64,000 bases of DNA, taken from Viridothelium virens (Eukaryota; Ascomycota; Dothideomycetes; Trypetheliales; Trypetheliaceae). The position numbers and the translations under genes are program-made. How positions within the stretch are numbered: the stretch's first letter is position 1; the number at the start of each line of letters is the position of its first letter. Under the pieces are notes generated by a model, which saw only the letters and a program-made list of their open reading frames with translations, was not told the DNA's origin and ran no database searches. The DNA lies in NCBI GenBank assembly GCA_010094025.1, contig ML991772.1, positions 558,001 through 622,000 of the forward strand, given 5' to 3'. Below, piece by piece: positions 1 to 64,000 of the stretch.

Positions 1-1243
1 GAACAAGCTGTCTCGTTTCGAGGTCCCAAACGTTGACCTCACCATCTAATAAGCCGCTGTAAAGTATGGTCCCGTCGAGGGCAATACTCAACACAGAGCA
101 CCCTTCGTCTCTTTCGTTCTCAAGCTTGCACAATTCATGAATTCGTCCACCGTGATCAGCGTCCAGGCTCCAGATTTTGATGACACCATCTCCTCCGCCA
201 GAAATCAAGACTTCCTTGTCCACTTGTCCTGAGATGATATCTCTGGCCAGGAGCATGCAATAAACATAGCCATAATGGGCAAATTGGCAGATATTATTCT
301 TGTCAATTTCCAAAGACTGACTTCCCTTGGTAAACTGTCGAGCTTTTGGTGTTGGTGCAACCTCAACAGGTAGTACTTGCCGTGGGTTGCGAACACCTCC
401 AGGGCCGGTCGAGTCAAAGAATCGATCTGCTCGGTAGTATGGATGTGATTCGGACTTTGGAGATGGTCTTGAATCCTTCTCTTTCAAATCGTACCATTGA
501 ATCGAAGTATTTTGAGCACCGAGGTACAGTGTTTGCAAGGCTGACGAATAGGAGACGCAGAAGACGTCCCCAATGTCGTAAGTCGAGAAGACAGAATACC
601 TGCGTCTGAAGTCCTTCGTGTCCCAAACCTGTAAAGGGTCAGCCTAAATCCGAAAATCTGACACTAGGATAGAGGCAGCGTACGTGTACCATGCGGTCAG
701 CAGCACAGGAAAATAGAAGATGGTCGTTTTCAGAATAGCACAATCCAAGAACACTTCCCCGATGACCGGGCAGCACCAATTCACGGTCAAAAGTATCAAT
801 CCGGTAGACCTCAACAAGAGTTAGATCATCGCCACATACTCCATGAGAAGATAGTAGAACTCACTAGAATTTCTCCACCCTGAGTACCAGCAAAAACATG
901 TTCCGGGGAGACGGCCAATGCTAGTATGGACTTGTCATGCTTCATTCGATGCAGTAGCGCTGGTACTTCGTTGTCTTCTTCCAGTGCATGTTTACTGAAT
1001 GAGGGTGGTGAACTAGTATGTACACCGTTCTGAACCACAGTCTCTGAGTTTCCGGGGCTCGATTCTACACCGTGAAGTTGAAGTCAGTTTTTCACCTGCA
1101 TACTTGAGGTCCAAGGGACATGAGCTGGTTCAAAGGCACAGCGAATATCTAACAATCAACGCAGTGGAAACATCAACGAAATTGAATACTATACCTTCCT
1201 CATCCCTGCTTGGAGTTTGGGCTCCATTAACACGGTGATCCAT
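1..1243 (-). CDS. dug2: Dug2-type WD40/peptidase, amino-terminal part (cut by window edge)
   Basis: Exons 1243-1195, 1064-865, 809-684 and 628-1 join in frame and give the first ~334 residues; the gene runs off the window at base 1. The start MDHRVNG is the only ATG that links in frame to exon 2. The visible part is a WD40 propeller: an early HDKSILALAV/FAGTQGGEILV strand pair, then PGHRGSVLGL, GGGDGVIKIWSL and LLDGEVNVWDL. This order matches the amino-terminal WD40 region of fungal Dug2, whose carboxyl-terminal M20-type metallopeptidase half would lie outside the window. In yeast, Dug2 acts with Dug3 (glutamine amidotransferase) as the cytosolic gamma-glutamyl-splitting enzyme of alternative glutathione breakdown. 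Intron 1 is long for this window (130 bp) and lies right after the 16-codon first exon. The family call rests on remembered similarity of the propeller, so another WD40 protein is possible. Confidence 0.72.
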
Positions 1244-2425
1244 CGCACCCAGTTAGCATTCTTTAGTGCTGGCTGCACAAGGAGTGCACTTTTTTCCGTC
1301 GTACCGAGTTTTTTTGACACCTGCTACCAACAGATTTTCTAAAGAAAATGCAAGAACATTGTTATTGAGCCCGTTGTTCCAGGCTAATGATACAAAGATA
1401 GGCAATGATGCAGTACTTCATGCTCAGCTCTAAGTAAACTTTTCTCTGAGAATCATTGCTGATGTCGTGCTTGCAATTGGAAAGAACGCAATCCGGGAGT
1501 GTGGCACGAATGCCTGCAATAGGCTAGATGTGTAATCGGAAGTGACCGCTTCAGCACAAGGAAATAGGGTTGTAGCACCGTAGGACTCACGATTGCCTGA
1601 ATGCCGGAAAGGGCAAATAAGCTGAAGCTTGCGTGGTAATTAAGGTCCCGGACCCTTTTCGAATTACTTAGCCACACCACCTCAGCCACACCAGCGCCGC
1701 CACAGATTGACATCATGCGGCAGACACTGCGATTGGGCATTGCTCGCCCTACCAGGACCAGGGCGACATTGCTCCAAGGTATCCTCTCGGTACCATTGAT
1801 CGTAGAAGCTCGACTAAGCTACGGGAGCGATACATAAAATTGGGCATTGATGCAGGAAAGAAGACGATGGGCAGTCCTGAGACAATGTCAAGACGAGCTA
1901 CTGTACGCGCTGCAGCGGTGACGAGCGCCTACACAAGGGTAGGCCACCAGTGATCTCTCGCCACTTCATGAGATCTTTCACTGGCGTTCCTTTGGCTTCT
2001 TGCCGGACCGCCCCGCCGATTCGAGGCAGTGTGTTGAATGGAGGCGTCCAGATTCAATCATCTCTCACTGGCTGCCTCCACTAGAGACAATGGCTGGTCT
2101 TTGTCTTGATTAAAACCTACCTACGTCTTGTACCTCCTCAAAACCACTACAAGACCAGACCTGCTGTTTTAGCTCGGCTTCCATTATTTATGATTCTTGT
2201 TTTTTGACCTTAGACGATTGTAACAATTGCAACATCGTCCTGACGACGACAAAGACTCACCGATCTTCCCACAGAGCCCTTGTCCTTGATTTCTTCCACC
2301 GACCAGGGTTTGCACATCTCAATCCCGGAATCTACAGACACTCACCGTACTTGTTGATCAAGTGCCTTTCTTGAATATTAATTTCACATCCCAATACCAA
2401 TCCACTACATATTTTTTATCTTACC
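1244..2425. other. Divergent intergenic region, no gene seen
   Basis: This 1.2 kb region separates the minus-strand Dug2-type gene from the plus-strand gene at 2426, so it should hold both promoters. The last ~120 bases before 2426 are T- and C-rich, with a run of T just upstream of the start, as in many fungal leaders. A minus-strand open frame at 1453-1740 has no recognisable domain and I do not count it as a gene. Confidence 0.6.
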
Positions 2426-3789
2426 ATGGCAGCAATCACCCAAACGGTTGCAATTGTCAATCAATCCGGGAAAGTCGTCAAGAGTGTATGTGGAGTTTCA
2501 CAACCCTGCCACAGACCGGAGCTAACAGCAGTTCGTAGAGCAAGCATCTCGTCAATGTCTTCAAAGAAGCCCGCTCCGCCTATCGTGAACGCAAAGCAGA
2601 GCTTAGAGCTGTTCGAGACGCCGAATTAGATGAGAAGCGTACTCGTCATGCCCTCAATAAATTTACCTTCGACGACACAAGATCGGCGACCTCCTCGCGT
2701 ACATCCAAGAGCAAGAGCACCAAAAAGCACAGGTCACACAGCACACGGAAGAGAGAAAGAGGGCCGGCCTTGGAGCGCGGCTACAGCGACAGCTTCTACA
2801 CCAACGATCCCCCTCCCCAGCCTCGCTCGCGAAAGCCCCCCTCATCCCCCCTCCGCTTCGAAGAAGACTACCGCCGACACGCCCAAGGCCGCGAGCTCGT
2901 CCGGCGCAACACCGATGGCAACCTGCACTCCACCACCAGCACCTCTTCCCGCCGACGCCACTCCTACCAGCAGAATCAGCAGCAGCAGGCGCAGCAGCAC
3001 CACGCTCGCTCGAACTCCGACTCCCACATCGACATGGATCTCGCGTACGGCGAGCTCCCGCCTCCGCTGCCCGCACGCCCTTACTCCGATACGCAGGAGC
3101 TGCGGGGCAAGATGACGAAGCTGCAGACGCTGCTGGACGAGGCGAACTGCCTGCAGCACAGCGTGACCGCGATGATTGCGAATCTCGAGCGGAACCCGGA
3201 TGCGTTGGCGGCGGTGGCGCTGACGCTGGCGGAGGTGTCGAGTCTGGTGGGGAAGATGGCGCCTGGGGCGTTGGCGGCGATGAAGGGCAGTTTTCCGGCG
3301 GTGGTGGCGTTGTTGGCGTCGCCGGAGTTTATGATTGCGGCGGGGGTCGGGGTGGGGATTACGGTGGTGGCGTTGGGGGGGTATAAGATTATTAAGAAGA
3401 TTAGGCAGAGGAGGGAGGATGGGGGGAAGGGGGAGGATGGGGAGGGCGAGGTGGAGGCGGAGGGTTCGACGGAGGAGCTGAGGGAGTTGCAGCAGGAGGT
3501 GGATTCGGATGTGAGTCGGATTGAGGTATGGCGGAGGGGAATTGCGGATCTGGAGGCGGAGAGTGTTGGGACGAGTGTGGATGGGGAGTTAGTGACGCCG
3601 CAGGCACGCCGGCAGTTGATTGAGGAAGGGAAGCTGAAGCTTGAGGATTTGAAGGATCATGATAGAAGCGAGACAAAGAAGTCAAAAGGCAAGTCGAGTG
3701 CTGGAAAAAGCGGCAAGACTTCCAAGACGAAAAGTAGGTCGAAGGAGAGGAGAGAACCCTCAAAGCTCAGGCAGTTCTTCACGAGCTGA
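2426..3789 (+). CDS. Conserved fungal protein with a central hydrophobic segment, unknown function
   Basis: Exons 2426-2485 and 2539-3789 (intron of 53 bp, acceptor TAG) give 436 residues. The start MAAITQTVAIVN sits in a good context (taccATGG) and, once spliced, leads into SSKHLVNVFKEARSAYRERK, a basic helical block I associate with a filamentous-fungal family of unknown function. Residues ~70-180 are low-complexity (Ser, Arg, Pro, Gln). A Gly/Ala/Val-rich hydrophobic stretch near residues 265-300 (MIAAGVGVGITVVALGGYKII) could be a membrane-inserting segment, followed by a highly charged Lys/Glu tail ending in LRQFFTS. The coding strand changes from C-rich to G-rich around 3120. The function is not known to me; attachment of the hydrophobic hairpin to a membrane is only an inference. 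Confidence 0.85.
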
Positions 3790-5210
3790 TGCGGATGTGG
3801 TGCAATGGTCGTGGTAATTATTCGTCATCTTACTTTCTGTCGGCGAAACATCTTCTGCGTATATACCATTTCGTTCTACGTGTCAAATCTTGTTCTCTTC
3901 CTATGGTGAAAGATTGACCTTCTGTCGTATGTCGCAAAGAGCCACTATCCCGTGTCGATAGATCGTTGCTGCACACCTCCCACTGCGCAATCTTTGGTAC
4001 GTGGATACCTTTAAAAGGGGCACAGACGATCAGCTGCTTCTGACAGTTGTAAAGAGCAAGGAAACACCCCGAATCCTTAGACTACTGCCATAAAGACGGA
4101 GTCCTCATATCCTATAGATGAGAATCTCTTACAAAGATGCAAGTTTTGGCTGTTTTTCTCTCGAAGGTAATGACTCTCTCCATAAAATCTCTCGTCCCAA
4201 CTGCTCTCGATTATTATTCTGTCCATGCCCTGTCCAACAGTTGGCTGTGGTGAGGTGACGTTGCACGCCGGCCACGCAAGAAATGGTGCGTAGAAATCAA
4301 GAAAGGATTGTAGGGTGGTAGTTTGGAGGGCTTTTCCCCGAGGAGTTCAGGAACTCCCGTTCTGCGCACCCTTCCTGATTGGCCAGATCGTTTGATAATC
4401 TCCCGTGGAAACCAGATCGCATGCAAAGGATCCGGTGTGGATTGTGTGGGCTAGGGGCTGTGTGGCAAGCGTGGCTCTGCTCAGCTTTCAGGCCAAATCA
4501 TATTGATCCTTCCGCAGGAACGACGTCAAGAAATCTCCAGCACTCCAAGTTGCGAGCATTCATTTAGTAAATGATTTGCGCATTTTAGCGCAGCGGGTCA
4601 AGGTGAGTGATCTAAATGACGGAACTTGTAGTAATGTACGTACCTAGTGCAATGGGAGCAGTCCTGTTCTATGAAAAGAAGCGGACACTAAGGAAGACGA
4701 TACTGGCGATGCTGGTCATGATTACGTAGGTTGAAGAGCCCGCAAATGAAATCCTGCGACCGGAAGCTCTAGATGAAAACCAGTTTTGACTGCAACCTGA
4801 TTTGACGGACCATCCTACAATAATATTTTATAGCGAGTAACGAACGCTGTGGTAGATTTGAAATGCCTTGAGAAAAAGTGTGCATTGTGTGCCAAAGTGC
4901 TGTCTCCGAAGTTGCGTTCAGTGCCGAGTGTCCCTACTATTCCTCCGACACGGCATCACATGAATCTAAGCCTCCCAATCTGAGTACGCATACGCACCAT
5001 ACGCGTGCTCTGTGCACCACCTTTGACTTTCCGGGTGCGAAGAGGATAGGCACACAGCCTCATCCACTGCCCTTCCATACATCCCTTGTTACACGATGAA
5101 TGCTGTCTTAATACCTGCCTTAATACCTGGCTTCTCCAACGTAACCTTCCTTCACTTTCATCACTCGCCACTCCCTTCGCTTTGGATCGACGACAAATAT
5201 CTAACACACC
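3790..5210. other. Intergenic region, no gene seen
   Basis: This 1.4 kb region lies between two plus-strand genes. It should hold the 3' end of the gene ending at 3789 and the promoter of the gene at 5211. An 11-bp direct repeat (cttaatacctg) occurs at 5107-5117 and 5119-5129, about 80 bases before the start codon. The short open frames here (for example 4379-4567 and 4878-5099) carry no recognisable domain. Confidence 0.55.
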
Positions 5211-6884
5211 ATGCTGGACGAAAATCTTCCAGGTACCGAAGTCTTTCCCAAATTTGATATTGATCGTGACAACACTAATGTCATTCCAGCCTTCTTCCTC
5301 AAACCATCACCCGACAATATCAAACATAATCGAGCCTTCTTTCTATCATACCATGGCTCCACACCAGAGCCAGCCTACACCTTGAAACAGCCTGACCCAG
5401 CAAGTCCAAATAGCAAGAACCGATACGCTTGCGCTCTCTTCGATGCATACAATCCAGACATACTCTACGGTGAAGTTCTTGTCATACCACAATTCACGCA
5501 GCCCTCCCTATCACAAGAAGAGATTCGCAAGAATGGCGGCGTACCTCCACCACCTCAGCCTATACTCGGCAAAGAATTCACCATCCAGCTTTACAATCCA
5601 GACCAGCAGATACTCGTGACACAAAAGCCGGGATCATGGGGTGGAAGTGCAACCTACGAATTTGCCATGCCACAAAATACCTTCAGAGCTCCCAGTGCAT
5701 CTGCCTTAGACCGAAGCCAAAGTGATCCTGGAGTGGCTGTGACGACACCAAAAGTCTATTTCACATGGAAGAGGGAGAACAAGTTTTCCAAGGATTTAAC
5801 ATGCTTTCTTACCGGTCGATCCACTGATGTGCAAGGGAAGAAAAAGAACAAAGAGCCTGATATTGCCGTTGCTCTCTTCCGTTCGCTCCGAGAAGTCACA
5901 GTCTACGAACCAAACCTTTATCGTGTAGACATGGAAGATCCGAAAGGCCTCGAAGTGACGATTCTGTTGGCGGCAACTGTGATAAAAGATTTGTACTTCG
6001 GAAACGTCAAGGAAGCTTTTAATGTTTCCGAGACAAGTGCTGGGCGAACCAACTCATTTGGTATCCTTCACCGGAAAACATCTTCCCCTCCCGACCCCAA
6101 TGTCGTAGTTACTGCGCCTCCGACAAGTTCTCAGGCCCTTCAGCCGCCAACGGGAGGGCGGGCTAGTCCACATTCGTTGCCAAAGCTACAGACCACTCCA
6201 CCACCTAACAAACATGCTCGCCCGCCTCCAGTTCAAAAATATCCTTCGCAGCGGCCACCGGTGACTGATGCTCGGACTCAATGGGAAATTGACGCCGAAA
6301 CCCAACGCCTCAAAGCACAAGAAGAACGAGAGCGACGGGCTCAAGCCCAAGCCAATGAAGCCAAAAGAAGAGAGCGTGAGCGCCAAGATGAAGCTGAAGC
6401 CCGCCGGCTACAGAAACAGTTAGCGACGGAGGATAAGAACCGTCGAAGAAAACAAGCCGAGGTTGACAAGGAGACGGAAAGGTTGAGAAAGGTTTACGGC
6501 ACGCAGGAAGATGTGCTCGGTCCCTTACCTCCACGACAAACGCAACGTCCGCATAGCTACTCTATACCGTCGGGACGACCACAGGCTTCGCCCAAACAAT
6601 ATCCTTCTCACACCCAACTTCTGCCTCAGGATGCCTTTCTCAGACCCGCTCAGTCCTCACAACATTTGAGGCCTCAGTCAGCGCAGAGTTCGAGACCACA
6701 GCCGCCACCAAGGCAGTCGAACGGAGTTTATTTGCAGCCTGTGGCAGGTTCGAGCTCAGGCTTCTTCGGCGCTCCTCTCGGTACGGGTTACCAAAAGCCC
6801 AAGCCGAAGAGGAGCTTCTTTGGGTTACGGAGCGCGAGCGACGACGGAGGAAGGCTGATGAAGAAGCAGAGCTCTATCTTCTGA
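5211..6884 (+). CDS. Conserved fungal protein with an N-terminal globular domain and disordered tail, unknown function
   Basis: A single exon encodes 557 residues starting MLDENLPGTEVFP. Residues ~1-280 look globular and mainly beta (alternating hydrophobic strands; FALYGEVLVIPQF-like blocks, YFTWKRENKFSKDLTC, GLEVTILLAATVIKDLYFG). The tail is very different: proline-rich to ~345, then a charged coiled-coil-like stretch (residues ~355-420, rich in Glu, Arg, Gln, Ala), then Pro/Ser/Gln-rich sequence. It ends with a basic-aromatic block, KRSFFGLR. I recognise the amino-terminal part as a filamentous-fungal family without an assigned function. No signal peptide or membrane helix is visible, so a cytosolic scaffold role is plausible but unproven. 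Confidence 0.85.
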   Translation: MLDENLPGTEVFPKFDIDRDNTNVIPAFFLKPSPDNIKHNRAFFLSYHGSTPEPAYTLKQPDPASPNSKNRYACALFDAYNPDILYGEVLVIPQFTQPSLSQEEIRKNGGVPPPPQPILGKEFTIQLYNPDQQILVTQKPGSWGGSATYEFAMPQNTFRAPSASALDRSQSDPGVAVTTPKVYFTWKRENKFSKDLTCFLTGRSTDVQGKKKNKEPDIAVALFRSLREVTVYEPNLYRVDMEDPKGLEVTILLAATVIKDLYFGNVKEAFNVSETSAGRTNSFGILHRKTSSPPDPNVVVTAPPTSSQALQPPTGGRASPHSLPKLQTTPPPNKHARPPPVQKYPSQRPPVTDARTQWEIDAETQRLKAQEERERRAQAQANEAKRRERERQDEAEARRLQKQLATEDKNRRRKQAEVDKETERLRKVYGTQEDVLGPLPPRQTQRPHSYSIPSGRPQASPKQYPSHTQLLPQDAFLRPAQSSQHLRPQSAQSSRPQPPPRQSNGVYLQPVAGSSSGFFGAPLGTGYQKPKPKRSFFGLRSASDDGGRLMKKQSSIF

Positions 6885-7461
6885 CTACATGTTTTTTTCT
6901 TTTCCTTTCTCTTTCCTTCTGGCATGTGCACAAATCTGGAGTTCGTTATGATGGCATGGGACATTTAGCATTTTCAGGGCGTCTGTCTTGAGGAAGACTC
7001 AACCCTAATGGGTTTTATGGTACCGAAATAGTGCTCTTGGATTTTGCCGAGCACACCTGCAGAGATACGAGTTCCGGCTTGAGCAAACAGCTGTGCTTCT
7101 GGAATTTCATAAAATGACTTATTTCATAAAATGACTTGTTGCAGACTTTTGACGTGGCTTTTCGTCTTCTACGCTTTTCTCATGCTTTACGAGAATACAA
7201 AAATAGAGGAGCAGCAGCTAACCTAAAGCGTACAGCTCATGGATGCCGAGGTACATTTTTACCTCGAGGGCGCTCTCGTATTTTCCGATCCTTGACCTTT
7301 GCCAAGGACCATCCCGAGCCGCGCAGGCTTACTGTCTGCCTCACATGGAGCCGAGAACCCTTGTCCAAACATACACGATGCAGGATAGCAAATATTTATT
7401 TCTTGCCGTCTCTACCTCAATCCTACCGTCGACGACACCTCATAACAAACCGCCTTAGAAG
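6885..7461. other. Intergenic region with a small tandem repeat
   Basis: This 577-bp region lies between two genes in the same direction. It begins with a T-rich tract just after the stop at 6884 and carries a perfect 17-bp tandem duplication at 7104-7137. No coding region is supported. Confidence 0.55.
7104..7137. repeat. Perfect 17-bp tandem duplication
   Basis: The unit atttcataaaatgactt occurs twice head to tail (7104-7120 and 7121-7137), 325 bp upstream of the esterase start. It looks like a recent slippage product. Confidence 0.95.
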
Positions 7462-8673
7462 ATGGCTACCGTGGCCCCCCTCCCCAAAATCAAATCAATC
7501 AACACTCTCGACTCCATCCGCAAAGCAACCATCACCTACCAACCATTCAAAGCCCTTTGGGTCCTCCTCGCCGTCTCCACCACCCTGATCCGCCTCCCCC
7601 TCTGGACCCTCCTCTATCTCCTCCCCTCCCTTCGCCCAAACCCGCACTGGACCTTCCGTCAAGCCCTCGGCACCCGCATCGTCCGCCTCTTCCTCTACCA
7701 ATCCTCCCTCGTCGAAGTCAAAACCCCCACCTCCCTCTCCCCCGGCGCCGAAAAGTCCCGTTTCGTAACCATCGATCCCTCCTCCTCCCCACGGTACGCC
7801 TCCCTCTTCAAAGGCATTCTCAACTCCGACCCCGCCATCCGGCCCGCCCCCCTCGGCGCCACCTGGTACCCTCAGCCCCCCTCCTCCCCCTCCTCGCCCC
7901 CCGCCGGCGACACCGTCCTCCACCTCCACGGCGGCGCCTTCGTCCTCGGCGACGGCCGCACCGCCGACGCCGGGTTCGCCGCCAAATCCTTCCTGAACGC
8001 ACGCGGCGCGCACATGCGCCACGTCCTCGCGCCGCAATACCGACTGTCCAGCAACCGCGGGGGCCACTTCCCCGCCGCGCTGCAAGACGCAGTGAGCGCA
8101 TACGCGCACCTCGTGCTGGAGCTCGGGGTGCCTGCGTCGCGCGTGATCGTGTCGGGGGACAGCGCGGGGGGCAATCTCGTCATCGCGCTGCTGCGGTATC
8201 TCGCGGAGTACGGGGAGGAAGTTGGGTTGGCTGCGCCGGGTGCCGCGTGGTTGTGGAGTCCGTGGGTGGATCCGATGGCGGCGAGGGATCCGGGGGCGGT
8301 TGCGCGGAATCCGAGGCAGGGGACGGATTTTTTGACGCCTGGGTTTGGGTATTGGGGCGCGTGGAGCTATGTGCCGGCGGAGGGGGCGGTGGTTGAGCCG
8401 GGGGATGCGTATGTGGGCGCGTTGGGGAGGCCGTTTGCGACGAGGACGCCGGTGTGGGTGCAGACGGGGAGTGCGGAGGTGTTGTATGAGGAGGATAAGG
8501 CGTTTGCGGAGCAGATGAAGGGGATCGATGGGAATAGAGTGGAATGTCATGTTGTGCAGCACGCACCGCACGATATTTGCTTGATTGGGCATCTCTTGGG
8601 CTGGGGAGATCAGGCTTTGGAGTGTGCGAAGAGGGCTGGGGAGTTTGTACGGAGAGCAAGGAAAGCTGTGTAA
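7462..8673 (+). CDS. Membrane-anchored alpha/beta hydrolase (HSL/esterase-lipase type)
   Basis: A single exon encodes 403 residues. An uncleaved hydrophobic segment at residues ~31-55 (ALWVLLAVSTTLIRLPLWTLLYLL) suggests a membrane anchor with the catalytic domain behind it. The oxyanion motif HGGAFVLG starts at residue 156 and the nucleophile elbow GDSAGGN places the catalytic Ser at ~234. A late HAPHDICLIGH block near residue 368 supplies the likely His. These are the hallmarks of the hormone-sensitive-lipase/carboxylesterase family, which hydrolyses acyl esters; the substrate cannot be told. The first half of the gene is strongly C-rich and the second half strongly G-rich on the coding strand, which also creates a long antisense open frame that is not a gene. 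The start ATGGCTACC follows an A-rich leader. Confidence 0.9.
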   Translation: MATVAPLPKIKSINTLDSIRKATITYQPFKALWVLLAVSTTLIRLPLWTLLYLLPSLRPNPHWTFRQALGTRIVRLFLYQSSLVEVKTPTSLSPGAEKSRFVTIDPSSSPRYASLFKGILNSDPAIRPAPLGATWYPQPPSSPSSPPAGDTVLHLHGGAFVLGDGRTADAGFAAKSFLNARGAHMRHVLAPQYRLSSNRGGHFPAALQDAVSAYAHLVLELGVPASRVIVSGDSAGGNLVIALLRYLAEYGEEVGLAAPGAAWLWSPWVDPMAARDPGAVARNPRQGTDFLTPGFGYWGAWSYVPAEGAVVEPGDAYVGALGRPFATRTPVWVQTGSAEVLYEEDKAFAEQMKGIDGNRVECHVVQHAPHDICLIGHLLGWGDQALECAKRAGEFVRRARKAV

Positions 8674-8945
8674 GCTCTGGAGAGTATCTACATACCGTAA
8701 AGCTTAATACTATTTAATAGCGGATTGCTGAAAGTAAGCTTGGTATAGAATAATTTCATTGGATATTATCGACATCGACATGTCTTCCTAAGCGAGTGAC
8801 TGTAGACATGGTTTGCAGGTCCATCATCAATTCTCATTTTTTTTCATTGTTTTCCACATCATCTGTATCTTGCTTTTTTCAAACCGTTGCCTCGAAAGTA
8901 TCTCAATTTTCATAAACAGCTAAGATCCTGGTCCAGAGTTGCTCA

Positions 8946-11491
8946 TCAACGTCCAACAAATAGACCAAAGTCAGGACCGAAAAACTGTCCCATCTGCATC
9001 GGCAGCTCTCTGAGACGGCGTTGAGCCTGCTCCAAAGCCTCCTTCTCCCGCGTCAGTGCAATGCGCTGAGCCTCTTTGTCTGGTTCCTGAGACAAGAGCG
9101 TGATGCACTCCTCTTGCACTCTGGACACTGTTGTGGGACAACAAATTAGCATAACCGAATGATTGTACTCATAGGACACATGACTTACGGTCAGGCTGAT
9201 CAATTTCCAATCCAATCTTCAACTGATTCAAGAGCTTCTGCTTGCATTCGCCATACAATTCTGATTGTACAGTTAAGCAGATATTGTCGATGAACCTGGG
9301 TGCCGCGACATCGTAGTACGCACGCACCTTCGCGAGGACCTTGAGTGCAGCGTGAAATTCATCCTCTCCCAGATCTTTGAGGATGACATCTTTCTCCTTG
9401 GTCAATTTCTTTGCTCTGTCCTGCCCATCGGTCGATCGGCCTGTGGCCATCTCTTGACGATCTATGTATAAATTGGCGCGCTCCTTAAAGCGATTAGTCT
9501 CCAGGTATCTTTGATGAGCCCTCAGATGATGTGTCAAAATTTCCCTATTAAGGGTGATAGGCTTGAATCTCTCCGATCTGAGCGCACGATCCTTGGCACT
9601 GTTGAAAGACATGAAGGCAAGTGTGATGAATTCACCGGTAATCTTGTGGACTTTGTCATACAGTGGAGTGCCGTAATAAGGTTTAAAGAGGTTTTCCAGA
9701 ACGTCTCGGAATAGATTGCCCATAAGTCGTCGAATACTCTCTAAGAATTTATCAATCGGCGCGTCCCAAAGCTGGAATGATTCGAGGATAAGCTGATCAA
9801 GTGCTTTGGAATCATATTCGTCTGGGATACCGGATAGAGAGACGCGAACGAGGGTCTGTTTGATCTTTTCCAATTGGAGTTTCTGCGAGCGAATTGGGAT
9901 AACACGGGTTCGCGCCTTCTTCGTCGAGGTATGGCTCTGCGGTGTACCATTCGGCGTCGCAATATCTCCATGTTCAAGCTTCCGCTTTCTCTGGGGCGTG
10001 GTGGTGGTTCCCTGTCGGCCGATAGGTCTCGAGGGCTCATCATCCAGGAGTTCGACCACTTCAGGCCTATTCTTTCTCGGGGTGGGTGTGGGTGTGTCGC
10101 TTTGACGCATAGGTTGATCAGTGGAGGGGTCTTCGTGATTCCATTCCACATCGGGACGCAGATTGAGGAGATTATCTCTTAAGTTTTCTGCGCAATTCCT
10201 CCACTCCATTCGAAATTGGGTATGAGGATAGACACCTTCGAGATTTTCTTGAAGAGTGCTTGTGAACTGATTGAGAACATCGGAGACGATGCCATAGGAA
10301 TTCGCAGTTGGTATCGGAGGAAACTGGTCGAGTGCTTCCTTGACCGCAGAGAGCCGTTCAGTAATTTTCTCGTTGATCACGGGAAGACTGTCTTCGATAA
10401 TGGCAGCAAGTTTCTTCGCGAGAGCGTTGCGTAGATTGTCCGTTCCGAAGAGTGCCTTGAACTCAGCTAGCTCGGTGGTCCATGGTTTCGTACTTGCGAA
10501 GAATTCTTGCTCCTTTTCGCGAGCTTCATGATGCTCAATTTTTCTCTCTAATTCTGCTGGGGACGGTTGCTTTGTGACGTAATATCCGTGGCCAAATTGG
10601 AATGTCTCTCCGTTGAGGATACGCCGCCAATTCTCGATGTCATCACCACTCTGGAGTAAGTCTGGCTTCGTCAGAACCGCCAGGCAACGATCAGCTGCAC
10701 GACTTCCATAAGTTCTCCTGATGATGCTTGCTGCGCTGGAGGTGTGAATATCTGATCCCATAGAGCACGCTAGGAGAATCAAAGTGTTCTCTCCTTCAAT
10801 TCTATCCTCGACAAGTTCTCGGACAACTTCGACTAGATATTCATCCCGCGCGGAATCCATTTGGTTGATTATTCCAGGTAAATCGCAGAATGAGAGATTC
10901 GGAATATCTCGGTCAGAAATATCCAGACAGACTGCGTTGGGCGAAAACTTCTCTTGTGGTTGTCTCGCTCGAGCGCGGCCCTTTACCTGCTTAAAGAAGT
11001 CCTCTGGATCTGTAGTCGGTGACAACACTGCGTCCTGTGCAAGTTTAATAAAATGTTCGACATCATCTTTATCGGTAATCGTCTGGAGATGAATGCTGTC
11101 CGGTTGATACTTCGGCTCCCAGAGTTCTGCTTCGTCTCTAAGTAAGTGTTTTGGACCGGCATAATCATGGGTCTTCAACAGTGAAAGCTTGCAGGTCCAG
11201 GAAGCCGTCGGGTCACTGTTGCTTGTCATAGTAATTTGGATGGGGCACTATAACGTCGGTTAGACAGAAGCCATGGATGAGACAAATGAGCAAACTTACT
11301 CGCGTGCAGGTTCCTGAGGCGCGCGGAACCTTGATTCCACTGATGGCCTCTACGATAGAACTCTTCCCCGCGGACTGGTCACCCACAACAACGATTTTCG
11401 GAAGGGGGATTTGAGACTTTTCGATGCCAAGCCGCTCGAGCTCGTTGATAATGCTCACGAGCTGCTTGCTCTTATTATCGAGAGCATCCAT
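8946..11491 (-). CDS. Dynamin/Mx-type large GTPase
   Basis: Exons 11491-11300, 11247-9189 and 9127-8946 give 810 residues. The start is MDALDNKSKQL; the in-frame sequence upstream is also open but lacks dynamin similarity. The G1 loop GDQSAGKSS begins near residue 37. The switch threonine is in GTCTRCP, G3 is DLPG and G4 is TKPD. The C-terminal part is helical and fits the stalk and GED. No PH or proline-rich domain is present, so it resembles the fungal Mx-like dynamins rather than Vps1 or Dnm1. A basic, disordered insert (encoded about 10120-9880) interrupts the stalk and carries RKRK and KKARTR clusters. Membrane remodelling is the family role; the target membrane is unknown. The 51-bp first intron splits the GTPase domain right after the switch threonine region. 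Confidence 0.9.
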
Positions 11492-12873
11492 GATTGCCAA
11501 AGTAGGCTCGACCGTTAGTTTGTGAGCTGAGATTGCTGGGTGGTGAGCGAAAAAGCCTAGCAGTTGAGTGGGGTGAAGGAGGAGGGACCGAAGCGACAGC
11601 AGCAAAATAGAACTCTCGAGAATGACCCGTGCAGTGAGTCACTGCCATGGCAACAGGGTAGAAGTGAGTTTGGAGACTCGAGAAGTGAAGCGGGAAGGGT
11701 GTGGTAGGGAATCAAAGATAAGAAAGAGCTCAACACAGGAGCAAACAACACTTCGCCCACTTTCATTGAGAAGAGTCTGAGAAGAGTCTGAGAACAACAC
11801 GAACCATCACATTGTTGCCTTTGTACTGTGTTGAGGTAGACGGCCAGCATGCTATCATCACCTATAATATCGCCTGAGCTTGGTGGATACCGTGGCGATT
11901 GTGTTGACTTTCTTGGCGTAGTACTACGCATGGTTGGACTGGGGCTGAGTAGATAACAGAGGAGCCAAAGTTAGATGTGTGAGTGATTAAAGGTGTCTTG
12001 GGTGATTATCGTTTGAGATGAAAATAGGGCAGGATGGTCCTCAGTCTTTTATACTTCATGCTTTCCATGACGAAAGACCGGAGGCCAGTATATGACCCAA
12101 CTTTGCTGAGAGTTATGATCACATTTGGAACAAAAATCTTAAAAATGGGAATATGGAGCTATGCTCTGGCCACCCAAAGAGCAGTACCATTCAGAGAACG
12201 GTTCTAGTGAGATGACAACTGTAATACAAATGGGTTGAGGCCGCACGGCATGAGACGATGTTTGCCATTGTAATTGTTCTCTATCTCGCGTTTTGCGAAG
12301 TTTTAATCACAGCTTCTCTCACCAGTTCTGAACGCGGAACCAAGAGAAACAACGCAAGCATAAGAATAGGCCCTGCGTAAAGCCTAACACAGCTTATGCA
12401 AGATGCCATTTTGAAGCTTGTCGTGCATATGAGTCACTAATATTCAAAATGTGATAGAGCTCGGATTCGGTGAGACCTATCTAGCCGTCACGCAGATTGA
12501 CTTGGAGTGACATGGTTGATCCAGTGAGTTGCAGTAGGCGAGCACGTATCTCGGAGATATGCCAAGAAAGCCAAAGGTCATGGGTGCTGCATATCACCGC
12601 TGGTGGTCTGAGTCCTTGCTCATCTGAAGAGGAAGAGCGATGAAATTCATGGGATTGTCGCGTCTCGGCTGACGTCGCCCCGATCAGCCGGCAGGGTCCA
12701 GCCTCGATCCCTTGATCCCTTGATGCTACAAGGCCCGAATCTGGCCAACTCGCTCGTAATTACTCTGGTTGATACACTACCCAGTGCTTGAAGCTACACT
12801 CTCTTGAACGCAGCTGCTGCTCTTTCTTGCCGACCCTCTTTTCTGGGTTCGGCAGTCATTCTTTCGATTGATC
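11492..12873. other. Divergent intergenic region
   Basis: This 1.4 kb region lies between the minus-strand dynamin-like gene and the plus-strand GMPPA-like gene, so it should contain both promoters. An 11-bp unit gagaagagtct is duplicated in tandem at 11768-11789. A short tcccttga repeat lies near 12708-12722. A minus-strand open frame at 11557-11931 has no recognisable domain and probably represents leader sequence. Confidence 0.55.
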
Positions 12874-14350
12874 ATGAGCCTGCAAGTTCCTTCCAGAGCC
12901 AAGGGTGGAGCTACACCGTCGACAAAAGCTGTCATTTTGGTAAATCAATTAGAGCTTCTGCAATTGGCTCTTCAACTGACGGAGTAAGGTTGGTGGCCCA
13001 GCCCGAGGTACAAGATTTAGACCACTCTCTCTCGACGTTCCGAAGGTAATTTACTGCCCACTGGATAGTGCTGGAGCCTAATCCACAACTACTCACTCAC
13101 TCAATAGCCTTTATTCGACGTCGCTGGACATCCAATTCTTGAACACTGCCTCAATGCCGTCGCTAAGGTTCCTGATATCAAAGAGGTTTTCATAATAGGC
13201 TATTACGAAGAGTCCGTCTTTCGTGATTTCATCAGGGACGCCGCACGAAACTATCCCAATTTCTCCATCAAATACCTTAGAGAATACCAAGCGCTCGGAA
13301 CAGCAGGTGGTCTATACCATTTTCGCGATGCTATACTGAAAGGGCGACCGGATCGCTTCTTTGTCATCAATGCAGATGTCTGCTGCTCGTTCCCGCTTAC
13401 GGAAATGCTCAAACTCTTCGACGACAGAGATGCAGAGGCAGTGATACTGGGGACACGAGTAAATGACGACGCGGCGACCAATTTCGGGTGCATCGTGTCA
13501 GACGCACATAACAAGCGGGTTCTTCACTACGTCGAAAAGCCAGAGTCCCACATCTCGAACCTGATCAATTGCGGAGTCTATCTATTCTCTACTGAATGTA
13601 TATTCCCAGCAGTGAAGAGTGCCATCAAGCGGAGAACAGAACGTCCTCGTCTCGTATCATATCCATCAACAGAAGCCCTCGATTCTTCCTTCTTCGATCA
13701 GGACGACGCGGAAAAGAGCGAGGTCATACGATTGGAGCAAGACATTCTATCTGACCTAGCAGATAGCAGGCAATTCTTCGTGCTTGAGACCAAGGACTTT
13801 TGGCGTCAGATCAAGACCGCCGGGTCTGCCGTTCCAGCCAATGCCCTCTACCTTCAGAAAGCCTTCCAATCCGGCTCAGAAGAGATCTCGAAACCTTCCG
13901 CAAATATCCTCCCACCTGTCTACATCCACCCCACCGCAAGAGTGGATCCTACTGCCAAGCTCGGGCCCAATGTCTCGATTGGCGCTAACGTCACGATCGG
14001 CCCGGGTGTCCGAGTGAAGGAGGCCATCGTTCTGGAGGATGCTGAGATCAAGCACGATTCCTGTGTCATGTATGCCATCGTCGGGTGGAGTAGCAAGATC
14101 GGAGCCTGGGCGAGGGTTGAGGGCACACCGACGCCAGTCGCGAGCCACAATACCACAATTATTAAGAATGGGGTCAAGGTGCAGAGTATAACAATCCTGG
14201 GCAAGGACTGTGGAGTTCGGGATGAAGTCAGGGTTCAGAATTGCGTGTGTCTCCCTAATAAGGAGTTGAAGCGAGTAGGTCTATCAGGATCTTGTCTATG
14301 ATTCTTCAACTAATCGAGCATAGGATGTGACTAACGAAGTGATCATGTAA
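12874..14350 (+). CDS. GDP-mannose pyrophosphorylase A-type subunit (GMPPA-like nucleotidyltransferase)
   Basis: Exons 12874-12939, 12989-13045, 13108-14274 and 14324-14350 give 438 residues, the usual GMPPA length. The nucleotidyltransferase signature is split by the first two introns: TKAVIL, then VGGPARGTRFRPLSLDVPK, then PLFDVAGHPILEH. Further Rossmann-type blocks are ALGTAGGLYHFRD and FFVINADVCCSF. Residues ~300-430 form a left-handed beta-helix of hexapeptide repeats (HPTARVDPTAKLGPNVSIGA), and the protein ends KRDVTNEVIM. The family makes, or regulates synthesis of, GDP-mannose for glycosylation and cell-wall mannan; the A-type is usually the regulatory partner of the catalytic B-type. 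The last exon codes only eight residues; reading through its 49-bp intron would give a wrong tail. Confidence 0.92.
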
Positions 14351-15181
14351 CGGAATAAAATCATGGCATATCTCACAGGTTGCCTAACGAAGATATGTGG
14401 AACTACCAATGTGCTTCTACATGGTTAGAGGAAGAGCACTAAATCTGAAAAGTTTCATGGACTTCTTACCTGAAGTATTAAGTATCTACACTAATATGAG
14501 TCTAATGAAATATTTTGCGACCCATCCCGGGAAGAAATGAGCAAGCATTCTAGCCGCACCAACACTCTTCAAAATATGGATTGCTTTGAAGTCGCTTTGC
14601 TAATAGCCTTGGTATTGAGATCTACGAGCAGCACTCATGACGATATCAGTGTTCTAGCGAAGAGCAATGTTCAGAGCTTGTGGTGTGATCTTGCGTACCT
14701 AGGCAAAGCTACCGCAATATTGGGTGTTCAATGTACAGGTACGTGTGAGCACGAAGTGTGAGATAGAGAAACAATAGTCGCCTATTGTAGGTATCTTTCT
14801 TATTGATCTCAAGGCGGGGATAATCTACTATTTCTCCTTCGGGTTTGAACTGAGGTTACTATACCTACCACAAAACAATACCTGACTTCCTCATTTGAGC
14901 TGCTCGGGGCTACTTTTTCGCCAAAAGACCGTCTTATATTTCGATATACCATCTTTCGTCTGCAACCTGCATACCCCCACCCACTTGAATTCCTCTCATA
15001 CCCTTATTAATCGTACCGCACCTACAGCACAGTTGTTTTCGTATCCACAACAGCCACACCTCAGTCATACACCATACCCCCAACCACCTCCTCTTCCTTG
15101 ACCTCGAATCCCGGCTCAATCTCTCACTCAACTTCTATTCTACCCTCCTCAACCCATTACCAAAACTACCAACCAAAAACA
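14351..15181. other. Intergenic region
   Basis: This 831-bp region holds the 3' end of the GMPPA-like gene and the presumed promoter of the small gene at 15182. The last 100 bases are C/A-rich and nearly G-free (for example ccaccaaccaaaaaca just before the ATG), typical of a fungal 5' leader. The open frame at 14537-14761 has no support. Confidence 0.5.
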
Positions 15182-15502
15182 ATGTGCACCGTCAAAATCC
15201 TCCACCACACCTGCGCCTGCCTCCACACCACCACCATTCCCTGCCCCCATGCCACCCGCACTGCGTCCCACTGTACCCGCGACTCGGTTCTCACCCACGG
15301 CCGCTTCTACCTTGAGGATATCTTCTGGATCGACGCGGAATGTGGAGAGTGCGAGCGGGCGCAGGAAGTCGACAAGTCTGCGGTGGAGAGGAGAGCGCGT
15401 GAGGGGAGGGCGCGAGGGAAGAGTGTGGTTGCTGGCGGGGAAGAGGGAGGATCAGAAGGGCAAGGGGAGGGTTGGATGGGTGAAGTGGTACAAGAAAACT
15501 AG
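15182..15502 (+). CDS. Small Cys/His-rich fungal protein, unknown function
   Basis: The frame encodes 106 residues from MCTVKILHHTCACLH. Cys and His are concentrated in the first 60 residues (CT..HHTCACLH...CPH...HCT, then CGEC), suggesting a metal-binding fold. I recall short fungal proteins beginning MC with a TC-x-C motif, but no function is known to me. The ATG at 15182 is preferred over an in-frame ATG at 15098 because the 28 extra residues look like translated leader. The carboxyl-terminal half is low-complexity Gly/Glu/Arg, and the reading frame there is uncertain: an intron or a shorter protein is possible. Confidence 0.5.
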   Translation: MCTVKILHHTCACLHTTTIPCPHATRTASHCTRDSVLTHGRFYLEDIFWIDAECGECERAQEVDKSAVERRAREGRARGKSVVAGGEEGGSEGQGEGWMGEVVQEN

Positions 15503-15971
15503 AAGGGAGGCGAGGATGGGCGCGTAGGAATGAAAGAGAGGGAAGGGTGGGAGGGGTTGAATTGGATGTGGGAAAAACGGGGATCATGGAGAGGTAGAGT
15601 TAAGAGCATGGGTTGGATGACTCTTGTGCTATGATATGGGCTCAGGCGGAGTGTTCGTCAGAAATGTTGAACCGGGCAGGGCTTTAGGTCGTTGATCGGG
15701 CCAAGGATCGGGTTTATCTTGCTTGATAGTGACTGCAAGCCAAGCGATCTAGAGGCATAGAAACTTAAACAAAATAGGAGCTGGTGCAATGTCAACTGCA
15801 TTGGCAAGTCGGAAAGTATCTAGGTATCTAATCTTCGACGCCTAAGCCCAAGAAAACCTCGAGGTCCTATAGTCCCTTCTGTCAGATCCAGGGACGCCCA
15901 CGCCCAGCTTCATAATTAAACCCAAAAGCTCATCAACATGCATTGCCAACTTGGTATCTCTGAATTAAACC
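15503..15971. other. Convergent intergenic region
   Basis: This 469-bp region lies between the 3' ends of the small plus-strand gene and the minus-strand SNF2 gene. It should contain both polyadenylation regions. I see no coding sequence or repeat. Confidence 0.5.
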
Positions 15972-18900
15972 TTACCAGCGCCTTCCATACACGTCATGCT
16001 CGTTCCTGTTCTCTCCATTCGGCCTTCCATGTCCCCTCCCTTGTCCCTTTCTCTTCACAGGCGGCATGACATCCGCTAGCGACGTCCCGAGGTGATCTAG
16101 CACTCTTTCCGTCCTGGCCAACCGAGCATCATTCGCATCAAAGCGATGCTCGGCATCATGATGAAAGAGATCCATGATGTCCTGCATGTTCAACTTGCCG
16201 ATTGCCTTACCACCTTCAAGGGCTGCCACAGCGAGCTCGCGTTTCTTTTCTTGTAGGGCGAGAATACGCTCTTCGACCGTGTTGGCGACGGTGAGCTTGT
16301 AGACGACGACGTCGACGGTCTGGTTGAGGCGGTGGACGCGATCGATGGCTTGTTCTTCAACGAACTACAGGGTTAAGATTAGCGGGAAGCTGATTTGTAG
16401 AGTGTGAAAGTAGGGGAGTATTTACTGGGTTCCAAAAAGGTTCAAGAATGACGACACGGCTAGCGGCTGTAAGGTTGAGCCCCAGGCTTCCGCATCTGAG
16501 ACTACAAAGGAGCACGCGTGTCCTCCGGTCGTTTCGAAGCTTGTTGAGACTTGCCTCTCGGGCATCGTTCCGCATGCTGCCGTCATAGCGGGTGAAGACG
16601 AAGCCAGCATTCCGAAGGAAGGGCTCCACAAGGTCGAGCATGGATGTGAATTGTGAGAAGACGATGACCTTGTGCTCTTCGGTCTCCTTTTCCAGGATGT
16701 CCAGAAGATAGCGAATTTTGGATGAAGCGACCATTCCGTTGACACCCTCGTCCTCGCTGGATGAAAATTCGTCTTCCTCGTCGTCCTCTTCTGCGCTTTC
16801 TTCTGTATCTGAAGCGTCGCTCTCTGTATCGGAGGATACGAGATTAGTCACCTGCCCCGATTTCTTGGTAGACTTGCGCTCTCTCTCGTCATCGTCTTCA
16901 TCAGTCTCGGAGTCCTCTGATCCAAGGTCCTCTCCGCCACCTTCTGCATTCTCGTCATCCGAGCCACCAGCTTTGCCAAGGTTGGGCATACGCTGTTGAG
17001 ACTTTGGAACTACCCAGTCGCCCTTCGCATCTTCCTCGTCGTCACTATCGAGTACGACCTTTTTATTTCGGCGTGCTAAAGGCTTCGAATGCTCTTCTTG
17101 ATCTTTCTTCTGGGATCTGGGCTTCCTGCTCTTCTTGCTGCTCTTCTGCTTCTTGTGGCGCTGCTTCAGCTTCGGTTGAGATGCCAGGTCTTGTTCGCAC
17201 TCTTCACACCGTATAGCGCCTTTGGCCACCAAGCTGCTGGGCAGCTCAATTTGACAAAGGTCGCACTTCTTAGTTGTGACCGATAACCCACCGAGCAGAT
17301 TTGCGACGTCATCCACACCATCATCTTTGCTTGACTTGGCCTTGCTAGGCGTCTGTGAGCCTTTCTCGCCGCCATTGACCAACGCGTCCTTATCCTTCGC
17401 TGCATTTCCTGCAACAAGTTTGGGATGATTGCACGCTTGTCTCAGTCGTAGCAGCAAGACCAGAGCTTTGATGTAGTCCTGCTTATCTGCGCTCATCATC
17501 TCTTCAAGCCGTGTGTTCATCCTGCCTTGAAGCTTGTCGTAGAAGGCCTGCTCATCAGGATCAAACTGTGTCACAATACTTTCGACCCTCCTCGCAACGA
17601 TCTTGAATCCCTTAGAACCCTCTCCTTCTTTGTCTTCTTTGTTCTCTGCTAGATTCAAGGCCCCTTCCATCTTCAACACGTCTTTCGTCCTCCGTTTCAT
17701 AAAGGTCTTCAAAACTGCTCCTAACCGCTTCATCGATAAACCTCCACGTCCCTCTTTCAATGGTGCGATAATTTGCTGTTTCCATGGCTTAAGCTCATGA
17801 AAGGGCTTTATGCGTAGGAATTTGATTAGGCTCTGGAGCTCGTCCAGATTGTTCTGCATGGGCGTTCCCGTGAGACACCAACGATACACTGATTGCAGCG
17901 CATAGCATGCTTGCGTCATTTTCGCGTTGCGGTTCTTGATTGTGTGTGCTTCGTCAAGAATAACGCGGTACCAGTGGACGCCCATGCATCCAACACGGAT
18001 GCCCTCAGACCTATCCATCTGCGATCCTGCGTGCTCGGAAGCAACGATTTGGTAAGTAGTGATAACGACATCATATTTCTCAAGGTCTTTCGAACGCTTT
18101 ATACGATTGGACCCGTGATGAAGAAGGACTTTGAGCTTATGCGTGGAGAGGACTTTAGAGCCTATTTCAGACTCCCATTGTTTGATGAGGGCGAGAGGCG
18201 AGATGACCAATGTACATTTTGTAGCACTCTTTGGGATGGTCGTGTTGGATTTAGGGTCTGGAGAAGAGAAGGATGGTCGAGGATTGGTAAGAATGAGAGC
18301 GACGGCCTGGATCGTCTTACCCAGGCCCATATCGTCTGCCAGGATTCCTCCTTTGGGTAGAACGCCGTTTTTGTTCTCCCCGCCAATTTCCTTCTCAAGC
18401 ATCCACGCCACACCTTCCACCTGATGAGGCAGAAGCTTGACACTGAGACCATCCACTGTACCGTCATCCTCAACATCTTCATCCTCCAGATCCTCTCCCT
18501 TGCCTTCCTTGACCTGCAAAGACTCAAGCTTGTCACTCAGAGTCTTTAGTTCTTTCTCCGCAGGCTTGGCTTTCCTTGTCCGTAACTTGGTCTTCGGCTT
18601 ATCTTCGTCTCCAAAAGCGCCCTCAAGAAGAGCTTTGATATTTTCGTTGGCCTTAGCGGCCTCAATGTGCGTAAGCGGCTCGTGAGCACCAAATGCATCG
18701 CTATTGTCGTTGAGTCCATAATCAGGATCGAAGCCATCACAATCTTGTGTTAGATCGACTTGATTCGAATGTTTATCCGAAAAAATTTTCGTTGTTCCAG
18801 CAGGATAGCGATTGGGGTTATACGTTCGGGGATCATATGCTTCGAACGCTGTCTGAGAACCCAGCGAAGAGAACATTGGTCGAGGAGCAGCAGGGATATC

Positions 18901-19637
18901 TCTCAATGGTGCATTCATAGGTCTGGGGATCTCAACGACATCAGCAGATTCTCGTTGCGCCCCGGCGTTAGACCTCGGTTGCACGAAGGGCTTGTTAACC
19001 CCGAGTTGGGGACCACGGTCTGGATTCTGTGGAGGCCATTGCGAAGTGGCTTGGGAATAATCTGGCTTGAGACTATTCCGAAGAGGACTGGTTTTCCCGA
19101 ACTGAGGCTGACCATTTATAACCTCCCGCAAAGGTCTTGGTACTTTAAACTCTGATGAAGTTGGCACAAAGGGTTGAGTAAGCTTTGGTAACTGGGGTTC
19201 TGTAGTGGCTGCTGGAATCTGAGTCTGGCTCGACCCTGGACGCGGAGGTTCTCGTTGATTCACCATCCCTTTTCCTTGTTTTGAATGAGAATGTACTACA
19301 CCAATGTAGTCTTTGTCGGTGCTTGCGCTAGTCGAACTTGCCCGAGGGGCCTTCCTCTGTTCTAGTTGCGGGCTGTTGGATCCCAGTGACTGAGAATCGT
19401 TTGTACTCCAAGCAGATTCTGACAACAGGCTGCTATCCTCACCGAGCTCGGATAGGCTAACGCTGACGGTCTTGGTAGCTACTGTAGAAGCAAGCGTGTC
19501 CTGAGGTCGAAAGAGAGTCCGTACTCTATTAGGATTGGGATGCTTTTGTCTGCGCGTGTAGATATATTAGCAAAAACTAGAAGACTGATGATAAAGATGA
19601 ACAAATACCTTTTCCGCTCAAAGGACGCCAGCTTGAT
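15972..19637 (-). CDS. SNF2-family DNA-dependent ATPase (Rad5/Rad16/Uls1-like group), 5' end unresolved
   Basis: Clear exons are 19637-19609, 19549-16426 and 16364-15972. The ATG exon could not be found: the first exon here opens directly after a TAG that must be the intron acceptor. Helicase motifs appear in order: GGILADDMGLGKT (I), LVISPLALIKQW, VITTYQ, LDEAHTIKN (II, DEAH), CLTGTPMQNNLDEL (III), VIVFSQFTSMLDLVEPFL (IV), CGSLGLNLTAASRVVILEPFWNP (V) and, after the last intron, EEQAIDRVHRLNQ (VI). Between the two lobes is a four-Cys cluster (CDLC...CEEC) where Rad5-like proteins carry a RING, followed by a long acidic Ser/Asp/Glu tract. The amino-terminal ~300 residues are disordered and no HIRAN domain is visible. 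Chromatin or DNA-repair remodelling is the family role. The four-Cys element makes ubiquitin-ligase activity doubtful. Confidence 0.85.
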
Positions 19638-20069
19638 CTACTGCGCGTAGTGATCGACTGAGGATATGCTAATAGTGAGTCGCGTAGTTGACATTTACTT
19701 GGCTTATCGATAAAACTTGATTGCCCGGACAACGATCAAACGCGAGTATCCACCGTATAAGATAATAAGTAGCGCGGGATAACTTAAGGAGTATGTATAT
19801 ACGCTGGCTCTACGAGAACTTTTTACCTTAGAGTCAGCAGCGTATCGACAGTAAGTAAAAATGACAAATACTCCATCTCGCTCGCCAAAGTACAGAAGTA
19901 ATGACACATTTCTGAGCCGAAGCTTGCGCGCTTGTCATATTGTGTCATACTCTATGCTTGGACTTTGACATTCTGACAGAGGAGCCTTCCTCGAATCTAT
20001 CTGTATCATGGATCGCTTAAATGGCCCAATCCCAGATTTTCCTGTCGGAATTCATGACGCTCCTTTATA
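19638..20069. other. Upstream region of the SNF2 gene
   Basis: The missing first exon and promoter of the minus-strand SNF2 gene must lie here, ahead of the 3' end of the GNAT gene at 20070. On the minus strand an ATG with 17 sense codons runs directly into the TAG that precedes the first recognised exon, and I found no donor giving a clean first exon. A 67-codon frame at 19704-19907 has no similarity I know. Confidence 0.4.
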
Positions 20070-20669
20070 TCATCTCTTCTCTAACTGCTCTCGCTTCTTC
20101 CGTCCCACATTCCCTCTCCCAGACATACTTACAAGGCCTCTGCTGCCTACAAACACACTCAACCCCAGTGTCTCCTCATAAAACCTGATCTTTGTCCCAA
20201 TCGTTCCTTCTACAGAAGTATCAGCACTACCACTTGTCAACAACATCATCCGTCGTAGATGCGGCATGGCATCTACAGTTTCCTGGACGGTGGTCATGAG
20301 CCAACGACCCAGTCCTAGACCTCGGTAGCGATTTTCAATGAAGACATCGGTCAGATAGGCAAAAGTTGTTTTATCCGTGACCAGTCGAGCAAGCCCAATC
20401 TGCTGATAAACCTCTCCCTCTGTAATGGATTTCCTATCCGTGAGATCACTTTCAGTGTAAAGCCCCAATGTAACGGAGTTGTCCAGCATAATACTCAAGT
20501 CGGATGGCTTCATCCGTTCAGTCCAATAGAGCTCGTCTGATCCGAACACATTACTGATGAATTCCTCGTCGAGGAGATTACGGCGTGCAGTGATGCGAAA
20601 TCTGGTGCCGTCGTCCAGGGTTTTCCCCCACTCCTTTGGAGCATCGGCTGAATCGTGAGGGTTGGACAT
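20070..20669 (-). CDS. GNAT-family N-acetyltransferase
   Basis: A single exon encodes 199 residues from MSNPHDSADAPK. The acetyl-CoA-binding motif A is clear: a beta strand FAYLTDVFIENRYRG followed by LGLGRWLM, i.e. the R-x-x-G-x-G loop and helix, near residues 103-124. Upstream IGLARLVTD fits strand 4 and downstream MMLLTSG fits strand 5. The family transfers acetyl groups from acetyl-CoA to amines; this small stand-alone type usually acts on small molecules, but the substrate is unknown. It ends in a basic tail (GRKKREQLEKR). The gene sits just downstream of the SNF2 promoter region with no sign of a functional link. Confidence 0.88.
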   Translation of the reverse strand: MSNPHDSADAPKEWGKTLDDGTRFRITARRNLLDEEFISNVFGSDELYWTERMKPSDLSIMLDNSVTLGLYTESDLTDRKSITEGEVYQQIGLARLVTDKTTFAYLTDVFIENRYRGLGLGRWLMTTVQETVDAMPHLRRMMLLTSGSADTSVEGTIGTKIRFYEETLGLSVFVGSRGLVSMSGRGNVGRKKREQLEKR

Positions 20670-21027
20670 TGTTGTGGATGCCGCTTAACGAATTTCAAAA
20701 CTTCTTGACTAATCGGATGGATGGGTTGGTTGCTTTGAGCAATGTTCCTCTGTCAATGAACAGAAGAATCTCGATGCCCTCCAAAGACGAGAGGCTAAGG
20801 CATTCCCGAGATTGAGTCATCAATGAACTAGTAGGTCCACTTGTACATGTCGTCATCTTTCCTCGAATCCAACAGATCGTTGGTGTAAACCTGTCTTGGC
20901 GTATTCCATTCGAGCTTGTAATGCCTCTGGTAAAGGTTATCAAAAGGTCTATTACTTGTATATCTATGCGTACAACTCTATATGCATACAACAGTGTACA
21001 ATGCACTTGCGAAATCGACAATCGCGT
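20670..21027. other. Intergenic region between two minus-strand genes
   Basis: This 358-bp region holds the promoter of the GNAT gene and the 3' end of the ankyrin-RCC1-BTB gene. No coding sequence is supported. Confidence 0.5.
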
Positions 21028-24000
21028 TCAGCGTTGTTCTTCGGAGGCAACTCGTTTCCCGGCACTTCTTCCTCGGCGACTCCTCTGCCTCTTGTCGCTC
21101 TCCCTCGATGCCCCAGCTTCGCTCCCCTGAGCCCTCTCCTTTCCATCTGCCTTCGAACTCTCTCCTTTCCTCCCTGTCCCCCCACCTCTTCCCCCTCTTC
21201 CTCTACCACCCTTACCCCGCCCCCTACCTCGTCTAGTTGAGTCCTCATGACCACCTCCCTCCTCATCCTCGTCGTCGACAATGCCCTGTACCTTCCTACT
21301 TTCCTTGTCCCACCATTCCTGGAATTCCTGCTCCTGTTGAATCTCTTGCAGGCTCCTTTTCGCCGTCGAAGCCTCGCGGATGGTGTCCTTCTCCGCTTGC
21401 TGTTGTAGCACAATCTCCGCCATGCTGAGCCCAAGGGAAGGCTCAGCAGCTCTCGCTCCAGCAGACAATGGGTTTTGAAGATGTGTTATTGATCTGATAG
21501 AGGGAGGTGGGGCAGACGGTGAGGATGACGCAGGGACAGATGCTGGCGTGGAGACTGTGCGTGAAGGGGGGGTTTTGGAGTTTTGCGGCGTGGCCGGAGA
21601 CTTGCTCATCAGCTTCTCAGGTGCTTGAGGAGACGAAACGCTTCGCTGCTGAGGGGTTTGCGGATGCGTAAGCTGATCGTTGGAGCTTTTCCGGCTGTTT
21701 GCTGTCATTGCTGGATTTGCGACCGTTTGGCGCATCGTAAGTTGAGGTGCTGAGGGGTTGCGTTGGGCAGGAGGTGGACCAGGTCTCGATGGTGATACTT
21801 CTGCTTCTTCTCCAATCACGTCCTTGAGAGCGATTTTGGGGCCTCTTGTTGCTATTTGCCATGGCGCAGAGCGTTTTGCTTCAGAAGGTAAAGGATCAGG
21901 AGATGCTGTTGGTAGTTCCGGTGATTGATGCGTCTGCCGCATCTTTTTTCGATCTTTTTGAGAGACCCTTGTCCCAGGCTGAGCCGCAGCTTTGTCCTGT
22001 GGTTGTTGTTTGGATTGGAAGGAGAGGCCAAGGGAGATATTTGAGATACGGCTGGTAGATGCTTGGTCCATAATTTCCTTGAGGTCCAGTTTTGATGATG
22101 GCAGCGGAGAAGCGCCCCAAGGTACGCCCTGTGCCTTCGAAGTTGAAGAGCTAACCGAAGCTGGCAATGTCTTTTGCAAGTTCGGCGATACGCTTGGAGA
22201 CAGACTAGAACTAGCGATATCTTGTGACGAAGATAGAAGTTTTCCCTTGGAATCGTACCACAAATCCTGATGAGGCTTCAGTAATGGAGTGGATATCTGA
22301 TGATTCTCGTTCAAAGGCGCCTTGCCCTTTCGGTCCGACCGGTCGTTGGCTGAGGCTTCGGGCAGCATGATTTCCTCTTCCATCTCGAAGAGCATGTCAG
22401 ACGGGAGCACTTTGCCCTCAATCTCAGGACTGTCGGTTGATCGCACCCCTTTCGATGACTTCCGACGGGAGGAAGGAGTAAGCGAAGGCAGCTGTAACTC
22501 ATCTGCACTCCCAGCTTTTACCGATCTCGACACCCGGCTATCACCTTCAAAGTATTTAGCTTGCATCATGATATTGTCAATTCGGGCCTGTTTGTCACGC
22601 TCAACAGCCGACGGAAGATCAGGGACTCGCTCTAGGAGCTTTGCCAGAGCCATGTCGCCTCGGACATATTTTAGTGTCTGACACTGGTTCTCTTTTACTT
22701 TCTCGTCTAATTCATGCAACAGATCCGCGTCGAGCTCGTTGAGTAGGCTGATTACAAAGTCAGCCAACTGGTAGCTAGATTGCAAAGTTCAAAGCGTACG
22801 CATTCTCGAGCACTGCTTCAAGGCTCAAGGAAAGATACTCCAGCCCAGCGTCTTTGAATTGCGAAACGGCAGTGGGAGCTACGGCGTTGAGGAAAGAGGC
22901 AACGTTGCGAATGGTGACTGTAACCATTAGTTCGGCAATAATCAGGTACTTCATGATAATTTACCGTATCGTCCCAGAACCTTTTGACAGATTTGCGACA
23001 AACGATCCAGCATAAGTTCGTTGGCGACACCCATGACATCTATGACAAGATCTAAAAAGGCGTCAAAGTCGTCAGAGACAATATCGTCAAAAAGCTCCTC
23101 ATCCGTATCAGCATAAATATGCCGCAACACAAGAGTGAAAACATCAGATTCGATGTGTTTAAGATCGACAGCAACGGCCTCAGAGGCATCGTTAAGCGTG
23201 CGGCGACGGTCATCAAGCCATCTCCCACCAGCACGCCCGTTGAACAGACCTTCGAAAAAGGGACATCGCTGGCAAATCAGCGCACTCTGTACTCGGACTT
23301 CGGCATCTTCCAATTGAACAATCACGTCCCCATCAGCCTCTAACAAGCCATCCCGAAAGGCACGTTCGAGATCCATGTTCAGAGACTGCCTAGGCTCAAT
23401 CATTTGCCGGACCGCTGACTCCAGATGTGGCAGTTCAAGTTTCGACGCCAATTTCATTAATTCGGTGCGGATCTGCCTGTAACGAAAAGCAAGCTTTGGT
23501 GCCCGTCTAGTGTAATGCCAGAAGTCAACAACGGTATCTGTATAGAGATAGAGCACGAAGTCGACCAGGCTCAGGAAATCAATCCCCGTGAACTTGGCCA
23601 GCGCATCGCCCGCTTTGTCATATTCGATCGAGAGAACATCAGGGATTGCGAAGAAGCCGGAATGGCGAAACTGAGCAAGACCATTACTGATGACTTTGCT
23701 CCTACCGCAGAGCAAAAATGAATGAACAGGTATGCGGACATCAGAAGTCGTACATCCAAGCGTTATGTCATAAGTGCTCTTTGAATGATTCGCGCTTTGC
23801 CGCGTGAGCTCCAGTATCTCTTTCTCCAAATCAGAGATCTCGAGAATACGCTGTCTGATTATGACCGTATCGGATGTTTTTCTTGACCCTCGCCAAAAAC
23901 GTGGAGGAGGATTCTCGTCCTCAGAGTCTGATTCGGGGGCAGATTCGATCAGGGAGTAGAATGGCAGAAGCGGTAATAGGTCTTTCCAAAGCGTCTTGTC

Positions 24001-26106
24001 TTCGACAACGATCGAGCTCCGCACGATGTCACAATCGCGTCTCACCGCTGAATACGCTCCATAGCCCGAAGCACGGACCGCGATCACCCTCGTGAGACTG
24101 GGTATACGAGAGAATTTGTAGTCTTTGGGTTGGTATTCGCCTGTTCCCGAAGCACTGGCATCCTTGGCCTTGGCTCTTCTAATTCTTCGCCATGCGCTTC
24201 CCGCTTCTGTAGTAAGAATGATCGAGCCATCCTGGTCTACACTGACATCTTTTGCTCGCATGTATCCTTTCCGTGGCGACCAGATCTTATGTGGATGGGA
24301 TAATGCGCTCCGGATTTTGCTTGGATTTGTTGTAGACGTGTTCGAAACAGGTCCTTCAACATTGTTGGTGATCGAGACAGTGTAGATTTCTCCCGCACTG
24401 GAAAGGGCGCAGATGGTGTCGCCACCAGAAACGACCTTAACAACAGTTGGCTGAGTATCGTACCTAGTTGCAAGAAAGCTGTCTTTCAAAAAGTAATTCG
24501 AAAATGCTCCAAGCGGAAAAGATAACTTCGCGTACCCGTAGTTAGCAAATACCCAAACGTCATGGTTATCCAATAAGCAGACAGTTGCACGATCAATTGC
24601 AGATGCAGAGATTATCGGCGAAGAAAAAAGTGATGCTGCAACTTTACGTGGAATAATTTGCAAGGTTAGTGACCGTGCATCGGAATCTACAATCCCAAGC
24701 TGGCCTTCGTTTTTCCCAAACGTATAAAGGGAGGAGGCAGTAAATGCCACAGAGTGTATTCGAGATGCCGCAATACCAACTACGCCTTCCCTCTTAAGGG
24801 GTCCAAAAATTTGACGTGGAAGTGTTTGAATTGGGTCGTCATCTCTCCCTGGCGAGTTAGGGAGAGCGTAACCCAATTGCCCAAAGCCGTTGCTACCCCA
24901 GGAAAAGGTCTCTCCATCATCGGACAAGGCCAAAGTATGATGGTGACCAAGCGCGACCGCAGAGACTCTCTTATGTGCAAGAGCTCCACCTTCGATACAT
25001 ACGAAACCAAACTGAGTTATCTCTGATCCAGTACCCAAACGACCACCAGGACCATGTCCGCATACATACAGGTTGGACTCTGGATCCGTCGTGAGTACCG
25101 CAGTATGTAGCTTTGACATTCGCACGTCTTGAATGACAACCGGTATACTTCGAATGACGGCTGGAAGTTCTGCTGCAGGCTTGGGAGGGAATGTTCCCGC
25201 TAGCAATGTCTCGCTGTACGCAGGATCGACGGTTGACCACCTCTTGGCCTCTTTCTTGATGCTCTCCTTGTAGAATCTCTGCAAAAGATGTAACGGTCTC
25301 CGCAGAGTGACTCGTTCTGGAAAATGACGGTCATCCTCGTCACCAAATCCAAGCGTAATATTCTTATTACTGCCAAAAGTAAAGACTTCATCTCCTTGCA
25401 AATTGAGTGCTAGAAGCAATGCCTGGCCACGACAAGCTTCGCCTTCCCCACCCTCATTATTCGTGTCCTCCTCACTTGACGAACTTGTTGCTCGATGCGC
25501 TCTGCTGGTTGTGGTTATCCGGTGATCCTGGACTGTTGCGCCTAGCACATCGAATGGACCGTGACCTTCTCTATCCTTGATTTTAATCAGAGTCTTCGAA
25601 GCATTGCTGGCGCTGTGACCCAGTAAGTCGCCAGCTTCGCGATTGAGTATAGCAAGCGCAATCGAGATATTGCCAAAGTAGAACGCTCTGTGAAGCGCAG
25701 TCCACCCGTTCTCTGAATCCTGAACGTACAAGTCGGTCAACGGATGCTGAAGAAGCGCGGTCGCAAAGTCGAGGCTTTGGTCGGAATCACCGGTGGCGGC
25801 ATGATGCAGCAAAGTCAAGCCATTCGCATCTTTCGAGTTAACATCTGCACGGGTCAGATTGATGACGCCCCCACTATTGTGTGATATATCTCCTCCAGAT
25901 TTGCGCGTTCTTGCAGTTGCGACGGGCGTAGTGGCGAGATAGTTCACCGGACTGCCTATGATGGCTCCACTTTTGATGCTCTGCCCGCTACCATGGCCTT
26001 TCTGTGCATGCGCTCGATCGCGAACGTTGTAGCTGGCGGTTTCGAGTAAATGTCGAAAGCTATCGACATCATCTTGATAGAATGTCTTCCAGAGAAGGCT
26101 TCTCAT
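21028..26106 (-). CDS. Ankyrin-RCC1-BTB protein (IBtk/Btb1-like)
   Basis: Exons 26106-22965, 22917-22800 and 22747-21028 give 1,659 residues. Ankyrin-type repeats (GLTLLHHAA, GWTALHRAF) lie near residues 90-170. An RCC1-like propeller follows (VCGHGPGGRLGTG, SWGSNGFGQLGYA, YTFGKNEGQLGI), then two BTB/POZ domains (DITLGCTTSDVRIPVHSFLL; DVIVQLEDAEVRVQSALI). Exons 2-3 restore a helical block, LEAVLENALLNELDADLLHELD, typical of the family. The carboxyl-terminal ~550 residues are disordered and end in an RGG-type Gly/Arg-rich tract and a basic tail. Human IBTK and S. pombe Btb1 share this architecture, and IBTK acts as a CUL3 substrate adaptor; the same role is inferred here. Without the 52-bp second intron the gene would appear to be two genes. 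Confidence 0.9.
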
Positions 26107-26990
26107 AAGCTAAAGCCGGGTGAATGTGCCAGAATCCCTCTGCGACTTCGGCAAAAGCACCTCGCAATGATCCTAGATGCACTGGATCAAAGCCTATTTA
26201 AAGGTGCTTAATGTGAAGCCCAGAAAGCTTCTGGAATAATGTAATGCAAGGGCGCTGCACGACGAAAGTGGTGGTGGGCGTGGCAAGCTCGTCGGATGGT
26301 TGTGTCGATGACGCGATCAGGGATTTGGTGGATCTAGGACAAGAGATCGAAGGTTCAATTTGGTACAATTCCACGAGATCTGCCCGACAGAAGTGATGAG
26401 ACAGTATGAGACGATAAGTTGGACGGAGGGTAAACGGAGAGGTAAGCCAGAGCTTCACAGAGCAGGCGCAGATACCGGAAGCCGGGCTCGGTGGTGGGGT
26501 TAAATAGAGTACCACCTTCCATGCGATATTTTGGGGCGAGCAGAGTAAGATAAAGCCGTCAGCCAACCGCAACACCCATGTGTTCGCGATGACTGCCGCG
26601 GAATGGACAGCTTTACGCGGGTGAATGCAGGCGCGCTATGTATATGGCTTGCAGTTGATCTATTCCATTTTGTCTGGTCTGCGGCTCATTGCGGGGATCC
26701 TTGCGCCACTAATTCACTAAAGTTAATCTAGGATAAAGCCTAGAGCCAAAGTGATTTTACTATCTAACGACTAAGACAAATAGTATACTAGCAGTAGTTA
26801 CAGAAAGACCTCGAGCACTCACCGATGGGATACCGTGACGAGAAGAATCGAACAAATAGAGCGAAGTGGGATGGATTTGGCTATAGATGAGCAAAGATCT
26901 TTAAAGTAGATTACGTATGTGAAATCGAAATAGCAAAGAATACTCCTTTGGAAATTCGTGCAAATGCAAGTCGATAATCTTGAGGTGTCT
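26107..26990. other. Intergenic region between two minus-strand genes
   Basis: This 884-bp region holds the promoter of the ankyrin-RCC1-BTB gene and the 3' region of the gene ending at 26991. An A/T-richer stretch lies at 26700-26780. A 125-codon frame at 26198-26575 on the minus strand has no recognisable domain and lies in the expected leader. Confidence 0.5.
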
Positions 26991-28815
26991 TCATCTTGTC
27001 AGCCCAATGCGTCTCCAGCAAGACTCGGCATCCTCGCTAAGCTTCAAGAAATCGTCGTCGTTGATAAGATCGCAAATCATAGATTCCAGTGCCTCCATAC
27101 GATCTTCTTCAGATTGAGAGGCGTACCTTGCAAGGCTATCCTTGTCCTCAGCGGTTAACGCTTCAGCGTGGACAGGGCCTTGATTGGTCTTGGATATGTC
27201 GCTCAATACCTGTCTTTCATTTCTGCGCATCTCATTGCTGGTAGATTCTTGAAGGGGAGCCCGGTTGCTAGAAAGCGTCGGAGTGTAAGCAGTATCTGAG
27301 ACATGTGTTGAGGATGTCGCCGGATTCGAGTCAGCCTGGTACGTGGATTGAATGATATTGTCACCAATATTAGGTACGTCGCGAACCGGTTGTATGCCTT
27401 TCGAGCGCCGACCGGCCCTGTTTCTGCTTTTGACACAAGGGGAAGAGGACTGTTTACCGTCGGGAAGGATCTTAGGCGTTGGCAAAGGCGGCAACTCCAC
27501 CGCCGCGCTAGAGCTTCGACTTCCTGGGCCCTTTCCCGAGGAGCTAGTGTTTGGTCCATTCAATGAACTTTTGAATGGAAGTTCCCGACGAGGTGGGATT
27601 GATTTATTCAAATAATCCAAATAGTGCTCTAACGGAGCAGTAGCAGGTCTTCGGGATTGCTGCTCTTCCGTTTGGAAGTATTTTGAGGCATTCTCTTGCT
27701 CCTGCATTTGAGGAGTCGCATTCACGGTGGGAGTCTCGATTCGGCCGGCAGATTTGGATAGCCGTGGAGGAGGCATGTCGCTTGATTCTTTCGATATGTT
27801 TGTTACATAAGCAAAATCTTGAGACGGAGACGCTATAGTCCTGGATGAGCCATGAGAATAATCGACTGATTTGATAGGCGATGAAGTTCTGGACATTGGC
27901 CGAAGCGAGCTATTTACCAAGGACATATCGAAGTGGCTGGCGGGAAAGGCTGAGGCATGTAAATGTGCCTGCAAACTCAGCGCCTGTATCTCAAGGACAA
28001 GAGTGCAATACATACCTGTGCCTGTGACCGGAACTCATGGTTCCGTGATTCCGACTGAAATTGGGGTATTGTGGATTGCGGCTGTTGACCTAGCAAGCTG
28101 CTCGAAGTAGATGGCCGGCTCATATCGGCGTGTGGCAAAGCACTTTGACGACTCTCTGAGACTCTCGAGTCTGAGTCACGTTTCCGGACCGAGTCCATAA
28201 TTGGGCAGCCAGTACGTTTGAGATATTCCATCACTGTGTCAAAGTCGGAGACTGATCCAAATTTGAATTGATTTCGCCGAAGCTGAAGCTTGTCAAGATG
28301 GTGTTAAAGGGGGAATTGGGTCGTCTCTCACCTGGCCGTCTTCATTCCGATATTTGAACGCAATGTTGTAGGTTGATCTTCTGTATAGTGCATGTATTGG
28401 TAGCTGTTCGGTCAGGATCTGCACCATTTGTTGACTGGCATCGTCTCTGGCTTTCTGAGAGCGCTGTATGAGCCTTTCTAGCGGTACCAGTTCCTGCAGA
28501 CGATATCAACTTCAACTCAATATTTTGAGAAATAGGGAAATGCGTGGGGGAAAAAAAAAAAAAAAAGTCGTGCGTCCGGATCTGCTACATGCATACCACT
28601 ACTTCAGAACCTTGGATCACCTTCATCGACTGGAGTTCTGTTGACAGAGTGATCGAAGTGGATAGAGAAGAGTCATCGAAAACCAGGTAAATATCATCGC
28701 GACATAGATGGGTCCACTGGCTGGCGCCGACTTCATTTTGCCCTACCGACCAAGAATATTTTACTACTGGAAGACTTATGATACCGCTTGAAGCCGAGAC
28801 ACGTTGCTGAGACAT
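26991..28815 (-). CDS. Probable Rec114-type meiotic recombination protein
   Basis: Exons 28815-28597, 28493-28332, 28282-28016 and 27968-26991, all in phase 0, give 541 residues. The first ~190 residues are compact and beta-rich: LPVVKYSWSV, QWTHLCRDDIYLVFDD, LQSMKVIQGSEVV, LPIHALYRRSTYNIAFKYRN, then QLRRNQFKFGSVSDFDTVME and a helix ending KRTGCPI. That order fits the PH-like amino-terminal domain of Rec114. A ~300-residue disordered Ser/Pro linker follows, and the last ~50 residues form a predicted helical segment ending DAESCWRRIGLTR, matching the short conserved C-terminal motif that binds Mei4. Rec114-Mei4 promotes Spo11 breaks in meiosis. The name is an inference from architecture, not a proven match. 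Intron 1 contains a 16-base poly-A on the plus strand (28551-28566). Confidence 0.55.
28551..28566. repeat. Poly-A run of 16 bases
   Basis: This homopolymer lies in the first intron of the Rec114-like gene, where it reads as poly-T on the coding strand and may serve as polypyrimidine tract. Its length may be mis-sequenced. Confidence 0.9.
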
Positions 28816-29224
28816 TTTGAGGTCCCATATATGGACTTCATCGCATATTTTCAGCGTCCAGGTCGGCCAGCTGCTTTTGCGAACGTGATATTGGCGCGCT
28901 GGTACTCCGTGGAAGTCAGGAGGGTGGCACGAATGGGTGCTGCAGGTGCGAGCGGACGACAGGAATGAAACTGATGCGGAGGTGGGAAGTTTTGCCGAGC
29001 TCGGCTCCGGAACGGGAAAGAAAAGCGAACGCGCGCCTTACATCGCGACTTTGCGGATTGTTCGCCCATGGTGCCATGGTACGAGATGATCCCAAGCACG
29101 ATGCTTAAGCAACTGCGAACCGAGTTCCGCTGTTAGTAGCTCAGTGTAATGTGCGCGCTGTCCTCTATCTTGGCGGGTGTGACTTGTATGTGCGCAGCCT
29201 CTGCGCGTCCAAGGCTTTCCCACT
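28816..29224. promoter_or_regulatory. Bidirectional promoter, Rec114-like / rsc9
   Basis: These 409 bases separate two divergent start codons. A tactccgt element lies at 28903-28910, one of several copies of this motif in promoter regions of the window. No TATA box is obvious. Confidence 0.55.
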
Positions 29225-32200
29225 ATGGCTCCAGCACGCCCACGCGGTCCAGATATTGAACGCGGCGAGGAGTACGATGCGTTTATCGAAAAGCTAGAGG
29301 ATTTCCATGAGAAGCGAGGGTGCGCGCACCATACTATTTGAGGTTGACGGGCACACCAATTCTGACCTGCCAGTATAGCACCACCTTTGACCGCGAACCC
29401 AAGATCGGCAGCCGTCAGCTGGATCTTTATCGATTGTACCAAAGAGTGATTGAAGAAGGAGGTTACGATGTGGTATCGGATACAAAGGGAAACAAGCTGG
29501 CATGGAGGAAAATCGCTCAAGAGTTCTTTCCTGGACTGCCGAACCTGCCAACCTTGGTTTTCACGGTCAAGACCGCATACTACAAAAACCTAGCGTTCGT
29601 TATCCCGCCAAAGCGCAGCCGCGACATTTTGCTGATCGTCGCAGTGCCTTCGAAATTGCCGACCATTGGGAAGAAGAGCCCCCACCGAAGGAGATTTTGG
29701 AGGACGTTACTGCGAAAGGTGGTGACCTCCGAAACCGCACCTTGGAAAACTACAGTCGGCCGATGAAGCACGATATGGAGACGAATGGGCAGGATGGCGA
29801 GCAGTCGGAAGAAGAGAAGACGCCAAAACAAGAGGAAAAGGCTGAAACGGAAGAACCTGGGAGTACAGGGAGGGCAACACGAAGTCAGTAATTATGGTCG
29901 TGACTTTTTTTTGTGTGACTGAAGAGTCGACCTAATACCACCCACTTCTAGGTCTTCGCCAAGCGCCACCACAACGTGTCCTCTTCCAACCTGATCTTGG
30001 CTCCACAAGACAGACTCGAAACTCATCCAACCAAGTGAATTCTCCAAGTCCTGCGTTGAACCTATACGGCATGACCAACGGCGTCCAAACAAATGGAGCT
30101 TCCATGACTCTCGCTAATTATGAACCTCGACCTCAATTGCCGCTGACTCTCAAACCGGTGACGACACCTGCAAATAATCCAGAACATTTCAGCCAAAAGC
30201 GTAGTAGGGCTAAAGACGATGTCGCTGGCAGAGCGTCTCAGAAGCACAAGGGGATGATGCTTCCGGGAACTGGATTCACCGGCCCAAATATATACATTCG
30301 TGCTCTGCTCGCCCTCGAGTCACATATAGCAGGGGAAGAAAGCTATGCACTGCACCATCTGGTGAAGATCTCTCATGAGCGGGGAGATAAGTACCGCTTT
30401 GATCAGTTTCCAGGTCTTGCTGAAGCCCTAACTGCCAAGGTCTTGGAGGTCACCTCACTATTTTACGATGTCGAATGGGACATTTCGTATCGAGTGGCTG
30501 CCCCCGCGGACGAGAGCAGCACTCTTGATGGCCTCCAAGGGACCGCGGATGTCTTGCAGAAACTCGGCACCAAAATTCCTATTGACAATGACGACGAAGT
30601 TCACACAGCTGATTTTCTGGCTGCATTGGGCCGTATCAATGAGGCTGGTCTGGTCATCCGTAACATGGTCATGCTAGAAGAAAATGCCGCGTATCTTGCA
30701 AAAATCCCATCGATCCGTGACTTCATCACAATCGCCTTGAACATGCCGAAGCGGCCAGCTGTCGTCGAGCTCCAGCACTACGCGCTAGAAATTGCCGAGC
30801 AACTCACCAAGTACTTTGCCGTCACGCCACACGATCCTTTGTACACCTCTCTTCTAGGTCTTCTTGAAACGACGGATAGGGGTGCTATTATCACTTCATT
30901 GCGTGCAATCGGCCGGATATCAATGAATTTGGATGAGAACTATAGGCTCCGAGACGTACCGGTTCCCATCATTCGCCGAATATGCGAGTGGCTCATGATC
31001 GATGACGAGGAATTGCGCAATGCATGCCTCGACTTTCTTTACCAATACACAGCGCTCATAGACAATGTCGAAACCCTAATTCAGAACGTCAGCGTCGAGG
31101 GTGTTGTCAAGCAATTGGTGCGACTGCTAATGCACAGCGCCAATCTTGAGGAACGTCGAGAAAAGTCAAGGCATCATTCCTCTGTCAAAGAGCCAACAAA
31201 CTCTGAGAACATCCCAAAACTATCTCAAGATCTTATCGAACAGCTACTCAAGTTTGAGGAGCCAGAAAGGAGCTCACACTGGTAAGTAAACCTCGAGGAT
31301 TTGAGACACAAATACCAATGCTCACCTATCAACAGGCTGCGAGCATGCTTCGAAGACGATCCTGTTGGCGAAATGACTCAAATTGCGCTGTGGCACGCCT
31401 ATCAGTCGTGCTTTGGTTCTCACGCTCAATACCACTCTCCTTTACTCATTGCGGGTGACTTCATCAAAAATGTCTCTTCTACCTTCCTTGGTGCGAGTGC
31501 TCAAGTGGCCAACTCCGGCCAGAAATACATCATCAAAGGAATCAGACCTCGAAGCTCGCCAGTCGATCCTAAGGGACGAATCTATTCGCGGTGCCAATGG
31601 CGCATTGCTCCCTCACCATCTGCGCCACTCGTGGCAAGGTCAAAATCGGGCTTAGACGAGGCCCAATGCGAAGAATTCGCGCGGGATCCAGAAATGATGT
31701 GGCGCCATGTCATCAACGACCATCTGAAGGTTCCGCGCAAAGACAACACTTACGACCTCAGCATTCGGCAAGATCGCAAATACACGTGTAAATGGGGTGG
31801 CTGCACGCACTTTCCCAAGAGCACCAAAAACGCTTTCGAGGTCGGCATGCACATCAAGACCCACCTGTCCGACTCCTCGAGGCAGGCATCTCAGCGTCCC
31901 AAATCCAACCGCTTTACGACAAACGAGCCAGAAACCCCGTCTCACAAGCGCGACAACACTGTGCCGAAAACTTGGCTGAACACGCAGACGGATGAGCGTA
32001 ACGATGCTGCGGGATTGCCGCTTACAGCCAGCCTTGTTCTGCGGAATCTGGCACGACTGCTACCCAAAGTGGACGTGCCCGTGCCGGGCTCACAGAACAG
32101 TAAACCTGAGGAGGGCGAGTGGGTGAGGGTGGTGTTCTCGCCGGTCAAGGAGCAGCTTTACTTTGTAGCAGCATTCAACTGGAATTTGCGGGATTACATT

Positions 32201-32239
32201 TCATCTCTGACCCAAGCGATCGCAGCTGCTGGCGCTTGA
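29225..32239 (+). CDS. rsc9: RSC chromatin-remodelling subunit Rsc9 (ARID-ARM-RFX-like, ARID2-related)
   Basis: Exons 29225-29319, 29379-29594, 29645-29883, 29952-31281 and 31336-32239 give 927 residues. The ARID DNA-binding domain spans residues ~10-115: EYDAFIEKLEDFHEKRG, LYRLYQRVIEEGGYDVV, KLAWRKIAQEFF and AYYKNLAAFEI; the last block appears only when the 50-bp second intron is removed. Residues ~260-560 are armadillo-like helices. Exon 5 opens with an RFX-like winged-helix segment (WLRACFEDDPVGEMTQIALWHAY). A C2H2-type element (CKWGGC...H...H) lies near residue 777. This ARID-ARM-RFX-zinc finger order is that of Rsc9/ARID2, a subunit of the SWI/SNF-class RSC complex in the nucleus. It is divergent from the Rec114-like gene. 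Confidence 0.92.
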
Positions 32240-32939
32240 AAAAAAGGTTCGGCAGAGACTTTGCTTGGCGTTCTCTGGGATTGACAAGAGGGAAAGTTTG
32301 CTAAGCATGGCGTTTCAAAGGAAGTGATGGCAAATCACTGGAACTGGGCTGGGTCTGACGAGAATTCGATCGGATAGGAATTGCGTGTAAGAGCTGAGGC
32401 TAGATTTCTTCATTCCCTGGCTTGATTATTACCATCTAGCACTGAATATCTCAATCACATTATAGTGACAAGTGACAGACGGTTCCGCCTAGATCAGAGG
32501 CGTTGTGAGACGACAGAAGATTTCGTGGGGCTTGCTTAGCGCTCTCGCATTTCTTCGGCTCCCCAACCACTTCCTAAATACCCTTCAGGCCGATGATGAT
32601 TTCACCTTTGCCAATCATTAGCAACTTCATTCGAGCATAGCATTTGGCTATTGGAGAACCGCTCGTTTCATTCGTACTTAGCCTTCTGTTCTTTCTTCCG
32701 AGCGGCTCGGAACATGCGGAGCTTGAGACTGGAATCACTTGCGCAGGTCCCCTTAAGGTTCCTTGGTACGGAGTTTGGGGGGCATATGAAGAGTGCCAGC
32801 ATCATTTAAGATGAGTAGAAAGATTCAATTTCTCTAGTGAATACGAGCATTTGAATATTCTTTTCAGCAAGGCAATTCCATATTTTCTTTCGTGTAGAAA
32901 TCGTGCATAGATCATCTTTTCCCTTTCGTACTGTCCACA
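32240..32939. other. Intergenic region with the promoter of the DUF7053 gene
   Basis: This 700-bp region follows the rsc9 stop. A ggtacggagt element (the complement of the actccgtacc-type motif seen elsewhere) lies at 32765-32774, about 170 bp upstream of the next start. No coding sequence is seen. Confidence 0.5.
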
Positions 32940-33365
32940 ATGTCAACCACCTCCGTCAAGACCAAAATCCCAGCCGGCCTTTCGACCCAACAAGTCATTG
33001 CCACGCTCCACAACCACGAGCTCATGATCAAAGCGCTCTGTCCCGCCCTCGTCTCTCATGAGCTTGAGTCGGGCGACCCGTCTACCGAGGCTGTATACTC
33101 GGTCACGGATAAGAAGCCTATCGGACAAACCACCTACAAGCTTACACTCACCAATGTTGATGACGGCGTCAATTCTCTTGTCAACGCCAAACCTCCCGTC
33201 GGTACCTTGACAATTGCCGGGAAGTGGAGGATAGCGGGCGATATGCTTACCGAGGATGTGGACATCGATGGGAACTTTATGATGAAAAAGATGGCAAAGG
33301 GCAATGTGGATAGCACGCATCCGAAGCAGCATGAGCTACTTCTTCAGGAGGCTCAGAAAGCATGA
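32940..33365 (+). CDS. DUF7053-type small fungal protein
   Basis: A single exon encodes 141 residues from MSTTSVKTKIPAGLSTQQVI. The pattern (a helix LHNHELMIKALCPALVSHELE, then beta strands VYSVTDKK, TTYKLTLTNVDDG, VGTLTIAGKWRIAGD) resembles the START/SRPBCC-like fold I associate with the fungal DUF7053 family. No catalytic residues are evident. Such proteins are presumed lipid or small-ligand binders, but no function is known. The stop is followed closely by the 3' end of the reverse-strand NmrA-like gene. Confidence 0.8.
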   Translation: MSTTSVKTKIPAGLSTQQVIATLHNHELMIKALCPALVSHELESGDPSTEAVYSVTDKKPIGQTTYKLTLTNVDDGVNSLVNAKPPVGTLTIAGKWRIAGDMLTEDVDIDGNFMMKKMAKGNVDSTHPKQHELLLQEAQKA

Positions 33366-33656
33366 ACGCCTTTCCGCTGTCGACTTGTATTCAAGAGTAT
33401 GGAAAGCCGGCGATGTGTGATCTGGGCAAATGTGGATGTGAAGACCTGTTTGGTCTGCCTTGCCTTATTTCAAGTTGCAAATGTTACATCAAATTAGTAT
33501 GCGATTTTGCTATCGACCTCTGGTCGCCATTTTCCATGAAAGGCTACAGAACACATTATGAATACGTCGACTTATTACCACGCCCAATCTGATTGCACTC
33601 ATGCAATCGCATCTTGACCGCCTAAAATGAATGCGAGACGCCAACGCTTCCGCCCT

Positions 33657-34325
33657 TCAATTCGTAATGACAGGCGTTTGACCGTTCCACCGACTCTTCT
33701 GAGCCGCATCCACCAGAAACCTCGCCACGCTCGCCCGCGTAATCTTCGCCAACATAGGTACTCCTCTCCCCTGATCTCCCCAATCTTTCACCGGCTTGGC
33801 CTCCCCTCCCGCCAACATGCTCGGCCTCACAAGCACGAAGTCCAACCCGCTTGTCTTCGTCTCCTTATCCACCGCATCGTGATCATTGTACTGATGCACC
33901 ATATTCGTCTTCCGCAAGACCAGCCGCATCAGCCAATTGATCGCAGGCAAGGAATCCGCAGTGCCGTACGCGCTCATGACGACCAGTTTGCGGACGCCGT
34001 GCTGATGCATTGCGGCTCGAATTCTCGTATTGCAGTCTGCCATGAATCGCGGCGGAGAAATGGGCTTGGCGAAGGGGTTGTCGCTCTTGCGGCGGGCATT
34101 GAGGGTGACGATGACGGCGCTCGGGATGCCGTTGGGGATCGCGGTGAACGCTTTCTCGAGGTCGCTGGTGGACGTGGGCGTTCCTTGGACGACGGTCAGA
34201 CCTAGCCGCTCGCCGAACGCAGTCGGGTCGCGAACAAGTGCGATCACGCTTTGCCTTCGTTCGAGGATTTGGTTGATGACGAGCCTGCCTGTTCGGCCAC
34301 TTCCGCCAATTACGAGAAAGTGCAT
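33657..34325 (-). CDS. NmrA-like / atypical SDR NAD(P)-binding protein
   Basis: A single exon encodes 222 residues from MHFLVIGGSGRTGRLV. The dinucleotide-binding GGSGRTG motif is at residues 7-13, followed by strand LVVMSAYG and by LVRPSMLAGGEA. The protein is short and lacks the canonical YxxxK pair of classical SDRs, which fits the atypical NAD(P)-binding (NmrA/HSCARG-like) group that acts as a redox sensor or reductase. The substrate is unknown. The coding strand is C-rich at the 5' end and G-rich at the 3' end, as in several other genes here. Confidence 0.85.
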   Translation of the reverse strand: MHFLVIGGSGRTGRLVINQILERRQSVIALVRDPTAFGERLGLTVVQGTPTSTSDLEKAFTAIPNGIPSAVIVTLNARRKSDNPFAKPISPPRFMADCNTRIRAAMHQHGVRKLVVMSAYGTADSLPAINWLMRLVLRKTNMVHQYNDHDAVDKETKTSGLDFVLVRPSMLAGGEAKPVKDWGDQGRGVPMLAKITRASVARFLVDAAQKSRWNGQTPVITN

Positions 34326-35263
34326 TCTCTCTGGATTGTGGCTTTTGCTTCCTTTGGGATGTAGTGAAGGATACGGTGCTAATTGCAGAACCAGATGGAA
34401 TTGACTGGGTTCAAAGTGAATGTGCTTGGTGGATGAGAATATGAAGATGTCGCTATTCTTTTAAATTGGAGGCTTGACGATTTGGACGTTGAGATGTATA
34501 CCTACAAGCTATCCTTTGGGTGGACTTATATACTCCTTGGGCGTGACTCCTTTTGTAGAGCTTGACGCTCTTGCATTACTAACCATCGTCGGGCTTCAAG
34601 TTGAGTCGTGGATGTTGGCTCCTGCTACCTTCGGGGACTGAGGAATGCGCGGCTTTAAAACGACGAGGTTGATGACGACCGAACTTGCTTCGGCCGAGCC
34701 TTCGGAGGTGACGGGAGGCGCACCATCCTTTTTACCTTCACTTATCCCCCGTTGTGAACACGCTATTGACCCTACTGACGAACGATGCTCGAAGTCGGGT
34801 TCAAGTTCGTTATGATGAATAGCTTCGGCACTCATTTCCAATCGTGTGATCTCTTGGTATGTACGAGACAGCTCGAAGACGACGACGTTGATCTCTGCGT
34901 CGCTATTTTAAGCCCCAAGCTGAAGTAAGCGTTTGAGCCTTAGTCAACCAGAGCTATTGCGCTCAGCTTCGCTTGGCTTGGTACCATTTACCCGAAGAGC
35001 AATTGACAAATTATACGAAGGTGAAAGTCTGCTGCGTTCATTTGTGACTTTCTCAACACTGCCTCATTATGGAGTTCTTGAGGAGGTCCTTGGAAACTTG
35101 GATCATATCTGCTTTACCTCGACGTTGATATTAATCTCTCTTTTTTGCTTTTACAGCCATCTATTTTAAACGAAGACCTCGATTTTTTTTTTTTTTTCTT
35201 TTCGATTTTCGCCCTCGTCCATTCTACTTTCATCAAGTTCCTTCTCTTATCTCCACTTCGGAC
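34326..35263. other. Divergent intergenic region with pyrimidine-rich leader
   Basis: This 938-bp region separates the minus-strand NmrA-like gene from the plus-strand coiled-coil gene. A 15-base T run lies at 35183-35197 and is followed by ~65 bases of C/T-rich leader up to the ATG. Open frames at 34596-34841 (-) and 34933-35169 (+) show no domain and are not called. Confidence 0.5.
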
Positions 35264-36091
35264 ATGACAGAACCTAGTGTGTATGGAAGCACCATCGATC
35301 GAGTCCGAGCTGCCGCATCCCGCAACTCCGAGATCCTAGTCACTCTCAACAAGACCCAAGAGGCTGTTCAGGCCTACAACCGAACCGAGTTCAGCCTCCG
35401 CAAGCACCGTGCCGAGCTTGAATCTCAAGACCGCACCGTCAGCATTCTGAAAAATAGCTCCCACGTCAAATTCGAGAAGCACAAGACATACCGAGACGGC
35501 CTCATCATCAAGTATGCCTACTATGCAGTATGCATGATGATGCTCTTCCATAAAAAGGCCAATGAGTACGAACAAGCCTACTTCGAAGCTCTCAAGAAGC
35601 AGAAGGACGCCGAGGACCGACGGGCAGGGTTGCAGAAGAACCTGGATGACGAGCTAGCGAGGAACAAGGAATTCCGCGTCACTGCAGAGGTTCATGGCAA
35701 GGCGCACGAAGACCTCGACAAGCTGTACATCGAAGTCTTCTCCGAGCCTACGCCCGAATTCCCGGAGCAAGAGGAACTGCGGACTCAGTATGATCTTGCG
35801 TTCGCGCAACGGCTGCAGGCGAAGGAGAGGTACGACGTCGTGAAGGTGAACCTAAGGAGTTCGGAGGAGGAACGGAAAATAGTGAGGGAAGATTTGAAGA
35901 CCGCGGCTTTGGATGCCGAAGAGAAGAGGCAGGCACTAGAGATTGCGAGGGAGAAAGTCTTTGAGCAGGTGGCCGGCTTCGGTTTGGCGCCGCCAGGATA
36001 TTCGGACTGTTGCAACAGAGCGGAATTTCAGGAGGAATATACTGACCCGCCTTCTTTCGAAGAGATTGAAAATCAAGAGTCGCCAAAGTAA
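35264..36091 (+). CDS. Coiled-coil protein of unknown function
   Basis: A single exon encodes 275 residues from MTEPSVYGSTIDRVR. Nearly the whole protein is predicted helical and charged. Heptad-like runs lie around residues 10-65 (LNKTQEAVQAYNRTEFSLRK), 100-145 (YEQAYFEALKKQKDAEDRRA) and 180-240 (RSSEEERKIVREDLKTAALD). A short hydrophobic piece (IIKYAYYAVCMMMLFHK, ~85-101) sits between two coils. It ends in an acidic PPSFEEIENQ tail. I do not recognise a family; a cytoskeletal or scaffold role is only a guess from the coiled coils. Confidence 0.75.
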   Translation: MTEPSVYGSTIDRVRAAASRNSEILVTLNKTQEAVQAYNRTEFSLRKHRAELESQDRTVSILKNSSHVKFEKHKTYRDGLIIKYAYYAVCMMMLFHKKANEYEQAYFEALKKQKDAEDRRAGLQKNLDDELARNKEFRVTAEVHGKAHEDLDKLYIEVFSEPTPEFPEQEELRTQYDLAFAQRLQAKERYDVVKVNLRSSEEERKIVREDLKTAALDAEEKRQALEIAREKVFEQVAGFGLAPPGYSDCCNRAEFQEEYTDPPSFEEIENQESPK

Positions 36092-36267
36092 ATGTAACTC
36101 ATCCAGTTCGAGTGTTTTAGTGCTGCAAAGGGTATATAGAGCGGGCGCACGTCGTGACTTGAGATACTCTTCCTATCCCTATAGCTATTGTAGGCTGCGG
36201 AGGAGGGGATTGCCAGGGATTAGCATATCTCATTGGTTCATAATGAATTGGGTATCTTAGAAGGTTC

Positions 36268-37689
36268 TTAATCGAAAGTAATCTTCTTTCCCTGAAAAGC
36301 TGCATTGTGCTTTTGCTGTTCCTTCGCCTTCCTCTTCGCCTCCCAGGATGGATGCAGCGATCCTTCCTCTCCCCCCTCCGTTAGGCGACCTGTACGATCA
36401 TTCGAGCGGACTGTTGAATTCGATCTCTGCGTGGCATTCGCCCCGGTGGGTAACTCCTGTGCTCCACCCTTTTCTCTCTTCCAGTTCGGAAAGGTCGAGC
36501 CACGCTCCTCAACCGCCCCTCTCCTTGGATCCCATCCCTTGTTCCTATCACCTCTTTTGTCATTCTGCTTCTGCTTTTGCAAATGATTGGCATTGTTGCC
36601 ATACTTTGCCTCCCAGATCTGCTGCCTTGCACGTTGACCTCGTCGGTTCCTGCGCGCGGGTGTCACGTCCAGGTCATCCTCAGATCCAGATTCGGAACCA
36701 GATATATAACCACCCATTGTGAGGGAAGGGAGGAAGGCTGATTTATTGGGTTTGATGCTTTTAGTGGCTTTGGAGCTTGCTGGAGGGACTTCTCGTGGGG
36801 AGGAAGGCGCAGGTGAAGAAGACGACACGGACAGATCAGCTAGGACATGATCCGCATTCGGACTTGAACGTTGTGGTGTGTCTTGATGTGAGTCATCTCC
36901 TACATCGGACTCATCCGAGGCTGATGCAAGACGGTCTTCAAATTTGGCAAGATTTTCGTGCTCGTCCTCATCCATTGAATCATCTGCATATTTAGATCGC
37001 AAAGGTAGAACGACGTCATCGCTCTCATGATCCGTCGATGCACCTTCATGATAAGAAGTTTCCTCGTCTATGTCTAACGCGTGGCGGTCGCTGGCACCTT
37101 CTACCGGTGCCACCATTGAATCTCCGGATTTGTCAGAGCGAGAAGTTTTCGATTTCGCTCGCGATGTGGAGGCACCGATGCCAAGTGCCCGAGTTACCTC
37201 GTTTACGGCGTTTCCGGTGGCAGTCCTAACGGGATTGGAGCTATATAGTCTTGCAGCAACGTTAAGCGTGGCAGCATCATGAAGCATTTGCGGTACATCC
37301 TGAAAGCCAAAAGGTAATCCTGGTGAAGAAGCAATAGCTTTTACCTTTAGTAGAGACTTGTGAAGATGGTGTGAGGCTACGGAATGTAGATCTAGTGCCT
37401 GCACTTGTGAGCAAAACAAGATTTAGTTGACTGTGTGCGCTGGAACCTTGACCTTTAGAGCTTCGACCTCGGATTCAAGGCGTCTCATAACATCATTGTC
37501 GCCTTTCGCCTCTGCAGCCTTGTATCTCTTTGCCAGTTTCTGCCTTTCAAATCCTTTGCCGGCTTTCATGGCTCGGCTGACATCTTTCGCTTGCTGCGCT
37601 ATGATTTGCGCTGTGAAGTTCTTTTGGCGCTGTGTAGGATCAGTGATAGGCTCCTGCCCTACATGCGAGCTACGCTTGCGCTTCGGCAT
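36268..37689 (-). CDS. bud22: Bud22-type ribosome biogenesis protein
   Basis: Exons 37689-37453 and 37398-36268 give 455 residues. The start MPKRKRSSHVG begins a basic helical domain (AQQAKDVSRAMKAGKGFERQKLAKRYK); splicing the 54-bp intron joins EALK to ALDLHSVASHHLHKSLLK, as expected of the family. The middle is acidic and Ser-rich. The end is the Bud22 signature: GYISGSESGSEDD, then WEAKYGNNA, then HPSWEAKRKAKEQ and the terminal GKKITFD. Bud22 is a nucleolar factor for 40S subunit and 18S rRNA maturation. In-frame sequence upstream of 37689 has no ATG and reads as translated leader. Confidence 0.9.
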
Positions 37690-38502
37690 TTTGTCCTGGG
37701 TGCGAACTGGCGAAGACTGAGTATTGATCAAAGGGCTTGCATTGACGTCGAGTTTACAGCACTCTGATGATTTGACTGGGGACGCAGAACCTGATTTATG
37801 TCGGCAAGTAAACTTCGATCTCACACTGAAAGACGGATGAACTCAGTATTAGAAACCAATAGACTTTTCGTAGAAGGATAAAGTTTGTTTTACAGACTGC
37901 TTAGTCATGGTACCTGCATCCCACCAATACTTAATTGCTCGACAAAACAATCCTTATGCAAAACACTCCGCATATCCACTTACATGTCGGTCTGTGTGCA
38001 CTAGTGGAAAGCGACACATCGAAACTCGCAGCGGACAAGTTCTGAGGAATTGCGCTTTTATGGTACATAAAAGCCCAATAAAAATCATCACAAGTATTTG
38101 TCATATGCATGTCTCAAATATGCTTAACCTCAGAGGATCCACGCGACTGGCAGCTAGTGTGCTACTCCGAACATATGTACGCCCAGCATCTCTGCACCTA
38201 CTTCTGACCGTAGATTACTTGCCAATCTTGAGCGTAAGACGCTTTCCTCTCACTGAGATGTCTGCCACCCCGATCCAAAAAGGACTGTTGTGATGGCTGC
38301 GGCTGTGAAACTCGACAGAATGGATTCTGAGCGGATGCTCAAACACTCGCAGTTTCGTGACATCATTAAACAGCTTGGAGGCAGCCACTTCCAATGCTAG
38401 CAGAGCCCGCAGTCACGTCCTTTCCACCTATGTAGCTGTGGCTAATAAATACGTGCTGGTCTCGAAATTGCATCATCCAGTCCTACAACTGCACGACCCA
38501 TC
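37690..38502. other. Divergent intergenic region
   Basis: This 813-bp region lies between bud22 (minus) and the START-like gene (plus). A plus-strand frame at 37907-38293 (128 codons, ATG start) has no recognisable domain, no favourable codon pattern, and overlaps the expected promoters, so I do not call it. Confidence 0.5.
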
Positions 38503-39201
38503 ATGACATCCACCACCACGGCCGAGCCAGACCCTACAAACGACGACATCTCCACCACGCCCCCCTCAAACCACACACTCCCCTCTGATTGCCTCTTCTC
38601 GCCTTTCGCATCCACTACTATCAACGCGCCTGCATCCCACGTCGCAAAATGCCTCCTCGACTCGGCCAGGTATCCCGAATGGAACACCTTCATCCCCGAA
38701 GTCACCATCACGTACGACCCCACAACTAAAGCCAAAGACGCGGTAGTAGGCAAGGAGGTTGCACCAAAAGGCTTCTTCAAAGTCGGCACCAAGATGACGT
38801 TCCGCTGCGAGATGAACGGCAAAGACGGGGGCAGTTCATATAATAACAAGGAAGAGGTCACACGGGTGGAGATGCCGCCTCCTCCCTCCATCTCTTCCTC
38901 TGCCTCATCCCCTTCTGCCTCCGGTGCCGAAGAGAAGGTCTACAATATAGAGTGGGACTCGCGGGGGTTTCCATCCTTTGTGATGCGTGGGAAGCGTATG
39001 AATCAGCTGAGGCGCATACTCCCTGCAGGTGGAGGGGAGGGTGGAGAGAAGTGCGAGTATGTGACATGGGAGACATTCGCGGGGCCGTTGGCGAGAGTCG
39101 TCAAGATGCAGTTTGAAGGGCTTCTGCGCGAGAGGTTTGTGGATTGGACGAGGGATCTGAAGGCGTTTGCTGAGAGGACGTGGGCGGAGAGGGAGGGGTA
39201 A
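38503..39201 (+). CDS. START/SRPBCC-like ligand-binding protein
   Basis: A single exon encodes 232 residues from MTSTTTAEPDPTND. After a ~30-residue Ser/Thr-rich leader comes the pattern of a helix-grip fold: ASTTINAPASHVAKCLLDSARYPEWNTFIPEVTITYDP, a block typical of polyketide-cyclase/START-like proteins, with a long C-terminal helix VKMQFEGLLRERFVDWTRDLKAF. A low-complexity Ser/Pro insertion near residues 125-145 interrupts the sheet. Binding of a hydrophobic ligand is the family property; the ligand is unknown. The coding strand shifts from C-rich to G-rich. Confidence 0.8.
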   Translation: MTSTTTAEPDPTNDDISTTPPSNHTLPSDCLFSPFASTTINAPASHVAKCLLDSARYPEWNTFIPEVTITYDPTTKAKDAVVGKEVAPKGFFKVGTKMTFRCEMNGKDGGSSYNNKEEVTRVEMPPPPSISSSASSPSASGAEEKVYNIEWDSRGFPSFVMRGKRMNQLRRILPAGGGEGGEKCEYVTWETFAGPLARVVKMQFEGLLRERFVDWTRDLKAFAERTWAEREG

Positions 39202-40079
39202 TGGCAAAAAGAGATGAAGAGGTAGCTTGTAGCCTAGGAGTGGTCAAGAGGAAGGATTGTGACAAGATAGCGGTAGAGGTGACGCGATTGGAGATATGTC
39301 GGGGGAGACGATGTATACGAGAGGTGCCTCTGGCCTAGAATTTGAAAAATGCCGGAAAGACATTCATCTTTACCGCCTCTGAACGGTACGTGTAGCTTGT
39401 CGGCACTGCCTATTTTTACGATGCTATGGAATAGTTATAAGTTAATTAGGGTTGCCTGTTCCAATCAAACCTTTGGTTACCCAGCCATTCCGCAGCCCCA
39501 TGTGAGTGTGCGAAAGAGTCATTCGGCTCGCACATTGCATGGGCATTAGATATGTTGATTTATTCGCCATTCTTCGCCTTTTACATCATGAGCATACCGG
39601 ATGCGACTTGAATCGCAGGCCGAGGATGATTGAGAGAAGCCAAGGGCAGTTTCACAAATTGTTTCATTCTTGCGTATCTAATGGTACATGAGAACCCGAT
39701 TAAAGGCTCTCTCCCTTGCTGCATGTGCTGCTCAGGTACTGAAGGTCTTACATAAACCTTGAATCATGATGTCTGCGGAGATCTGAAGCCGATTACTCCC
39801 TCCGTATCTCGAATGTGTAGGAAGTTCGAAGCAGGGGCAAAGGACCACCCGCTCCATAGAGAAAAAACGTCTAGCGTCCCCAATTGGAACGCCTTGCAAT
39901 GATGCCGAATCAAAGGGTAACCAAACCCCTCGCCACCCCCAAGCCATAGTGCAGAAATTACGTGACTTTGCGCTGCATCGCCGGTGTGGCAAGATGTCCA
40001 AGTCACTCTGAACAAGATTATCCGGTAATGTGGAGTTCGATCATGTTGTGTAAGGAGACCACACTGTTGTAATCAATCA
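39202..40079. other. Convergent intergenic region
   Basis: This 878-bp region lies between the 3' ends of the START-like gene and the YANK-type kinase gene. I see no coding sequence or repeat in it; several short open frames lack any similarity. Confidence 0.5.
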
Positions 40080-42239
<2,160 letters not shown>

Positions 42240-42771
42240 TGGTACTCGTACGGCAGCAACGGTGCCGTGGAAGAAATATGTGGTCGAATGGCCTGCCTCA
42301 CGAAAGCTCCAGCATCATCTGGCGTAGCTACCTCGATGCGGAAGGAGTAGCACAATAGACGGGCGTAAGGGAGTGAGAGTTGCGAAGTATCGGCCCGGGC
42401 GAGAGTATAGGGAATTGATCAACCGGGATGATGGAATAGATGCGGGACAGGGCCGCAGTTTCAGATGATGCACCGTAGGAGAGCAATCCTAGCGAACCAT
42501 ACCAAACCGTGGAGCAGCTCGGTCGCGCGATGTGGAGCGGAGTTTCCAAGCTTGTGGTCGGTACTGGGTAGCACGAAAGGGTACAAAGGGCAGGGGAATG
42601 TGCCTGTCAGATCTCGTCGAAAGCTGCACAGCTGACGGGGCACGGGGCGGGGAGGTAAGTAGTACCAAGCCAAGGTACTCCGTACAGCGGAAAGGGTGGA
42701 AATTCGGCGATGGGGCCGCTGGGTTAAGTCCGGGTAGGGTCGACAAGGTAATTAGCTACACAGGTACGGAG

Positions 42772-42801
42772 TAGTTCATAGATAGTTCATAGGTAGTTCA
42801 T
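42772..42801. repeat. 11-bp tandem repeat, about 2.7 copies
   Basis: The unit tagttcatag plus a or g repeats at 42772, 42783 and 42794, the last copy incomplete. It adjoins a tacggagta motif about 530 bp upstream of the kinase start. Confidence 0.9.
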
Positions 42802-43856
42802 TTTGTAAAATAGAGAACGCAGGGGGATTATTGATTTTTTTCCTGGTGATTTGCACTACGAGCAGTGGAAGACCTCATCAGCTGCAGGGCAAACAATCTG
42901 AAGAATAAGGCGGCATCATCGTCTCTGCACGGTGGACGAATCTCTTCATCAGAGTCACCGTCACCCTCAGCCCAGGTCACAGCCAGTCAAACCAACGTCA
43001 AGGGGCGCCAAGAAGAGGCGGTAGCCCCCAGCTCACCACGTTTTGTTCTGCATGTTACAGTCCCTAGTGCTCCACCACCACATCGTGGGATGCCACATGG
43101 CCAATGATTGCCTGCTGCCGCCCCCTGCACTTGACCGCCTTGGGCAAACTTCTAGAAGCTCTTCAGACGCCTCCTTGCCCGAACCACATCAAGCTCCGTC
43201 CGCGAATAGATTGGCTTCGGAGTATTTGCTTGTACGCCTGTTGGCACCAGGTGGATATAGAGGAGCACGTTGCTGCCTTGACCAGACTCTCTCTGTGCCG
43301 CACTAATTCCGTCCTGTCTGGTCAGCTTCAACATCTTGCATTAGGAGGTGAGGAGACACTGTGGAGGCTTGGCGTTCTCGATCCTGAGCCGCCGCCCTGT
43401 GGCGCGAGCTATTGCTGCAATATTCGACTTCTATCTCCGTACCCGAGGATGGGTTCCAATTGAAACATGAAACAGCGCCGCCAAAAGGGGCGCCAACCAT
43501 TCCCACGTTGTCGCTTGCGCCAGCTCGCAATGATTCTGCTATTCCGGCCATGTGACATTTACGTCTTCCCGTCGTGTGATCGACAGATCCACGAGTCAAC
43601 CCAAGAAACTGTGACCCGCAACCTGAAGCGTTGGCCCAGCCTTCTCAAACATCATGCCGTGAATTTATTGACACAATGACGCAGCATGCTAATTCGGACC
43701 AACCCGTCACCCCATCGCCCTCTCCAGCCTTTCCGGACCCTGATGAGCAGCACACCCTATGACATGACTGCAAAAACCAATCTAGTTGACCTTGCGGTCG
43801 GCGGCCTAATCAACGACCGTCGTAGTTTATTGCGCGATTCGTAGGGCACAGAATCC

Positions 43857-43884
43857 TCTCAGCAAGCTGCTCTCAGCAAGCTGC
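43857..43884. repeat. 14-bp tandem duplication
   Basis: The unit tctcagcaagctgc occurs twice in tandem, followed by tcttagcttgc, which is a partial inverted copy of agcaagct. The combination could form a small hairpin. Confidence 0.9.
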
Positions 43885-44523
43885 TCTTAGCTTGCGGCTG
43901 ACTACGTCTTACCCACCTAGCTCCGTACACTGAGTAACATCGCCTGCCCCTGCTAGACGTATCAAGCCACAAGATGGCGGGGAAGCAGAACCAGTTCAAG
44001 GCAACACCCAAGCTCTGATACAATCTCAAATCATTGTCCCAAGTAGGCAGGGATATCCGGGCAGGATCCGTAAATTTAGCCAGAGCTTCTGATGCACTAT
44101 GTGACGTAGGTTTCGCTGTGTTCTTGAAAACTACGCCACAGCGGGTGAAAAAGGCACAAACATCCTTTTCACCTTCTGTTGAAACTTCAGATTGCGCTTA
44201 CCAACAATGCTGCACCATCTCTTTCGGCTCGGTGAGCTTGGAATCTGGTCGGTAAATTGCACGCCTACCGCACCGGGATCGGCAGGACTAAATGGGTGCT
44301 CCACGACGACGAACGGCTATTCGGCCATAACCCATGGTAAGCACAGTAGTAGTAGACCATAGTTCTCAACACCCTATTTCTCGAAGTAAGCCAAGTTGTT
44401 CTCCAGAGCTAGAAACACCTCATCATCATTTTCCTCTTCCCATCTTAACAACTATCTTGTATTCAACGCACTGCGCCCCCCAACTCCCTCCCGTCTTCTC
44501 AACTTCAAGTCTCCCCCTCCTCA

Positions 44524-45891
44524 ATGCCCACCCACCCAGCCCTCTCCGACTCTCCCCGCCCTTCTCCTCCCGACTCTCCCCTCCGCATCGCCATCATCGG
44601 CGGCGGCATCGCCGGCCTCTCCCTCCTCCTCGGCCTCCTCGCGCACACCTCGCGCTCGCACCTACAGCCGCACCTCTACGAGGCAGCGCCCGCCTTCGCA
44701 GAGATTGGCGCAGGCGTCGCCTTCGGCTCCAACTCCATCGCCGCCATGCGCCTGCTCGACCCGGCCATCGCGTCCGCATACGAGCGTCATGCGACCTTCC
44801 ACGCCGATCCGGACGCGCGGAGACGCAAGGTCTGGAGTGGGTATCGCATGGGGATGGATGGGAGGGCCCGAGGACGAGGGCGAGGGAGTGGTGGCGAGGA
44901 GAGCGGGAATAGGTTGAAGGCGGGAGATTTCATTCATGAGGTGCGCAGTGAGACGGAGCGGAGTAGTGTACACAGAGCGCGGTTTCTGGATGCAATGGTG
45001 GAGTTGGTGCCGGAGGGGTATGCGAGTTTTGGGAAGAGGGTGGTGGAGGTGAGGGAGCGGGTTGGAGGGGATGGGGAGCTGGAGGTGCGGTTTGCGGATG
45101 GGTCGATGGTGTATGCGGATGCTGTGGTGGGGTGTGATGGGGTGAAATCGAGGGTGCGACAGATTGTGCTGGCGGGGGAGCCGGAGATGGAGCCAGTGTT
45201 TACGGGAAAGTATGCGTATCGGGGGTTGATACCGATGGAGGAGGCGGTGGAGGCGTTGGGGGAGTGGACAGCAAAGAATGCACATTTTCACTGGGGATAT
45301 GATGGGCATGTGCTGACGTTTCCGATCGAGCATGGTAATACCATGAACGTAGTTGCTTTTCGAACCAAAAAGGATGGCGAATGGGAGTATGGTAGCCAGT
45401 GGGTATTGTCGGGAAACAAAGAGCGGATGCTCAGTGACTATGAAGGCTGGGGAAAAGAGGTCCAGTCAATATTACGAATGATGAGAAGCCCTGACATTTG
45501 GGCGTTGTTTGACCATCTGCCTGCGAAGACTTACTACAAAGGTCGCATATGTCTTTTGGGTGATTCAGCGCATGCAAGTACTCCTCATCAAGGGGCAGGC
45601 GCTGGTATGGCGATTGAAGATGCCTTTGTGCTTTCCCGATTACTTGCTAGAATTAAGGACAAGCGACAGCTAGAGAGAGCGTTTAGCGCGTACGATACCG
45701 TCAGAAGGCCGAGAACGCAAAAGCTAGTGAGTACCAGCAGAGATGCGGGTTGCTTATATGAATTTCAGAAGGAGGGTGTTGGCGATGATGTAGAGGCGCT
45801 GAAAAAAGACTTGGATGGCCGAATGAGGTGGGTTTGGGATGCAGATCTAGAAGAGCATGTAGGAGAGGCACTTAAGACTTTTGATGGTTGA
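44524..45891 (+). CDS. FAD-dependent monooxygenase (salicylate hydroxylase-like)
   Basis: A single exon encodes 455 residues from MPTHPALSDSPRP. The FAD motif GGGIAGLSLL is near residues 25-34. The middle motif DAVVGCDGVKSRVRQ carries the DG sequence of class A flavin monooxygenases, and GDSAHASTPHQGAGAGMAIEDA near residue 345 is the second FAD/ribityl motif. This is the family of salicylate hydroxylases and related aromatic hydroxylases that use NAD(P)H and O2; the substrate is unknown. No neighbouring gene suggests a catabolic or secondary-metabolite cluster. The first ~300 bases are strongly C-rich and the next ~500 strongly G-rich, after which composition is ordinary. Confidence 0.9.
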   Translation: MPTHPALSDSPRPSPPDSPLRIAIIGGGIAGLSLLLGLLAHTSRSHLQPHLYEAAPAFAEIGAGVAFGSNSIAAMRLLDPAIASAYERHATFHADPDARRRKVWSGYRMGMDGRARGRGRGSGGEESGNRLKAGDFIHEVRSETERSSVHRARFLDAMVELVPEGYASFGKRVVEVRERVGGDGELEVRFADGSMVYADAVVGCDGVKSRVRQIVLAGEPEMEPVFTGKYAYRGLIPMEEAVEALGEWTAKNAHFHWGYDGHVLTFPIEHGNTMNVVAFRTKKDGEWEYGSQWVLSGNKERMLSDYEGWGKEVQSILRMMRSPDIWALFDHLPAKTYYKGRICLLGDSAHASTPHQGAGAGMAIEDAFVLSRLLARIKDKRQLERAFSAYDTVRRPRTQKLVSTSRDAGCLYEFQKEGVGDDVEALKKDLDGRMRWVWDADLEEHVGEALKTFDG

Positions 45892-46366
45892 GATTGGAGT
45901 GTGTTGCCACCTGGACCTGGACGTGGCATATAGGCAGAAAGAGGAATTTGAGAAACTGGATAGAACAAGTCGTCGCTTACGTCTTGAGACAAAGCGCCAA
46001 CGAAAGTCATTTCACTCATCTGACCGGGGATGAGACTGAAGGATGAACCATATGCTTGGTGCAATGTCACAAGGCAGCAATATGGTTTGGTACCGATATG
46101 GACGACTGCAACAGCGAATAGTGAAAGATTCTATTGCTAGAAGAGATTCAATTTCTCAGAGTGCTTGGGTGGTCCGTAGAGAATGCTAGAAATTTGACCC
46201 GTTTCCAGTTCGATCCAGAACACCAATAAGCCACGCGGATGGGCCGCCGAACTGTTCAAGGCGCGCCGTTCGCTTTCGAGTCAGCACAGAGCATCAATGA
46301 CAATACCAGAACCAGATAAACGCCACACCTGAACTTAATGGAGGAGTCGTTCCAGTTTCATCTCAC
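45892..46366. other. Convergent intergenic region
   Basis: This 475-bp region lies between the 3' ends of the monooxygenase gene and ubc8. I see no coding sequence in it. Confidence 0.5.
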
Positions 46367-47409
46367 TCATATGTCATCCATGTTGCCCGCAGCCTCGTCC
46401 TCGTCTCGTGAATCGTAGCTGCCCACCGAACTCATCTCGTCATCTGATTCTGTGTCTTCACCAGCCTCGTCGGCAGCTTCTTTTGAAGCGTAGCGTGAGA
46501 CATACTCTAGTGCATATGTAAGCGTCTGATGTCCCACAACAGAGATATTATAGATTTTATTCCAACCTTTGACCTTGGCATCATAGCTTCTTGGCTCTCT
46601 CATTAACAACGCAGCGGCTTCACCGTTGAGAGGATCTGTTGGATTCGGATAACGGAGAAGCTGAGGGAGAAAAACCTCGAAGATGTTGATCATGTCGTAC
46701 ATTGGAGACCACGTTTGGTTGATGACATCGAGACAGACAGATCCGGAGCTATGTAAAGTAAGCCGTTGAATTCTGCATACGGTTTGAGGTCTGTTCATAC
46801 AGTTCGTCGATGTTTGGATGAAATATTCGGTTGACGAAACCAATGCTTGGACTCTTGTACGGATATTGGTCGGGCAGTTCTACGTGAATCTTCCAGAGGC
46901 CTCCCGAAAACGGTGCTATGACGTGCTCTTTAGTAAAAAATCATGAGGTTTAGGAGAAACACTAACTCTCCTCGGGGCCCTTGAAGCGCACGTAGAATTC
47001 TTGCCTGTTGCAGTCAGCGTCGTTGAACAACTTAGAGTCGCAAATTTGTCCTTCGGGAGAATACTAACACTAGGGCTGTGTTAGCAACTGAGCAAAGGAG
47101 CAAAGATAGAGCCATGACTGGACTTACTGTTGTCATTAACCAACGTCACCTCATAATCGCTCATCAACCTAGACAAGCACCATCAATAACACACGGTCAG
47201 ACATTTCATGATCATATTCAGCTACTTGAAGTAGCCTAACGTACATCCTGCTCAAGAGTTAGTAGGAAGCCCAAATGTATTTCTTCAAAGTCATACTTCA
47301 TCACCTAAAGGCGGCAAATTTTGATTAGCCAATCATTGATTTTGATATATTCATTCTTTATGGAGAGCCAGCTCACATCGGTTTCAATCCGACGCTTTGG
47401 ACTGCTCAT
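46367..47409 (-). CDS. ubc8: Ubiquitin-conjugating enzyme E2 Ubc8 (UBE2H type)
   Basis: The best model has eight exons: 47409-47377, 47304-47297 (8 nt), 47168-47128, 47069 (1 nt), 47004-46967, 46915-46801, 46748-46567 and 46506-46367, total 185 residues. It reads [40 protein letters not shown], closely matching yeast Ubc8. The catalytic Cys is in [15 protein letters not shown] (residue 84), preceded by the HPN motif. The tail is acidic ([21 protein letters not shown]), as in other fungal Ubc8 proteins. In yeast, Ubc8 works with the GID ligase in degrading gluconeogenic enzymes and can ubiquitinate histones in vitro. The one-base exon is inferred from frame and conservation. Alternatives are a 7-nt exon (NDNTLVQEF) or a direct jump to 47000 (NDNKFYV), both less like the family. 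The seventh intron (60 nt) is in frame and stop-free. Confidence 0.88.
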
Positions 47410-48584
47410 ATTGCCGGTTCGTCCCCTCTACTGCTATCGGCCAAGCTCTCCTCTATCTGGTCTGGTGAAACGGATGGGTTTTGGGGAGGTTGGGTACGCG
47501 GTCGTTATATGTAGGTGAGAGACACTGAGCCAACCCAGGCAGGCAGTAAGGCGGTCTTGTGCTCGGGACCTCGGGAGTGGCTCGTCAGCGGCTTTGTTCA
47601 AGGGCAGTTGAGAGGTGCAGCGAGTGAAGAGTCCAGAAAAGGCTGAGTAATGGTGAGGACAAATGCAGCGTAGAAGGCCAGCAATAATGGGTGGATAAGG
47701 AGCGGAAGCTCTTTGACAAGTGAAGAGCAACAGAACGACGGAGGTGGAGGAGGGAAGGTGGTTGTTTTAAGTCACGATGTACTCCGTGACGTCCCAAGTA
47801 CCTTAATGCGGTGCTTCCTTGGTCACGCTGGCGGGGCTTGCACATTTCATTAGATACCGCTATCGCCGGCATAAGCTGGCTCACGTGCAGTCGTGGCAGT
47901 GAGATCCCCGCCGTTGCATTCAGGCGAGGATATTGGCCTGTCAACGCGTTCTCGAGCAAACTTGACGCGCCATTTCGTGGATGACTAGGAACATGACATC
48001 CATGTGTTACGCTATAGCATCTCACTTTGCTGCGGACACAAGATGATTATCTGGATGTCTGATGAAGGAAAGAGGCGGTAGGTCACGGCCTCGGTTGAAA
48101 GCCAACCTAAGCTAACTAACCAATTCCGGCCTCCGGCTTGATCACATCTTCTAAAGCAACGGACTCGAGCTAACTCTATAGGAAGATGAAGATGAACATT
48201 GGCTAACTTGCAGTAAAGCCTGCACTGGCTCTACGCTTGCTTTGAAACATCCAGAGCCCTAAAGAATGGCGCGGCAAAAGCACCGGCATCTTCGCATATC
48301 CTTCAAGCCTCAGTTGGAGCGGAGCTGAGACCGGAGGAGGTGTCCGAACAAGATCCGCCGCTTCCGTCCACCTCCCCTTGGACCCTTCGGTCTCTTTTTC
48401 TGACTTCTCTTCTTCGTACTCCAGCCAACGCTGCAATCTCCATCACAGCGATCAAGCCGAATAAAAGGTGCCCGTCAGCTCTAGTCACAATGGCTGACCG
48501 ACATTCTCAGCTGTGGGGTCTTCAGTCCCGATCTTTTAATTTCTCAATTGCCAGGCCAAAACGCCGCGTTGCGCCGTATCGATC
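47410..48584. promoter_or_regulatory. Divergent promoter region, ubc8 / panB
   Basis: This 1.2 kb region separates two divergent starts. It contains a tactccgt element at 47780-47787, about 370 bp upstream of ubc8. No gene is supported; short frames here have no domains. Confidence 0.5.
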
Positions 48585-49719
48585 ATGTCGCGTGCTTTGA
48601 CTCTGCTAACTCGATCGATTGTTTGTCCCAGTATACCAATAACAGGACAGAGGTTTCCCACTCTGTTGCTAGGAGATCCTGTCCGCCTCTTGCGCCATGT
48701 CAGCGGCAATGAAACTGGGCGAAATTGGAGGCCTCAAGTCCGCTACAGCGCACATTCGCCCTTGGGTACACCTAGTGCGCCAGCACGAAAGAAAGTCACA
48801 CTTCAGACTCTACGAACATTGTACCAGAAAGGCGAACCAATAACAATGATCACCGCCCACGACTTTCCATCCGCTCATGTGGCAGATCAAACAGGCATAG
48901 ACACAGTCTTGGTAGGAGACAGCCTTGCCATGGTCGCCCTTGGCATGGAAGACACCAGCGAAGTCGTTCTCGAAGACATGATCCTCCACTGCCGCTCCGT
49001 CGCACGCGCAACAAAAAGCGCCTTCATCGTAAGTCCCCTCCCTCTCCCTCACCCATCCCCTCCCGCACTAACTATCCTCCCCACAGATCGGCGACCTCCC
49101 AATGGGCTCCTACGAAATCTCTCCCACCCAAGCCGTCACCTCCGCCCTCACCATGCTCAAACAAGGCCGCGTACACAGCATCAAGCTCGAAGGCGGCGCC
49201 GCCTACACGCCACACATCCGCGCCCTGACCACCGCCGGCGTCCCCGTCCTCAGCCACATCGGGCTCACACCGCAGCGACAGCACAGCCTCGGCGGCTTCC
49301 GCGTACAAGGCAAGACGGCCGCCGGCGCCCTCACAGTCCTCGACGACGCGCTCGCGGTGCAGGCGGCGGGGGCGTGGGGTGTCGTGCTCGAGGCGGTGCC
49401 CGCGGAGGTGGCGGCGCTGATCACGAAGCGTCTGCGGATTCCAACGATTGGGATCGGGGCGGGTGCGGGCTGCTCGGGTCAGGTGCTCGTGCAGGTGGAT
49501 ATGAGTGGCAATTTTCCGCCTGGCAGGTACTTGCCGAAGTTTGTGAAGCGCTTTGGGGATGTGTGGAGGGAGGCGGAAAGGGCGGTAAGCGCGTATCGCG
49601 ATGAGGTGAAGAGGGGCGTGTTTCCAGCCGTGGAGCATACGTATCCGATGCCGGAGAAGGAGTTTCGTGAGTTTGAGAGGATGGTGGAGGAGAGGCCTGC
49701 GAGTGAATTTGGGATGTAG
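48585..49719 (+). CDS. panB: Ketopantoate hydroxymethyltransferase (mitochondrial type)
   Basis: Exons 48585-49028 and 49087-49719 give 358 residues. The amino terminus MSRALTLLTRSIV is Arg-rich with no acidic residue, a typical mitochondrial presequence. The PanB fold follows: KVTLQTLRTLYQKGEPITMITAHDFPSA, TVLVGDSLAMV (metal-binding Asp), then across the 58-bp intron FI/IGDLPMGSYE, KLEGG, HIGLTPQ and GIGAGAGCSGQVLV. PanB adds a hydroxymethyl group to 2-oxoisovalerate to make ketopantoate, the first committed step of pantothenate and coenzyme A synthesis. The second exon changes from C-rich to G-rich. Reading through the intron would produce a false frame ending at 49604. Confidence 0.95.
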
Positions 49720-49892
49720 ATTTAGATTTTTTGGGTTATGATATGATATGAAATGTATGTCCGATGGATTCCTTGAATGGTCCAGAGCTGGGCAAGGACT
49801 TCTGGAAATCAACGAGTCAGTTAGAACAGATTAGAGTATAGCGACAAGCTCTTGCACACTTACAAAGTACAAGTATGTTCATGTGTGTGCAA

Positions 49893-50623
49893 TCAGCCAA
49901 AAGATGGCGTTGTCGAATAAGCCACCACCAGCTCATCTTTTGTCTTGAAGCACTGTGAGAGGATACCATTAGTACTCTTCTTCCCTACTTGCAACGGTTT
50001 CCTACCCTCCAGAGGTTTCCGACCCCTTCATCCAAGCCCGGTGCAAACACGCTATTCACATAGAGGAACACGCTTTCATGCTCCCGTGTACCGAGTTTGC
50101 GGCGTAGAAATCGAACTACTGTCTCGAAACGTTGGGAGGCCGAGATCTTGAAGACGCGCTGTCGCAGAGCGGGAGCAGAGCCGACAGGCTGAAAGCGAAT
50201 ATTCACTTGGGAAATATCAGAGACAAAGATCAAGATCTCTCAATGATGGTAAAGAGGATGTGTAAAGGCAAACAGGATAATGAGTGAGTTGTCATGTCAG
50301 AGAAAATTCCATCAGCTTCGACAAGTGTAGAAGAGAACTTGATTTCATAGACCCCAAGCGATAACAACATGAGATTATCGAGTATCTTGAGAAGTTTGGA
50401 GAAACATTGTTGGGGCGTGTAGTAAATTTTACTGACCTTTCTCCTGCTCCAATTCGCCAGCCCCCTCGAGGGCTTCATACGCATCCTTCGGCAACGATGT
50501 TAAGACCACAGATGCGGCCAATGTGAGTGGCAGATCGGCAGCTTGCTCGTCATCAGGGATAGGAGTTGCGAGCATTGTACGATCCGGCATGGGAGTTTGC
50601 GATGGAGACCAAGAGGACGCCAT
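49893..50623 (-). CDS. atg12: Ubiquitin-like autophagy protein Atg12
   Basis: Exons 50623-50437, 50205-50006 and 49952-49893 give 148 residues. The first ~62 residues are a variable leader ([14 protein letters not shown]...). The ubiquitin-like domain follows: [57 protein letters not shown], and, in the last exon, [20 protein letters not shown] ending in the Gly used for conjugation to Atg5. Atg12-Atg5-Atg16 acts as the E3-like enzyme for Atg8 lipidation on the phagophore. Intron 1 is 231 bp, by far longer than most here, and must use an AAG acceptor to keep frame. The gene is tail-to-tail with panB, 173 bp apart. Confidence 0.95.
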
Positions 50624-51302
50624 TGTAATCAACGGTTAATTTAGTTGTGATCGTGGTCTTCAAGAAGTTTGGTGTAGAGCTGATTTTACTGGAGGCTAGG
50701 TTTTGTATGATGATTTGATCTGTTCAGTACCTTTAGCTTCCTTACAAACCTTAGAGCGGTAAAAGGAGTAATTTCTACGCAAGCGATTCTAGGAATAGGT
50801 TAAGTAATGTATGCGTGTAGAAGAGGGGCGTCACAAGGTTGATGTTAGAGCAAATGCGACCGTTCTCACTAGGCAGCAATGCATAGATTTGTACAATTCA
50901 CTTCATGGATTCTTGCTTCTCTGAAATCTACGAGGCAGTCTTTTGCCAGCTTCTACAGCAATGCCAAGTTGTGGGCCAGGCTATCTGTACATCGTGGTCC
51001 TTTAGAGAGCGGGCATAACACAAGACGAAGCCAAAACAAAAGACAGATGCAGGTTGTAATGGATGCTGCAACCAAGAAAACACGCCTAGCAATGCAAGCT
51101 AGTAGCCTAACTCAAGATTGATATCCGCCAAAAAAAGAAAAAAGAGGTAAAATGCTTGCACGCCGCGTCAAACTAGACAGCTTATGTTTGGAAGGGAGAG
51201 CGAAAGCTAGCCTTCAAAAACATTATGATAAACGCATTACGCCAGTCAACCCATAGACTCAATACTATGCTGGACCTGGTATCGTGACATATTAAGTGCC
51301 TG
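50624..51302. other. Intergenic region between atg12 and dbf4
   Basis: This 679-bp region holds the promoter of the minus-strand atg12 gene and the 3' region of the minus-strand dbf4 gene. The plus-strand frame at 50879-51121 shows no domain and is not called. Confidence 0.5.
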
Positions 51303-53603
51303 TCATACAACTGCTTTTCGCGGCCGTACAAGTTTCTCTAATAATGCGTCCAATTCTTTCCAGTTGTCTAATGTCAATGCGAACTTGCGATGCTTGCGTG
51401 AGACGACGTGCTGTTATTTGTTAGAGGATGCCTCAATTCATGAATGTCGGAGCCGGGTATTGTGACGCTTACTTGATCAAAATCTTCAAATTTCTCACGA
51501 CAGTTCTCGCAGTATCCGGGCTTCAGGTCCTTCTCAGCGGCCTGGTCTTTTTTCTTCTTGCCTCCCTGCTTGGTCTGTCGTCTCTCGTTCTCTTCGTCGG
51601 CATCATCCTCGTGAACTCGTGTTATAGTCTCCTTGGCCTTGCGTGCTGCTGCGCGCGTGGCAGGCATGTCGGCATTTATGGCTGCACGTACATCGTTCAT
51701 ATAGGAAGACGGCATGCTGTTTGCAGAAGGGCCACTATTCCTCTCCAGGACTTTTCGCTGGAGCTTGTGAACTTCCCTACTTGAATTGGTCATCGCGCCT
51801 GGAGCTGCGGCGGTAGACGAAATCATCTGTGATCGGATTGCTGAAGTGACGTTGGATGGCTGAACGCCTGACGCAACAGGTTCACCACCAGCAAAACGCG
51901 GAAGACTTCGAAGACTAGCTTGGGCGCTGCCAAAGAGTATAGGCGGAGCAACCTCCGAATTTGTACGCTTGGCTGGAATGAGTTTTGGCGGCTCGAGAGG
52001 CTTTGACGTTGTCGTGGCTGTACTTGGTCGGCTCGATACATTTGAATCTATCTCAGTCAGAGCTCGCTTCTCCTGTGTCTCTGCAGCTGGCTGCGCTCGA
52101 GCAGCTTCTATTGCCGTTGCTGCGCGTGTTCTGTGGAGAGGAACCTCTCCTTTCGACTTGGCCAACGCAGCTCTCTGTTCTTGAAACTTGATGTCCTGGA
52201 GCTTTTTGTCCTGCATCTGCAGCTTTTTCAAATGCGCGGTATCCTCAACAAAAGGGCATCGGCCTGGACCCGTGAGTCGGAACTGCGGCCACTTCCCGTC
52301 TTCCCTATTGGCAGGTTTCTTGTAATCTCGAGCCATGACAGGACGCGTTTGCTCATCCATGTCATGCACGTAAATGTAACAGCCTGTGAACTGGACCATG
52401 TCCGATGTAGCAGTGGCTCGGTCGAGATCGGCGGGCCCGTTTAGTTTCTCATTCTTCAGTAGTCGCGAGAGATCGGCTGCCTTGGTAGACTTGGACGTAT
52501 CTGCTGTCAAAGCAGAATTACGTGGAACACGGGCATTTGCGGGCTGCTCGCTCATATCCGATTCAAACATGGTCATCATAATCCTGTGGAACTTTTCCAA
52601 GCTCCATATCTTCATGCCCATTTCTCGTGCTTTATGCAGGATTCCATTAGTGTTACCCTGCAGTTTCTTCGTATCTGAATCTTGGATACTAAAATGGGAG
52701 AGGAAGATCAGCTACATCACCCAAGCTCAGACCGTTCTGCTCACCTTTGCAAAGTGGTCTTGAAAAGTCTGTTTGATTGACCCTCTGGCTTTGAAAGGCT
52801 TTTTGGTTGGTGTAGATGAGATTTGATATCGGATGGCTGATCAAGTCTATCTAGTAAAGACGGATTGATTGTTTTTGGCTGTGAAGGCTTTGACCGTGCG
52901 TTCTCACTGCTCGAGCTGGTCTTTCCCTCCCCATCGGGACTGGTTAAATGCGATTCTGGGGGAATAGTACGTGTAGTGACAACGTGCGTGACATCCTTAG
53001 AAAAGAACTGTTCCTCTTTCTGATTGAAAAACTTTGGTTAGCCTGGGATCTTTCTCTGGAATTACACTTGGATCAACATACTGCTCCAAAAGACGCGGTC
53101 TGCCGTGATGCCTTTTGTCTTATTTCGTCTGGAATGCTTTCGAAGTAAAAGACGAAAGACGGAAAGACGCGCCGATAATATTTCTGCCATTGTCGAATGG
53201 TGTCCAAGTTTTCGAGACTGGACTTCTGAGATTTCTCCCCACTCTTCTGCTGAGACGCTATTATCTCCTTTGCCATGAGCAATGTCTTTCGCGCACCCAC
53301 AGACTGAGGAGCATTTTCATTATTCTGATGATGGCTCTTTTGCTCTGCAACTTTCCTAAAGCCATGAGCTGTGCCTCGACCTTCAAGACCTTCACCTTCG
53401 ATGATTTGTTTCTTAGCCGGCGGTGGCTGTCCATAGTGCGATTCGCGTTGGTCTGCTGCGTTTGAACGATGGCGCTTGGTATTTAGGGCAGGCACTGCTC
53501 GGCGGGGCGAGTTGGTGGCATTAGGCACATTTGCCAAAGGAACTCGACGACTAGTCATCATTGACAAGTCCTTTGGCGATGGTGAGATCGAGACTGCTGC
53601 CAT
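51303..53603 (-). CDS. dbf4: Dbf4-type regulatory subunit of Cdc7 kinase (NimO/Dfp1)
   Basis: Exons 53603-53082, 53019-52745, 52688-51473 and 51410-51303 give 706 residues. A BRCT-like motif N lies around residues 130-200 (SLENLDTIRQWQKYYRRVFPSF, then SFGAKEEQFFSKDVTHVVTTR across the first intron). Motif M follows near residue 370 (MVQFTGCYIYVHDMDEQTRPVMARDYKK). The carboxyl end carries the Dbf4 zinc finger: PGYCENCREKFEDFDQ/HVVSRKHRKFA, with the third intron falling between the Cys pair and the His pair. Dbf4 activates Cdc7/Hsk1 to fire replication origins in S phase; the Aspergillus nidulans orthologue is NimO. The acidic and basic regions between motifs are disordered. The ATG at 53603 is the first; upstream in-frame codons lack ATG. 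Confidence 0.93.
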
Positions 53604-54235
53604 ATGAAGCACTGCGGTGACAAGCGGCTGCACGTACGGGTACACAGCTAAGTGCACCTGTGTTGCTTTAAAGAGGAGGGGCAGCCGACGCGCGACACGC
53701 TACACGTCCTCTTTTCTTCAACGCACAAGGAAAAGCATAGCAATTAGTGTGAAAAGATCCTCAACCAAGTGGATATCAGATTTGACAAGTAGAAGAAAAG
53801 GTCCCAACACGGAAGGGATGGCTGGTTGTAGGTTGGGGAGGCTTTGGACGAGGTCGGCGTGTTGACGAGATTCCTTCCCTAGCTATTTGTTTCCGCTAGC
53901 GGCGCGCACTCGAGTGACCTGGTGACAACCGAGCTAACCTGCAAGTACCTGCCGACCTCGCCAGCCCGCACAATAAATAATACATGTACCTTATTCACTT
54001 GAACAATAACTCTTGGCATAAAAGACCTTGCAACCGATCTTCATTACGCACGCAACTTGGAAATCGCTCTTGGAGAGGCTGGCGTCTATTACATCTAGTT
54101 ACAAATTTATGTACACGGATGGCTGGTACTAATAGCCTCAAATCGCCTAGTACCATGGACTACTCATACAGTTGACGCGACACAACCAAAATTTATACAT
54201 ACAGCTGGACACGCACGTGCTAGATAAGCAGTCAC
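53604..54235. other. Intergenic region between dbf4 and icp55
   Basis: This 632-bp region holds the promoter of the minus-strand dbf4 gene and the 3' region of the minus-strand icp55 gene. No coding sequence is supported; the frame at 53617-53865 lies antisense to the dbf4 leader. Confidence 0.5.
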
Positions 54236-56230
54236 TCAAGCGCGGAGAGCCTCGATGTCCACAATCTAGGATAACGAGCATTATTAGCGGCATAGCTTAG
54301 TCTTCGTATACATCGAACTCACCTCTTTCGCTGCCTCTGTGGTAAGGATCAGCGGCGCACTTTCTTGCACACAAACGCTATCCTCTATTCGAATCCCCAT
54401 TCCGCGAAAATGCTTGGGCCATCGATCATTGTCGGGCACATAGATTCCACTGTCGCCCTCATGTCAGCGTAATATTAAATTGGGTAATAAACCAACTCAC
54501 GGCTCAATTGTGATGCAGTGACCAGCTTTCAATAGTTCAGATCGAGGATAGCCTGGGGCATCATGGACATCCAACCCCACGTGATGTCCTAGATGATGCG
54601 GAAACAACGTCTGAAGAGCCTGCATAGCATTTAGTGATTGATCCAGACTGAGAAAAGAGGAGCCGACTCACGTTTCCGCTCATGTCAAAGCCAATCTGCT
54701 TGAGACCATCCCTTAACCCGTTCTCGGCAATCCCATGCAGCTTATCAAGCGTAGTATTTGCATCTTCGCGACACATGGAGACGCAGGATCGCTGCACTTT
54801 GAGTATCACATCATACAGATCTTTTTCTGCGCTTGAGAATTTTCCCCCGACAGGCCACGATCGCGTGATATCGGTGATGTAGCCGCCGTATTCCTGTTTC
54901 CTGGTCAGCTCTTGAATTCGTCAGAGCATGAGGATCTGCGTACCCCTCCAGCATCGACAAGAACAAGTTGGCCATCCCTATCCAGCATCAGTATGAAGAA
55001 TAATTGAGGAAGAGTAAGTATCCAGCTTATACTTTAGAATATCGTCATTTCGAACATAATGAATGCTGAGTGCATGCTGCTCGAAATTAGCAGCCAAGCC
55101 AATGGTGCATCGATCTACTCGAACTCACGGCCCCTCCAGCAATGACAGGTACATATGCAGACCCGTCACAGCCCTGCTTTCTAAAAGAATATTCCAAGAA
55201 GCTCCATAAGTCTTTTTCCGAATAAAAATGTGAACGCATCGCCTCTGTTATGGCTCGTCCCGAGTTTTGCCCAATTCGTCTCATCAGATTGATCTCACTG
55301 TCACTCTTGATGACACGTAAGTCGTTTAGGAGAGGTCGCAGTGGTTTGACAGCGTGAGGCTCTAGAAGCCTCTCGAATGTGTCGGATGATGGCGTTGACC
55401 CACGGAAATAGCGACTAAAGGAAGACTTTGACTTCGCAGTGCCTGATATATCTGTATAGATCGTGCCTGCACTGCGCAATATTTGAGGTAGACGCTCCTG
55501 CACTGCATTGATATCGCCAGTCTGGTCGAAATTGATGTTAGCAGCTTTTCTTTTTTGAATACTGTCGTAAGTAATCTTAACCGACCTCATCTGCGTTGAA
55601 GACATCCTGAGCTGCTTGTATGCCTGAACGTGCTCCTTCCCATAACTCTGCCCTTGGGTCTTTAGGCCGACAGTATAGGTGGAAGGCATGATCATCCCCC
55701 AGTCCAGTCTTTTCTACAAAAACATCAACAGTGTACCCTTCTCTGCTCTTGTGGGGGCTGTACCGATGATTGCCAGCGCCTCTGGCTCGTTGAAGCCTGC
55801 AGTATCATAAGCCTATTTCTCATATATCGGCACGCTAGCGTTACCCGTCAAGTAAAAGAAGTCTGAACTTTGATGGAATTCGTAGAATACGGAGCCAGAC
55901 TTAAATTTCAGGTCTGCCGCTGCTACGACGGCTATTCCATTCGTGGGAAGTTGTCGAGCGAGCTTCGAGCGTCGATGGGCATATTCAAGCGCGGTGATGC
56001 CTGGCGTTACTGAAAGCGGAAAGCATTAACAAGATTCGGACTATAGACAGATCAGGCTATCATGCCTTGCCTTCGCCAGCGGCCAGTAGATGTGGATGGG
56101 TCTCATGTAAAGGCTGTCCGAATTGGAGATTGGCTGCAGAGGTAGCAGCAGTCCGTCGGAATGGAAAGGATTGGCGATTGTGTGTATACAGCCTGAGACC
56201 AGTCCGTGAGGTTCTCAAAAGATTTCTCAT
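54236..56230 (-). CDS. icp55: Mitochondrial Xaa-Pro aminopeptidase Icp55
   Basis: Eleven exons (56230-56071, 56009-55845, 55796-55764, 55713-55586, 55521-55129, 55076-55033, 54977-54944, 54893-54672, 54619-54501, 54449-54323, 54265-54236) give 484 residues. The start MRNLLRTSRTGLRLYTHNRQ is an Arg-rich mitochondrial presequence. The M24 amino-terminal domain has TPGITALEYAHRRSKL and GFNEPEALAII. The catalytic pita-bread domain shows VLVDAGGEYGGYITDITRSWP (metal Asp residues), PHHLGHHVGLDVHD (metal His), TIEPGIYVP and IRIEDSV (metal Glu residues). Icp55 removes single residues from imported proteins after presequence cleavage, stabilising them. Intron 1 starts with GC instead of GT. The gene shares a 301-bp divergent region with the sirtuin gene. 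Confidence 0.93.
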
Positions 56231-56531
56231 CCTTTCATGAGAAATGCAAAAGGCTGATCAGGATGAGAAGTTTACCATTCAAGATCCGCCATGTCAGGTA
56301 CGGCTAGTCGTACATACCCCCGACATCCTTGCACGTTGGAGCTTGGGCCTGTGCACCTACCTATAACGGCTACACATCACAACATTAGGAGTGTTTGCCT
56401 TCCACCTTCTCTCCAGATCTCGCACGAGAGGAAGTCTTCTTCAACATTTGACTCGATTGGATTCTGTCTTCTTCCTTGCGTGGTGGAAGAGCAAATTTGA
56501 CGCCAACGTGATTTTCAATAAATTTCTCAGA
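56231..56531. promoter_or_regulatory. Compact divergent region, icp55 / sirtuin
   Basis: Only 301 bp separate the two start codons. A plus-strand ATG at 56291 with a possible 7-nt exon (56291-56297), spliced to 56389, would extend the sirtuin at its amino end. No clear TATA element is seen. Confidence 0.5.
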
Positions 56532-57534
56532 ATGGCCTCAACGGCCAGGCCGCCGGTGGTTCCAGCTGATGAACTCAAATCTTTTTCAGAGCATCTTCAA
56601 TCGTCGACGACAATTCTGACACTTCTTGGTGCGGGATTGTCCGCATCCTCTGGACTCCCAACATTCAGAGGCGCAGGCGGTCTGTGGCGTACCCACACAG
56701 CTCAAGACTTGGCCACCCCGTGGGCCTGGGCAAGGGATCCTGGATTGGTATGGCAGTTCTATAATTATCGAAGGCACATGGCACTCAGTGTGCAACCCAA
56801 CCGAGCGCACATAGCTTTGGCAAACCTTACTCATCACAAACCTGGTTTCTTGACGTTAAGTCAGAACGTCGACGGTGCGTTCTCTGTCAGCGTTATGTAA
56901 CGAGTGGCTGAATTATGCGCTGACATGCCGCATAGGACTATCTCAGCGAGCAGGCCATCCACTTGACAAACTGAAGCTACTGCATGGATCTCTCTTTGAT
57001 GTCAAGTGCTCTGATTTCTGGTGCAAGTACAAGGAACAAAATAATTTCACAGATCCAATTGTTCCAGCACTCGCGATCCCCACAGATGAAACGGATATCA
57101 CCAGCAATGAGGCTCGCCGAACTCGGGAACTCGATATTTCAGATACGGGAGTGGACTTGCCTGAGATCTCCTTACGTGACCTACCTCATTGCCCAGAGTG
57201 TAAGCATGGCGTTCTTCGACCTGGCGTCGTCTGGTTCGGTGAGGCGCTACCCGCCGACGTTATTTCAACGGTCGACAATTTCATCCAGTCGTCACCAAAG
57301 ATCGACCTTATCATGGTGATAGGAACAAGCGCGTCTGTCTACCCGGCCGCTTCTTACGTGGACACGGCAAGGGCAAAGGGAGCTCGCGTCGCTGTTGTCA
57401 ATATGGATCGAAATGATGAACCGGCAAGCGGCATGATGGAAGGAGATTGGTTTTTTGCGGGAGATGCAGCCCAGATCGTTCCAGAGATCCTCAAGTCTGT
57501 CATTGGGGAGACACCGGAGTACTCTGAGCTATGA
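56532..57534 (+). CDS. Class III sirtuin (SIRT5-like NAD-dependent deacylase)
   Basis: Exons 56532-56874 and 56936-57534 give 313 residues from MASTARPPVVPADE. NAD-binding motifs are GAGLSASSGLPTFRG and, across the intron, SQNVDGLSQRAG. The catalytic His is in LHGSLF. Zinc Cys residues are in KCSDFWC and HCPEC. GTSASVYPAA and VVNMDR complete the Rossmann core. FYNYRRHM keeps the Tyr-x-x-Arg pair that in human SIRT5 binds succinyl and malonyl groups, so desuccinylase/demalonylase specificity is expected over deacetylation. An alternative first exon (56291-56297 joined to 56389) would add 50 residues resembling a mitochondrial presequence, giving 363 residues; which form is real is unknown. Confidence 0.93.
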
Positions 57535-58540
57535 TTGTTGAATTCAACTAAATAAACGAATGGCGTTCAGGCATGCAGTCGAGATCGAGACACGGCTGAC
57601 ATCTGGTCTAGACTTACAGAAAGATTGGACGACAATCACTACGAGAGAAATTTTTCTCTGCTGCATAATGATGGGCATTGCATATGGACGGAAAATGGCA
57701 TAAGGTATGGGCGGACAGCTGCTGGCACTGACCCTTTGGGGCTGAGATGTGCGGAGGAGAGTAACACGAGGGCTTGTTTTCCCTCTGGAATCCGAAACCC
57801 TTTTACACTGTAGCTCCCAGGTAATGAGCAAAAATGATTATGGGGGGCCGTATGAGATTCCTTCAGGTCATCTGGCCGTATCTTGTTGAGGCGGTTCGGC
57901 TGGTGGAGTCAATCATCGGTGCTCGTGCTGGTGGTCCGTTGATGCGTTGTAGGTAGGTGAAGTCGGCGAACTCGACGCCGATGGGTGGTCCGCGCCCGCC
58001 GCGTTTGCTCTTAGGTTTTGAGAACTGAAACCGCCTGCCTGTTATCACAGAGATGAGTGACTTCGTTTGACTGCCAGCTGAGCCATCCTCCAACATGGCC
58101 GGCGCGCGGCGTGTGAAGCGACCGATTGCCGACTAAAAGCATACAAATCGGTGTTCCTGCAGTTCAGCTCGCAGTGCCTCACTTACCAAATACTGCAGAT
58201 AGGCGAGGGAGTCATCAGCCCAACCGTCCAAAGATGGGCATGACCGGCCGACAACCAATGGTGATGGATCCTGCACGATGAACGCTATACGCTGAACAGG
58301 TAGGAAGGGCTGTGTTACACAACACGGCCCTGTTTGCTTTTATCACCCTCATATGGCAAGATCCTCGTTGTGTACATGGTCATTTTCTATGCTGTATGAT
58401 TTTTGTCTTCGCATCATCTCCATTTTTGTTTCTCCTTCGCCGAAGTGACTTGATAGCAAAGAAAAATTTGGCAGCTGATCTGCCAACTGATGGACTTGGA
58501 ATAATCGTATCTTCATCGCCTTTTAGGGAGGACTGCAAGG
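57535..58540. other. Promoter region of the ABC transporter gene
   Basis: This 1.0 kb region lies between the sirtuin stop and the ABC transporter start. A minus-strand frame at 57863-58096 (77 codons) has no recognisable domain and is not called. The last 150 bases upstream of 58541 are T-rich. Confidence 0.5.
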
Positions 58541-61500
58541 ATGGCAAGTCGTCCAGAGCATCCAGCATCCGAGGATGACCGGCCCAGAGAATGGCCCCTC
58601 CCAGCTTCTATTCCAACGCAGGAACGATCTTTCTTGAACTTGGATGCTGCTAGTCAAAGAGCTCTATCTGAACATCTGCCTGAACCCACTGCCAGTCAAA
58701 TGGCATCTTCTGCTGAACAAGCATTCAGCCATCCAGGGCCATCGGTTCCCTTGAGGCCACAGGAGTCAAGGACATTCCTGATATCCGAAGAGGAGGAATC
58801 CGTTGGCCGAGAATCTATTGAATCGCAGCCTCCGAGAATTGATGGAGATATGGAGGCTGGCTTTGTTCCTATCAAAACTGGCGTGACATCGCCGAGACAA
58901 AGACAGGATGGACGACAAACGCCTGAATCAACAAGAATGAGACGTCGGATGGCTGAGGAGGAAATAATTCGACGACTTTCTCAGCGACTAAGTGGCACCT
59001 CCTGGCCTCCCGATGCCACTTTCGATCCCGAACGAGACGGTCGACATACGCCAGAGTCATCAAGTAGAAGAAGTCAAATAACTGAGGATGAATTAATTAG
59101 ACGGCTATCGAAACGGCTCAGTGGTGTCTCAGCAACCTCTGCTTCGACTGCAGACTCGGACCACGAGAATGACTTTGTTGAAATCAATGAACTTCTTTCT
59201 CATATGTTTGGACGGACCAGGCAAGAGCATTCCGAAGAAGAAAAGACAAGACATGTGGGCGTGGTGTTCAAGAACGTCACTGTTCAAGGCATGGGTCTCG
59301 GTGCAGCTCTGCAGCCAACTATTGGCGATATCTTCCTCGCTCTACCCCGTCGACTAAGAAGCCGATTCGCCAGTGGAAAAAAAAGCTTGCCTAGTAAACC
59401 CCCTTTGAGGACTATCATCAACAACTTCTCAGGATGCATCAAGCCGGGCGAAATGTTGCTTGTTCTGGGACGTCCTGGAAGCGGGTGCTCAACGTTCTTG
59501 AAAGTCCTCGCTAACCAAAGATTTGGGTACGAGAATATTGAAGGTCAATTGACGTATGGCGGAATCGATGCGCATACGATGGAGAAGAAATATCGAGGAG
59601 AGGTCATCTACTCCCCGGAAGATGATTTTCACTACGTAAGGTCACTCTAACACTGCCTCTACCTCTACTGATGTCTAGTTCAGGCTACACTTACGGTTAA
59701 GAACACTCTGGAATTCGCACTAAAGACACGAACACCTGGGAAGGAGTCAAGAGAAGAGGGAGAAAGCCGAAATGACTATGTGAGAGAATTCCTCCGAATC
59801 GTGACGAAACTTTTCTGGATCGAACACACCTTAAATACAAAGGTTGGCAATGAATACGTTAGAGGTGTCTCTGGAGGTGAAAAGAAACGCGTTTCGATCG
59901 CAGAGGCCATGATCACAAAGGCATCTACACAAGCGTGGGACAATTCGACCAAAGGATTGGACGCTAGCACGGCCCTTGAGTACGTCCAGTCAATACGGGC
60001 ACTTACTAATATGGCTCACATCTCAACTGCCGTCTCCCTGTACCAAGCCGGAGAATCTTTGTATAACCTCTTTGACAAAGTTCTTCTTATCGATGGAGGC
60101 CACTGTGCGTACTTTGGACCCACCGAAACAGCTGTCGAGTACTTTAAAGATTTAGGATTCATCAAACCGGACAGATGGACAACCGCCGACTTCCTGACAA
60201 GTGTCGCAGATGAACACGCTCGGCATGTTAGGGAAGGATGGGAACATCGCATTCCAAGGTCAGCAGAAGACTTTGGCGCCGTTTTCAATAACAGCGAAAG
60301 AGCCAGGCTCAACTTGGCCGAGATTAAGGCATTTGAACAAGAAACGGCCAGACAAATCGAAGAGCGGCAAGCAGCTGAGACCAAGGCAACCAAGACGAAG
60401 AACTATTCGCTTTCTTTTTGGGGCCAAATCGTAGCATGTACCAAGCGACAATTTTTGATCATGCTGGGCGATAAGCAGGCTCTAGGAGGAAGATGGGGGG
60501 GTGTTCTCTTCCAAGCCCTTATCGTTGGGTCGCTCTTCTACGACTTGCCGAAGACAGCGAAAGGGACATTTCCTCGGGGTGGTGTACTATTCTTCATGCT
60601 CCTCTTCAATGCGCTCCTTGCTCTTGCCGAGTTGAGTACTGCTTTTGGGGGGAGACCCATCTTGCTGAAGCACAAGTCGTTCTCATTCTACCGTCCGGCC
60701 GCGTTCGCCATTGCTCAGACCGTTGTGGATATCCCTCTCGTTTTCATCCAAGTTGCAATTTTCGACGTTGTGGTATATTTCATGGCAAACCTCCAGCGCA
60801 CAGCCTCACAATTCTTCATTAGTCTGCTCTTCCTCTGGATACTTACCATGACGATGTATGCTTTTTTCCGCTCGATAGGGGCGCTGGCGGGCTCGCTGGA
60901 CAAAGCTTCAAGGGTCACTGGTATTTCTCTCCAGGCTCTGATTGTATACACGGGTTATTTGATACCGCCTCGGAAGATGCATCCGTGGTTCAGCTGGGTA
61001 TGTTTATGTCACATGTATCGCACTCTTTTCCGCCAAAGCTAATTTTCTAGATTCGCTGGATTGATCCGATTCAGTATGGGTTCGAGGCGCTGATGGCAAA
61101 CGAATTCTACAATTTGGAGATCGAATGCGAACCGCCCTACCTCGTTCCTCTCGTGCCACATGCTCATTCGCAATACCAGTCCTGCACAATTCAAGGGAGT
61201 ACCCCTGGATCAACCACAGTTAGTGGTGCCAATTACATCAAGGTAGCCTACTCATACTCCAGATCACATCTCTGGCGAAATTTCGGCTTCATCTGCGCCT
61301 TTTTCGGATTCTTTGTATTCCTAACAGCTGTTGGGATGGAGTTGCAGAAGCCCAACAAAGGCGGTGGTGCTGTTACCGTATACAAACGCGGAGAAGTGCC
61401 TGATGCAATCGAGAAGCAAATGGAAACGGGTGCTGAAGCACGGGACGAGGAGAAGGGCGGGGTCAATGTTGTTGCTGAAGATCTTCAGAGGTCTGAAACT

Positions 61501-63861
61501 CCTGTTAACTCAGAACTCAATACGAAGAACGCAGAAGGTGTAAGCAGGAATGATACTATCTTCACTTGGCAAGATGTCAACTACACGGTTCCGGTCAAGG
61601 ATGGCGAACGGAAACTGCTGCAGAACCTTTCGGGTTACGTCAGACCTGGAAAGCTTACAGCTCTCATGGGCTCTTCCGGGGCTGGAAAGACGACATTGCT
61701 GAATACCCTTGCCCAAAGAATCAACACAGGAGTAGTGACTGGAGATTTCCTCGTTGACGGCAGACCGTTGCCGAAATCTTTCCAGCGAAGTTCAGGTTTT
61801 GCGGAACAGATGGATATCCACGAGCCAACATCAACAGGTAAAGCTAGCAGGACTGACCTCCCCTGGTAAAAGCTAACACTGAGTTTTAGTTCGCGAGGCT
61901 CTACGTTTCTCCGCCAGACTCCGACAACCCGAGGAAGTACCGTTGCAGGAAAAGTACGACTACTGCGAAAAGATCATTGATCTGCTCGAGATGAGATCAA
62001 TTGCGGGAGCCACGATTGGCAAAGTCGGCGCAGGCTTAAACCCAGAACAGCGAAAAAGACTCACGATTGCAATCGAGCTTGCTAGCAAGCCGCAACTTTT
62101 AATGTTTCTTGACGAGCCGACATCGGGTCTCGACTCCAGTGCAGCGTTCAACATCGTCCGATTTTTGAGGAAACTCGCAGATGCGGGCCAAGCTATCCGT
62201 AAGTTACGGGGGCTATCTTAGTAGGTATCATTGACTGACGCTTCCCTCTAGTCTGCACTATCCATCAACCCTCCAGTGTACTGTTCGAATACTTTGACGA
62301 ACTGGTCTTCCTTAAGCGTGGAGGTCGCCTCGTGTATCACGGTGAGCTTGGGCGTGGTAGCCGCAAGCTCATCGACTATTTCGAGAGGAATGGTGCGAAG
62401 AAATGTCCGTCCAAGGCCAACCCTGCCGAATACATGCTCGAAGCGATCGGTGCCGGGAATCCGGACTATCGGGGACCAGATTGGGGAGACATTTGGGAAA
62501 ATAGTCAAGAAAGACAAGCCAGGCTTCAAGAGATTCGGTCGATGATTCAACAAAGACGCAATGCGAGTGCTGTAGGCCAGATCAAGGACGATCAGGAGTT
62601 CGCTATGCCACTCTCCACTCAAACCTGGACTGTCATTCAAAGGACTTTCATATCCTACTGGAGAACTCCAGATTACATCGTCGGCAAGTTCATGCTGCAT
62701 ATCACTGTAAGTGTCTAGGCGAGCCCGTCTTCTTGGACTCTGATGTTGACAAACGCCAGACTGCCTTATTTAATGCCTTTACCTTTTGGAATTTGGGTGA
62801 CAGCTCAATCGATCGCAGCTCGGTCTTATTCAGTATATTTCTTTCCAGCCTTGTGTGTGCTCCATTGATTCAACAACTGCAACCAAAGTTCTTGCAGCTT
62901 CGGAACATCTACGAGTCGCGTGAGAGAAACTCCAAGATATATAGCTGGTTTGCTTTTGCTACAGGTGCGGTCCTGGTCGAGTTGCCGTATGCTGTAGTAG
63001 CTGGAACGCTGTATTGGTGCTGTTGGTGTAAGTTGTCAAAAACCTTGCTGTCTTATCTGGTGATCTTGGTGCTAACGTACGCCTGACACTAGATTGGCCT
63101 ACCTCGTTCCCACGCAGTACATACACGAGCGCAAGAGTTTGGATGTTCATGATGCTCTTCCAAATCTACTACGTCGGCTTGGGCCAAGCTATTGCTTCTT
63201 TTGCCCCCAGCGAGTTGCTCGCGTCACTCCTCGTGCCCAGCCTACTCCTTTTCGTGGTTTCCTTCTGCGGAGTTGTCGTGCCGTTCCCAGCTTTACCAGT
63301 GTTCTGGCGGTCATGGATGTACTATCTTTCACCGTTCACGTATCTGGTGGAGGGGTACCTAGCCCTCATTGTCCATGATGGTCCCGTCCGATGCGACTCC
63401 ACAGAGCTGGCCACTTTCAGTCCTCCTCCGGGACTGTCTTGTGAAGAGTACGCTGGGTTCTATGTGCAAAAAGCTGGCGGCTATGTTGAGACCTTATCAA
63501 ATGGCATGTGCGGCTTTTGTCAATATGCCAACGGAGATGAATTCGTAAGTTGAGGTGTCACGTGTGTGGGACGTTCACTAATATAATTAGGCTGCTGGGT
63601 TCAATATCAAATACAGCAACGTTTGGAGGGATTATGGTGTCTTGTGTAAGTGACCTATGGTAACTCGAAAGTGCGTGCAACTGACAGCTATCTCTAGGGG
63701 TTTATATCATTTTCAACTTTTTCCTAGTGTTCTTCTGCTCTTGGTTGTATCTTTCCGGGGGAAGAAAGATCAAACAGGCACTCAATCCAACAAATCGAAA
63801 GGAGCGAAAAGAAAAGAAACAAACGAGCCAGATAGAGCTGCGCCCGTGGCAGAAGGTCTGA
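58541..63861 (+). CDS. Full-length PDR-type ABC transporter (ABCG, Snq2/Pdr5-like)
   Basis: Nine exons (58541-59635, 59684-60997, 61051-61837, 61890-62198, 62252-62706, 62760-63027, 63093-63544, 63591-63645, 63698-63861) give 1,632 residues in the reverse order NBD-TMD-NBD-TMD. NBD1 has the degenerate PDR Walker A (GRPGSGCST, Cys for Lys), signature [10 protein letters not shown] and [12 protein letters not shown]2 has a canonical Walker A (GSSGAGKTT), the atypical signature LNPEQRKRL and [10 protein letters not shown]. Membrane segments include [15 protein letters not shown] and, in exons 6-7, YWCCWYW and [16 protein letters not shown]. It ends in a basic tail ([22 protein letters not shown]). 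Such plasma-membrane pumps export drugs and toxic hydrophobic compounds. The amino-terminal ~240 residues are disordered and carry a 30-residue repeat twice. Confidence 0.95.
58907..59125 (+). repeat. Two-copy coding repeat in the ABC transporter amino terminus
   Basis: Residues 123-152 and 166-195 of the transporter are imperfect copies: DGR(Q/H)TPES, a basic linker, then (E/D)E(I/L)IRRLS(Q/K)RLSG. They lie 43 residues apart (58907-58996 and 59036-59125). Each ends in a basic amphipathic helix containing R-R-L-S, a possible kinase site. Confidence 0.85.
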
Positions 63862-64000
63862 ATTCTGCATAAAAAGTTATATATTAGGGGATATACAATG
63901 GTTCCATGGAAATAATGTCTGAAGTGTATTTGGTCAGCGTTCAGTTGGTTTCAATGGGTTGGAGGATAGACGGGATTATCATGAATGTTTAGTCGACAGA

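What the first reader, a model, noticed from the sequence alone, without database searches (positions are those of the whole stretch)
47005..47127. A one-nucleotide micro-exon in ubc8
On the minus strand the exon ending at 47128 leaves GAC AAC A, and the exon starting at 47004 begins G CAA GAA TTC. Joining them directly breaks the frame. The 122 bases between contain a branch-like gctaac, an acceptor ending at 47070 (ccctag), then a single T (47069), then gttagt, the same donor hexamer used by the gene's fifth intron, then gctgac and an acceptor at 47005. Using the single T makes A-T-G, a Met, giving NDN-M-QEF, exactly the residue found there in yeast Ubc8 (NDSMQEF). Both flanking introns would be of normal size (58 and 64 bp) and the total coding length is divisible by three. 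Exons this small are very rare in any organism. Alternatives that keep frame (a 7-nt exon, or an acceptor at 47001) give less conserved proteins.
Basis: partly seen in the sequence, partly recalled or inferred. Interest (0 to 1): 0.78.

Follow-up and report, generated by a model that had tools for sequence, protein, structure and literature searches.

The report
One-base exon in fungal ubc8 gene
A ubiquitin-conjugating enzyme gene in this lichen fungus appears to contain an exon of just one DNA letter, and relatives across a large group of ascomycete fungi seem to share it, with most of the deposited gene models examined here wrong at exactly that spot.

Summary
In ubc8 (minus strand; contig matches Viridothelium virens), exon 4 (…AAC A, ends 47128) and exon 6 (G CAA GAA TTC, starts 47004) cannot be joined in frame. 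A lone T at 47069 between CCCTAG and GTTAGT, with a CTRAC motif in each intron (58 and 64 nt), completes an ATG (Met29). Of 17 in-frame canonical paths only this gives NDNMQEF; comparable sites occur in 3 of 40,000 random 123-nt GT..AG stretches.

Among the best 120 homologues, 47 of 47 transcript-type proteins carry this Met, but only 12 of 69 genome-derived Pezizomycotina models read it correctly, while three ordinary junctions of those 69 are intact in 67, 67 and 69. Many wrong models continue M-Y/F/S-V, as reading past T|GTNNGT predicts. The same gene has a 3-nt and an 8-nt exon.

Best reading: a constitutive 1-nt exon, probably as old as the Pezizomycotina, spliced in two consecutive steps. 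New member of a known, very small kind. No RNA of this species and no other fungal genomic DNA could be examined.

The parts
47377..47409 (-). exon 1, 33 nt, [11 protein letters not shown]
47305..47376 (-). intron 1, 72 nt, GTGAGC..TTTAG
47297..47304 (-). exon 2, 8-nt micro-exon GTGATGAA
47248..47296 (-). intron 2, 49 nt, GTATGA..ACTAAC..GCAG
47245..47247 (-). exon 3, 3-nt micro-exon GAT, donor GTACGT; restores VMKMLMSDY; skipping it keeps the frame
   Evidence: only one of three canonical paths found gives VMKMLMSDY; 47 of 47 transcript-type homologues intact here
47169..47244 (-). intron 3, 76 nt
47128..47168 (-). exon 4, 41 nt, ends GAC AAC A (phase 1)
47070..47127 (-). intron 4, 58 nt, GTAAGT..GCTAAC..CCCTAG, branch-motif A 11 nt from the 3' end
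47069..47069 (-). exon 5: single-nucleotide exon T, middle base of the ATG codon for Met29
   Evidence: comparative
47005..47068 (-). intron 5, 64 nt, GTTAGT..GCTGAC..CAACAG, branch-motif A 9 nt from the 3' end
46967..47004 (-). exon 6, 38 nt, begins G CAA GAA TTC
46916..46966 (-). intron 6, 51 nt, same donor GTTAGT; no CTRAY/TTRAY motif found
46801..46915 (-). exon 7, 115 nt
46749..46800 (-). intron 7, 52 nt, GTATGA..CATAG
46567..46748 (-). exon 8, 182 nt (contains SVCLDV)
46507..46566 (-). intron 8, 60 nt, GTTGGA..GCACTAG; no in-frame stop, so an ORF caller reads through it
46367..46506 (-). exon 9, 140 nt, acidic C-terminal tail, stop

Best explanation
[quoted passage not shown] It supplies the second base of the Met29 codon, so joining exon 4 to exon 6 without it shifts the frame. 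The arrangement is old and probably dates to around the origin of the Pezizomycotina. Because acceptor and donor are one base apart they are unlikely to be held by two splicing complexes at once, so the introns are removed one after the other by intron definition, most likely intron 4 first: this turns AGT|GTTAGT into CAT|GTTAGT, a better match to the U1 consensus. Shown here: the anatomy, uniqueness of the path, chance level, and the contrast between transcript-type and genome-derived proteins of relatives. Inferred: splicing in this species, consecutive removal and its order, constitutive use, the age.
For: Gene model and phases. One of 17 in-frame canonical paths yields NDNMQEF; 3 of 40,000 random stretches look as good. 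Homologues visible: transcript-type 47 of 47 carry M; genome-derived Pezizomycotina 12 of 69; the same 69 at exon 6/7 67, exon 7/8 67, exon 8/9 69 intact. Of 136 genome-derived Pezizomycotina proteins read NDN-M-not-Q; 19 of these continue with a residue (Y/F/S) whose codon can begin with T, and 18 of the 19 with one whose codon begins with G, as T|GTNNG read-through predicts. Transcript-type proteins identical over the C-terminal part to wrong models: P0006 to A. niger/tubingensis/carbonarius models P0161/P0125/P0119, P0005 to P. chrysogenum P0031, P0030 to Morchella importuna P0151, P0002 to Lepidopterella P0115; P0002, P0005, P0006 and P0030 read NDNMQEF. Of 40 named proteins outside Pezizomycotina, 38 fit the intact pattern; the other two, plant records P0001 and P0041, read INDGLNEF and INDGMQEF, uninterrupted. 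Donor match to CAGGTAAGT 5 of 9 before and 7 of 9 after intron 4 removal, highest of the eight donors.
Against: No RNA from this species was read. 'Transcript-type' is inferred from source tags (jgi, lgn, ena, merc), mostly short contigs and uninterrupted ORFs. No fungal genomic DNA other than this genome was obtained (searched prokaryote and viral contigs and confirmed nothing; metagenome scans were capped at 0), so the T in other species is deduced from protein read-through. Five of the 69 models read NDNRQEF, which no canonical path here explains; those lineages may differ, or the models may keep one acceptor base. Two of 21 read-through models (P0081, P0183) do not fit T|GT. GTTAGT was not enriched in a rough donor scan (rank 84), though intron 6 uses it. 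The 12 intact models may be lineages that lost the introns; two of them (P0047, P0105) also carry lgn or jgi tags and may be transcript-supported. The order of removal is not shown; in potato invertase the second intron goes first (cited in PMC4674806).
Confidence: 0.92

Rival explanations
1. One 128-nt intron (47127-47000) using the AG inside GCAAG, giving NDN-K-FYV and no micro-exon. This is the junction of the deposited model P0024 (Viridothelium virens).
For: Canonical GT-AG and in frame. Seven of 69 genome-derived models read NDNKFYV.
Against: Deletes conserved Q-E and replaces M. 0 of 47 transcript-type homologues read NDNKFYV. P0005, transcript-type and identical over the C-terminal part to model P0031, reads NDNMQEF where P0031 has NDNKFYV. 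P0024 also lacks VMKMLMSDYE.
Confidence: 0.03
2. A different in-frame path: a 7-nt exon CCCTAGT (NDNTLVQEF), or exon 4 extended to 47124 (NDNSKQEF).
For: Both are canonical and open. Five of 69 genome-derived models read NDNSK followed by QEF or EF at this junction.
Against: 0 of 47 transcript-type homologues carry them. Donor GTCCAG for NDNSKQEF is poor. The 7-nt exon needs an acceptor that ends 4 nt after the branch motif GCTAAC.
Confidence: 0.02
3. Assembly or sequencing error, or a decayed gene, with a missing base near 47004 or 47128.
For: A missing T at an ordinary junction would look locally similar.
Against: The same junction is wrong in 57 of 69 genome-derived models of many genera. 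The rest of the gene is open over 186 aa with SVCLDV intact. No second close copy in this genome: the next best match, a different E2, has E=7e-17 at 36% identity; further partial matches have 31-51%.
Confidence: 0.01
4. Mechanistic rival: the 1-nt exon is real but intron 5 is removed first, leaving ..CCCTAG|TGCAAG for an ordinary second reaction.
For: Each intron has its own donor, CTRAC motif and acceptor. In potato invertase the downstream intron of a 9-nt exon goes first (cited in PMC4674806).
Against: U1-consensus match of the intron-5 donor is 5 of 9 until intron 4 is gone, then 7 of 9; a weak hint only.
Confidence: 0.35

Closest known systems
APC11 and VPS55 single-nucleotide exons of land plants (PMC4674806, PMC8831610)
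   Same: 1-nt spliceosomal exon needed for the frame, conserved in land plants, missing from reference annotations.
   Different: Plant genes coding other proteins, supported by RNA-seq, RT-PCR or base-change constructs; VPS55 is alternatively spliced in some plants. Here fungal, with short introns, not yet tested by RNA in this species.
CYP621A single-nucleotide exon of Fusarium (PMC12940212, 2026)
   Same: Fungal, 1-nt exon supplying the middle base of one codon in a conserved motif, wrong in nearly all of its gene models.
   Different: Described in one genus, a P450 its authors say is rarely expressed, exon base G. Here an E2 enzyme, exon base T, apparently across several Pezizomycotina classes, with 3-nt and 8-nt exons in the same gene.
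Stwintrons (spliceosomal twin introns) of fungi (PMC5639578, PMC6616335; passages seen)
   Same: Two spliceosomal introns at one place removed by consecutive reactions.
   Different: In a stwintron the internal intron splits a splice element of the external one; here each intron is complete and one coding base separates them.
Single-nucleotide exon between group II introns in fungal mitochondrial rnl (PMC12308204; passages seen)
   Same: One exon base between two introns.
   Different: Group II introns in mitochondrial rRNA, not spliceosomal.

Membership tests
single-nucleotide spliceosomal exon | one base flanked by AG and GT, with complete introns of ordinary size on both sides | tested here: met
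single-nucleotide spliceosomal exon | base needed for the reading frame and conserved protein | tested here: met
single-nucleotide spliceosomal exon | present in mature mRNA of the same species | not testable with these tools
   no RNA of this species held; transcript-type proteins of relatives, 47 of 47, carry M
single-nucleotide spliceosomal exon | changing or deleting the base changes the mRNA accordingly | not testable with these tools
   bench test
stwintron | internal intron interrupts donor, branch or acceptor of the external intron | tested here: not met
   both introns carry uninterrupted donor, CTRAC motif and acceptor; T lies outside both
recursive (zero-length, AG|GT) splice site | acceptor and donor directly abut, no exon base retained | tested here: not met
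   AG-T-GT; T is needed for the frame
Ubc8/UBE2H E2 enzyme | UBC domain and closest similarity to Ubc8/UBE2H | tested here: met
   PF00179 E=1.9e-39; best PDB matches E2-24 kDa 8pmq and UBE2H 8pjn
Ubc8/UBE2H E2 enzyme | active-site Cys in SVCLDV (role recalled) | tested here: met
   translated exon 8

The most novel reading that the evidence does not exclude
The chain of 8-, 3- and 1-nt exons at the start of ubc8 is a splicing checkpoint kept since the Pezizomycotina ancestor: any failure to include the single T shifts the frame and should send the mRNA to decay, so the amount of Ubc8 (the E2 of the GID/CTLH ligase in yeast, recalled) reports on spliceosome performance.
Probability: 0.1. Interest if true: 0.85.

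Novelty: new member of a known kind. Interest (0 to 1): 0.7.

Why it matters
The papers I read describe only three nuclear loci with 1-nt exons (APC11, VPS55, CYP621A). This would be the second in a fungus, in a gene found across fungi, and by the evidence here shared by several Pezizomycotina classes, so it can be tested in laboratory moulds. [quoted passage not shown] It also means that this junction is wrong in 57 of the 69 genome-derived Pezizomycotina models seen.

Tried and rejected
Looked for genomic DNA of other fungi: scans of genome contigs (prokaryotes) and viral contigs confirmed no relative. The own-genome search showed no second close copy. A de novo donor-hexamer scan over 264 kb was too weak to be useful (GTAAGT first with 15 of 93, GTTAGT rank 84 with 3 of 46, overall hit rate below the shuffled baseline). 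A chaperonin family search meant to collect proven introns gave few, and I did not pursue it. Considered and rejected: direct join (frameshift), 7-nt exon, extended exon 4, acceptor inside GCAAG, stwintron, zero-length recursive site. The enumeration took GT-AG introns of at least 40 nt and internal exons up to 15 nt only. NDNRQEF models (P0019, P0023, P0042, P0053, P0092) remain unexplained.

Counting notes: one search's pattern scored P0033 as broken; its sequence reads DDNMQEF, so 12 of 69 are intact, as. One search's stricter pattern scored 67 of 68 transcript-type proteins; by reading the sequences the miss is P0099, VNNNMSEF, which has the Met. It also scored two plant records (P0001, P0041) as not intact although they are uninterrupted. 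In one search the 47 transcript-type proteins fit the control patterns in 45, 43, 46 and 47 cases; I did not examine the misses. One search used a read-through protein as query and an intact one, so those sets are biased; the main ratio uses, whose query contained the Met. Only the best 120 of 5722, 759 and 1197 hits were visible in the three searches. I divided the proteins into transcript-type, Pezizomycotina and others by source tag and organism name; the proteins are 90%-identity clusters, and a few species occur more than once.

Full report
WHAT IS THERE. On the minus strand, 47409-46367 encodes a 186-aa Ubc8/UBE2H-type ubiquitin-conjugating enzyme in nine exons of 33, 8, 3, 41, 1, 38, 115, 182 and 140 nt (561 nt with stop). 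It matches PF00179 (E=1.9e-39), and its best solved relatives are the E2-24 kDa chain of 8pmq and UBE2H of 8pjn. The window's contig (G000 C2) is 997,231 bases long, the same length as the contig of P0024, a Viridothelium virens protein whose part from FYVRFKGP to the end is identical to my model; the species is a Dothideomycete, order Trypetheliales.

THE SINGLE BASE. Exon 4 ends AAC A in phase 1, and exon 6 begins G CAA in phase 2. Joined directly they lack one base. The 123-nt interval reads GTAAGT…GCTAAC…CCCTAG-T-GTTAGT…GCTGAC…CAACAG. Enumerating canonical GT-AG paths with one or two introns (each at least 40 nt, internal exon up to 15 nt) gives 17 open in-frame paths; one gives NDNMQEF, and it is the 1-nt exon. 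Among 40,000 random 123-nt GT..AG stretches from 264 kb of this genome, 3 contain a T exon with GTNNGT donor and a CTRAY motif before both acceptors; among 40,000 shuffles of the interval, 12 do. With only AG-T-GT required, about 4% do, so the bare motif alone would be weak evidence.

OTHER SMALL EXONS. Between exon 1 and exon 4, three canonical paths keep the flanking protein, and only the one with an 8-nt exon (47304-47297) and a 3-nt exon GAT (47247-47245) gives VMKMLMSDY. Skipping GAT keeps the frame and loses one Met (VMKLMSDY). In one search's genome-derived Pezizomycotina set 40 of 69 are intact here, and in the transcript-type set 47 of 47. Ten of 136 genome-derived models show a read-through that fits GAT|GTNYG or similar (M followed by Y or C, then V, A or E, by a pattern that excludes L, M, F and S after the M).

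COMPARATIVE EVIDENCE. A search with the 186-aa model found 5722 homologues, of which the best 120 could be read. I divided these by source tag and organism into 47 transcript-type, 69 genome-derived Pezizomycotina and 4 other named proteins. All 47 transcript-type proteins carry M at the junction; 12 of 69 genome-derived ones are intact. The same 69 are intact at exon 6/7 (67), exon 7/8 (67), exon 8/9 (69) and at an in-exon control (69). The damage is therefore concentrated at the micro-exon junctions. The wrong residues are informative: NDNS-K/E/M/T is what results from reading into the exon-4 donor A|GTNNGT, and R before QEF is what reading through the exon-6 acceptor AG|G CAA gives, as in the paths. 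Of 136 genome-derived Pezizomycotina proteins read NDN-M-not-Q; 19 continue with Y, F or S and 18 of those with V, A or G, as T|GTNNG demands. The fitting ones include Aspergillus, Penicillium, Hortaea, Salinomyces, Coniosporium, Aureobasidium, Septoria, Fusarium and Sclerophora. Wrong models without that signature include Pezizomycetes (Tuber, Terfezia, Morchella; classes of Tuber and Morchella; Salinomyces is a Dothideomycete, Sclerophora a Coniocybomycete, Geoglossum a Geoglossomycete; other class assignments recalled). Transcript-type proteins identical over the C-terminal part to wrong models exist for black Aspergillus, Penicillium chrysogenum, Lepidopterella and Morchella, and they read NDNMQEF. 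Outside Pezizomycotina, 38 of 40 named proteins fit the intact pattern; the other two are plant records, uninterrupted but with other residues (INDGLNEF, INDGMQEF).

LIMITS. The transcript-type label is inferred. No fungal genomic DNA other than this genome was obtained (metagenome scans capped at 0). For Pezizomycetes the data show that the junction defeats gene predictors while the Morchella-type mRNA reads M; they do not show the T itself. Twelve intact genome models may be correctly annotated or may have lost the introns. Five NDNRQEF models are unexplained: a G micro-exon, or a model keeping the last base of the acceptor, would give the R.

HOW IT LIKELY WORKS. Acceptor CCCTAG and donor GTTAGT are separated by one base, so both introns are unlikely to be recognised there at once and removal should be consecutive, as Guo and Liu argue for APC11 (PMC4674806, parts 1 and 2 of 3 of the text read) and as described for stwintrons (passages of PMC5639578). 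Removing intron 4 first improves the intron-5 donor match from 5 to 7 of 9, which hints at, but does not show, that order. Potato invertase is a precedent for the opposite order (cited within PMC4674806).

WHAT IS KNOWN. Nuclear 1-nt exons in the papers seen: Arabidopsis APC11 (PMC4674806), land-plant APC11 and VPS55 (PMC8831610, passages), Fusarium CYP621A (PMC12940212, abstract and parts 1 and 2 of 3 of its text), whose authors call it the first for a fungal gene. A mitochondrial group II case is in PMC12308204 (passages). Stwintron papers PMC5639578, PMC6616335 and PMC9024468 do not contain the word ubiquitin in their main text. A Trichoderma micro-exon paper (PMC11121469) was seen as a listing only. 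The search 'ubc8 + microexon' found 0 papers; searches for 1-nt-exon wordings (all hits listed; 25 of 124 listed) and broader ones (20 of 74 and 15 of 2,055 listed) showed no title or abstract start about ubc8. Only open-licence papers are in that library.

VERDICT. A well-supported single-nucleotide exon, new as a locus as far as these searches go, of a known but tiny kind, with evidence for much wider conservation than the published fungal case.

Noticed in passing
window 47304-47245: An 8-nt exon and a 3-nt exon (GAT) precede the 1-nt exon; 52 of 136 genome-derived Pezizomycotina models read one residue short here (VMKLMSDY type), as skipping the 3-nt exon would give.
   Followed up: yes
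window 46566-46507: Intron 8 is 60 nt without an in-frame stop, so an ORF caller reads straight through it.
   Followed up: partly
window 44524-45891 (+): FAD-binding monooxygenase-like ORF (PF01494) downstream of ubc8.
   Followed up: no
window 48585-49719 (+): Ketopantoate hydroxymethyltransferase (PF02548) split over two frames, probably by an intron near 49047-49102; divergent neighbour of ubc8.
   Followed up: no
proteins P0019, P0023, P0042, P0053, P0092: Deposited Ubc8 models reading NDNRQEF; no canonical splice that I could derive explains the R. A 1-nt exon G instead of T, or a kept acceptor base, would give it.
   Followed up: partly
window 658 (+): The only other CTRAY..YAG-N-GTNNGT match in the window.
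   Followed up: no
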